Source: Chitinophagaceae bacterium
Lineage (GTDB): Bacteria; Bacteroidota; Bacteroidia; Chitinophagales; REEL01
Assembly: GCA_007695095.1 (NCBI GenBank)
Contig: REEL01000125.1
Span: forward strand, 1-43,365
DNA length: 43,365 bases
Reading direction: 5' to 3'
The position numbers were made by a program, and so were the translations under genes. Shown here piece after piece: positions 1 through 43,365 of this stretch; positions within the stretch are counted from its first letter, which is position 1, and every line of letters begins with the position of its first letter. Under the pieces are notes generated by a model. The model did no database searches, was not told the origin of the DNA, and worked only from the letters and a program-made list of their open reading frames with translations.

Positions 1-425
1 TTCTCTTCCTTTTTCTCTTCCTTCTTAACTTCCTCTTTTGCCTCTTTCTCAACTTCCGGCTCTTTTACTTCCTTTTCCGGCTTTTTAGCAGTTTCTTCCT
101 TTTTTACTTCAATTTCAGGCGTAACAACCGTTTCTTTTACCGTCTCTTTAACTTTGGTGTCCAGAACGTCTTCGACCTTTTCCTTGGTTTCTTTAACTTC
201 AGTTTTGATAGCATCTGCTAATTTAACTTTATCAGCTTTTTGTTTTTCTTCAAAATCCTTACTGAATTTCTCACGCAGCAGGTTTTGTCCTACGGCATCT
301 ACTTTCGTGTTAGGGCCACTAGTTGCATAACCATTTTCCTTTAATACTTCAAGAATCGTGTTAAGACCTACTCCCAGTTCGGAAGCAAGTTTCACAGCTC
401 TTTGTTGTTTGATCTCTTCAGTCAT
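1..425 (-). CDS. infB: Translation initiation factor IF-2, N-terminal part (partial)
   Basis: IF-2 is the GTPase that places initiator tRNA on the 30S subunit. Only about 141 N-terminal codons are present; the G domain lies beyond the left edge. The first ~40 residues fit the IF2_N helical domain (MTEEIKQQRAVKLASELGV, then a tyrosine/glycine-rich turn). They are followed by a long linker almost entirely of Lys, Glu, Val and Thr, as in Bacteroidota IF-2. The ATG at 425 is chosen because the homology starts there and GGAGG lies 4 bases upstream, which is unusual in this phylum. The gene follows nusA by 33 bp, the classical rimP-nusA-infB order, so co-transcription is likely. The assignment rests on the N-domain plus synteny. 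Confidence 0.9.
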   Translation of the reverse strand, partial: MTEEIKQQRAVKLASELGVGLNTILEVLKENGYATSGPNTKVDAVGQNLLREKFSKDFEEKQKADKVKLADAIKTEVKETKEKVEDVLDTKVKETVKETVVTPEIEVKKEETAKKPEKEVKEPEVEKEAKEEVKKEEKKEE

Positions 426-458
426 TAATCCTCCAAAATTAATTTAGCTTTTCAGCTT

Positions 459-1706
459 TTACTCTTCAAATTCAGCGCTTAAAATCTTAATCAGGTCTTC
501 AATGGTTTCTACTTCCAAATCTGTTCTCCTGACTAATTCTTCTTTTTCAAGTTTTAAAACACTTTTTGCTGTATCACAGCCAATTTTAATCAACTCGTCT
601 ATTATCCAATTATCTATTTCGTCTCTAAACTCGTTGATGTCAACATCATCTAATTCAGAACCTATTTCAATATCATTTCTGTAAACATCAATTTCATATC
701 CTACTAAATCACCCGCTAACTTAATGTTTAAGCCCCCTCTTCCTATCGCTAAAGATACCTGATCCGGATTTACATAAGCCACTGCTTTTTTATTTTCTTC
801 ATCGATTTTTATTTCCTGTATTTTCGATGGAGCTAATGCCCTGGTAATAAATAACGGTAAATTAGAGGTATAATTTATGATATCTATGTTTTCATTTTTT
901 AATTCTCGTACAATTCCATGAATTCTGGAACCTTTCATACCTACACAGGCACCAACCGGATCAATTCTCTCATCCATTGATTCAACTGCAACTTTTGCTT
1001 TTTCACCCGGCTTTCTTACAATTTTCTTAATCATTATAAGTCCATCATATATTTCCGGCACTTCTTCTTCCAGCAATCTGGCTAAAAAGTCAGGATGTGT
1101 TCTGGATAAAATTATTTTAGGGTTAGCATTTATCAGCTTCACTTCTTTTATCAAAGCCTTTACATTATCCCCTTTTTTGAAGAAATCTGTAGGAATTTTT
1201 TCCCTTCTTGGAAGAATCATTTCGTTTCCTTCATCGTCTAAAATCAAAATTTCATCTTTCCAGGTTTGATATACTTCACCTATAACAACTTCACCTTCTC
1301 TGTCTTTATACTTTTTAAAGACTTCATCTTTTTCCAGCTCATTTAAGCGGGAGCGTAATGTTTGCTTAAAAACAAGCGTTGATCTTCTGCTAAAATCCGC
1401 AATTCCTATTTCATCAAAATGTTCCTCTCCTATTTCATAATCTTCATCTATTTCTTTAGCTACTGATAGGGGAATTTGTAAGTTTTCATCTTCTAAATCT
1501 TCATCTGCAACTATCTCTCTTTTTCTGAAAATTTCCAAGTCACCTCTATCGGTATTGACAATTATATCAAAGTTATCATCACTACCAAATTCTTTCTTGA
1601 TAATGGTACGGAAAACATCCTCAAGAATTTTCATCAATATCGGACGAGCTATATTTTTTCGTTCTTTAAATTCCGTAAACGATTCTACTAATATTTCACT
1701 GTTCAT
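459..1706 (-). CDS. nusA: Transcription termination/antitermination factor NusA
   Basis: NusA binds RNA polymerase and nascent RNA to control pausing, termination and antitermination. The 415-residue product has the family order: an N-terminal polymerase-binding domain (about 1-130), an S1 domain (about 135-200, starting at the GEVVIGEVYQ segment), and two KH domains. KH1 contains GACVGMKGSRIHGIV and KH2 contains SLAIGRGGLNIKLA. A short C-terminal helical region ends DLEVETIEDLIKIL. Length is normal for Bacteroidota, which lack the two acidic repeats of E. coli NusA. The ATG start fits the family N-terminus. It lies 50 bp downstream of rimP and 33 bp upstream of infB on the same strand, an operon conserved across bacteria. 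Confidence 0.97.
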   Translation of the reverse strand: MNSEILVESFTEFKERKNIARPILMKILEDVFRTIIKKEFGSDDNFDIIVNTDRGDLEIFRKREIVADEDLEDENLQIPLSVAKEIDEDYEIGEEHFDEIGIADFSRRSTLVFKQTLRSRLNELEKDEVFKKYKDREGEVVIGEVYQTWKDEILILDDEGNEMILPRREKIPTDFFKKGDNVKALIKEVKLINANPKIILSRTHPDFLARLLEEEVPEIYDGLIMIKKIVRKPGEKAKVAVESMDERIDPVGACVGMKGSRIHGIVRELKNENIDIINYTSNLPLFITRALAPSKIQEIKIDEENKKAVAYVNPDQVSLAIGRGGLNIKLAGDLVGYEIDVYRNDIEIGSELDDVDINEFRDEIDNWIIDELIKIGCDTAKSVLKLEKEELVRRTDLEVETIEDLIKILSAEFEE

Positions 1707-1756
1707 TGTTACAGATTTATGTTTTAAGTGTCTTTACACTCAAGTTACGTATTTTT

Positions 1757-2227
1757 TTAAAATTTTAAAACCAATGTTGTTGACTTAATATCTTCAAATT
1801 GAATTTCATGCTCAATTACAGTCGTTTCTTTTGATTTTTTTATCGGTTTATGTTCTTCTATTTTAAGTTTATTTTCATCTACTTCTTTCAAAATTCCGGT
1901 TAATTTAACCCCGTTTTTCATAAGTACATCAACCTCTCTGCCAATTCTTCTTTTATACTGCCTCAATACTTTAATCGGGTTTGTCATTCCCGGCGAAGAT
2001 ACTTCAAGTATATACTTCTCTCCTACCAAACCTTTCGTTTCAAGAAAATTTTCCAAATCCCTGCTTATCTCAGCGCATTTTCCTATCTGAATTCCGGAAT
2101 CACCATCTAAAAAAACCTGAATTGTCTGTGGATTAGGAAATTTTATGTCAACCGGAAAAAATTCAGTTCCTTCAAACCGCTCTTCTAAGTATTCCCAAAT
2201 GTTTTTAAATAACGCTTCCGATGCCAT
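1757..2227 (-). CDS. rimP: Ribosome maturation factor RimP
   Basis: RimP assists maturation of the 30S subunit, mainly around protein S12. The 156-residue product has an N-terminal alpha/beta domain ending near residue 80 (VEVSSPGMTNPIK, the family hallmark at the domain junction; here LEVSSPGM) and a C-terminal SH3-like beta domain rich in lysine. I start at the ATG at 2227 (MASEALF) rather than the in-frame TTG at 2242, because the ATG better matches family length and leaves space for the leader. It is the first gene of the rimP-nusA-infB transcript. A promoter-like -7 box and a hairpin lie directly upstream. Confidence 0.93.
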   Translation of the reverse strand: MASEALFKNIWEYLEERFEGTEFFPVDIKFPNPQTIQVFLDGDSGIQIGKCAEISRDLENFLETKGLVGEKYILEVSSPGMTNPIKVLRQYKRRIGREVDVLMKNGVKLTGILKEVDENKLKIEEHKPIKKSKETTVIEHEIQFEDIKSTTLVLKF

Positions 2228-2246
2228 AAATATAGTATTCAAAGAA

Positions 2247-2272
2247 AAAGAGGGAACTATCGCCCCCTCTTT
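2247..2272 (-). promoter_or_regulatory. Leader hairpin of the rimP-nusA-infB mRNA
   Basis: A perfect 8-bp inverted repeat (plus strand AAAGAGGG at 2247-2254, CCCTCTTT at 2265-2272) encloses a 10-nt loop. On the transcribed minus strand the 3' arm runs into TTCTTTG, giving a terminator- or attenuator-like shape about 20 nt before the rimP ATG. Its 5' arm begins where transcription from the TACTTTTG box would start, so the mRNA would begin with this hairpin. Attenuation or 5'-end stabilisation is inferred. Confidence 0.5.
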
Positions 2273-2279
2273 CCAACTG

Positions 2280-2287
2280 CAAAAGTA
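2280..2287 (-). promoter_or_regulatory. Promoter -7 box for rimP-nusA-infB
   Basis: On the minus strand this reads TACTTTTG, a perfect match to the Bacteroidota -7 consensus TAnnTTTG. The -33 region at the expected distance (about 2307-2310) reads TTTT instead of TTTG. The predicted start site near 2273 leaves a leader of about 45 nt containing the hairpin. Confidence 0.5.
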
Positions 2288-2352
2288 TAAAAAAATTTCC
2301 GCTTTTAAAATTTATTTTGTTTTATTTTGTTCTATGACTATTAAACTTATTG

Positions 2353-3486
2353 ATGAACGGACTATATATTCACATTCCTTTTTGTAAACAATCTTGTCAC
2401 TATTGTGATTTCCATTTTTCTGTCAACCATGCATTGTTTGATCAGATGGTTAACAGCATTTGTAAAGAAATTTCATTGCGTAGTTCTTACATGCCCGGTA
2501 ATGAATTAGACTCTGTATATTTTGGTGGTGGAACTCCCTCCCTACTCAAAAAAAATCATTACAAAACTTTGATGAGTGCCATAAATGAAAATTTTTTAAC
2601 CGAAAATTTAAAAGAAGTTACCCTGGAAATGAATCCGGATGATGTTAATGCTGATTACATGAAATACCTTTTTAATGAAACTTTCATAAATCGTATTAGC
2701 CTTGGAGTTCAGTCGTTTAATGAAACTGAATTGGTTTTTATGAATCGCAGTCATACGGCAAAACAATCCCGAAGCAGTCTGGATGCAATTAGAAAAAGCG
2801 GATTTAATAATATTAGCCTGGATCTCATTTACGGACTTCCCGAACATGTTGAAAAAAATTGGGAAAATAATATAACTATTTTTCTGAAAGAAGATATTCC
2901 ACATCTTTCGGCTTACTGCCTGAGCATAGAAGAAAAAACAGTGTTCGGAAAGCTTTTAAAAGAGAACAAGTTAATTCCTTTGCATGATGACATTGCGTTT
3001 CAGGAGTTTGTTACTTTAAGAAACATGCTTTTTAATTATAAATATGAGCATTATGAAATCTCAAATTTTGCTTTAAAAAATTATAAAGCTTTTCATAACA
3101 GTGGTTACTGGAAAGACATGATATATCTGGGTGTGGGACCATCTGCTCATTCGTTTAACAGCCGTCAAAGATCTTGGAATATTGCATCCAATAAAGCATA
3201 TATCGACCGATTAGATCAAAATAAGGAATTTTTTACTGAGGAAATTTTAGACGATAAAGCAAGATTTAATGAATTTATAATGAAGTCTTTACGTACAATT
3301 GAAGGAATCAATTTGCTGGAATTAACCTATAACTTTGGTGAACATCATACATCTGATTTGATAAAAAAATCTAAAAAATATTTGAGCTCAGATTTAGTTC
3401 ACATTTCTGAGAATTACATTTGTTTGACAGAAAAGGGATTATTTATTTCTGATTTTGTTGCAGCTGATTTATTTCTTGATAATTAA
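2353..3486 (+). CDS. hemW: HemW, radical SAM heme chaperone (coproporphyrinogen oxidase-like)
   Basis: HemW binds heme and a [4Fe-4S] cluster and is thought to deliver heme to respiratory enzymes. It is often misannotated as oxygen-independent coproporphyrinogen oxidase. Near the N-terminus is HIPFCKQSCHYCDF with cluster cysteines at residues 11, 15 and 18, followed by VYFGGGTPSLL (SAM-binding GGE/GGGTP region). Around residue 248 lies HNSGYW, the HNxxYW motif that distinguishes HemW from HemN, followed by LGVGPSAHSF. Length 377 is normal. I start at ATG 2353, not the preceding TTG. It is divergent from rimP and followed by tsaB after 6 bp, so the two are probably co-transcribed. Confidence 0.94.
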   Translation: MNGLYIHIPFCKQSCHYCDFHFSVNHALFDQMVNSICKEISLRSSYMPGNELDSVYFGGGTPSLLKKNHYKTLMSAINENFLTENLKEVTLEMNPDDVNADYMKYLFNETFINRISLGVQSFNETELVFMNRSHTAKQSRSSLDAIRKSGFNNISLDLIYGLPEHVEKNWENNITIFLKEDIPHLSAYCLSIEEKTVFGKLLKENKLIPLHDDIAFQEFVTLRNMLFNYKYEHYEISNFALKNYKAFHNSGYWKDMIYLGVGPSAHSFNSRQRSWNIASNKAYIDRLDQNKEFFTEEILDDKARFNEFIMKSLRTIEGINLLELTYNFGEHHTSDLIKKSKKYLSSDLVHISENYICLTEKGLFISDFVAADLFLDN

Positions 3487-3492
3487 ACTTTT

Positions 3493-4149
3493 ATGAAAGA
3501 ACCAATAATTTTACATTTGGAAACTTCCACCTCTATTTGCTCTGTAGCCCTTTCTAAAGGTGAAAATTTATTAGCACATAGGGAAACAAATGTTGATAAG
3601 TCTCATAGTAGTATAATTTTGGATTATATAAATTCTGTTTTACAAGAAAGTGAAGTTCCTTTAAAATATCTTAATGCAATATCTTGCAGCACAGGACCCG
3701 GTTCTTATACCGGACTAAGAATAGGTGTATCTACTGCAAAAGGTTTAGCCTACGGCCTGAAAATTCCCGTAATAGACTTACCTGTGTTGGATACTCTTGC
3801 AAATGAAATGCTTTTTAGATATCCGGATTTTAAATATTACATTCCGGTCATTGACGCAAGAAGAATGGAAGTTTATCTTGCTGTTTATGAAAAAGAAAGA
3901 AAAATAGTTGATTTTAAACCTATGATTATTGAAAATAAAGATGTTTTTAATTTCTTAGATAGTAAAAATAATATAATTCTGTCCGGATACGGCGTTGAAA
4001 AATTATCCTCTGTCTTGCCAAAAGAAAGTTTTAAAATAGAAACCAATATTAAACCCTGTGCTATTTATAACATACGAATAGCTTATAAAAAATTTATAGA
4101 AAAAATCTTTTCTGATTCTGCTTATCTAAATCCTATATATTTAAAATAA
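3493..4149 (+). CDS. tsaB: tRNA threonylcarbamoyladenosine biosynthesis protein TsaB
   Basis: TsaB is the ASKHA-fold partner of TsaD in the complex that makes t6A37 on ANN-decoding tRNAs. The 218-residue product starts with the nucleotide-binding-like strand LHLETSTSICSVALSKG. It carries the diagnostic STGPGSYTGLRIGVSTAKGL segment around residues 66-85 and ends with SAYLNPIYLK, close to the typical TsaB C-terminus. It follows hemW by 6 bp. TsaD and TsaE are not in this window. The downstream 183 bp are AT-rich and contain the promoter region of the next regulator. Confidence 0.95.
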   Translation: MKEPIILHLETSTSICSVALSKGENLLAHRETNVDKSHSSIILDYINSVLQESEVPLKYLNAISCSTGPGSYTGLRIGVSTAKGLAYGLKIPVIDLPVLDTLANEMLFRYPDFKYYIPVIDARRMEVYLAVYEKERKIVDFKPMIIENKDVFNFLDSKNNIILSGYGVEKLSSVLPKESFKIETNIKPCAIYNIRIAYKKFIEKIFSDSAYLNPIYLK

Positions 4150-4275
4150 TTAAAATACAGTGATAATATAAAATTATTATTGTATTTATTAAACACTTTA
4201 CGAGTTATTATTGTTAGGTATTATGATACTAATTTTTAAATACTGTAAAAAATAATGTTTTTTTAAAAATAAGAT

Positions 4276-4290
4276 TGGCACACTGTTTGA
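4276..4290 (+). promoter_or_regulatory. Possible sigma-54-type promoter element
   Basis: TGGCAC at 4276-4281 is followed after 5 nt by TTGA at 4287-4290. The spacing between the GG and the following G-dinucleotide fits the -24/-12 consensus TGGCAC-N5-TTGC, but the -12 reads GA rather than GC. It sits about 43 nt upstream of the ArsR-like ATG. No enhancer-binding site was recognised, so this is weak. Confidence 0.25.
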
Positions 4291-4332
4291 TAATTAGTTA
4301 TTGAAATTTATAATAAATAAAACAATTTAATT

Positions 4333-4677
4333 ATGGCAAACACAGCAAAGGACAGAGTAATCGTTTTGAAAAATGGCGACAATGATGACATTCGCTTAGA
4401 TTACAATCTATTAAGAAAAGCAGTTTTAACATTGAGAGCTGTTAATCACAAATTAAGAAAACAGATTATTAAATTATTAGAGGAGCATGACAGACTTACT
4501 GTTACTGAAATCTATGTAAAACTTAGGTTAGAGCAATCTGTTGCCTCTCAGCATCTGGCAATTTTAAGAAGAGCCGGTGTTGTTAGAACAGATAGAGATG
4601 GAAAATACATCCATTACTCTTTAAACAGACCTAGAATTGCAGAAGTTTCAGCATTAGTTGAAGAACTTGCTCAATAA
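4333..4677 (+). CDS. ArsR/SmtB-like winged-helix transcriptional regulator (first of a tandem pair)
   Basis: This is a 114-residue DNA-binding protein. Residues about 30-100 form an ArsR-type winged helix: LRAVNHKLRKQIIKLLEE, recognition helix LEQSVASQHLAILRRAG, then the wing DRDGKYIHYSLN. It contains no cysteine at all, so classical ArsR/SmtB thiol-metal sensing through the alpha-3N or CxC site is excluded; what it senses cannot be told. It is preceded by about 180 bp of AT-rich DNA, is monocistronic, and ends at a strong terminator. A clear paralogue, with similar recognition and wing segments, follows at 4795. The family call is solid, the function is not. Confidence 0.85.
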   Translation: MANTAKDRVIVLKNGDNDDIRLDYNLLRKAVLTLRAVNHKLRKQIIKLLEEHDRLTVTEIYVKLRLEQSVASQHLAILRRAGVVRTDRDGKYIHYSLNRPRIAEVSALVEELAQ

Positions 4678-4705
4678 TAGCAAAGCGGATTTTAAGAAAA
4701 AAAAA

Positions 4706-4731
4706 GCCGGTAGTTTCTACCGGCTTTTTTT
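4706..4731. terminator. Intrinsic terminator between the two ArsR-like genes
   Basis: GCCGGTAG (4706-4713), loop TTT, CTACCGGC (4717-4724) is a perfect 8-bp stem followed by seven T residues on the plus strand. It is preceded by nine A residues, so it would also work in the opposite direction. It ends the first regulator's transcript, so the second regulator needs its own promoter. Confidence 0.9.
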
Positions 4732-4785
4732 ATTGATAAAAACTTAAAATAATTATAAACAAAATATGCATAAGCATTGTTATTG

Positions 4786-4794
4786 TGGGAAAAT
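4786..4794 (+). promoter_or_regulatory. Operator half-site at the start of the second ArsR-like gene
   Basis: TGGGAAAAT ends directly before the ATG at 4795. The same half-site recurs downstream of this gene as part of three paired sites built on TTTTCCCA-N3-TGGGAAAA. A repressor bound here would block initiation, which suggests autoregulation (inference). Confidence 0.4.
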
Positions 4795-5121
4795 ATGTTA
4801 AAAATGACACGAGATAACAAGCACCCCAATATTCAAATAGATGCTACTAATCTTAATTATTGCTCGGATATTATGCGTGCAATATCTCATCCTCTAAGAC
4901 TCAAAATACTTAGTTTTATTGATAATGAAAAGAAAACCAACGTCAATAAAATATATAACACACTCAAGTTAGAGCAGTCTATAACATCCCAACACTTAAA
5001 AATTTTAAGAGATAATGAGTTAGTTATTTCTGAAAGAGAAGGTAAGTATATTTTTTACCGTATTAATTACGAGAAAATAATTCATGTAAATACAGTAATT
5101 AATCAATTTTACCAAAAGTAA
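4795..5121 (+). CDS. ArsR/SmtB-like winged-helix transcriptional regulator (second of the pair)
   Basis: A protein of 108 residues from ATG 4795; the alternative ATG at 4804 gives 105, and an upstream TTG at 4777 is less likely. The winged helix is clear: MRAISHPLRLKILSFIDN, recognition helix LEQSITSQHLKILRDNE, wing SEREGKYIFYRIN. Only one cysteine (NYCSD, near the N-terminus) is present, so there is no classical metal-thiolate site. It is paralogous to the preceding regulator, so the pair probably arose by tandem duplication and may respond to different cues. Operator-like sites overlap its start region and lie within 220 bp after its stop, suggesting that its own product binds here. It faces nadD across a 660-bp non-coding gap. 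Confidence 0.83.
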   Translation: MLKMTRDNKHPNIQIDATNLNYCSDIMRAISHPLRLKILSFIDNEKKTNVNKIYNTLKLEQSITSQHLKILRDNELVISEREGKYIFYRINYEKIIHVNTVINQFYQK

Positions 5122-5148
5122 AAACGAAACTATTCGTTAAAATCCACC

Positions 5149-5173
5149 ATATTTTCCCATAATGAGAAAATAT
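5149..5173. promoter_or_regulatory. Near-perfect palindromic operator-like site 1
   Basis: Twelve-base arms around a central A: ATATTTTCCCAT at 5149-5160 and ATGAGAAAATAT at 5162-5173, 11 of 12 positions complementary. The core is CCCA-N3-TGAG. It lies 28 bp after the stop of the second ArsR-like gene and shares its core with sites at 5179-5193 and 5321-5339. Confidence 0.5.
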
Positions 5174-5178
5174 TAATA

Positions 5179-5193
5179 CCAAAATGGGAAAAT
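5179..5193. promoter_or_regulatory. Operator-like site 2
   Basis: CCA, spacer AAA, then TGGGAAAAT. The right half is identical to the half-site at 4786-4794; the left half is degenerate. Its centre is about two helical turns from site 1, so dimers could bind side by side. Confidence 0.4.
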
Positions 5194-5210
5194 ACTAAAA
5201 TTATGCTTTT

Positions 5211-5233
5211 TTATTACATTACAAGTGTAATAA
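5211..5233. repeat. Inverted repeat, 8-bp arms
   Basis: TTATTACA at 5211-5218 and TGTAATAA at 5226-5233 with a 7-nt spacer; a shorter alternative pairing (TTACA/TGTAA) is nested inside. It is AT-rich with no T tract, so it is more likely a protein-binding site or extruding structure than a terminator. Confidence 0.45.
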
Positions 5234-5320
5234 CTACTCTATTAAATAGATGTCAATAAAAACTTATTGCAAAAAAGGGTAAGATTAAACTGATAGTCAG
5301 TATTTTATAAAAAATAGAAG

Positions 5321-5339
5321 TTTTCCCAAAATGGGAATT
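5321..5339. promoter_or_regulatory. Operator-like site 3
   Basis: TTTTCCCA (5321-5328), AAA, TGGGAATT (5332-5339). The inner six bases of each arm are perfectly complementary. Same architecture and spacer length as site 1. Confidence 0.5.
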
Positions 5340-5701
5340 TATTATTTTAAACCAAATTAACCTTTTATTAACACACACTATTATTATTGTATTTATTAAT
5401 TAATTAAAAACAATAGTAGTAATAGGCTCTGTGGATTTGTGGATTTATTTTTAATGTAAAATTTGCATTTTTAAGTAAGATGAATTTTTAAACGAATTAT
5501 ACACAGTTATTTATTTTAAATTTCTCTTTTAAAATATAGATTTCAATATTCTTATCCACATTTACACAATTTTCGATTGTTTATATAAAAATAAATTTTT
5601 ACCCCCTTTCTTTAGTGTTCAGACTGTTAATTTAAACAACTGTTTTTAACATTAAATAACATTTTATTTAGAAAAACCGGAATTTAACTTTATCATCTTA
5701 A

Positions 5702-5728
5702 TAATTGTGAATTAGCTTACCACAATTA
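5702..5728. repeat. Inverted repeat near the nadD end
   Basis: TAATTGTG at 5702-5709 and CACAATTA at 5721-5728, perfect 8-bp arms with an 11-nt spacer. It is 53 bp beyond the nadD stop on the minus strand. It has no T tract, so a terminator role is doubtful; a protein-binding site in the origin-like region is equally possible. Confidence 0.4.
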
Positions 5729-5781
5729 AACATTTTTTAACACTGATGTTAATAAAGAAGAAATAAAAAAAAGGGTTTTAT

Positions 5782-6354
5782 TTACCGGTATAAACTATTT
5801 TTTTCTATGTAGTTATTTACCTTGTCGGGTATAAGGTATTTAACAGATTTTTCTTCTTTAATCATGTTTCTAATTAAACTGGCTGATATGTTGAGTAGCG
5901 GGACATCGAGGATGGTAACTTTAGGATGTTTTTTCCACTCATTTAAATCAAAACCCTCTCTTCGGTAAACTAATAAATGATAGTATTTTAAGATAGTCTC
6001 ATAGTTTTTCCACTTATGGAATGAATCTAAGTTATCACCACCCATGATTAAACTAAATTCATACTTTGGAAACATTTCCGTCAGTTTAGTAAGTGTATCT
6101 ATAGTGTAAGATGGTTTTTTTAACATAAACTCTACATTACTTACAGACAATCTTTCATTATCTTCTATAGCTGTTTCGACCATTTTTAGGCGTTCGTATT
6201 CATTTAAGAGAGAAGATTTTTGTTTAAAAGGGTTTTGTGGCGTTACGACAAACCATACTTTATCTATATGACTATTTTCTACAAAATAGTTAGCGATTAT
6301 TAGATGCCCTATATGAATAGGATTAAAAGTACCAAAGAAAAGACCTACTTTCAA
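5782..6354 (-). CDS. nadD: Nicotinate-nucleotide adenylyltransferase
   Basis: NadD transfers AMP from ATP to nicotinate mononucleotide in NAD synthesis. The 190-residue product opens with the nucleotidyltransferase signature GTFNPIHIGH at residues 8-17 and has the second motif ISASLIR near residue 158, matching the family (S/T)xxxxR region. The only start compatible with this N-terminus is TTG at 6354; an in-frame stop lies at 6364-6366. That stop is the terminator of the upstream M29 peptidase gene, leaving only 9 bp between them, so translational coupling is likely. Length is normal for the family. Confidence 0.94.
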   Translation of the reverse strand: MKVGLFFGTFNPIHIGHLIIANYFVENSHIDKVWFVVTPQNPFKQKSSLLNEYERLKMVETAIEDNERLSVSNVEFMLKKPSYTIDTLTKLTEMFPKYEFSLIMGGDNLDSFHKWKNYETILKYYHLLVYRREGFDLNEWKKHPKVTILDVPLLNISASLIRNMIKEEKSVKYLIPDKVNNYIEKNSLYR

Positions 6355-6363
6355 AATGTTATT

Positions 6364-7461
6364 TTAAATTATAAATTTACTACCCTTGTATATAAGGGTT
6401 CCGTCAGCATAAATTTCACCATTATCTTCCATTCCGGATATCATATCCCAATGTACAGAGGATTCATTTTTTCCTCCCGATTGAAAATATGATTGTCCAA
6501 CAGCCATATGAACAGTGCCGCCTATTTTTTCATCAAAAAGTATATTTCTGGTGAAGCGGTCTATGTGATAATTAGTGCCTATAGCAATTTCTCCAAAAAA
6601 GCGGGCTCCCGGCATATCAAAAACTTCATCCAGTATTTTCTTTCCCTTTTCAGCGGACCATTTAACAACTTCACCATTTTTCACTTCAAGTCTTACATTT
6701 TCAACTTCGTGGCCACCGTATACTGCCGGGAAATCAAAGCTTACATAGCCATTCCCGGAATCTTCAACCGGTGAAGTAAACACTTCTCCTGAAGGCATAT
6801 TATTTCTTCCATCTGAGTTTATCCAGGTTCTTCCTTTCGTGCTGAATTGAATATCCATTTTATCACTTTTGTAATGTATGGAATTGCATTTATTCAGATA
6901 ATCAACAATTGTTTGTTGATCTTTTCTTACCTGTAACCATTCTTTTACAGGGTCTTCTTCAAAAAGAAAACAAGCACCGTAAACAAACTTTTCATACTCA
7001 CTAAGCGACATTCCGGCATCCTGCGCAGAAGCTAGTGTAGGAAATTGACAAAGCGATCTTTTCATTTGCCCGTCTGCTGTACGTCTGCTGTAATTTTGCA
7101 TAACAGGCTTCATTGTAGCAGAAAAAATCTTTTTTTTCTCAGAATCAATATTTTGCATATCGCGTAAATTAAAAGGAGCTCTTATAGCGAGGTATGCATC
7201 AAAATTACTCATTACATGCTCCATAATAAAAGGAGTATGTTTTAGTTGATGTTCTTCAGCATTTTCGAAAAAAATTCTCTCTTTTTCATTAAAATCTACG
7301 GTAAACTCAGGAATTCCACCGGCTAGTAAAATTTCTTTCTCTATCTCTTGCAGAAGAGGTTCAGAAAGATAAGTTGAGCGAATAAAAACTTTTTCGTTCT
7401 TTTCTATCTGTAAACAATAATGAGTTAATAACTGAGCATATTTATTATAAATAGATTGCAT
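6364..7461 (-). CDS. M29-family metallo-aminopeptidase
   Basis: This is a cytoplasmic exopeptidase of the thermophilic-aminopeptidase (AmpS/PepS, M29) family that removes N-terminal residues using two metal ions. The 365-residue product has no signal peptide. Metal-site segments recognisable by eye are MPSGEVFTSP (about 225-234), RFFGEIAIGTN (about 287-297), GGTVHMAVGQSY (about 314-325) and SSVHWDMI (about 336-343), in the expected order. It starts at ATG 7461 and sits immediately upstream of nadD on the same strand. The substrate range cannot be inferred from sequence. Confidence 0.9.
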   Translation of the reverse strand: MQSIYNKYAQLLTHYCLQIEKNEKVFIRSTYLSEPLLQEIEKEILLAGGIPEFTVDFNEKERIFFENAEEHQLKHTPFIMEHVMSNFDAYLAIRAPFNLRDMQNIDSEKKKIFSATMKPVMQNYSRRTADGQMKRSLCQFPTLASAQDAGMSLSEYEKFVYGACFLFEEDPVKEWLQVRKDQQTIVDYLNKCNSIHYKSDKMDIQFSTKGRTWINSDGRNNMPSGEVFTSPVEDSGNGYVSFDFPAVYGGHEVENVRLEVKNGEVVKWSAEKGKKILDEVFDMPGARFFGEIAIGTNYHIDRFTRNILFDEKIGGTVHMAVGQSYFQSGGKNESSVHWDMISGMEDNGEIYADGTLIYKGSKFII

Positions 7462-7537
7462 AATTAATTATTTTTTTTGTGCAAGATTACTAAGAATGTA
7501 GTTAATTTCTAAGGAAAAAGGCCTTTAGTCTGTACTT

Positions 7538-8740
7538 TTAAAAAAATGAATCAGGATTAACCCGGTTTCCAACATAGTTCCCATCCCTTACAGGATATAA
7601 TGTTATTTCATAAAAAGAGGTTTCTTCAGACATGGGGTCATCCATTCCTATTAGTATGTTAAAGTCCGGATGATCAAAAATTTTATATACAGAGGCTTCT
7701 TTAAAACCACCTTTTATATTTTCATCGTAAACTATCTCTTCTTCACTCCAGTCTCTGCCCAAAATTACTTTTAAATAATAGCTCCCGTCAGGAATATGAC
7801 TCATTTCATAAACCGAACCTGCCTGTATATATTCATTTCTAACTATTTCTTTAGTATTGTGATCTACTAATATAACAACAGCATCCTGCCGATTACCGGT
7901 TAAAAAACGAATTCCATGTTCATTATTATAATCGAACATTCCCCGCCCATAATATTCCTCAAAAGGGTAATCTCCCGTATTTAAACGATTCATTTCATCC
8001 CACTCCGGGTGTGGACTTTCTTCAATGTTTCTGAAACTGTGAGTAGCAGATTCAAAGCCCGGAGTTTCCGGTGGGTTTAATAAGTTATATAAAACAAGTG
8101 AAAATATAGTTCCTAAAACAATAAAAACAGTTGAAAATATAAGTGTTTCCGTTTTGTCATTGAATAAAAACCTTTTATTATTTTTTTCAACAGCGTTTCC
8201 ACATTTAATAAATAAGCTGTTTGAACCAAAACGATAATTAGATTTATCAATAAAAACCGGTCCAAGAGGTAAGTAGCCTTTATTAATCGGCTTTAATTTA
8301 TAAGTAAAATAGCTGACATAAGCCATAGCACCATTTTCCAACTCAACATCTGAATTGATTTCAGGTACACCTATTATTTTAAATTGATTTATGCCGGTAA
8401 TGAAAATATTTTTCCCCGTTCCCTTTACTCTGATTTCCAGATTAAAAGACTCTTTTAACCCAACAACATTTTTATTTGTGCGAATTCTGATACTACTATT
8501 ATCATAAATAACCCTTTTTCTCTGACTTCTGAACTGATTACCAAAAAAATTACCGTTTTTGTTTTTTATCAGAATTTCATAAGCTTGTTGAATTTCTTTG
8601 AAACGATCCTGGTAATAGGGGTCATTGTTATGCCTGTCAGGATGATACTTAAGAACCAGCTGCCTGTATGCAGCTTTTATCTCTTTCTCAGTAGCCCCTT
8701 CCTTGAGCCCTAATACATTATAATAGTCTATAAATGGCAT
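7538..8740 (-). CDS. Membrane-anchored J-domain protein with a BatD-like beta domain
   Basis: A 400-residue protein. Residues 1-65 form a complete J domain (YYNVLGLKEGATEKEIKAAY, then HPD at about 34-36), which stimulates Hsp70/DnaK ATPase. Residues about 75-195 are beta-rich and resemble the BatD/oxygen-tolerance domain in rhythm: a NLEIRVKGTGKN strand, then INKGYLPLGPVFID. A single transmembrane helix follows (about 203-223, LIFSTVFIVLGTIFSLVLYN), then an acidic C-terminal domain with no family I recognise. With the J domain cytosolic, the BatD-like part would also be cytosolic and the C-terminus periplasmic. It lacks the DnaJ zinc-finger and client-binding domains, so it is not DnaJ itself. 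Start ATG 8740. Confidence 0.75.
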   Translation of the reverse strand: MPFIDYYNVLGLKEGATEKEIKAAYRQLVLKYHPDRHNNDPYYQDRFKEIQQAYEILIKNKNGNFFGNQFRSQRKRVIYDNSSIRIRTNKNVVGLKESFNLEIRVKGTGKNIFITGINQFKIIGVPEINSDVELENGAMAYVSYFTYKLKPINKGYLPLGPVFIDKSNYRFGSNSLFIKCGNAVEKNNKRFLFNDKTETLIFSTVFIVLGTIFSLVLYNLLNPPETPGFESATHSFRNIEESPHPEWDEMNRLNTGDYPFEEYYGRGMFDYNNEHGIRFLTGNRQDAVVILVDHNTKEIVRNEYIQAGSVYEMSHIPDGSYYLKVILGRDWSEEEIVYDENIKGGFKEASVYKIFDHPDFNILIGMDDPMSEETSFYEITLYPVRDGNYVGNRVNPDSFF

Positions 8741-8874
8741 GCTAAAAAGTATCTCAGTGACTTATACAAAACGTCAAATGTTTATTTTAGGTTTAATTGA
8801 TCAAAAGAATTATTTAAAATTGGTACATCAGCTTTTATTATTATTACTAATCCTTGATAAACAGCAGTCCTAAA

Positions 8875-9498
8875 TTATTTTAAAAACTTTAATGATTCAA
8901 GTTCATTTAGCATCCAACCCGTTATGCTTAATCTGTCTTTTTTACATTCTAAAACCTCATGCTCAAGTAATTCACTTCTAAAACAGACAAATCTACCACC
9001 AACAGGCTCTATATTTGTAAATGTATTATTTTTTTGATAAATCCTCAACTCTCCCCCATCACCCTGAATCCAACTTTTATTAAGGTATAGTATAAATGTT
9101 AACCTTCTGTGATCATTAAATTTCAGCTGATCAATATGTCTTTTGTAAAAAGTGCCGGTGGGATATCTGGTATAATGTGATTCAAAATCTTTTAATCCCA
9201 GAAAACAGGTTTTGTTAATATAATCCATAAGTTGCAATATCTTACTCAAATATTCTTTTGTTGCAGGCGCTGCATTTTTGTATTGAATCCACTTAATATA
9301 ATCGCCCCTTATTGAAGTATTTAATTGAAAATTATCCTGAGTACCTATGCCGGCTTTTTTAAATTTCATCTCTTCATCATTCATAATACCGAGCAAATCA
9401 TCTGTATGTTTTTTACTAATAAAGTCATCACATACGGCAAAGCCATTGTTTGCTAACTCATCAGCAATATTTTCAAACTGATTTATCTCGTTTTTCAT
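8875..9498 (-). CDS. 2-oxoglutarate/Fe(II)-dependent dioxygenase, prolyl-4-hydroxylase-like
   Basis: A 207-residue oxygenase of the double-stranded beta-helix type. The iron triad is visible as H121-x-D123 (FYKRHIDQ) and H180 (LLEHEVL), with R189 (DRLSITGW) placed to bind the 2-oxoglutarate carboxylate. GDGGELRIY and GGRFVCFRSELLEHEV are typical of P4H-type enzymes. Likely substrates are protein prolyl residues, but free amino acids or peptides are possible. It is separated from the J-domain gene by 134 bp and may have its own promoter. Start ATG 9498. Confidence 0.88.
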   Translation of the reverse strand: MKNEINQFENIADELANNGFAVCDDFISKKHTDDLLGIMNDEEMKFKKAGIGTQDNFQLNTSIRGDYIKWIQYKNAAPATKEYLSKILQLMDYINKTCFLGLKDFESHYTRYPTGTFYKRHIDQLKFNDHRRLTFILYLNKSWIQGDGGELRIYQKNNTFTNIEPVGGRFVCFRSELLEHEVLECKKDRLSITGWMLNELESLKFLK

Positions 9499-9566
9499 TA
9501 TTAAAAAAGTTAAATACCATTATTTTACAAACGAATTTCGTTATATTTATTCATCTTATAGCTTTC

Positions 9567-9599
9567 TTTGTACTGATAATTATGAAAATTGTACCTTTA
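9567..9599 (+). promoter_or_regulatory. Promoter of the PorE-like gene
   Basis: A -33-like TTTG at 9567-9570 and a -7-like TACCTTTA at 9592-9599 (one mismatch to TAnnTTTG) are separated by 21 nt, within the Bacteroidota range. Transcription would start near 9606, giving a leader of about 44 nt. Confidence 0.4.
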
Positions 9600-9649
9600 T
9601 TGTAATATTTGACACCTGTAAAAACCAATTTCTGAATAACCGGAGTATA

Positions 9650-11677
9650 ATGAGATTTTATCAGTTTGTATTATTTTTTCTATTCGTTAGCTTTATTAAT
9701 CCGGACTTTTCTTTTTCTAATGAAAAATCAGATTATTTAAGGAAAGCAAATAATGCGCTGAAATTACAGGACATTTACTCAGCTGCTGATGCATTTGAAT
9801 CTGCCTGGAAGATTGATACAGCTGATTATGAGTTAGCAGAGAAAATTGCCCGCCTTCACTTTAGTGCACGTGATTACCAATCAGCAAAAAAGTTTTATGA
9901 ATTTTTATTCAACAATGCTAAGAATACCTTTCCCGCTATTGGTTTCTATTATGGCAGAGTTTTAAAGATGAACAACCATTGTGATAAAGCGATTTCTGTA
10001 TTAACTGAAATTCGCGATTCTTACAGAGGTGAAAATCAAAGATTCTATCGAAATTTAGCTACTAATGAAATTAAAGGATGCCTTTTATTTGATACTTTAG
10101 CTGCCGCTCCTTATACTGTCAAAGAACCGGGAAGCTCAGTAAATAATCCTTACAGTAATATTTCACCGTTATGGTGGGGTTCAGATACTCTACTTTTTTC
10201 AACACTTTTTACGGATACCGTAATTACTGTGGATATAAATCAACCCGCCGGCCACCGATTGCAGTTTTATATGTCTGTTTTTGAGAATAATCAATGGCAG
10301 GAAGCTGAACTAACTGAGTTTTTTAATGACATAAATTACCATACGGCAAACGGTGCTTTTTCATCAGACAATAAAAGCTTCTATTTTACAAAATGCCGGG
10401 AAGATAAAAACATGCGCATTCTATGTGCTATATACAGGTCTGACTTTGTAAATAACTCTTGGCAGGAGGCTGTAAAGCTACCATCTGAAGTAAATAACAG
10501 CAGATATAATCAAACCCAACCGGCCATAGGCCTTAATAGCCGCGGAATGGAAGTGTTGTATTTTGTCTCTGACAGAAGCGGCGGCAGAGGTGGAAACGAC
10601 ATTTGGTTTTCATTAATAAACAGAGACGGCACATACAGAGACGCTATTAATGCCGGTCCTGTAATTAATACCGAAGCAGACGAGCAAACCCCCTGGTATG
10701 ACTCCGAAAACGCAAAGCTGTATTTTAGCAGTAACGGACATCCCGGCTTAGGTGGATTTGATGTTTTCTACTCCGAGGGAGATATGAGAAGATGGAGCGA
10801 ACCGGTAAATATGGGAAAGCCCATAAATTCAGCTCAGGATGATATGTATTTTCAATGGAAAGACAGCCTGGAAAACATGGCTTTGATTGTTTCAAACAGA
10901 CCGGGTGAAACTATTTCTTTAAGAGGGCCAACCTGCTGCGACAATATTTATTTTTTAGAAAAAGATACCAGCTTTCGGATTTATGTAAAAGGAAGAGTTT
11001 ATGATATTGATGACCGCACAAAGTCACCCTTATCACCTTCACCGGTTAGTTTGCATCAATTCAATAGTGATATTATCTTAAAAAAGGATACTACCATCGG
11101 GATAAACCCTTATTTTTTTACAGTTGACGAAAAAACTAATTATACCGTAAGGGCTTCTCATGAAGGATATTTAAGCGGATCTTCAGATTTTTCAACAATT
11201 GGTATGGAAAACAGAGATACTCTGGTAGTAGATGTTTTTCTGCGAAAGCTGGAAATAGGGAAAGCTTATCGCCTGGAAAATGTCTATTATGATTTTGATA
11301 AATGGGATTTACGTCCTGAATCCAAAGAAACACTTGACACTCTTTTAAGGATAATGAATGAAAACCCCAATATAATTGTAGAGCTATCTTCTCATACTGA
11401 CCAAAGAGGAAGTGAAGCATATAATAATGTATTGTCGCAAAGAAGGGCAGAAAGCTGTATGCGTTACTTAATTCAGCAGGGGATAGACAGAGAAAGGCTC
11501 AGAGCCCGCGGATATGGAAAAGCCCGAATTTTGGAAGATTGCAGCATCTATCCTGATTGCCCAATGGATAGCGAAGAGGATTGCCCGTGTCATCAATTTA
11601 ACAGAAGAACAGAATTTACAGTAATAGGGGAATTAGATGGCGAATTACTTTATGACGATGTTCGATATGGTGAATAA
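9650..11677 (+). CDS. TPR / beta-propeller / OmpA-domain envelope protein, PorE-like
   Basis: A 675-residue exported protein with signal peptide 1-24. Residues about 26-160 look like TPR repeats. Residues about 165-450 carry PD40/WD40-like propeller blades (repeated SSNGHPGLGGFDVF-, VSDRSGGRGGNDIW-type motifs). Residues about 455-540 form a carboxypeptidase-regulatory-like domain. An OmpA C-terminal domain follows (NVYYDFDKWDLRPESKETL; SSHTDQRGSEAYNNVLSQRR) that binds peptidoglycan. This order matches PorE, the type IX secretion component that links the machinery to the cell wall. Paralogues with the same layout are common in this phylum, so PorE orthology is probable but not proven. The C-terminal tail has a cysteine cluster (DCSIYPDCP...DCPC). 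Confidence 0.8.
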   Translation: MRFYQFVLFFLFVSFINPDFSFSNEKSDYLRKANNALKLQDIYSAADAFESAWKIDTADYELAEKIARLHFSARDYQSAKKFYEFLFNNAKNTFPAIGFYYGRVLKMNNHCDKAISVLTEIRDSYRGENQRFYRNLATNEIKGCLLFDTLAAAPYTVKEPGSSVNNPYSNISPLWWGSDTLLFSTLFTDTVITVDINQPAGHRLQFYMSVFENNQWQEAELTEFFNDINYHTANGAFSSDNKSFYFTKCREDKNMRILCAIYRSDFVNNSWQEAVKLPSEVNNSRYNQTQPAIGLNSRGMEVLYFVSDRSGGRGGNDIWFSLINRDGTYRDAINAGPVINTEADEQTPWYDSENAKLYFSSNGHPGLGGFDVFYSEGDMRRWSEPVNMGKPINSAQDDMYFQWKDSLENMALIVSNRPGETISLRGPTCCDNIYFLEKDTSFRIYVKGRVYDIDDRTKSPLSPSPVSLHQFNSDIILKKDTTIGINPYFFTVDEKTNYTVRASHEGYLSGSSDFSTIGMENRDTLVVDVFLRKLEIGKAYRLENVYYDFDKWDLRPESKETLDTLLRIMNENPNIIVELSSHTDQRGSEAYNNVLSQRRAESCMRYLIQQGIDRERLRARGYGKARILEDCSIYPDCPMDSEEDCPCHQFNRRTEFTVIGELDGELLYDDVRYGE

Positions 11678-11703
11678 GTGCAGACAAACTTAGCGGTATA
11701 AGC

Positions 11704-12801
11704 TCAATTTAACTTTACACTTTTCTCTTCCACATGACTCAATATATAAATCAGGTAAAAAATGACGGCCAATAAAATTACTGCCACACCCTGATGAATG
11801 ACTCCCCAGCTTACCGGAATATTTCCAACGGAAAGCAAAAGAGTAATAATGCCTAAAAGAACCTGTGTTAAAGTCACAAATACTAAAACTGAGACACCCA
11901 GGCTTAAGCGTTTATCAGTAGATTTTCTAAAAACCATTACCGCAATAAAAATCACAAATGCAGTAATCAGGTATCCTAAATTTCTATGAAAAAACTGTAC
12001 TGCGGCTACCGCAAAAGTGCCTTCATACCAATGACTAAAGGATGATATAGTCCAATTTTCAGCTTGTAGGATTTCCGGAGGAATATAGGAGGAGTGCATT
12101 AATGGAAAAGTTGGATAAAAAAGTGCTGCACGCATACCTGACATTAATCCACCCAAAACAATTTGCACACTAACAGCCACCAACAAAATGATAAGTAGTT
12201 TTTTGCTTTTTTTGTAAAATCCGGACATGGGTTGCTCAATTTTTTTAAACCAAAAAGGCATACTTATCCACAGCAAATACCCAAAAGTAACTAAAGCAAG
12301 TGATAAATGCATTACCAATTTATATGGACTCACCCAGGGTTTGTCCTGAAGTCCGCTGGCAACCATTACCCAACCAAATGAAGCTACTATACCGGCTAAC
12401 ACAACCACTGTTAACAGTTGTTTCATAAGCTTGCTGTCAATCCATTTTTTATAAACAAAGAACAAAAACGGTATTATAAATACCAAGCCCATTAATCTCG
12501 CCCAGAAACGATGAATATACTCCCACCAATAAATAAACTTGAATTCACTCAGTGACATACCCTTATTTATTTGTTCATACTGAGGCGTAGACCGGTATTT
12601 TTCAAACTCTTCCACCCATTTGCTATCTGTCAAGGGGGGAATAGTACCCAGAACTATATCCCATTCAGTGATTGAAAGACCACTTCCTGTCAGACGAGTA
12701 ATTCCCCCTACGATGATTTGTATAAAAATCATAAGCACTCCGATCATTAACCAGATGCCGATAACCCTGTTGGGTCCTTTAGATTTGATATTGTTTTTCA
12801 T
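11704..12801 (-). CDS. ctaA: Heme A synthase (COX15/CtaA family)
   Basis: This inner-membrane enzyme oxidises the C8 methyl of heme O to make heme A for cytochrome oxidase. The 365-residue product has about eight transmembrane helices. Conserved features include GGITRLTGSGLSITEW near residues 32-47, EYIHRFWARLMG (about 92-103), VMHLSLAL, FFHRNLGYL and VIHQGVAVILL, which supply the four heme-binding histidines. It is longer than the B. subtilis form and resembles the COX15 type. It is divergent from glyS with a 133-bp shared intergenic region. No cox genes are adjacent. Start ATG 12801. Confidence 0.92.
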   Translation of the reverse strand: MKNNIKSKGPNRVIGIWLMIGVLMIFIQIIVGGITRLTGSGLSITEWDIVLGTIPPLTDSKWVEEFEKYRSTPQYEQINKGMSLSEFKFIYWWEYIHRFWARLMGLVFIIPFLFFVYKKWIDSKLMKQLLTVVVLAGIVASFGWVMVASGLQDKPWVSPYKLVMHLSLALVTFGYLLWISMPFWFKKIEQPMSGFYKKSKKLLIILLVAVSVQIVLGGLMSGMRAALFYPTFPLMHSSYIPPEILQAENWTISSFSHWYEGTFAVAAVQFFHRNLGYLITAFVIFIAVMVFRKSTDKRLSLGVSVLVFVTLTQVLLGIITLLLSVGNIPVSWGVIHQGVAVILLAVIFYLIYILSHVEEKSVKLN

Positions 12802-12884
12802 TTTTCAGCTATTAAACAGCTTTAATGTATTTTCGTTCTGCAAAATTGGTTAATTTATGCGCATTTGTACCGATTATTTATCAA

Positions 12885-12908
12885 AAAAATAGATTTAAAT
12901 CTATTTTT
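12885..12908. promoter_or_regulatory. 24-bp perfect palindrome in the ctaA/glyS divergent promoter region
   Basis: Positions 12885-12896 and 12897-12908 are exact reverse complements (half-site AAAAATAGATTT). The right edge overlaps TATTTTTG at 12902-12909, a perfect TAnnTTTG -7 box for glyS; the left edge gives a near-match for the opposite strand. No good -33 was found for glyS. It could be an operator or a symmetric bidirectional promoter. Confidence 0.45.
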
Positions 12909-12934
12909 GCATTACTCCCCAAAAAAATATAAAG

Positions 12935-14389
12935 ATGAAGACAGACAGCGAACAGTTTAAAAAAATTATTTCTCATGCTAAAGAGTATGGATTTGTTTAC
13001 CCTTCAAGTGATATTTACGATGGCTTAAGTGCGGTTTATGACTATGGACCTTACGGTAGTTTATTAAAACAAAATATACGTGAGTATTGGTGGAAGTCAA
13101 TGGTTCAGATGCATGAAAATATTGTTGGACTTGATGCCGCCATTTTCATGCACCCCACAACCTGGAAAGCTTCCGGACATACAGATAATTTCAATGACCC
13201 GATGATTGACAATAAAGATTCTAAGAAAAGGTATCGGGTTGATACTTTGCTGGAAGAAAAAGCTGAACAACTTATTAAAAAGGGTAAGTCAGAAAAAGCT
13301 GAAAAACTTTTAAAAGATTTAAATGAATGTCTAACCAATGAAGATATGTCAGCACTCTATGAGCTGGTAATTGAAAGCGAAGTTGTTTGCCCGGTATCCG
13401 GGAGCAGAAATTGGACTTCGGTAAGACAATTTAACTTGATGTTTGCCACACAAATGGGTTCTGTAGCAGATGATGCAGACATGGTTTACTTAAGACCGGA
13501 AACAGCTCAGGGTATTTTTGTAAATTACCTGAATGTTCAAAAAACGGCACGAATGAAAATCCCTTTTGGAATTGCTCAAACCGGGAAGGCTTTCAGAAAT
13601 GAAATTGTTGCAAGACAGTTTATTTTCCGAACAAAAGAGTTTGAACAAATGGAAATGCAGTTTTTTGTACGTCCGGGTGAAGAAATGAAATGGTTTGATT
13701 ACTGGAAAGAAAAAAGAATGAAATGGCATAAATCACTTGGCTTTCCTGAAAAATTATATCGTTTTCATAAGCATGAAAAACTGGCGCACTATGCAAATGC
13801 TGCGGTTGATATTGAATTTGAATTTCCTTTCGGTTTTAGAGAGATTGAAGGCATTCATTCAAGAACCGACTTTGATTTATCTAAACATCAGGAGTTTTCC
13901 GGAAAGAAGTTGCAATATTTTGACCCTGAAGTCAATAAAAATTACATTCCTTATGTTGTAGAAACTTCTATAGGGCTTGACAGAATGTTTTTAAGTATTT
14001 TCAGCCATGCATTAACACACGAAAAGCTGGAAAACGATACCGAAAGAGTTGTGCTTAAAATTCCGGCCGCTCTTGCCCCCGTAAAAGTCGCCTTACTGCC
14101 TTTAACAAAAAAAGACGGATTGCCGGAAAAAGCCAGAGAGATATTCAGTAAACTTCGTTTTGACATGATTTGTCGTTATGATGAAAAAGATGCAATCGGA
14201 AAAAGATATAGAAGGCAGGACGCAATCGGAACACCTTATTGTATAACCATCGACCACCAAAGTCTTGAAGATAATTCTGTAACTATTCGCGAGAGAGACA
14301 GCATGCAGCAGGAAAGAATCCCTATTGATAAGGTTCAACAGATCATTATCGAAAAAACTAGTCTGAATAATTTGTTATCTTCTATATAG
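12935..14389 (+). CDS. glyS: Glycyl-tRNA synthetase, dimeric (alpha2) type
   Basis: This class II enzyme attaches glycine to tRNA-Gly. The 484-residue product is the single-chain alpha2 form, not the alpha/beta tetramer. It opens with the DGLSAVYDYGPYGSLLKQN region and has RPETAQGIFVNY and GKAFRNEI (motif 2 region). It also has FEQMEMQFFVRP, and motif 3 with VETSIGLDRM. The C-terminal anticodon-binding domain (about 385-484) includes RYRRQDAIGTPYCITID. Start ATG 12935 fits the family N-terminus. It is monocistronic, with 191 bp before the next gene. Confidence 0.97.
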   Translation: MKTDSEQFKKIISHAKEYGFVYPSSDIYDGLSAVYDYGPYGSLLKQNIREYWWKSMVQMHENIVGLDAAIFMHPTTWKASGHTDNFNDPMIDNKDSKKRYRVDTLLEEKAEQLIKKGKSEKAEKLLKDLNECLTNEDMSALYELVIESEVVCPVSGSRNWTSVRQFNLMFATQMGSVADDADMVYLRPETAQGIFVNYLNVQKTARMKIPFGIAQTGKAFRNEIVARQFIFRTKEFEQMEMQFFVRPGEEMKWFDYWKEKRMKWHKSLGFPEKLYRFHKHEKLAHYANAAVDIEFEFPFGFREIEGIHSRTDFDLSKHQEFSGKKLQYFDPEVNKNYIPYVVETSIGLDRMFLSIFSHALTHEKLENDTERVVLKIPAALAPVKVALLPLTKKDGLPEKAREIFSKLRFDMICRYDEKDAIGKRYRRQDAIGTPYCITIDHQSLEDNSVTIRERDSMQQERIPIDKVQQIIIEKTSLNNLLSSI

Positions 14390-14580
14390 AACCTACAAAT
14401 AAATTAAAGACGAATTTTTAATATTAAAAAAAAACTTTTTTGTATATTTATTAGTTGTTCAGATTAAACTTTAAAAAAGGACTCAAATCTCTTAATTTAG
14501 CAACATATTGGGATGTTACGCGTTTTAATGTGGTTGATAAAGATATTGTTTCTTTAAAGATAATGGTGTGAACTTATTTT

Positions 14581-17500
14581 ATGCAAAAGAATACAGATAA
14601 TTACAGTTTACTAATATCTAAACTGGATGAATTTATTAGAAGGTTTTATCTGAATCAGTTATATCGTGGTTTGATATATACCGGTTCAGTTATTTTAGCT
14701 ACTTTTCTGATTATTGCATTAGTAGAGCATTTCTTTTATTTATCTTCTTTAGGAAGAAAAGTATTATTTTACGGTTTTTTGGGCAGTAGCTTTTATCTCA
14801 TTTTTAGTTGGGTTTTTCAGCCTTTGTTGCGCTATTATAAATTAGGTGATGTTATCAGTAATGAACAAGCCGCCAAAATTATCGGGATTCATTTTGAAGA
14901 AGTAAGTGATAAATTATTAAATATACTTCAGTTAAAAACACAAAGTGATACTGCAACGAACAAAGCTTTATTGGAAGCAGGTATAAATCAAAAAATTGAA
15001 TCTTTAAAGCCCGTTCCATTTAAGCTTGCAGTAAATTTAGGTGAAAACAAAAAGTACCTGAAATACTTTGCTGTACCTTTTTCCATCATTCTCGTGCTTT
15101 TATTTGCCGCACCCAATATTATAACAGACAGCAGTACCAGATTAATCTACAACAATCAGGTTTTTGAAAGACCTGCTCCTTTCACTTTCACTTTAGTTAA
15201 TGAGGACCTGTCTGTGGCTGAAGGAGATAATTTGGAATTAAAAGTTATTATCGAAGGAGATGTTTTACCCGATAGAGTATACTACCGTTCGGAAAATCAC
15301 AGTCAATTAATGCAAAAGAATCAAAACGAATTTACATATACAATATCAAATATCAGAGATAGCAGAGACTTTCACTTTCATGCCGCCGGCTTTAATTCAA
15401 AAACATACAGTCTTGAAGTTTATTCAAGACCATTGGTTTTAAACTTTGAGGTTGAATTAGAATATCCAGCTCATACAAACCGCAGGGACGAAAAGTTAAA
15501 AAATATTGGAGATTTAAGAATACCTGAAGGAACAGAAGTTAATTGGAGCTTTTTTACCCAGCATACAGATATGGTAGACCTTAGCTTTAACGAATCACCT
15601 GTAGAGGTTAATCGCTCAGGCAAGGACCTGTTTACTTTTAATAAACAATTAATGGAAAGTAGTCAATATAGATTGGCTGTAATAAATGAGAGAGTTGGTG
15701 AAGCCGATGCAATTAAATATGGGATTACAGTTATTAAAGACGAGTATCCCAGAATAAATGTTGAGGAAATAGTTGATTCAACCCGACATTCATATATTTT
15801 TTTTGATGGTAACGCTTCTGATGACTATGGGATAACGAATGTTTATTTTGCGTGGGAAACTGTAAAGGAAAATAGTGGTTCCGGCAGTGGATATGAGAAA
15901 AAGCGCATTTCTATACCTTCCGGTTCAAGACAGGTCAATTTCACACATTATGTAGATTTCAGAGATTGGAATCTTCGCCCGGGAGATCAGATAAATTATT
16001 TTTTTGAAGTTTGGGATAATGATGGAATTAATGGTCCTAAAGCAGGAAGAACTGCAACCAGAACATACCAATTGCCTAGCCTGCGTGAGATGGAAGAAGC
16101 AACAGCAAAGTCTAACGAAAAAATAAAAGAAAGCCTTGGGGGTTCCATGGAACAAAATAGAGAAATGAATGAAGAAATTCAATCTTTACGAGAAAGGCTA
16201 ATGCAAAGACCTAACTTAAACTGGGATGACCGTCAGCAAATTGAAGATTTAGTTAAACGTCAACAGGATAAGCAAAAAACTTTAGAAGAATTACAGCAGG
16301 AATATGAAGAAAATCTAAAGCGTCAGGAAGATTATAAAGAAATGAGTCCTGAAATTGCTGAAAAGCATAAAAAGTTGCAAGATTTATTTGAAAGCTTATT
16401 GGATGATGAGACAAAAGAACTTCTCAAAAAGATACAGGACATGCTTGACGACTTAAATAGGGACCAGGCTATTGAGATGTTAAGTGAAATGGAAATGAAT
16501 GAACAGGACTTACAGCGTGAAATGGAAAGGCTCTTGTCTTTATTTAATCAATTGCAATTTGAACAAAATCTACAAGAGACAATTAGCAAATATGAAGAAT
16601 TAGCGGAAGAACAAAAACAATTAGCGGAAGAAACCAAGTCAGACACTAAAGATTCTGAGCAACTGGCAGCTGAACAGGAAGCCTTGAAAGAAAAGCTCGA
16701 GCAGTTACAAGAAGATTTAGATCGTTTAGAGGATATTGCAGGCGAGATGGGTCAACAGAACAAGATGTCTGATGTAAAAGAGCAGTCGCAAGGCGCTGAA
16801 CAAGATATGCAACAAAGTATTGATCAACTTCAGCAAAACAATAGCCAGGGTGCTTCCGGCTCACAAGATGACGCAGGTAAAAAGCTTGACGATATCGCAC
16901 AAAGCCTTGCCATGATGCAGCAATCTATGCAAATGGAACAAATGGAAATGGACCTCAAGGCTATCAGACAACTTTTAGAAAATCTTTTAAAAGTGTCTTT
17001 CGAACAGGAGGATATAATTAAAAAAATGGCTTCAATTAATACAAATAATCCTGAGTATGTTTCTCTTGTACAAGAGCAGTTTGCTCTACGCGATGATTCA
17101 CGTATGATTGAAGACAGTTTATTTGCTTTGAGCAAAAGGGTATTTCAATTAGAAACCTTTATTAATGATGAAATCAGAGCAGTAAATCGGAATTTGTCTT
17201 CAGCTATAGATAATATGGAAGAGAGAAGAGTTGGTCAGGCAAGATCCAACCAGCAATTTATTATGACAGGCTATAACAATCTAGCATTGATGTTAACGGA
17301 AACCATGGATCAGTTACAGGAGGAAATGGCTAATCAGATGCCCGGTACTCAGATGTGTCAGCAACCGGGAGAGGGAGAAGAAGGTCAGGGAATGCAGCAA
17401 ATCAGTAAAATGCAGCAGGAAATGAATCGGGGTATGCAGGAGATGTTTAGAGAGATGATGGAACAGCAAGGTCAGGGAGGTCAGGAAGGTCAAACACCTG

Positions 17501-17961
17501 ATCAGCAAGGGGAACAGATGAGCCAACAATTAGCAGAAATGGCTGCCCGACAAGCTGCTATCAGGCGTGCTCTTGAAGAGCAGTCCAGAAATTTGGGTGG
17601 ACATTCAGATGAAGATAGTGAAGAGGGTAGGCTTAGACGCGAAATACAGGAAGCTATAAAGCAGATGGATCAGACAGAAACGGATTTAGTTTTCCGGAAC
17701 TTAACACAAGAAATGTTAAAAAGGCAGGAAGATATTTTAGTAAGATTGCTTGAGGCTGCTGATGCAGAAAGAAAACAAGAACAAGATGAAGAAAGAGTAG
17801 GTGAAATTGCTACTGAACAGGAAAGGAGAATGCCTCCGGAGATAGAAGAATATTTGAGACAAAGAGAGAGTCAGCTTGATTATTACAGAACTGTACCTCC
17901 TGCATTGAGACCTTATTATAAAAATATGGTAGAAAAATACTTTCAGTCATTAAGTTTTTAA
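14581..17961 (+). CDS. DUF4175-type large membrane protein with coiled coil
   Basis: A 1126-residue protein resembling the DUF4175 family, of unknown function. Three transmembrane segments are visible: about 30-50, 60-80 and 157-175. Residues about 185-490 are beta-rich with Ig/cadherin-like strands (for example the FDGNASDDYGITNVYFAWE segment). From about 505 to the end it is almost wholly helical and coiled-coil, extremely rich in Gln, Glu and Met, with low-complexity patches such as EGEEGQGMQQ. The basic-aromatic C-terminus ends YRTVPPALRPYYKNMVEKYF. It is the first gene of a run continuing with an RsbW-like ATPase, ybeY and mnmG. A structural or scaffold role is guessed only from architecture. 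Confidence 0.75.
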   Translation: MQKNTDNYSLLISKLDEFIRRFYLNQLYRGLIYTGSVILATFLIIALVEHFFYLSSLGRKVLFYGFLGSSFYLIFSWVFQPLLRYYKLGDVISNEQAAKIIGIHFEEVSDKLLNILQLKTQSDTATNKALLEAGINQKIESLKPVPFKLAVNLGENKKYLKYFAVPFSIILVLLFAAPNIITDSSTRLIYNNQVFERPAPFTFTLVNEDLSVAEGDNLELKVIIEGDVLPDRVYYRSENHSQLMQKNQNEFTYTISNIRDSRDFHFHAAGFNSKTYSLEVYSRPLVLNFEVELEYPAHTNRRDEKLKNIGDLRIPEGTEVNWSFFTQHTDMVDLSFNESPVEVNRSGKDLFTFNKQLMESSQYRLAVINERVGEADAIKYGITVIKDEYPRINVEEIVDSTRHSYIFFDGNASDDYGITNVYFAWETVKENSGSGSGYEKKRISIPSGSRQVNFTHYVDFRDWNLRPGDQINYFFEVWDNDGINGPKAGRTATRTYQLPSLREMEEATAKSNEKIKESLGGSMEQNREMNEEIQSLRERLMQRPNLNWDDRQQIEDLVKRQQDKQKTLEELQQEYEENLKRQEDYKEMSPEIAEKHKKLQDLFESLLDDETKELLKKIQDMLDDLNRDQAIEMLSEMEMNEQDLQREMERLLSLFNQLQFEQNLQETISKYEELAEEQKQLAEETKSDTKDSEQLAAEQEALKEKLEQLQEDLDRLEDIAGEMGQQNKMSDVKEQSQGAEQDMQQSIDQLQQNNSQGASGSQDDAGKKLDDIAQSLAMMQQSMQMEQMEMDLKAIRQLLENLLKVSFEQEDIIKKMASINTNNPEYVSLVQEQFALRDDSRMIEDSLFALSKRVFQLETFINDEIRAVNRNLSSAIDNMEERRVGQARSNQQFIMTGYNNLALMLTETMDQLQEEMANQMPGTQMCQQPGEGEEGQGMQQISKMQQEMNRGMQEMFREMMEQQGQGGQEGQTPDQQGEQMSQQLAEMAARQAAIRRALEEQSRNLGGHSDEDSEEGRLRREIQEAIKQMDQTETDLVFRNLTQEMLKRQEDILVRLLEAADAERKQEQDEERVGEIATEQERRMPPEIEEYLRQRESQLDYYRTVPPALRPYYKNMVEKYFQSLSF

Positions 17962-18003
17962 TGATAATATAGTAAATTTGCCTACTATTAAATATGCGAA
18001 GTT

Positions 18004-18420
18004 ATGACACAACAAAAAACTATGGACGAATTTAAAATAAGCATAAGCTCAAAACCTGAGAATATAAATAAGGTTGAAGCATTTCTTGATGAAATGTATA
18101 ATAAGTTTTCAGTGAAGGAAGACATTTTTGGGAATATGCTTATTTCATTAACCGAGGCTGTTAATAATTCAATTATACATGGTAATGAACTAGATGATTC
18201 CAAGTTAGTTACAGTCGTGTGTAAATACGATGGAGAAAAGATGGTCTTTTTAGTTAGTGATGAAGGTGAAGGATTTGATTACGAAAATTTACCTGACCCG
18301 ACTTCTCCTGAAAATCTGGAGAAACTGACAGGCAGGGGTGTGTTTTTGATGAAACAATTAAGTGATGAGGTAGAGTATACGAACGGAGGAAATACCGTTG
18401 CTCTTACGTTTAAATTATAA
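18004..18420 (+). CDS. RsbW-like GHKL ATPase (anti-sigma-factor/serine kinase type)
   Basis: A 138-residue single-domain histidine-kinase-like ATPase. The N box is ISLTEAVNNSIIHGN (E51, N54/N55 region), the G1 box is DEGEGF at 86-91 and the G2 region GRGVFLMKQL is at 110-119. This resembles RsbW/SpoIIAB-type switch kinases that phosphorylate an anti-sigma antagonist or bind a sigma factor. No partner (RsbV-like STAS protein or sigma factor) is adjacent, so the target is unknown. It lies 42 bp after the DUF4175 gene and 11 bp before the ybeY start. Start ATG 18004. Confidence 0.85.
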   Translation: MTQQKTMDEFKISISSKPENINKVEAFLDEMYNKFSVKEDIFGNMLISLTEAVNNSIIHGNELDDSKLVTVVCKYDGEKMVFLVSDEGEGFDYENLPDPTSPENLEKLTGRGVFLMKQLSDEVEYTNGGNTVALTFKL

Positions 18421-18431
18421 AGTCGAATATA

Positions 18432-18863
18432 TTGAGCATACAGTTTCATTTTTTGAATAAAACCTTAGACTTAAAGAAAAAGAAAAAGAAAAAGTACAAA
18501 AGCTGGCTAAAGCTCCTTGCTAAAAGCCACATGAAGAAAATAGAGCATATAAACTTGATCGTCTGTACAGATGATTATCTGCTTGAAATTAATAGGAAGC
18601 ATCTGAATCACGACTATTATACCGATATAATTACTTTCGATCTGTCTGTAAATAAGAAATTAATTTCCGGAGATTTATTTATAAGCTATGATAGGGTTTT
18701 GGAAAATGCTATTAAATTTCAAACCTCACCTAAGAGAGAATTAAGAAGAGTTGTCGCTCATGGCTTATTACATTTATTCGGATTTAAGGATAAGTTGGCA
18801 AAAGATAAAGAGATCATGACGATTATGGAGAATAAAGCCTTAGAGCTTTGGAAAGAAGTTTGA
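18432..18863 (+). CDS. ybeY: Endoribonuclease / rRNA maturation factor YbeY
   Basis: YbeY is a zinc-dependent endoribonuclease acting in 16S rRNA 3'-end maturation and ribosome quality control. The C-terminal metal motif reads HGLLHLFGFKDK: histidines at 110 and 114, with Asp120-Lys121 where many phyla have Asp-His. I recall the same change in other Bacteroidota YbeY proteins, so it is probably lineage-typical. DYYTDIITFDLS (about 61-72) is another family signature. The start is TTG 18432; the next in-frame Met (residue 34) would delete conserved N-terminal sequence. Residues 15-21 are seven lysines encoded by a hexanucleotide repeat. A parS-like site begins at the stop codon. Confidence 0.9.
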   Translation: MSIQFHFLNKTLDLKKKKKKKYKSWLKLLAKSHMKKIEHINLIVCTDDYLLEINRKHLNHDYYTDIITFDLSVNKKLISGDLFISYDRVLENAIKFQTSPKRELRRVVAHGLLHLFGFKDKLAKDKEIMTIMENKALELWKEV

Positions 18864-18880
18864 TGTTCCACGTGGAACAT
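18863..18880. other. parS-like centromere site 1
   Basis: ATGTTCCACGTGGAACAT is an 18-bp perfect palindrome. Its inner 16 bp differ from the widely conserved ParB site TGTTNCACGTGAAACA by one base and match the variant used in several proteobacteria. It begins on the last base of the ybeY stop codon. Chromosomal parS sites usually lie near the replication origin. parA/parB genes are not in the window. Confidence 0.75.
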
Positions 18881-18911
18881 TAATAAGGTAAGTTGTAGAA
18901 TAAAATTTAGA

Positions 18912-18927
18912 TGTTTCACGTGAAACC
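18912..18927. other. parS-like centromere site 2
   Basis: TGTTTCACGTGAAACC matches 15 of 16 positions of the ParB-binding consensus; the core 18913-18926 is a perfect 14-bp palindrome. Its centre is 48 bp from that of site 1, and it is 11 bp before the mnmG ATG. Two such copies in a 68-bp gap are very unlikely by chance. Confidence 0.8.
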
Positions 18928-18938
18928 TTTTGAAAGTT

Positions 18939-20801
18939 ATGTTTAAAGAATATGATATAATAGTTGTTGGTGCCGGTCATGCAGGTTGTGAAGCTGCTGC
19001 GGTTTCTGCTAATATGGGTATGTCTGTTTTGTTGATTACAATGAACATGACAACAATTGCACAAATGTCTTGCAATCCGGCTATGGGTGGAATTGCAAAG
19101 GGGCAAATTGTTAGGGAAATAGATGCGCTTGGAGGTTATTCCGGAGTTGTTTCAGATAGGTCCGCTATACAGTTTAGGATGTTAAATAAGTCAAAGGGTC
19201 CGGCAATGTGGAGCCCCAGGACACAAAATGACAGATTGATGTTTGCGACTTTATGGAGAAATATGCTTGAGCAGACCCCCGGAGTCGATTTTTGGCAGGA
19301 TATGGTTTCTGAGCTTTTAATAGAAAAGGGTCACTTGGCAGGTGTGAAGACCGGAATGGGCATTGAAATTAGAAGCAAAGCTGTTGTCTTAACAAATGGC
19401 ACCTTTTTAAATGGCCTGATTCATATTGGAGAGAAGCAGTTTGGTGGAGGGCGAGCCGGTGAACGGGCATCGGAAGGTATTACAGAGCAATTAATCTCTT
19501 TAGGCTTTAAGTATGGGAGGATGAAAACGGGAACGCCTCCCAGAATAGATGGGCGTTCATTGAATTATGAAGCTATGGAAGAGCAAAAGGGGGATGATGT
19601 ACCATCCGGTTTTTCTTTTCAAAACATAGACTTGCCTAAAGAGCAGAGGAGTTGTCATATTACTTACACAAATAGCAAAGTGCATGACTGTTTGAAAGAG
19701 GGTTTTGAGTTTTCTCCCATGTTTAATGGCAGAATTAGAGGTTTGGGGCCGCGTTATTGCCCTTCTATAGAAGATAAAATTGATCGATTTGCAGATAAAG
19801 ACCAACACCAGATATTTGTTGAGCCGGAAGGGTGGGATACTGTTGAGGTTTATGTTAATGGATTTTCCACCTCACTACCAGAAGATGTGCAATATAAAGC
19901 CTTAAGAAAAATTCCCGGATTTGAGCAGGCAAAAATGTTTAGGCCGGGTTATGCTATAGAATATGATTTTTTCCCACCCACTCAGCTTAAAGATACGCTG
20001 GAAACTAAATTGGTTGAAAACCTTTATTTTGCCGGACAAATAAATGGAACGACAGGGTATGAAGAGGCGGCGTGTCAGGGGTTAATGGCAGGAATCAATG
20101 CGGTAAGGAAGGTTAGAAGTCAATCGCCTGTTGTTTTAAAAAGGTCTGAAGCATATATCGGTGTTCTTATTGATGATTTAATTAATAAGGGTACGGATGA
20201 GCCTTACAGGATGTTTACATCCAGGGCTGAATATAGGATATTGCTGCGCCAGGACAATGCAGATACCAGATTGACACCCATTGCCTATGACCTGGGAATT
20301 GTTACAAAGGAGCGTTTCGAGGCTGTTATGCAAAAATCAAAAACAATTGTTGCTATTGAAAAAATTTTAAAGACGAATAGTGTTGCTCCCCATGAAATTA
20401 ATGAATTTTTGAAAGAAATGGATTCTGCTCCAATAAATCAAAAGTTGAGATGGGAAAACATTCTTATGAGGCCACGCATTTCATTGAAAGACTTAACATT
20501 GAATTGCTCCGGTTTGAAAAATCTATTGAGTGAGTTTTCAGATAATGATTTGTCCGCTGCTGAAATTCAGTTGAAGTATAGTGGGTATATTGAGAAAGAA
20601 AGAGAGAATGCAGAAAAAATGGAAAGACTGGAAGATATTAGGCTAAATCAAAACTTTGATTATGATAAAATAAAGTCACTCTCTTTTGAGGCCAAAGAAA
20701 AACTTAAAGAAATTAAGCCATCTTCTCTGGGTCAGGCAAGTAGAATTAGTGGCGTAAACCCTTCAGATATTTCAGTTTTAATGGTGCACTTAGGGAGATA
20801 A
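18939..20801 (+). CDS. mnmG: tRNA uridine-5-carboxymethylaminomethyl modification enzyme MnmG (GidA)
   Basis: With MnmE, MnmG installs the cmnm5 group on U34 of certain tRNAs, using FAD and a folate donor. The 620-residue product starts at ATG 18939 ([23 protein letters not shown] dinucleotide-binding loop). An upstream in-frame TTG at 18930 would overlap the parS-like region and is less likely. Family landmarks are [66 protein letters not shown] and [17 protein letters not shown]. Length is normal. gidA near parS and the origin is a recurrent arrangement in bacteria. Its stop overlaps the next start by one base (TAATG). Confidence 0.97.
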
Positions 20802-22465
20802 TGATAATAAAGAAAAGATATTATATTTTGAATTCAAACCTGATTTTGAAAACAATTTTGTTTCCTGTAATGCTTATAGGATTAAATTCTTGTGCGAATA
20901 TAGTGACTCCCCCGGGAGGTCCAATAGATAAAGATCCTCCTGAAGTCCTGGAAGAATCCCCGCCGAATAATTCCACAAACATAAATCCTAAAGAAATAAG
21001 AATACGATTCGATGAGTTCGTAGAATTAAATAACCCTCAGCAACAAATAATTATATCACCACTGTTAAAAAATAACCCTGAATATCGAATTCGGGGCAGA
21101 AATCTTGTTATTTTAATTGACGATACCTTAAGAGAAGAAACGACTTATGTTATAAATTTTGGTGCAGCAATTCGTGATATAACGGAAGGTAATGTTCTGG
21201 AAAATTATAAATTTGTTTTTTCAACAGGTGACTTTATCGATTCACTATCAATTTCAGGATCTGTAAAAAATGCTTTTAATTACAATCCGGAAAAGCAAAT
21301 TACCGTATCTCTTTATGAATCTTTTGAAGATTCAGCCGTATATAAGAAAAAGCCCCTTTACATATCCAGAACAGATGATAATGGAAGATTTGAATTAAGC
21401 AATATAAAAGAAGGGGAATACTATATTTTTGCATTAGAAGATAAAAACTTTAATCTTATATATGACCTGAGTGACGAAAGAATTGCATTTAAAGAAGAAC
21501 CATTGGCTATTTATCCGGATACTTCCTTAGCAGACGTAGACTTACTTTTATTTCAAGAGTTTTCCAGACGCCCGGGAATTAAAGAACAAAAACGCTTAAG
21601 CAAGCATATTCAGAAAATTATTTACTCACGTCCAATTGACACAATTAGCTTACAAACTAAAGAGGCTCAAGAGGATAGAGTTGATTACTTAAATCACTAT
21701 CTCAATTTAGATACTCTATTTATCACTCAATCAATAGTTAAAGATAGTTTAAACCTTGTTGTAGAAGTCAATAATGTAAGAAGTGATACCTTGCTATTGT
21801 CACCATTTGAAGAAGCTCAGTTTGAATTGTTGGAGCAGCCTAATTTTAGCAAAATATCACCGGGAAATGTTAGTTTAAAGTTTCTTTTCTCAGATGAAAT
21901 TGAAATGTTTAATGCAGAGGCTATAAAACTTTTTACCAAAGACTCTATACCGGTACAAATTGATGTTTTATCGAATGATATAATAACTAATAGACCTTGG
22001 AGTTTTATCCTGACTGCAGACTTAAAAGAAGGCACAGAGTACAAATTAGTGTTTTTAGACTCTGCCTTTTTAAGTAAAAGTAATTTATATTATCCATTAA
22101 CTACCGATACCTTTAATATAGCAGTAGCCAAAGAGAATGCATTAGGTGCATTTAGTATTAATCTTTCTATTACAGATGATGAGCATCAGTATATAATGCA
22201 GTTTTTTACCAGTAGCAGGGGAGAAGAAAATATACATTTTCAAAAAATCATAAACCCACCTTTTATTGAAAGTATAAGATTAAGAAACATTCCACCGGCA
22301 AGCTATCAATTGAGATTTATACAAGATTTAAGTAGGAGTGGTTATTGGAATCCGGGAAACTTCAACATCAAAAGACAGCCTGAACCAATTTTATATTATC
22401 CGGGTACTATTGACGTCCGTGCAAATTGGGAATCTGAAATTACAATAAATGACTTTGACTTTTAG
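20801..22465 (+). CDS. Outer-membrane-type lipoprotein with Ig-like (Big_5-like) domain
   Basis: A 554-residue lipoprotein. A hydrophobic N-terminus ends in the lipobox GLNSC (about residues 27-31), followed by NIVTPPGGPIDKDPPEV. Residues about 45-145 look like an SbsA/Big_5-type Ig domain (SPPNNSTNINPKEIRIRFDE; TTYVINFGAAIRDITEGN). Residues about 150-240 resemble a carboxypeptidase-regulatory-like fold (SISGSVKNAFN; DDNGRFELSNIKEGEYYIFA). The rest is beta-rich with no family recognised. Genes of this type are common in Bacteroidota; the function is unknown. Translation is coupled to mnmG through a TAATG overlap. Its 3' end overlaps that of the convergent purQ by 4 bp. Confidence 0.8.
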   Translation: MIIKKRYYILNSNLILKTILFPVMLIGLNSCANIVTPPGGPIDKDPPEVLEESPPNNSTNINPKEIRIRFDEFVELNNPQQQIIISPLLKNNPEYRIRGRNLVILIDDTLREETTYVINFGAAIRDITEGNVLENYKFVFSTGDFIDSLSISGSVKNAFNYNPEKQITVSLYESFEDSAVYKKKPLYISRTDDNGRFELSNIKEGEYYIFALEDKNFNLIYDLSDERIAFKEEPLAIYPDTSLADVDLLLFQEFSRRPGIKEQKRLSKHIQKIIYSRPIDTISLQTKEAQEDRVDYLNHYLNLDTLFITQSIVKDSLNLVVEVNNVRSDTLLLSPFEEAQFELLEQPNFSKISPGNVSLKFLFSDEIEMFNAEAIKLFTKDSIPVQIDVLSNDIITNRPWSFILTADLKEGTEYKLVFLDSAFLSKSNLYYPLTTDTFNIAVAKENALGAFSINLSITDDEHQYIMQFFTSSRGEENIHFQKIINPPFIESIRLRNIPPASYQLRFIQDLSRSGYWNPGNFNIKRQPEPILYYPGTIDVRANWESEITINDFDF

Positions 22466-23160
22466 TAAGCCAACTTGCAGATAGTTTCAAGTATTAAACG
22501 CCCGTCTTCATTTCCAAGAATCTTTTCGGCAGCTCTCTCAGGGTGAGGCATCAATCCAACTATATTACCTTTTTTATTGCTAATACCGGCTATATTCATT
22601 ACAGATCCATTAAGGTTTGCTGAATCTATAATATCGCCATTTACATCACAGTATTGATATACTATTTGATTATTTTCTTTTAACTCATTAAGCGTTTGAT
22701 TATCAGCATAGAAACGACCCTCTGCATGAGCAATAGGAATTTTTAATGCCGTATTTTGCAACTCTTCATTATATAATACAGAGTTATTTTCCAATTGTTT
22801 AATGTAAATGTTTTTACAAATGAATTTTTGATTTTGATTGCGAACAAGCACTCCCGGCAAAAGCCCACTTTCACAAAGAATTTGAAAACCATTACAAATG
22901 CCGATTATTTTTCCTCCTCTTTCAGCAAAGCTTATGACACTTTCCATAATTTTTGAAAATCTGGCTATAGCACCCGACCTTAGGTAATCACCGTATGAAA
23001 ACCCACCGGGCAATATCAGATAATCATCTTCAGTAAAGTAATCCGGAATTTCATTTTTGTGCCACAATGCTTCTACATCCTGATGTAAAACTTCACGTAG
23101 AACGTGAATCATATCGTAATCGCAATTAGACCCCGGAAATGTAACAACTCCAAAACGCAT
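22462..23160 (-). CDS. purQ: Phosphoribosylformylglycinamidine synthase subunit PurQ
   Basis: PurQ is the glutaminase of FGAM synthase (purine synthesis step 4), releasing ammonia for PurL. The 232-residue product has the class I amidotransferase triad: Cys89 in GICNGFQ, His206 and Glu208 in PHPERA. The N-terminal FPGSNCDYD and LPGGFSYGDYLRSGA are diagnostic. A separate PurQ implies a small-type PurL and a PurS elsewhere, the Gram-positive style of complex rather than the single large PurL. It is the last gene of a minus-strand run, 9 bp after the polytopic membrane protein gene. Confidence 0.96.
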   Translation of the reverse strand: MRFGVVTFPGSNCDYDMIHVLREVLHQDVEALWHKNEIPDYFTEDDYLILPGGFSYGDYLRSGAIARFSKIMESVISFAERGGKIIGICNGFQILCESGLLPGVLVRNQNQKFICKNIYIKQLENNSVLYNEELQNTALKIPIAHAEGRFYADNQTLNELKENNQIVYQYCDVNGDIIDSANLNGSVMNIAGISNKKGNIVGLMPHPERAAEKILGNEDGRLILETICKLAY

Positions 23161-23169
23161 ATTTATGAT

Positions 23170-24168
23170 TTAAAAGAATAAAGAGAACTGAAAGTTTATT
23201 ATTAGAAACAACAAAACTAAGAAAATCAATTCACCTGTAATATTTTTTTTAAAAAGATAAAATATTCTACCGGTTAAAAAACTAAAGGGTATTCCTAAAA
23301 AATAAAAATGAACTACTTTTCCGTCTGTAGTTAAAAAGATTGCAAATAAAGACATTACTGTCATTATAAAAAGGCTTCCCCATACAGCTCTGGTTCTGAC
23401 ATTCATTCTGTTGAAGTAATTACTTACATTTCCAACACCTATAAAGCTTAGAATTATCAGGAATGAGAAGATAAAAAGAATTTCCGTTGTTAAAGCTTCA
23501 GGGCTAAAAGGTGCTTTTGTAAACCGAATTATATTTTCAATTGCAAACAAATCTAGCTTATCAAGAAGAAAGTATGTTGAGGAGATTAAAAACAAGGAGC
23601 AAACAATTCCTGTTAGCAGAACCAGATGTAATCTAATTGAAGCATTTATATAGACAATTAGGTAGAGAACTGAAGTAACAGAAATAAAAACTAATGGAAA
23701 GTGGTATATAGCAGCAATTCCTGCAAAAAGTCCGAGATAAAAAATCTCTTTGAAGTTAACCTCATTATAAAGGTTTATATAGCTTTTAAGTGCGTAAAGT
23801 ATAAAATAGTTGCCTATTATAAGAGGTGTTAGCAAAATATTAAACTGAGTTATAGATACGCAGAATGTTACAAAAAACAGGGAGGGTAGAGAGGTTCCTT
23901 TGCTCCAAAATTCTGCTTGATCATTTATATTTCTAATAAGTATACTCTGATGAACCAAAACCACAGAGAAAAAAAAATTAAAGAAAAGTGTATTTATGAA
24001 AATATATTCACTAAAAGGAGTTACCAGAGTTAGAAATAAATGAGAACTGAGTTCAGGTGTTTCTGCAATACCGTCATTGTAGAAAAATAAAAATAATTTA
24101 AGACAAAGAGTGTAAAGGAAAAGAACCGGGATAGTGAGCGGACCTTGATTTTTAAACAGTGAAATCAT
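23170..24168 (-). CDS. Polytopic inner-membrane protein, DUF6427-like
   Basis: A 332-residue protein that is overwhelmingly hydrophobic, with about 9-10 predicted transmembrane helices and few charged residues. The N-terminus MISLFKNQGPLTIPVLFLY and overall layout resemble a Bacteroidota-specific family often called DUF6427; I hold this only by recollection. No catalytic motif is visible. It overlaps the upstream gene by one base (TGATG) and precedes purQ by 9 bp, so the three are one translationally coupled operon. A link with nucleotide metabolism is suggested only by this neighbourhood. Confidence 0.6.
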   Translation of the reverse strand: MISLFKNQGPLTIPVLFLYTLCLKLFLFFYNDGIAETPELSSHLFLTLVTPFSEYIFINTLFFNFFFSVVLVHQSILIRNINDQAEFWSKGTSLPSLFFVTFCVSITQFNILLTPLIIGNYFILYALKSYINLYNEVNFKEIFYLGLFAGIAAIYHFPLVFISVTSVLYLIVYINASIRLHLVLLTGIVCSLFLISSTYFLLDKLDLFAIENIIRFTKAPFSPEALTTEILFIFSFLIILSFIGVGNVSNYFNRMNVRTRAVWGSLFIMTVMSLFAIFLTTDGKVVHFYFLGIPFSFLTGRIFYLFKKNITGELIFLVLLFLIINFQFSLFF

Positions 24169-25640
24169 CAGTAACGTATTTTCACCAATCTGAAATTGTT
24201 TCTTCTAAAACTCGGAATAATTACAGTGTTGGGTGAGATTTGCCTTCCAAGTCGAGGAGCCAGCATTATATTTCTGTCACCGGAATTAAAAATATTATTT
24301 CGATTGCTTCTACCTTTTTCATCAATAATGTATTCATTGATATTGGTTTGATAAAATATTTCTTCATTAAAAATTAAACGTAATCTATCCGGAGTTCTAA
24401 CCAAATAATATGAAGAAAAGAAGCCTCTGTCATCTTCAGAAATCTGCTTTTTTATAAGTACATTGTGCCATAAATAATTTCCATTTTTGTCATATGCCAC
24501 TACTAAAATATCGTTGAAGTAGTTAATGTTCACAGACCTGAAACCAGGTGTTAGTGAAGGGCTTGATGTAGCAGACCCTCTGTATGACTCCAAATTGTCA
24601 TGACGGCTTTCACCTATAGTTACAAAGCCGCCATCATACAATGGAACAACCTGATATAAGTTATAAGTTTCTAACAGACTTTGGCTTCTTATCAGCGTGT
24701 CTCTTCCGGTTAAGCTAAAAATTATTTCACCTGTAAAAGGAATTGAAGTTTGTACAGCTATGCTAAATGTGCTGTCGATTCGTAAATAGTTAATTCCTTT
24801 AATATTATTATTGCCGGATGAATCTTTATAATAGGAATGGGCTAAGAAAGACCGGTTAAAATTGTCTACATTAAAAACAACTCTCCCTCTGTTTTCTTTT
24901 TCGGGAATGAATGTATAACTTTTGATAGCTTGAGGACTTTCCGGGTTAAATTTATTGATAACAAATTCATTCAGGCTTCTGCTTAAGCGAATGTTTTCAT
25001 AAGCTTCTTCAATCAAAAAAGCCTTTCCTTCATTCGTTACATGCAGAGAATGCAAGTTCACATAATCAAATATTTTACTTGCTTCTATTCTGCCTGAGGC
25101 AAAGTATGATAAGTCTCTTGTAAAGCCGTGCACATAATAGGAAGTAGTATTTCTGCTTTCTTGTTCGGGATAAGCATAGTAAATATATTCTCTGTTTTCC
25201 GAAATCGAAAATCGCAAATTATCATAAACGAATTCCTTATTTCCGGGTATGGTATCTAACACAGAAACAGAGCCTATAGGGTTTAAGCCTGCAGTATATT
25301 CTCTGTAGTGGAGAACTGAATAGTTTCTTTCCTGTTGCAAAAAGAAAATGACAACTCTATCGTAAAAAATATAGAAACGGTGAGCAAAGCAGTTGTTACA
25401 ATTCGCAGTAATACGGACTTCAGCCTTTAATCTAAGGTCACTTCCATAAATATCGATATCATCGGTTCTTCTTCCGGCTTTGTATACAAGGATTCCTTCT
25501 TTTGTTTCTCCTAAAATACGAATTCCGCTACTTCTGTTAGATAATCTTTGTGGAGAAGAGTATGAGATGACTTGTGCTGAAATTTCAGTGAACATCAACA
25601 CAAAGAGAATTAAATAAATAAAGCCGGCTTTTGAACTCAT
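24168..25640 (-). CDS. Secreted protein of unknown function, possible beta-propeller
   Basis: A 490-residue protein with a clear signal peptide (MSSKAGFIYLILFVLMFTEISA, cleavage before QV). The mature part consists of alternating short beta strands rich in Tyr, Arg and Asn, without cysteines apart from a CNNC pair near residue 80. Recurrent blocks such as EGILVYKAG, NREYIYYAYPE and GGFVTIGESRHD are reminiscent of propeller blades, but I cannot identify a named repeat. No T9SS tail or lipobox is present. It is the first gene of the run leading to the polytopic membrane protein and purQ. Confidence 0.65.
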   Translation of the reverse strand: MSSKAGFIYLILFVLMFTEISAQVISYSSPQRLSNRSSGIRILGETKEGILVYKAGRRTDDIDIYGSDLRLKAEVRITANCNNCFAHRFYIFYDRVVIFFLQQERNYSVLHYREYTAGLNPIGSVSVLDTIPGNKEFVYDNLRFSISENREYIYYAYPEQESRNTTSYYVHGFTRDLSYFASGRIEASKIFDYVNLHSLHVTNEGKAFLIEEAYENIRLSRSLNEFVINKFNPESPQAIKSYTFIPEKENRGRVVFNVDNFNRSFLAHSYYKDSSGNNNIKGINYLRIDSTFSIAVQTSIPFTGEIIFSLTGRDTLIRSQSLLETYNLYQVVPLYDGGFVTIGESRHDNLESYRGSATSSPSLTPGFRSVNINYFNDILVVAYDKNGNYLWHNVLIKKQISEDDRGFFSSYYLVRTPDRLRLIFNEEIFYQTNINEYIIDEKGRSNRNNIFNSGDRNIMLAPRLGRQISPNTVIIPSFRRNNFRLVKIRY

Positions 25641-25704
25641 TTGATTGTATAACGAAAGAATTTATAAAATCTTTCTTCTATAATTTTATAGAAAAATAAT
25701 ACTC

Positions 25705-25721
25705 CTCAGAAAAAGGCTGAG
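25705..25721 (-). terminator. Weak terminator after the opp-type operon
   Basis: Inverted repeat CTCAG (25705-25709) / CTGAG (25717-25721), 5-bp stem and 7-nt loop. It lies 3 bp beyond the permease stop codon on the minus strand and is followed within 10 nt by TATTATTTTT. The stem is short, so read-through into the downstream genes is possible. Confidence 0.4.
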
Positions 25722-25723
25722 AA

Positions 25724-27046
25724 TTACTTTTTCAACCTTGGATCTAAAGCGTCTGCTAATCCATCCCCAATTAAATTAAAAATAGTTACGGTTATAAAAA
25801 TCGCAAAACCGGGGAATATTGCAAGCCACCATGCATCCGGAACGTTTCTGGCATCTGATAGCAAAGACCCCCAGGTGACAACTTCTGCCGGTACACCAAT
25901 ACCTAAAAAGGATAATGTAGATTCAATAAGAATTGCACTGGCCACACCAAAAGCAATTGCAATTAATACCGGCGTCAATGAATTCGGAATCGCATGTTTA
26001 AAAATAATTCTGGCTTCGGAATAACCTAAAGCCTGAGCAGCCTCTATATACTCCAGACTTCTAACTCTAAGCAATTCACCTCTGATAAATCGGGCGATTC
26101 CTGTCCATCCGGTAATCCCAATAATTACCATTATTATAATGATACTGGGTTGTGTTAGCGCCACGATAGCTAATATCAACAGCAATGTAGGAATAGAGGT
26201 TAAAATCTCTATAAATCGCATTACAATGATATCCAGAGCTATATTTATTCTTTTACCGAGCACAGCAACTTTCTTTAATGGTATTGCCAATAGATTTGGA
26301 ATCAGCATTATACCCATGAAGATAAACAAGCTTATTAAAAACTGACCCAAAAATGCCATTAGACCGGCGCCGAGAGCATCACTTAGTATATAGCTTCTTA
26401 CACCAAAGGAGTAGAAAATTGCGATGACTAAGAAAAAGATATTTAATAAAAGCCGTATTCGCGACATTTGAAGCCGACTATCTCCAAAATAGCCGGCCAT
26501 TGCTCCGAAAATAATACCAAAAAAGGCAGCTATAGACATGGAGACCACTCCTACCAGCATGGCTATTCGGGTGGCGTGTATCATGCCGGAAAGAACATCC
26601 CTCCCAAGCTCATCTGTACCCAATCGATGTCGCCAATGGGGTGAAGGAACTACCTGATCGTCAAACGGACCAACATAATTACTGTTTAGAAAATCAATAT
26701 TCGTAGGCCTGTATGGTACCGGCGGCCAAACTACCCGGTCGTATTCCAAAATTTTCCATTCAGCATTTCGGATTTCATCCTGCCAGTCAGCCAGGCCTGC
26801 ATTTACTAAATAAGATCGAAAAACAGGGAAATAGGTTTTGCCTTCATACTTTGCATAAAGGGGCTTTTCATTTGCTATAAAGTCAGCCATTAAAGCAATA
26901 AAAAGAATAAAATATAAAAACCGTAAAGACCAAACAGCTAATCTGTTTTTATTGAACTGTCTTCTGACAATTGCCCAGTAACTTTGATCGGTTTTGTTTT
27001 GATTTGCCGGTATTATTACCGGTTCTGTTGATTTTTCTTCTTTCAT
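25724..27046 (-). CDS. Oligopeptide-type ABC transporter permease, OppC/DppC family (enlarged)
   Basis: A 440-residue inner-membrane subunit of a peptide-class ABC importer. The N-terminal OppC_N helix is at about 38-58 and the core begins with HRLGTDELGRDVLSGMIHATRIAM (about 139-162). The EAA loop that contacts the ATPase is EAAQALGYSEARIIFKHAIPN. It ends IGDGLADALDPRLKK, a classic family C-terminus. Between GAMAGYFGD and the conserved DIIVMRFIEILTSIP segment is an extra stretch of about 75 residues (about 195-270) with two additional hydrophobic helices. The region between residues 60 and 138 is also longer than usual. It is third in the operon, 25 bp after the OppB-like gene. No ATPase gene is adjacent. 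Confidence 0.9.
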   Translation of the reverse strand: MKEEKSTEPVIIPANQNKTDQSYWAIVRRQFNKNRLAVWSLRFLYFILFIALMADFIANEKPLYAKYEGKTYFPVFRSYLVNAGLADWQDEIRNAEWKILEYDRVVWPPVPYRPTNIDFLNSNYVGPFDDQVVPSPHWRHRLGTDELGRDVLSGMIHATRIAMLVGVVSMSIAAFFGIIFGAMAGYFGDSRLQMSRIRLLLNIFFLVIAIFYSFGVRSYILSDALGAGLMAFLGQFLISLFIFMGIMLIPNLLAIPLKKVAVLGKRINIALDIIVMRFIEILTSIPTLLLILAIVALTQPSIIIIMVIIGITGWTGIARFIRGELLRVRSLEYIEAAQALGYSEARIIFKHAIPNSLTPVLIAIAFGVASAILIESTLSFLGIGVPAEVVTWGSLLSDARNVPDAWWLAIFPGFAIFITVTIFNLIGDGLADALDPRLKK

Positions 27047-27071
27047 GAAAATATATTTTTCAAAGCTTTAT

Positions 27072-28565
27072 TTAGCCTTTCTTTGTAAATGAAATTCTTG
27101 GATCAACGATAGCATAAAGTATATCAGCAACTAAGTTTCCTATTAAGGTCAAAACAGCTGAAAACATTAAAACAGTAAATACAATCGGATAATTTCTGCT
27201 TAAAACCGCAAGGAAACTAATCTGTCCCATGCCCGGAATACTGAAAATAGTTTCAATAACAACTGATCCACTGATTGCCAAAGGAAATAGTGAAGCAAAC
27301 ATTGTAATAATTGGAATCAGAGAGTTTCTTAAAGCATGCTTCCAAATAATAGTTTTATCGTCAAGACCCTTTGCCTTGGCTGTTCTGATAAAGTCCTGCC
27401 GGATTACACCCAACATGCCTCCCCGCATTTGCCGACTTATAAAAGCAAATGAAGCATAGGTGATACAAAAAATAGGTAATATTAAATGATAGGCAGTTTC
27501 TCTGAATCTGTCAAAGAAAGGTGCTGTATCGGGCAGACTACCTAAACCATGAGTTGGAAATAAGTTCGTCCATGTCCCGTAATCATTCGTAGTAAAGTAA
27601 ATAACTAATAGAGTTGCTACCCAGAATCCGGGGAGGGAATACAAAATAAATAAGATGGCGGTTGCCCCCCGGTCAAATGCTGTGTCTTTTTTTACAGCTG
27701 TCAATACTCCAATAGGAATACTGATTATGTATGCAATAATTATAGAAACAAAATTTAAAATAAACGTCCATTTTATAGCTTCGAACATAACGGAGGATAC
27801 CGGTCGTCTGTCCTGAAAAGAAATACCGAAATCACCTCTGAAAAACCCTTTTGATCGAAAATCCAGAGCACTGTCATCTCTGAAAGTTAAAGAATATAAC
27901 CAGGATTTATCTCCGAATAGCCAACGATGATATTGGTTGTTAACACCATAAAAACTTATGCTTGGTATATATTTTTTATAGTGTGTTTGATTCTCTACTA
28001 CATTTTTGTAATTTTCACTTAAAGCCAATACCTCAGACTCTATAGCTCCGAAAGCCGGTTGGGTTGCCTGAACCTGTAAAATGAGGTTTATGCTGTTATT
28101 AATTCTTCTGTCATCATAAGTACGATAAAGTCTGTTTACCTGATCTCTTATGGTTCTGATACCCTCAAAGTTTTCAGCAACTCTGGGAACATTAAAAAGC
28201 GCAAACTCCAAAGTGCGAATTGAATTATAATACTCCTGTATCTCTTCCCAGTTTCCATGCTTGTCAATCAGTCGGGAGAGCGTACTGCGCTCATGTGTTC
28301 TGTAAACTCTGTAAAGGGTGTCAGGATAAGCGGCACTTGTTAGTGAAAAATAAAAGTTCGGCAAATCATACCCAAAACGTCTGGTCAACTCTATATACTG
28401 CCTTTCTCCGGCCATTCTGTCTGTCAAACCTTCTTCAGACCCGGCACTAAGCATTTGCTCAATTGGGTCACCGGGTGCCATTTTGCTTAAAGCAAATGTA
28501 ATAAGTGAAATAATGAAAAGAGTTGGAATAAATATTAAAATCCTTTTTAGGATATAATTAAACAT
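27072..28565 (-). CDS. Oligopeptide-type ABC transporter permease, OppB/DppB family with large insertion
   Basis: A 497-residue permease, about 180 residues longer than a typical OppB. TM1 (about 8-28) is followed by the usual MAPGDP. The conserved core resumes with RGDFGISFQDRRPVSSVMFEAI (split here at about 243-264) and has the EAA loop TAKAKGLDDKTIIWKHALRN. Between them, residues about 75-210 form a helical, charged insertion on the periplasmic side of TM1, with no resemblance I recognise. The C-terminus NLVADILYAIVDPRISF is typical. It follows the binding-protein gene by 9 bp. Confidence 0.9.
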   Translation of the reverse strand: MFNYILKRILIFIPTLFIISLITFALSKMAPGDPIEQMLSAGSEEGLTDRMAGERQYIELTRRFGYDLPNFYFSLTSAAYPDTLYRVYRTHERSTLSRLIDKHGNWEEIQEYYNSIRTLEFALFNVPRVAENFEGIRTIRDQVNRLYRTYDDRRINNSINLILQVQATQPAFGAIESEVLALSENYKNVVENQTHYKKYIPSISFYGVNNQYHRWLFGDKSWLYSLTFRDDSALDFRSKGFFRGDFGISFQDRRPVSSVMFEAIKWTFILNFVSIIIAYIISIPIGVLTAVKKDTAFDRGATAILFILYSLPGFWVATLLVIYFTTNDYGTWTNLFPTHGLGSLPDTAPFFDRFRETAYHLILPIFCITYASFAFISRQMRGGMLGVIRQDFIRTAKAKGLDDKTIIWKHALRNSLIPIITMFASLFPLAISGSVVIETIFSIPGMGQISFLAVLSRNYPIVFTVLMFSAVLTLIGNLVADILYAIVDPRISFTKKG

Positions 28566-28574
28566 ACACTTTAT

Positions 28575-30368
28575 TTATTGAGTCATTGAAGATTCTGTAA
28601 ATTCAGGCTTTAACTTGAAAGAGGTCTCGTTGTAGCCGGGACGTAAAATGGATGGTTCCGCATTGTCCCATCTGCTATGAATTGCTAAAAGGTTTTTGGG
28701 AGTATATAGGAAAATGTAAGGAACCTCTTCGCTAACAATCTCCTGAAACCTTCTGTACATCTGATTTCTAACTTCAGGATCCAGTTCAACCCGAATGCTG
28801 TCAATAAGCATGTCTGACTCCTCTGTACCAAAGCCCACATAATTTGAGCCGTTATTGGAAGATTCAGTATGCCAGATTTGCTTAGGGTCATCAAGTCCCG
28901 GGCCACTAATCCAGCCACCACAGAATAATTCAAACTGATGACTTTTTGTTAAGTCAATAAACACGGTCCACTCTTTTACCTGTACATCTATATCTACTCC
29001 GGCTCTGCGTGCGTTTTCTTTAAAAATCAAACCAATATTTCTACGGATATCATTACCGGAATTGTATAAAAACTCAAGACGGAGAGTTTCCATATCACCA
29101 TCAATTTCTTTGTTTAAAATACCGTCACCGGTAAGGTCTTTCCAACCTGCTTCTGCCAAAAGCTCACGAGCTCTTTCTACATTGTAATCTATAGGTCTCA
29201 ATCCATCGTGATAATATTCTTTAGTCGGGTGAATCGGGCCTATGGTTTCCTCTGCTAAACCGTAATTAATTACTTCAATAATCTGTTCTTTGTCAACTAA
29301 ATGAGCTAATGCTTTTCTAACTCTAACATCTTCCAGCTTTGGGATTCTCATATTCATACCAATGTAAACATAGCTGTATGCTATAGGAGAATACAAGTTA
29401 AAGTTTTGCTGAAATCTGCTATCGTCTGTTAAGTTTATAAAATCTCTTGGACGTAAGCCGGCAATCACATCAAGACCTTGATCTCTCAAAGAAGTAACGG
29501 CGGTTGTCATATCGTTAATAATTTCATAGACTATTCTTTGTGGGTTTGCCTGAAACCAACTGTAACGATCTGCCAGTTCATCTCCCCACCAGTCTTCTTT
29601 CTTTTGAAGTGTAATTCTTTGTCCGGTTGCCCAACCTTTAAATTCATAAGGACCTGAACCTACAACATATCCAATTTCTCTTTGGTATCTCTCAGAGTTG
29701 AAATTATCAGCAAAATCTATGATAGCCCTGTCTCCTCTTATCTTTTCAAGTTCTGTTAGATCAGAAAGTTGCTTTAAGCTATAATTTCTCATTAAGCCGT
29801 TGGGATCGTAAACATATTCCGGTAGTACGATGTAGCCACTAAACTCTTCTGCCAACATATATCTTTGGTCAGAATAAAGAGTGAAAAGCCTTGGGTTCTC
29901 TTCGTCTATGACAATTTCCTTGATAAAATCCATATAAGGCTTAAGGTGTTCATTATTTACTCTAGGGTTTTTAATGGCTTTAAAAGTAAAGTCCACATCG
30001 TGTGCCGTGATTGGGTCACCATTATCCCAGCGCGCTTCCGGGCGAATTTCATAAGTGATTCTCATGCCACCTTCATATTCACCTTCGTCAATTTCTTCAA
30101 TTATTGGGCGGTCAACAGCCAAAATTCCTACTAACTCCAGAGTTTCGGGGTCTCTGCCTAGCAAAGATTGAAAAATATTTCCCTCTATATAAGTAGAGTT
30201 TGCACTGGTTGAATTGATTGGCAATAGCATGTCGGCATCTGCAAGCATATGAATAACCACTTCATTTTTGCTTAAATCTCTTTGTGCTCCGGTGGAACAA
30301 CTTTGGATTAAGCCTGCAACCGCAATCATTAATATTCCTAAAACTTTAACACTTCTTAACTTGTTCAT
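28575..30368 (-). CDS. Peptide-type ABC substrate-binding lipoprotein (SBP family 5)
   Basis: A 597-residue solute-binding protein. The signal peptide ends in the lipobox LIQSC (Cys near residue 24). The family 5 signatures are present: TYEIRPEARWDNGDPITAHDVDFTFKAI (split) around residues 90-120, then VGSGPYEFKGW. VRKALAHLVDKEQIIEVI and a C-terminal EVPYIFLYTPKNLLAI segment follow. It delivers peptides or similar ligands to the two permeases encoded immediately downstream. Length is within the family range. Ligand specificity cannot be read from sequence. Confidence 0.93.
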   Translation of the reverse strand: MNKLRSVKVLGILMIAVAGLIQSCSTGAQRDLSKNEVVIHMLADADMLLPINSTSANSTYIEGNIFQSLLGRDPETLELVGILAVDRPIIEEIDEGEYEGGMRITYEIRPEARWDNGDPITAHDVDFTFKAIKNPRVNNEHLKPYMDFIKEIVIDEENPRLFTLYSDQRYMLAEEFSGYIVLPEYVYDPNGLMRNYSLKQLSDLTELEKIRGDRAIIDFADNFNSERYQREIGYVVGSGPYEFKGWATGQRITLQKKEDWWGDELADRYSWFQANPQRIVYEIINDMTTAVTSLRDQGLDVIAGLRPRDFINLTDDSRFQQNFNLYSPIAYSYVYIGMNMRIPKLEDVRVRKALAHLVDKEQIIEVINYGLAEETIGPIHPTKEYYHDGLRPIDYNVERARELLAEAGWKDLTGDGILNKEIDGDMETLRLEFLYNSGNDIRRNIGLIFKENARRAGVDIDVQVKEWTVFIDLTKSHQFELFCGGWISGPGLDDPKQIWHTESSNNGSNYVGFGTEESDMLIDSIRVELDPEVRNQMYRRFQEIVSEEVPYIFLYTPKNLLAIHSRWDNAEPSILRPGYNETSFKLKPEFTESSMTQ

Positions 30369-30404
30369 TGTTTACTGATGATTTTACTTAAAAATTTATT
30401 CAAA

Positions 30405-30412
30405 CAAATATA
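30405..30412 (-). promoter_or_regulatory. Promoter -7 box of the opp-type operon
   Basis: On the minus strand this reads TATATTTG, a perfect TAnnTTTG match, 37 bp before the binding-protein ATG. At the expected -33 distance (19 nt) the sequence is TTTA, one base off TTTG. Confidence 0.4.
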
Positions 30413-30457
30413 ACCTAAAATTGACGTGAACTAAAGTTAACAAAATATTCTTTGAAT

Positions 30458-30474
30458 AAAAAGTCTAACTTTTT
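30458..30474. repeat. Inverted repeat in the divergent gap before the SDR gene
   Basis: AAAAAGT (30458-30464), CTA, ACTTTTT (30468-30474): perfect 7-bp arms in the 197-bp gap between the divergent opp-type operon and the SDR-epimerase gene. It could be a shared operator or a bidirectional weak hairpin; nothing else recognisable is in this gap. Confidence 0.35.
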
Positions 30475-30565
30475 TCTATTTTAGGTACATAAATAATAAA
30501 GCAAAAATAGAAATTTTGAAATATCTTCAAATCATTTTTTAAAATTAGATAAATAGTCGATAATT

Positions 30566-31480
30566 ATGAAGCAAAAAATATTAATAACGGGAGGCTCTGG
30601 TTTAGTTGGCACTTTTCTCGGTAAAATGCTAACTGACAAGGGTTATGAAGTAGGTGTGTTAAGTAGAAATCCCGACATAAATGCTCAACCAAAACAATTT
30701 CAATGGAATCCAAAAAAAGCTGAAATTGATGCTGAGGCTTTGAAAAATGTTTTTGGAGTTATTCATCTTGCCGGAGCCGGTATTGCTGATAAACGCTGGA
30801 CAGAAAACAGAAAAAAGGAAATTATAAGCAGCAGAGTCGAAACAACGAACTTTTTATCTGACTTAATTAAAGAAGGAAAATTCAAACCTCAGGTGTTTAT
30901 TTCTGCCTCCGGCATCGATTATTATGGTGATAAAAAAGATAAATGGATAAACGAAGAGGAGAAACCTCCGAAAAACTCTTTCATATCAGATGTTTGTATT
31001 AGCTGGGAAAATGCAGTTTTAAAAGTAGCTGAAGCCGGAGTGAGGACTGCAATTTTCAGGATGGGAATTGTTTTGGCAAAAGACGGAGGTGCATTGGAAA
31101 AAATAGATATGCCGATTAAAATGGGCATAGGAGCATATCTTGGAGATGGTAAACAATATTACACCTGGATTCATATTGAAGACCTCGCAAGAATGTTTTT
31201 ACACACATTGGAAACAGAAAAAGTTGAAGGAGTCTATAATGCCGGTTCTCCGAACCCGGTAACGAATAAAGAAATGGTAAGCATTATTGCAAAAGTGCTT
31301 GACAAAAGACATCTTTTGGCTCCCACCCCGGCTTTTGTTCTAAAAATTGCTCTGGGAGAAATGGCATCTATATTGTTAAGTAGTCAAAGAGCTTCTGTCG
31401 AGAAAATAACACAGACAGGTTTTGAGTTTAAATATGATGATGCAGAATCAGCACTTAAAGAAATATATGGGAAAAGCTAA
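30566..31480 (+). CDS. SDR-family NAD-dependent epimerase-like protein (TIGR01777 type)
   Basis: A 304-residue protein of the extended short-chain dehydrogenase superfamily, subgroup TIGR01777 (YfcH-like). The N-terminal nucleotide-binding loop is ITGGSGLVGTFLGK. VIHLAGAGIADKRWTENRKKEI (about 64-86, split) is the subgroup hallmark. SASGIDYYGD (about 113-122) holds the YxxxK-like region and TWIHIEDLARMF is typical of the C-terminal half. The biochemical role of the subgroup is poorly defined; roles in sugar-nucleotide or cell-division contexts have been suggested for relatives. Its last 14 bases overlap the start of the M1 peptidase gene. Confidence 0.92.
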   Translation: MKQKILITGGSGLVGTFLGKMLTDKGYEVGVLSRNPDINAQPKQFQWNPKKAEIDAEALKNVFGVIHLAGAGIADKRWTENRKKEIISSRVETTNFLSDLIKEGKFKPQVFISASGIDYYGDKKDKWINEEEKPPKNSFISDVCISWENAVLKVAEAGVRTAIFRMGIVLAKDGGALEKIDMPIKMGIGAYLGDGKQYYTWIHIEDLARMFLHTLETEKVEGVYNAGSPNPVTNKEMVSIIAKVLDKRHLLAPTPAFVLKIALGEMASILLSSQRASVEKITQTGFEFKYDDAESALKEIYGKS

Positions 31481-33446
31481 AAGGCAATTCTGTGACCTGT
31501 TTTTTTTGACTTTTTTCATTTCAATTTTTCCGCTGAGTTTAATTGCTGACGATAAACTAAAGGAAATAGAAAGGGGTTTTGATTATATTGTAAAATCGGA
31601 GCTTAAAACAACATACCAAACTCAAAGCTTTTTACGACAGGCAAGCTCAAATACGAATTTAAATATTCATTTTGCCCGACTCGAAATCGCCCTTGATCCC
31701 AATGAAACGTTTTTGAAAGGCTCTGTCACCAAATATTTTATTCCGAAAGAAAATACAAATACTCTTAGTATTGATTTGCATCAGGAAATGCAAGTCGATT
31801 CGGTAAAAATTAATAATCAGCCGGTCGGGTATCAACATTTAGCGCATAAAATAGAAATTACCGGTTCTGCCACTTTTCCGGCAGGTATCACAGATTCAGT
31901 AACCATTTGGTATAGTGGTGAACCGCCCTCCGGAGGATTTGGCAGTTATTCCCGGGAGTTTGTAGACAACTCTCCCGTAATCTGGACTTTATCTCAGCCT
32001 TTTGGTGCATCTAATTGGTGGCCCAGTGTAAACAATCTTGCTAATAAAATAGATTCCTTAGATTTTTATATAAGTGTTCCGGAACCTTTCAAAGCTGTTT
32101 CTAATGGTTTGCTCAAAGAAGTGAAACCGGAAACAAACGGCTATCAAACCTGGAAATGGTCACATAGATACCCAATTGCTGTATATCTGGTTGCTTTTGC
32201 AGTAGGTGACTATGTGTTTTTTGAAGATACCGTGATGCTCGATGGAAAAGAGATGCCATTGGTGCATTATGTTTATCCCAGTTCTGAAGCCGGCTTTAGA
32301 ACTCAGGTTGATGAAACAATAGCCCTTTTAGAGTTTTTCTCCGATTTATTTGGGGAATATCCGTTTATTGATGAAAAATATGGCCACGTGCAATGTGGTT
32401 TTTCCGGAGGAATGGAGCACCAAACAATCAGTTTTATGGGTAGTTATGATTATCAGCTGATAGCTCATGAGCTTGCACACCAATGGTTTGGGAATAAAAT
32501 CACCTGTGCTTCCTGGAGTGAGATATGGCTAAATGAGGGTTTTGCTACCTATCTTGCCGGACTGGCATATGAGTTCTTAAAGCCAATTTATCGCCTCCCG
32601 TATCAAAACTTTCATCTTCAAAGAATACTAAGTGAGCCGGACGGGAGTGTATATGTATATGAGGCAGATAATGTTCAGCGGATTTTTAACGGGAGACTCT
32701 CCTATTCCAAAGCTTCTTTTTTGCTTCATATGATTCGTTGGAAAATAGGAGACGAGGACTTTTTTGACGCCATCAGAAATTATATTTCCGACCCGCAACT
32801 TGCTTATGGTTTTGCAACTACGGATGATTTAAAGTATCATTTTGAAAACACATCCGGTAAAAGTCTTAGCTTATTTTTTGAAAACTGGTTATATTCTGAA
32901 GGTCACCCGCAAGTAACTCTTAATTGGCATCAAAATGAATCCGGAGAGCTGACAATGCGTTTTGTACAAAAAACATCACATAGCTCGGTAGATTTTTTTC
33001 CTTTAAAAATACCTGTTAGGGTTTTCGGGGCCGGAGATAGTATAGACTATGTTTTTGATACTAATTTTCCGGAACAGGTGTTTGCTGAAAATATTAACTT
33101 TTCAATAGACTCTATCCAATTGGATCCGGATATTTGGTTAGTGATGGAAAAAGAAGTCGTTCCCGATCCGGATATAAAAAACAACCTAAGAGCAAATCCA
33201 TTTCGGATTTATCCGGTGCCGGCAAATGATGAACTGAATGTTCGTTTTTTGTTCTCAATAAGCGAACCGGTGGTTATGAATATTTTAGATGTTAGCGGTC
33301 GAAAAGTATTGGCTCATGAGGAGCAAAGTCTGATATTAAAAAATACCGATATTACTTTAAACACCGATAATTTAAGTGCAGGAGTTTACTTTTTAGAGGT
33401 AATTTCGGGAGGAGAGAGTTTTCAAAAAAAGTTTGTAAAGCAATAA
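31467..33446 (+). CDS. Secreted M1-family metallo-aminopeptidase with T9SS sorting domain
   Basis: A 659-residue exported zinc aminopeptidase. I start at ATG 31467, which gives a clean signal peptide (FCDLFFLTFFISIFPLSLIA); the upstream frame to 31422 only adds residues inside the SDR gene. The M1 exopeptidase motif appears as GGMEHQ (a Bacteroidota variant of GxMEN). The zinc site is HELAHQWFGN at 334 onwards with the third ligand in LNEGFATY. The last ~75 residues (FRIYPVPANDELNVRF ... LSAGVYFLEVISGG ... KKFVKQ) are a type A T9SS C-terminal sorting domain. The enzyme is therefore likely secreted across the outer membrane and anchored or released there. Confidence 0.93.
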   Translation: MGKAKRQFCDLFFLTFFISIFPLSLIADDKLKEIERGFDYIVKSELKTTYQTQSFLRQASSNTNLNIHFARLEIALDPNETFLKGSVTKYFIPKENTNTLSIDLHQEMQVDSVKINNQPVGYQHLAHKIEITGSATFPAGITDSVTIWYSGEPPSGGFGSYSREFVDNSPVIWTLSQPFGASNWWPSVNNLANKIDSLDFYISVPEPFKAVSNGLLKEVKPETNGYQTWKWSHRYPIAVYLVAFAVGDYVFFEDTVMLDGKEMPLVHYVYPSSEAGFRTQVDETIALLEFFSDLFGEYPFIDEKYGHVQCGFSGGMEHQTISFMGSYDYQLIAHELAHQWFGNKITCASWSEIWLNEGFATYLAGLAYEFLKPIYRLPYQNFHLQRILSEPDGSVYVYEADNVQRIFNGRLSYSKASFLLHMIRWKIGDEDFFDAIRNYISDPQLAYGFATTDDLKYHFENTSGKSLSLFFENWLYSEGHPQVTLNWHQNESGELTMRFVQKTSHSSVDFFPLKIPVRVFGAGDSIDYVFDTNFPEQVFAENINFSIDSIQLDPDIWLVMEKEVVPDPDIKNNLRANPFRIYPVPANDELNVRFLFSISEPVVMNILDVSGRKVLAHEEQSLILKNTDITLNTDNLSAGVYFLEVISGGESFQKKFVKQ

Positions 33447-33447
33447 A

Positions 33448-34395
33448 TTACTTAGCAATCCTGAAAATCACTAACATTATTACCGGAATAGGTATGTCTC
33501 CCTGAATTTCCCATTCATCTCTGTCTGCACTGGTGAAATCCCTCCGAATTACGTTTCCGCTTTTCGAATATTGGTACCTGCTGTCAAACCTTCTTCGCAT
33601 AGTTCTTCCGTCCCATTCATATTCTTCACCGGACATTCCCCAGCGTTTTTTTAAAATATTTCCATCCCACTCATATTCATCTTCACTGCCTGTCCAGGTA
33701 TTTCTCAGTATTGTTCCGTCAAAAGTCCATTCCTGGTCGCCGGCAGACCATCTTTTTTTCAAAACTTGTCCGTCCCAGATAAACTCGTCTCTGGCACCTT
33801 CCCACAAGGGTCTTATAGTACCACTGCCCATACTGCTTTTTGCCTCAGGTTTCCATTCAGCAATTTGACCTTTTACGAATGCATCCAGCACTTCATAGTC
33901 TTTTATAAACTGAAAAGCCATTACAAGGTGTGTAACCGGAATTTCCTCAGCCGATGAAATGCCAAAACCGATTTTTTCTTCTGAAAGTCCTTTTTTAAAC
34001 CACAAAGAATCTTCTTCCTGAATTAAACGAAGCATCAAATTTGCATTAAACTCCATTATTCTGTCGCCATAAAAAAATCCTGATCGATGAGTAGTATAGT
34101 CAGCTCCGGAGCTGTTTGGCCGGGTGAGTTTTCCACTTCGGGAACCCGTAAAATTCGGTATTTGTACCATCCATTTCATATTTCTCCGCCTGTCATTGTC
34201 ACCGGTGAATATAATTTTGCCCACAGCATTATACAAAATCTTATTTTCTGAGCTGTGGAGTTTGTTATCTTTAATATAGGCTATCAGCTCTTTATCTGAA
34301 TTATAAATTAAAAGATCCCGTACATCTTCAGCATATAAATTAAGCGCAAAAATCGGACTCAGAACTAAGCTTAAAAGAAGTAAAAAATATTTCAT
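33448..34395 (-). CDS. Exported protein with ~18-residue WDG repeats, unknown function
   Basis: A 315-residue protein with signal peptide (about 1-22, ending LYAED). The N-terminal half (DLLIYNSDKELIAYIKDNKL) is beta-rich and unassigned. Residues about 190-300 contain roughly six tandem units of 17-19 residues. The pattern is x-I/V-L-K-K-R-W-(6)-E-Y/W-x-W-D-G, for example NILKKRWGMSGEEYEWDG and TILRNTWTGSEDEYEWDG. The protein ends in a hydrophobic stretch IPVIMLVIFRIAK. I do not recognise the repeat; it is distantly reminiscent of MORN- or WG-type beta-hairpin repeats. Its stop is 1 bp from that of the convergent M1 peptidase gene. Confidence 0.7.
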   Translation of the reverse strand: MKYFLLLLSLVLSPIFALNLYAEDVRDLLIYNSDKELIAYIKDNKLHSSENKILYNAVGKIIFTGDNDRRRNMKWMVQIPNFTGSRSGKLTRPNSSGADYTTHRSGFFYGDRIMEFNANLMLRLIQEEDSLWFKKGLSEEKIGFGISSAEEIPVTHLVMAFQFIKDYEVLDAFVKGQIAEWKPEAKSSMGSGTIRPLWEGARDEFIWDGQVLKKRWSAGDQEWTFDGTILRNTWTGSEDEYEWDGNILKKRWGMSGEEYEWDGRTMRRRFDSRYQYSKSGNVIRRDFTSADRDEWEIQGDIPIPVIMLVIFRIAK

Positions 34396-34482
34396 ACACT
34401 AAATTTAATCATTTTTGATTTAGTTGTTTCGGTTTTTGTTTTCCTATTTGTAAATAAAAACTAATTTTACCCAAAAATCCCT

Positions 34483-35640
34483 ATGCTAAAAGTCTTTTTA
34501 GAAGAATTTGAACCCGGGCGAATTAATGGTAACAATGATATTAACAAACTGGTAAACAGAGTGGTTTTCGACCATGACCTCATAGAAAACGAGCAATTTG
34601 ACCTTTACATTATTGCAGCAGAGGATTTTAAGCAAGCTGAGGGTGAAAAAAACAATCGCTTTCAGTCAAATGTTATCCGGCAAAAACTCTATGAACTCGT
34701 CGCACCATGGAAGTCAGTCAAAATTGCTGATTTGGGAAACCTGATTGATATGGGGGAAGAAAAAAATCTGGAAAACCTTTCTTCTATTTTAGCTGAGGTT
34801 TTACAGAAAAAGGGAACGGTTATTTTATTGGGGAATGCTCAATTTTTTGCCTATGCCCAATATCTGGCCTACGTAAAATTGCAGAAACATGTCCAAATGG
34901 TATTGGCAGATGAGTATGTAAAGCTCGAAGATTATATGGAGCGCTTTGACAACAACTCTTATCTGACAAAAACTTTTATCTCTGAACCTAACTTTTTATT
35001 TAGTTTCTCTCTTTTAGGGTATCAAAGTTATTTTTTACACCCTAAGTATATTGACACTTTAGAAAAGCTTAGTTTTAACACATATCGTCTGGGGGAATTA
35101 AGACAAGATTTTAAAGAGGCTGAGCCTATTGTCAGAGATGCCGATATGCTAAGCTTTAATCTCAATAGTTTAAAAAGTGGAGATGCTTTGGGCGTAAATG
35201 AGCCTACTCCAAACGGATTTACCGGAGAAGAGGCATGTGCCGTTTGTCGATATGCAGGTCTTAGTGATAAACTCAGTTCCATCAGTATTTTTGAGTATAA
35301 TAAAAGTAGGGATACCGATGCTCAGACGGCTATGCTTGCAGCTCAAATGTGTTGGTATTTTATAGAAGGTTTTTACAACCGAAAGAATGACTATCCCGAA
35401 AAAGAAAATATGGACAACTTCATTCAATATATGGTTACGAATGAAACGCTTGACAGAGATATTGTTTTTTGGAAAAGTAAAAAAAGCGGCCGCTGGTGGA
35501 TACAACATTATGAAGAGCCGGCAGAAAAATTCTCACAACACAAAACGATACCCTGCTCTTACAATGAATATCTAATGGCTTGTCAGGGTGAAATTCCTGA
35601 AAAGTTTTTTAATGCCCGAAAAAGAATGGGCTTTGATTGA
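34483..35640 (+). CDS. Arginase/formimidoylglutamase-fold protein lacking metal ligands
   Basis: A 385-residue protein of the ureohydrolase superfamily, resembling what Bacteroidota genomes label formimidoylglutamase. The fold landmarks are in place but their ligands are not. LGNAQFFAYAQYL stands where active enzymes have GGxH, LADEYVKLED where they have DxHxD, and LSFNLNSLKSGDAL where they have SxDxDxxDP. PNGFTGEEACAVCRYAG is the typical downstream block. By recollection, related flavobacterial proteins show similar loss, so this may be a lineage-wide non-catalytic paralogue. C-terminal GRWWIQHYEEP and YNEYLMACQGEIPEKF are also conserved. It ends 1 bp from the convergent lipase gene. Confidence 0.75.
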   Translation: MLKVFLEEFEPGRINGNNDINKLVNRVVFDHDLIENEQFDLYIIAAEDFKQAEGEKNNRFQSNVIRQKLYELVAPWKSVKIADLGNLIDMGEEKNLENLSSILAEVLQKKGTVILLGNAQFFAYAQYLAYVKLQKHVQMVLADEYVKLEDYMERFDNNSYLTKTFISEPNFLFSFSLLGYQSYFLHPKYIDTLEKLSFNTYRLGELRQDFKEAEPIVRDADMLSFNLNSLKSGDALGVNEPTPNGFTGEEACAVCRYAGLSDKLSSISIFEYNKSRDTDAQTAMLAAQMCWYFIEGFYNRKNDYPEKENMDNFIQYMVTNETLDRDIVFWKSKKSGRWWIQHYEEPAEKFSQHKTIPCSYNEYLMACQGEIPEKFFNARKRMGFD

Positions 35641-35641
35641 T

Positions 35642-36958
35642 TTATTCAAAGACGACTATCACGACTCCTTCCGATTCTGATTTTAAATTAGGCACTCTCA
35701 GTATTTCATTATTGAACTCACACTCAATAAACTGTTTTTGCTGAGTTTGAAAATACATGTCGATGCTTTCCAGGAAAGGAAAATTTCCAAAAAGTCCCTG
35801 AGAAGTCAGGTCGGTTTGAGCATTATTGTTACCATCATATAAAAACAAGGCGATTACATTTTCATCAGGATCGGCAAACTCTTCTGTTGCCAGCTCATAG
35901 CCGTCTATCTTTAAATTGTCCCTGCCATATACAAGCCCCTGATTTGCTAAAAAAACAATGAGTAGGCTTTGATTGTCATCTTCCGGCAAATCATTTAAAA
36001 CCAAGTCAAGTATGGAGCCTGATTCCGGGAGTGCCCGTAAATATACAAGACTGTTATTGCGTTCAAAACCTTGTCTGAAGTAATGAAAGTTTCTTTGACC
36101 GGCTATGTTTGTGTTGACTTTAAATTCATGTTGAATTCCCGGTTGCAAATCCACCGGACCCCACTTACCGTCACTTTGACTATTTATAACAAAAAGAGGT
36201 TCCTCTGTTGTTCTTTCTCCTGTATTACTGTTTAATGCATAGATGGAAACAGTTGCTCCGTTTACCGGATTATTTTCTCCCAAAGTAACAACTTTACCCG
36301 AAACAGCTGCCTTTGTAGCCGGAGTTATTCCCGTTGTTTCAAGTGTTTTATCCGGATTAAAAAAGGTGAACATAGCTTCAAAAGTTTCAAAAGAAGTGGC
36401 TATTTCATAATGGTCTTTTCCCGGAATTACAACATTTTCTGCACCGTTAATATTACTGCTTGAAACAATTTTATCATCCGGTGACCATATATTCATAGTA
36501 GGAACTTCTTCATTAGCACCGGCCGGTCCGGGTCTTTCCCCGCTTCCTATGTGAACATATTTTTCTACTTTCAAAGCTCTTTGAGTGTCGGATAAGTAGC
36601 TGTAAGATAAATTCCCTCCGGATGAATGCCCAACTAAATGAACAAAGTCTGCACCTGTTTTATCTAATATTTCATCAATAAATAAGTCAAGTTTCGTTTC
36701 GTGATCGGCATTTTGGTTTAAGGTGTTCCAATCAAAAGCAAACATCAAATTCTCACAATATTTATTTGAGCTGAAGCGCATAAATTGATTGGCGTAGGTA
36801 TCTCCTGAAGCCAGCAGGCCATGAATAAAAACTATGGGTGTGCGTGAATCATCACAAATAGGGTCTTTCGGTCCATATTCATCATTTTCGTCTTTATTAC
36901 AGGAAAAGAAACTAAACATGGATAAAATGAGAACGGCTGTAATTATATTTTTCATCAT
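35642..36958 (-). CDS. Alpha/beta-hydrolase lipoprotein, lipase-like
   Basis: A 438-residue lipoprotein: lipobox FFSC (Cys20), then an acidic spacer. Residues about 40-200 are an alpha/beta-hydrolase: oxyanion-hole FIHGLLASG at 44-52, nucleophile elbow GHSSGG at 110-115 (Ser112), a likely Asp in SPDDKIV and the His in GKDHYEIA. This resembles triacylglycerol lipase/cutinase-like enzymes. Residues about 215-310 form a carboxypeptidase-regulatory-like beta domain (AAVSGKVVTLGENNPVNGATVSIY, split), followed by a beta-rich C-terminus of unknown type. The natural substrate (lipid, ester or polyester) is not determined. ATG 36958, or 36955 one codon later. Confidence 0.8.
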   Translation of the reverse strand: MMKNIITAVLILSMFSFFSCNKDENDEYGPKDPICDDSRTPIVFIHGLLASGDTYANQFMRFSSNKYCENLMFAFDWNTLNQNADHETKLDLFIDEILDKTGADFVHLVGHSSGGNLSYSYLSDTQRALKVEKYVHIGSGERPGPAGANEEVPTMNIWSPDDKIVSSSNINGAENVVIPGKDHYEIATSFETFEAMFTFFNPDKTLETTGITPATKAAVSGKVVTLGENNPVNGATVSIYALNSNTGERTTEEPLFVINSQSDGKWGPVDLQPGIQHEFKVNTNIAGQRNFHYFRQGFERNNSLVYLRALPESGSILDLVLNDLPEDDNQSLLIVFLANQGLVYGRDNLKIDGYELATEEFADPDENVIALFLYDGNNNAQTDLTSQGLFGNFPFLESIDMYFQTQQKQFIECEFNNEILRVPNLKSESEGVVIVVFE

Positions 36959-37137
36959 CGTTTTGGTTGATTTAGCAAGGTATACAATTCAGTAAAATAA
37001 ATACATTTTTTGGAAAAAGTGATTTTTTTAACAAAAAGATTCCGGAAAAGGAGAAATGTAAAAGTTGTTGAAAAAAGCTATTCGCAATGAAAAAAACGAC
37101 TTTAAACATAACTATAAAGGATTAAGAGCCTAAAAAG

Positions 37138-38298
37138 TTATGAAAGTATAGCCAAAAGACCTCTTTTTTCTTTACTGACGGGGCGGAGCAAAAAGCTTTT
37201 AAAATTATCTCTGGTAATTCCCAATACTTTCGTTTGGTATGTTTTTTCAAATGTTTTTGATGCTTTGATTTTCTTTTTTGGGTCCCATTCAAATTTATAT
37301 GCCTTCATGCTTTTAGCGGAAACCTCAATATAATCTGTTTTTTGCTGTTGTTTAGTTCTCCAAAAGTATTTAGCTGTTTCTGTATTGTTGTTGCTAAGCA
37401 GCTTTAATCTTTCGCTGACCAGAAAGTTTTCCCACAAATATTTTAAATCTTTTCTTTCGGCTAAGGGCTTGAAATTTTCAATAACTGCATTGCGTAATCC
37501 ATTGTCATAAAAATAGATTTTTTGGTTTTTTTTGATTTCATATTCCTGTTTTTTACTGTAAGCCGGAATTCTGAAAACGATAAAAGACTTCTCAAGAATT
37601 TCGATATAACTGCTTATCGTTTTAGCATCTACATTCAATAAAGAACCCAATTGCTTATAGTTTATCTCCTGTCCTATTTTATTCGCCAGCTCCCTGATTA
37701 GTTTATGCATGATGTCCGGTTTGCGGATTTTTGCAGACGGAAGTATGTCTTTGTATAGCGTTTGCTTAAATTGATTGTAAAGTATGATATCCTTATCCAC
37801 ATCATCCTGATGAATTTCCGGATAAAGACCGTAAATCAATAATTCATCTAATTCCTCCGCTTGTATGTCCTCTCCTTTTTGAATCTCTTCAAAGCTTAAA
37901 GGCCATAAGTGATATGTCTTAAGGTGTTTATTGTTTTTTTCGATAAAATTATTTAGTTGATCTAATTGTACAGAGCTGTTTATAATCAGTTGCTTTTTAG
38001 GAAATTTTTTGCGGATAGTTTTTATTAAATATTCGATGTTGTTTATCTGCTGAGCCTCATAAATAAAAATGACATTGTGCTTTTTAAATAAGGCGTTTAA
38101 AAAATCAGGATTTGCAGACTCTAAAGAATTGCGTACATCAAAATCGTCCCCATCCAAAAACAACCATTTGTAATTGGTTTTGATAAAAACATTATGGATT
38201 AATGTGTTTTTACCGGCTCTGCGCGGCCCATGAATAAGAATAGTTTTCTTTTTAAACAACTCTTTTAAAATCTCTTTTTCAAGTGCTCTGTTTATCAT
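37138..38298 (-). CDS. DUF4143-type AAA-family ATPase
   Basis: A 386-residue cytoplasmic protein. Walker A is GPRRAGKNT at 24-32. The Walker B position reads VIFIYEAQQI (76-85) where the family normally has a hydrophobic run then DE-Q, so the Mg-coordinating Asp is Tyr here. A PLSFEEI segment (about 133-139), a winged-helix region (about 200-245, INYKQLGSLLNVDAKTISSYI split) and a C-terminal PD-(D/E)XK-like region (TDYIEVSAKSMKAYKFEW) follow the family order. Such genes are widespread, often duplicated and horizontally spread; the function is unclear. It is flanked by 179-bp and 273-bp gaps, suggesting an isolated insertion. Confidence 0.82.
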   Translation of the reverse strand: MINRALEKEILKELFKKKTILIHGPRRAGKNTLIHNVFIKTNYKWLFLDGDDFDVRNSLESANPDFLNALFKKHNVIFIYEAQQINNIEYLIKTIRKKFPKKQLIINSSVQLDQLNNFIEKNNKHLKTYHLWPLSFEEIQKGEDIQAEELDELLIYGLYPEIHQDDVDKDIILYNQFKQTLYKDILPSAKIRKPDIMHKLIRELANKIGQEINYKQLGSLLNVDAKTISSYIEILEKSFIVFRIPAYSKKQEYEIKKNQKIYFYDNGLRNAVIENFKPLAERKDLKYLWENFLVSERLKLLSNNNTETAKYFWRTKQQQKTDYIEVSAKSMKAYKFEWDPKKKIKASKTFEKTYQTKVLGITRDNFKSFLLRPVSKEKRGLLAILS

Positions 38299-38514
38299 TT
38301 GTGTTAAATTTATATATAAAACAGAATATATTCCTATAAAGTTATAAAATTAACGCATTTGCAAAAAATAAATCTTATGCTTTTTTTATTCAGACGGGAT
38401 ATAATTTTTAAGGGCAAATCATTTTTGCTTTATTTTTTAACTTACTTATCTGCTTATATCTTAGATTTTCATTTAAAAGTTTTGAAGTAGGACTTAAATA
38501 TTGAATCTTTCTGT

Positions 38515-38522
38515 TAAATTTG
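38515..38522 (+). promoter_or_regulatory. Promoter -7 box upstream of the amidohydrolase-like gene
   Basis: TAAATTTG, a perfect TAnnTTTG match 50 bp before the ATG. No TTTG or TTG was found at a good -33 distance. Confidence 0.3.
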
Positions 38523-38571
38523 TTTGACGATTGCCTTTTTCATGTTTTTATGATTCTTCAATGATATACTA

Positions 38572-39858
38572 ATGCGCAAGTTATTTTTTTCCTTAGTTTG
38601 TTTTCTTATAGTTTCTTCAGTAAAGGGTGGAGGAGAGGTGCCTGCTCCGGGAAAACCACAGACAGAACCTGTTGTTATTAGAAATGGGATTTTGCACACA
38701 GTCTCCGGGGATATCATTCCCAATGGAGCTGTGCGCTTCGAAAACGGTATTATCACACATGTTGGTCCAACAGCGGATGTTCCTACCCAAAATGCTGAAG
38801 TTATAGATGTTCAGGGCAGTCATATTTATCCGGGTTTAATTGCATGTAATACGACTTTGGGCTTAGTGGAAATCAGTGCTGTCAGAGCGACCAGAGATTT
38901 TGATGAAACCGGTAGCCTGAACCCGAATGTACGTTCATTAATAGCATATAATACAGATTCCAGAATTATTCCTACTATTCGCAATAATGGCATGTTGTTG
39001 GCTCAGATTGTGCCTCAGGGTGGACGAATACCGGGAACTTCGTCTGTAGTTCAATTGGATGCCTGGAACTGGGAAGACGCGGCCTACGAGACAGACAATG
39101 CCGTCCATCTTAACTGGCCGTCGATGTATGTGAGAAGAGGTTGGTGGGCTGAGCCGGGTGGAATACACGCCAATGATGATTATATGGAACAGGTGGATGA
39201 TATTTTTAGCTACTTCAGAGAAGCCGGAGCATATGCAAAAAAAGAAGACCACCGGCCTAAGAATCTTAGGTTTGAAGCAATGAGGGGCCTTTTTACTAAG
39301 GACAAAAAACTGTTTGTTGCTGCCTCATCAGCCAGAGAAATTAAAGCTGTTGTGCGGTTTTTGGAAGAGTTTGACCTGGAGGGAGTAATTGTAGGTGCTG
39401 ACGATGCTCATTTGGTTGCAGATCTTTTAGCAGAAAAGAATGTGGCAGTTATTTATAAAAGAATTCATTCATTACCACTCCGACAGGATGATGATATAGC
39501 CATGGTTTACAGTGCACCTGCAAAACTTTATGAAGCGGGCGTAACCTTTGCACTTAGTTTAACCGGTTCCTGGGAACAAAGAAATCTTCCGTTTATGGGA
39601 GGCTCTGCTGCTGCACACGGACTCTCAAAAGAAGCAGCGCTGAAATCATTAACACTTTATCCTGCCCAAATTTTAGGTATTGATGACCGAACCGGTAGTC
39701 TGGAGTCCGGAAAAGATGCCAACATTATTGTTTCTACAGGAGATGTTATGGATATGCGCACCAATGATATCACTCATGCTTTTATTCAGGGCCGGGTAGT
39801 TGACCTGGATGATAAGCAAAAACGTTTGTATGAAAAGTTCATGCAGCGATATGAATAA
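38572..39858 (+). CDS. Exported amidohydrolase-fold protein without the HxH metal site
   Basis: A 428-residue protein with signal peptide (about 1-20). It has the composite amidohydrolase architecture: an N-terminal beta domain (VIRNGILHTVSGDIIPNGAV), a TIM barrel and a C-terminal return to the beta domain (TGSLESGKDANIIVSTGD). Where active enzymes have PGLIDxHxH it reads YPGLIACNTTLGLVE, so the first metal pair is absent. The QLDAWNWEDAAY and HLNWPSMY blocks match a Bacteroidota-typical subfamily that I recall having the same change. It is related to imidazolonepropionase-like proteins. Activity is doubtful or uses another mechanism. Confidence 0.82.
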   Translation: MRKLFFSLVCFLIVSSVKGGGEVPAPGKPQTEPVVIRNGILHTVSGDIIPNGAVRFENGIITHVGPTADVPTQNAEVIDVQGSHIYPGLIACNTTLGLVEISAVRATRDFDETGSLNPNVRSLIAYNTDSRIIPTIRNNGMLLAQIVPQGGRIPGTSSVVQLDAWNWEDAAYETDNAVHLNWPSMYVRRGWWAEPGGIHANDDYMEQVDDIFSYFREAGAYAKKEDHRPKNLRFEAMRGLFTKDKKLFVAASSAREIKAVVRFLEEFDLEGVIVGADDAHLVADLLAEKNVAVIYKRIHSLPLRQDDDIAMVYSAPAKLYEAGVTFALSLTGSWEQRNLPFMGGSAAAHGLSKEAALKSLTLYPAQILGIDDRTGSLESGKDANIIVSTGDVMDMRTNDITHAFIQGRVVDLDDKQKRLYEKFMQRYE

Positions 39859-39947
39859 GTACACTGCTTTTTTTTCTTTTTACTTTTAGTAGCACCAAGC
39901 TGACTTTTTTTCAAAGCATTGATAAAGAAAAACATTTTCTGCGCTAA

Positions 39948-39967
39948 TTTTTAGACAAGTCTAAAAA
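39948..39967. promoter_or_regulatory. DtxR/MntR-like operator upstream of the TonB receptor
   Basis: TTTTTAGAC (39948-39956), AA, GTCTAAAAA (39959-39967): perfect 9-bp arms. The inner TTTAGAC-AA-GTCTAAA resembles the symmetric sites of DtxR-family metalloregulators (TTAGGC-type half-sites). It ends 5 bp before the -33 box, so metal-dependent control of the receptor is likely (inference). Confidence 0.55.
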
Positions 39968-39972
39968 AATAT

Positions 39973-40003
39973 TTTGCAATGAAAAAAACTATTATTAACT
40001 TTG
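39973..40003 (+). promoter_or_regulatory. Promoter of the TonB receptor gene
   Basis: TTTG at 39973-39976, 19 nt, then TAACTTTG at 39996-40003: both boxes match the Bacteroidota -33/-7 consensus exactly with good spacing. Transcription would begin near 40010, which places the ATG at 39979 upstream of the transcript and decides for ATG 40027. Confidence 0.65.
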
Positions 40004-40026
40004 TAAGAAATAAAAAGTTTATAGAC

Positions 40027-42255
40027 ATGAAAAATATGTTGTGTGTAATTACAGGATTTTTTTTCCTCTTGTTTTCCTTTTCCATGAATGTTTCAGCAGA
40101 AAACACTTTAAATATACTGGCAAAAGATAAATCTTCGGGAGAAACTTTAGCGGGTGTTTCTGTCATGGTAAAAGAAACAAGATTAGTTGGAAGTACGGAT
40201 TTAAACGGCAAGTTAAAGTTATTTTTCCCGGAAGAGGCAGAATATACTTTGCAATTCACCTATGTTGGCTATGTTCCTCAAGAGTTTAAAGTAACTATAC
40301 CATATGATAAAGAGGTTTTAACGATAGCCTTGATGCCCGGTGAAATTGGGCTGGATCAAGTTTTCATATCAGCATCACCTACCGGCACAGGCTTTCAATT
40401 TCAGGCAGCGGAAGTTTTAAGTGGAGAAAAGTTACAAAGAAATACAAATGTCAGTTTGGGAATGGCTTTAGATGGGATGGCAGGGATTTCTATGCGTTCA
40501 TTCGGGGTAGTCAATGCCCGTCCGGTGATTCGTGGATTTGATGGCGACAGGGTTTTGGTTTTAGAAAACGGTGAGCGCATGGGTGATTTATCAGCTACCG
40601 CCCATGATCATGCAGTTACGCTTGACCCAATGGCTATGGAACGTATTGAAATTATCAGAGGTCCGGCCGGTTTGTTATATGGTTCCAATGCCTTGGGAGG
40701 CATCGTAAACATGATAAGTGCCGATATACCTCAAAATTGGAAGCCGGGAACCGGAGGCAAATTGCGATTGCAGGGAGCAACGGTCAATAATATGTTTGGT
40801 GGCATGGGACGTTTTAATTATGGATGGGACAATGCAGCTATCACTGGTAGGATTGGGTATCGCTCAGCCGGAGAAATGAATACCCCTGAAGGGAGACTGC
40901 CGGGAACTGAACTTGTTCAGTATGAAGGTGCGCTTGGAGCCGGTTTTAGAGGGAAAAATAGTAGTACAGGATTGAGCTTTAGCGCAACAGATATGGTTTA
41001 TGGATTACCGGAAGCAATAGATGATCCGGATGAATCTGTAGAAATTCGCCTTAACAGACAAGCATTACAGGGAAAAACGGTTTTTCGGACAAACAGCTTT
41101 ATAGAAAACATTGAATTCAGAATACATGCTTCCCGCTTTTATCAGGAAGAAATAGAAATGGAGATAGAGCCGGACGGAAGTTTAGACGAAGATGTTGAGT
41201 TGGAATTTGAGCAGCTGAGCCTGAGTTCTTCATTGATATTGCAACACAAACCGTATTGGATTTTCGATCAGGGGGCTATTGGTTTGAATGTGTATGGCCG
41301 GACAATGGAGATAGGTGGTGACGAGGCTTTTTCACCGGGTGACGGAAATATGAATGTGGCGCTATTTACTTTTCAGGAGATCCCACTTTTTCCAACTTTC
41401 AGGCTGCAATTTGGAGGCAGATTGGAATATAATTTTTTAAGAACCCGGCCTAACAGGGATATTTTTCCGGACATGCCGGTTTTTGAAAGATCAATGCTTA
41501 ACTATTCAGCTTCTGCCGGATTCAACTTTAAACCACTTAGAGGTCTGGAGATTGGCGGACAGTTTGCCCGTTCATTTAGAAACCCTACAACGGAAGAGTT
41601 GTTTTCTGATGGAGCGCATATAGGTGCCGGAGCCTATGAAATTGGCAATCCGGATTTAGAAGTAGAATCTTCTCTTGGTTCAGATTTGTTTATTAAATGG
41701 AATTATTCATTATTATCATTGGAGTTTGCTGTTTTCTCAAATACTATTGAAAACTTTATTACCTATCAACCAAGCGGGGAAATAGATTCCGGTTCGGGTT
41801 TGCCGATTTTTATTTACGAAAGTAATCGCGCAAACTTGAGTGGAGGAGAGTTTCAGGTATTATTGAATATGACAGAGAACCTATATGCAAACTTTGTAGC
41901 GGATTATGTAAGAGGAAGAAGCGGCAAAGAATTTGAGAAAAACCTGCCATTTATTCCACCTTTTCGATTTGGAGGAGAGCTTGGATTTGACAACAATCGG
42001 TTTTATGCTTCTGTAGCTCTTAGGTATGTTGCATCACAAATGGAGACTGCGCCTTTGGAGGAGCCGAGTGGTGAATACTTTCTTTTAGGTCTTAATGCCG
42101 GGTACAGGCTTGATTTTCATGGCAGGCATTTGTTTTTTGTTCGCGCTGAAAACCTATTGAATGAATCCTATCGAGACCACCTGACCAGAGTCACTGAACG
42201 AAATAATCCAATGCCCGGAAGGAATTTTTTACTTGGGTATAATTTTAGCTTTTAG
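40027..42255 (+). CDS. TonB-dependent outer-membrane receptor, ZnuD-like
   Basis: A 742-residue metal or metal-complex receptor. From ATG 40027 it has a standard signal peptide (MKNMLCVITGFFFLLFSF, ending VSAEN). Residues about 25-115 are a carboxypeptidase-regulatory-like domain (GVSVMVKETRLVGSTDLNGKL, split), then the plug. Its segment TAHDHAVTLDPMAMERIEII, followed by RGPAGLLYGSNALGGIVN, closely resembles the ZnuD zinc-receptor family. A 22-strand barrel ends at the typical aromatic terminus NFLLGYNFSF. The longer frame from 39979 is rejected because a perfect promoter lies inside it. A DtxR-like operator upstream fits metal regulation. The ligand (Zn, Mn, Fe complex) is inferred. Confidence 0.88.
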   Translation: MKNMLCVITGFFFLLFSFSMNVSAENTLNILAKDKSSGETLAGVSVMVKETRLVGSTDLNGKLKLFFPEEAEYTLQFTYVGYVPQEFKVTIPYDKEVLTIALMPGEIGLDQVFISASPTGTGFQFQAAEVLSGEKLQRNTNVSLGMALDGMAGISMRSFGVVNARPVIRGFDGDRVLVLENGERMGDLSATAHDHAVTLDPMAMERIEIIRGPAGLLYGSNALGGIVNMISADIPQNWKPGTGGKLRLQGATVNNMFGGMGRFNYGWDNAAITGRIGYRSAGEMNTPEGRLPGTELVQYEGALGAGFRGKNSSTGLSFSATDMVYGLPEAIDDPDESVEIRLNRQALQGKTVFRTNSFIENIEFRIHASRFYQEEIEMEIEPDGSLDEDVELEFEQLSLSSSLILQHKPYWIFDQGAIGLNVYGRTMEIGGDEAFSPGDGNMNVALFTFQEIPLFPTFRLQFGGRLEYNFLRTRPNRDIFPDMPVFERSMLNYSASAGFNFKPLRGLEIGGQFARSFRNPTTEELFSDGAHIGAGAYEIGNPDLEVESSLGSDLFIKWNYSLLSLEFAVFSNTIENFITYQPSGEIDSGSGLPIFIYESNRANLSGGEFQVLLNMTENLYANFVADYVRGRSGKEFEKNLPFIPPFRFGGELGFDNNRFYASVALRYVASQMETAPLEEPSGEYFLLGLNAGYRLDFHGRHLFFVRAENLLNESYRDHLTRVTERNNPMPGRNFLLGYNFSF

Positions 42256-42341
42256 GTAGAGGGTTGCTTTCCTTTTTTCCTAATTCTTTGAGACTTAGTT
42301 TATTTAGAATATGGGCTGCCACTTCCATTGCTACAGAGCCT

Positions 42342-42383
42342 GTCCGTAGCAACAGCTGTAGTTTTGAACTACGGACTTGGGGA
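42342..42383. repeat. Left palindromic repeat unit
   Basis: GTCCGTAG (42342-42349) pairs with CTACGGAC (42369-42376). Inside is a smaller hairpin GTAGTT-TTG-AACTAC (42358-42372). The 26 bases 42358-42383 recur exactly at 43269-43294, and 42343-42356 (TCCGTAGCAACAGC) recurs at 43319-43332. It lies between the TonB receptor and the GNAT-like gene. Confidence 0.75.
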
Positions 42384-42492
42384 TTTGGTAACTATGGTTG
42401 AATGTATTGAGTAAAAGTTGTAATTTTATAGAATTCAAAGCTTTTAGTTATATTTAAGGGATGTTTTTCTTTTAAGTTAATTGTATTTATAC

Positions 42493-43029
42493 ATGAATCA
42501 TAGAGATCCAAAAGGGCTTGATTTTGAAGTTGATTATCTGACAAATTCAATTCAAAACGTGGTTACCGGTGATAGTTTTCAAACTGATGTAATATTATGC
42601 AGTAATGAAGACTTCAAATTAGTAGCCAAAAAAGAAGGTTGGGTTTTTGATTGGAAATTTGAGTTTAAACAACCGGAAAGGGATATTTATAAACTTTCTA
42701 TTTTAAACAATCCAAACATTATACAAGGTTTAATGAGCCTTGAAGTAAAAGCAGACCATGTATTTGTTCATTTAATTGAAAATGCACCTTTTAATAAAGG
42801 TAAATCAAAAGTTTATCAAGGTGTACCAGGCAATTTGATTGCTTTTGCATGTAAATTGTCTTTTCAAAGAGGACATGAAGGGAATGTTTCATTCATTTCA
42901 AAATCACAACTTATCAAACATTACGTTGAAACATTAGAAGCAGTCCATATCGGTAATCAGATAATGATTAGTCAAACTGATGCAGCTTTAAAACTAATCA
43001 ATAAATATTTTGAAAATGAAAAAAAATAA
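42493..43029 (+). CDS. GNAT-like protein, first gene of a two-gene unit
   Basis: A 178-residue cytoplasmic protein from ATG 42493 (MNHRDPKGLDF). An upstream TTG at 42481 is less likely. The pattern of its second half suggests a GCN5-related acetyltransferase fold: a beta strand HVFVHLIENAPF, then a glycine-containing loop and helix (YQGVPGNLIAFACKLSFQRG). Another strand (GNVSFISK) and a Y-x(4)-LxAxHIG segment follow near the end. The usual acetyl-CoA loop Q/RxxGxG/A is not exact, so the call is tentative. I recall closely similar uncharacterised proteins in other Bacteroidota. The next gene overlaps it by 14 bp. The unit is bracketed by repeated DNA, which suggests a mobile or selfish cassette such as a toxin-antitoxin-like pair (inference). 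Confidence 0.6.
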   Translation: MNHRDPKGLDFEVDYLTNSIQNVVTGDSFQTDVILCSNEDFKLVAKKEGWVFDWKFEFKQPERDIYKLSILNNPNIIQGLMSLEVKADHVFVHLIENAPFNKGKSKVYQGVPGNLIAFACKLSFQRGHEGNVSFISKSQLIKHYVETLEAVHIGNQIMISQTDAALKLINKYFENEKK

Positions 43030-43189
43030 AATTAAAGAATTAGATGTAGATTCTGTCGGTGGGCAAAAACCATTGTCCAAAGAAGATGAAAAAAAAATTA
43101 GTGAATATATTAATTCACAAAAACACTCAAAATCAAAAAAGAAAAGTAGGATTAAAAAAGAAATTTTAAGAAAAAAGAGAGTTTTGTAA
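43016..43189 (+). CDS. 57-residue basic protein, partner of the GNAT-like gene
   Basis: A short gene starting at ATG 43016, 14 bp before the stop of the GNAT-like gene in a different frame, so translation is probably coupled. The N-terminal half reads KELDVDSVGGQKPLSKEDEK, a pattern (hydrophobic-x-GG-x-x-x-L-T/S-x-E-D/E-E-K) that I recall in short Bacteroidota antitoxin-like proteins. The C-terminal half is strongly basic (KSKKKSRIKKEILRKKR), compatible with nucleic-acid binding. No named family can be assigned with certainty. It ends 80 bp before the right-hand repeat. Confidence 0.6.
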   Translation: MKKNKIKELDVDSVGGQKPLSKEDEKKISEYINSQKHSKSKKKSRIKKEILRKKRVL

Positions 43190-43268
43190 ATAGATAGCTG
43201 CCACATATTCAAGCGAGTGGCTCTAACCTCATTTCCCGTACTTTAACCTCAATAAAAGGTAGCTGTCA

Positions 43269-43294
43269 GTAGTTTTGAACTACGGACTTGGGGA
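43269..43294. repeat. Right copy of the 26-bp direct repeat
   Basis: Identical over 26 bp to 42358-42383. AGCTGT precedes both copies, but here CAGT is inserted before AGTTTTG. It contains the same GTAGTT/AACTAC hairpin. The two copies are 911 bp apart and enclose the GNAT-like pair. Confidence 0.8.
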
Positions 43295-43318
43295 ATAAAC
43301 TCAACTAACCCCCTCCTA

Positions 43319-43360
43319 TCCGTAGCAACAGCCTGTCCGTAGCGCCCCCGCTACCGGACA
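43319..43360. repeat. Right palindromic repeat cluster
   Basis: TCCGTAGCAACAGC (43319-43332) is an exact copy of 42343-42356. It is followed by a GC-rich hairpin in which GTCCGTAGCG (43335-43344) pairs with CGCTACCGGAC (43350-43360) with one bulged base. The repeated CCGTAGC core suggests a dispersed palindromic family reaching the window edge. Confidence 0.65.
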
Positions 43361-43365
43361 AGAAA

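Follow-up and report, generated by a model that had tools for sequence, protein, structure and literature searches.

A probable chromosomal replication origin downstream of nadD in a fragmented Chitinophagaceae genome

Introduction

What function might be served by 660 bp of AT-rich DNA that lies empty between two converging genes? The question is raised by a contig (C125) from a 3.49-Mb draft genome of 186 contigs, whose 43,365 nucleotides are referred to here as the window. The gap at 5122-5781 is 78.8% AT and is bounded by an ArsR-type gene on the plus strand, which runs to 5121, and by nadD on the minus strand, which begins at 5782. Its emptiness and its place between converging genes had been pointed out in an initial annotation of the sequence, and the gap proved to be the longest in the window, the next-longest measuring 273 bp. 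To its left lie nusA (-), rimP (-), hemW (+), tsaB (+) and two ArsR-type genes (+), and to its right nadD (-), a gene for an M29 peptidase (-) and a DnaJ-domain gene (-), followed further to the right by ybeY (+), two parS sites and mnmG (+). Neither an Rfam scan nor a tRNA scan of the window returned a match. Elsewhere in the window, the gene at 7538-8740 encodes an N-terminal DnaJ domain together with a BatD-like domain, which seems an unusual pairing.

The most probable role of the gap is that of a chromosomal replication origin (oriC), a reading to which we assign a probability of about 0.9. It builds on direct observation of the sequence elements, of their uniqueness in the genome, of their conservation in other families and of an origin-proximal neighbourhood in complete relatives. 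An oriC at this position belongs to a known class of origin and is not categorically new.

DnaA boxes in the gap

The gap had been nominated on the basis of two exact TTATNCACA boxes at 5497 and 5552 and three copies with two mismatches at 5430, 5438 and 5560. All five were recovered, the exact pair and the copy at 5560 on the plus strand and the other two on the minus strand (Table 1), as were the single exact boxes that had been reported in coding DNA at 12264 and 37793. Over the window as a whole, boxes with at most one mismatch are not enriched (57 seen vs 59 expected), and the unusual feature is the clustering of boxes in the gap rather than their number.

Genome-wide there are 168 exact TTATNCACA sites, and the 129 of these that are of the C, A or T type were listed in full. 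Among boxes of these types, the pair at 5497 and 5552, separated by 55 bp, is the tightest in the genome. Other close pairs were considered and set aside; the pairs on contigs C122 and C43 are entirely within coding DNA, and those on C64 and C155 are partly so. The initial annotation had named an equally high box density between other genes as evidence against an origin; no such density was encountered within the limits of the draft assembly. One of the features by which an oriC can be recognised is that DnaA boxes cluster in AT-rich DNA between genes, as they do in the gap.

Table 1. Features of the candidate origin region and its surroundings.
Feature	Position	Strand	Evidence or remark
Two ArsR-type regulator genes	4333..5121	+	flank the candidate origin; paired with tsaB in several families
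Candidate oriC intergenic region	5122..5781	none	flanked by converging ArsR-type gene and nadD
Palindromic repeats TTTCCCAWAATGRGAA	5150..5341 (5150-5172, 5322-5341)		related copy at 5174-5197
AT-rich run TATTTATTAATTAATTAAAA	5390..5409	none	beyond the trios; candidate duplex-unwinding stretch
Four DnaA-trios TAGTAGTAATAG	5414..5425	+	sequence, BUS detector, genome-unique pattern; definition in PMC8287927
GC-rich spacer GCTC, 4 bp	5426..5429	none	between box and trios
Trio-proximal DnaA box AAATCCACA	5430..5438	-	2 mismatches to TTATCCACA
Tandem DnaA box AAATCCACA	5438..5446	-	2 mismatches; shares one base with the box at 5430..5438
Exact DnaA box TTATACACA	5497..5505	+	sequence scan
Exact consensus DnaA box TTATCCACA	5552..5560	+	sequence scan
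Weak DnaA box ATTTACACA	5560..5568	+	2 mismatches
nadD	5782..6354	-	Pfam CTP_transf_like and alignment with relatives
parS TGTTCCACGTGGAACA	18864..18879	none	perfect palindrome
parS TGTTTCACGTGAAACC	18912..18927	none	one mismatch; upstream of mnmG
mnmG (gidA)	18930..20801	+	origin-linked in relatives (PMC12843772)

A predicted unwinding module

The strongest local feature is a run of DnaA-trios that adjoins the boxes at 5430 and 5438 and that had been missed when the sequence was first read. In its published layout, the basal unwinding system (BUS) consists of tandem DnaA boxes, a short GC-rich spacer, DnaA-trios and AT-rich DNA. One box carries at most two mismatches and the second at most four, roughly 4 bp of the spacer are GC-rich, and the boxes are accompanied by three or more trios whose central base is adenine, 3'-GAT-5' being the commonest trio next to the box (PMC8287927). 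When these rules were applied as box limits of two and four mismatches, a GC-rich spacer and a minimum of three NAN trios within 16 bp, the gap was found to carry boxes with two mismatches each, a 4-bp spacer and four trios. Read 3' to 5' from the box, the trios are GAT AAT GAT GAT, so that the 3'-GAT-5' consensus is followed, including directly beside the box. The CAA at 5411-5413 may be a fifth trio. Read on the minus strand, 5446 to 5390 consists of AAATCCACA and AAATCCACA with one base shared, GAGC, CTA TTA CTA CTA, TTG and TTTTAATTAATTAATAAATA, in that order.

In the 3.49-Mb genome the pattern ATCCACA-N0-8-YTAYTAYTA has a single location, which is the element in the gap; a reversed control of the same pattern also has one match. 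A stricter BUS detector found one match in the window and, at equal stringency, no further match across 336 kb taken from other contigs of this genome, and it produced two matches in 60 Markov copies of the window, or about 0.03 expected per 43 kb. Judged from its sequence, the assembly of boxes at 5430-5446, spacer, trios and AT-rich run is a predicted BUS-type module.

The closest parallel is the incC/BUS of the B. subtilis oriC, formed by DnaA-boxes 6 and 7 plus trios (PMC6669920, PMC8287927), which shares with the gap the tandem boxes, the 4-bp GC-rich spacer, at least four trios, 3'-GAT-5' nearest the box and AT-rich DNA beyond. Unlike their B. subtilis counterparts, the tandem boxes in the gap overlap by one base and have two mismatches each, and dnaA is not adjacent, the flanks being nadD and ArsR instead.

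We infer from these likenesses that DnaA binds, unwinds the DNA and initiates replication at the gap. By analogy with B. subtilis (PMC6669920, PMC8287927), DnaA-ATP would dock on the exact boxes at 5552 and 5497, serving as high-affinity sites, and on the tandem boxes. A DnaA filament would then grow from the tandem boxes over the single-stranded trios, stretching that strand, and the duplex would open at the trios and into the AT-rich run. Helicase loading would come next, with forks departing in both directions, and the parS pair 13 kb away would hold ParB near the new origins, where ParB would organise and segregate the duplicated origin region.

Conservation of the element 3' of nadD

The unwinding element of the window lies approximately 345 bp 3' of the nadD stop codon, on the strand of nadD. 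A footprint of the form AATNCACAGC-CTTAATRATRA is present 324-415 bp 3' of nadD, also on the strand of that gene, in six other families of the order (f5, f9, f14, f16, f20 and f22). When distinct nadD 3' flanks were scanned with a matrix, 12 of 117 passed a threshold set at the level reached by 1% of random stretches, and 11 of these 12 hits are on nadD's strand. The matrix was trained on six of the 12 passing flanks, and independent support comes from the members of f5, f14 and f20, from a second member of f9 and from the constant place and strand. The element of the window itself was missed by this relative-trained matrix because its spacer is 2 bp longer; it was found by a spacer-tolerant detector and is included in the anchored list.

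Exact boxes are also concentrated on this side of the gene. Within 1.2 kb 3' of nadD there are 29 in 139 kb, compared with 96 in 1669 kb of loci overall (about 3.6 times denser), and only four lie on the 5' side (a difference of about sevenfold), these densities including the window itself and some duplicate or overlapping loci. The sister families f16 and f22 (G043, G030, G224, G021, G035) resemble the window in the nadD neighbour, the strand, the distance and a box-GC-trio-like element, and the f16 members have further boxes in the nadD 3' gap, where two to five are exact. Unlike the window, those examined have a nadA-like gene after the gap (recognised by eye, with no family search), and their trios, CTTAATRATRA, are less canonical. 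Many nadD flanks from other lineages are without the element, and two loose regular expressions yielded only modest or mixed enrichment. No Bacteroidota oriC beside nadD came up in a literature search.

Position relative to parS, mnmG and the GC-skew switch

A parS-like pair 13 kb from the gap had been cited in favour of an origin-proximal location. Both sites are indeed there, between ybeY and mnmG, and they are the only parS sites with zero or one mismatch in the genome, so that such sites occur on this contig only. Proximity of parS centromere sites is a further feature expected of an oriC. The ybeY-parS-mnmG arrangement is kept across the order, and nadD is often close by.

Two relatives with single-contig assemblies place this neighbourhood at the switch in GC skew, which supports the oriC reading. 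In G091, which is one 3.34-Mb contig carrying nadD-ybeY-parS-mnmG, the sampled skew turns from negative to positive around the cluster, and the finely sampled cumulative minimum falls at about 638 kb, within approximately 8 kb of parS (631.4 kb; nadD is at 630 kb). In G135, whose 4.90-Mb contig covers the genome, the sign change lies within 2.2-2.45 Mb and parS is at 2.372 Mb. Seven exact DnaA boxes are packed into about 250 bp of G135 near 2.3756 Mb (L171:3637-3880), 3' of mnmG and not of nadD. A strict BUS search was negative around nadD and mnmG in G091, and it found no match in locus L254 (family f11) or in the G135 cluster of boxes. The position of the G135 cluster, together with the lack of a strict BUS near the G091 nadD, indicates that the exact site of the origin shifts within the order.

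In the window the skew is noisy, with negative values to the left, positive values from about 13 to 22 kb and a local cumulative minimum near 13 kb, not 5.4 kb. Samples from the other contigs of the 186-contig draft are too weak for ordering them. On longer contigs from relatives with the nadD element the skew is likewise weak; the minimum in G098 is at 120 kb vs 153 kb for nadD, and the cumulative skew of G021 falls to about 95 kb and is then flat.

It had been objected that gene orientation does not diverge from the gap and that dnaA is not adjacent. Both statements are true but are weak counter-evidence: dnaA is on another contig (C71), and cases are documented in which the origin is distant from dnaA, parS clusters being the better marker in gut bacteria that include Bacteroidetes (PMC10197239). 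An adjacent dnaA or other typical origin gene is common at an oriC, though not universal. The gene 13 kb from the gap is mnmG, and Ori-Finder and GC skew located the origin of a Flavobacteriaceae genome at that gene (PMC12843772). That case shares with the present one a Bacteroidota origin close to mnmG, with parS beside mnmG in the order studied here, and differs in that the box and trio module of the gap lies 13 kb from mnmG and 3' of nadD.

Alternative explanations

The G135 cluster and the local skew minimum near 13 kb both favour a rival reading, in which the boxes in the gap form a DnaA titration or regulatory site and replication starts at another point close to parS, such as next to mnmG, where the boxes of G135 are found. 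The same can be said of the count of exact boxes in the gap, which is only two and weighs against the oriC reading. However, no exact boxes are found near mnmG in the window, trios beside tandem boxes constitute an unwinding module, for which a pure titration site would have no use, and the module is kept at a fixed distance from nadD. We give this rival reading only a small chance of being correct.

Less probable still is that AT-rich words resembling DnaA boxes gathered by chance in a gap that is itself long and AT-rich. Such an accident would agree with the lack of enrichment of one-mismatch boxes over the window, with the close box pairs elsewhere in the genome and with the single match of the reversed control, but it would have to account for an element conserved across families in the same place and on the same strand, for the tightest C, A or T box pair of the genome and for a strict BUS match of which the Markov simulation expects so few. 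Sites of the parS type occur on plasmids too, and the locus might in principle be the origin of an integrated plasmid or other mobile element instead of that of the chromosome. Nothing specific favours this idea, and it is very improbable given that the flanks consist of housekeeping genes (nusA, rimP, hemW, tsaB, nadD, ybeY and mnmG) that are syntenic in other families, and that the scanned genes of the window include none recognised as encoding a replication initiator.

A possible link to ArsR

The gap also contains a palindrome, TTTCCCAWAATGRGAAWWTA, in two exact copies (5153 and 5322) with a third related copy (5174), situated between the ArsR pair and the unwinding element. No match with fewer than two mismatches exists elsewhere in the genome, and inspection of ArsR-bearing loci in relatives did not turn up this palindrome (TCCCA-TGRGA). 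Several families retain the linkage of the ArsR pair with nadD and tsaB. Because palindromes unique to the gap separate the ArsR pair from the unwinding element, and because ArsR is near the origin in several families, it can be proposed that the neighbouring ArsR-type regulator controls the origin, with initiation possibly gated by whatever signal ArsR senses. This proposal is improbable. Separately, a perfect hairpin between the two ArsR genes (AAGCCGGTAG...CTACCGGCTT, 4704-4735) is followed by a T run and is likely an intrinsic terminator.

Implications

The gap 3' of nadD, read as an oriC, locates a probable origin away from dnaA in a lineage represented in this analysis by a fragmented genome. 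Also, the footprint of the BUS module is widened to several Bacteroidota-type families, for which no published experiment was found. A box-GC-trio element 320-415 bp 3' of nadD and near parS-mnmG may offer a simple marker of the origin for related draft genomes.
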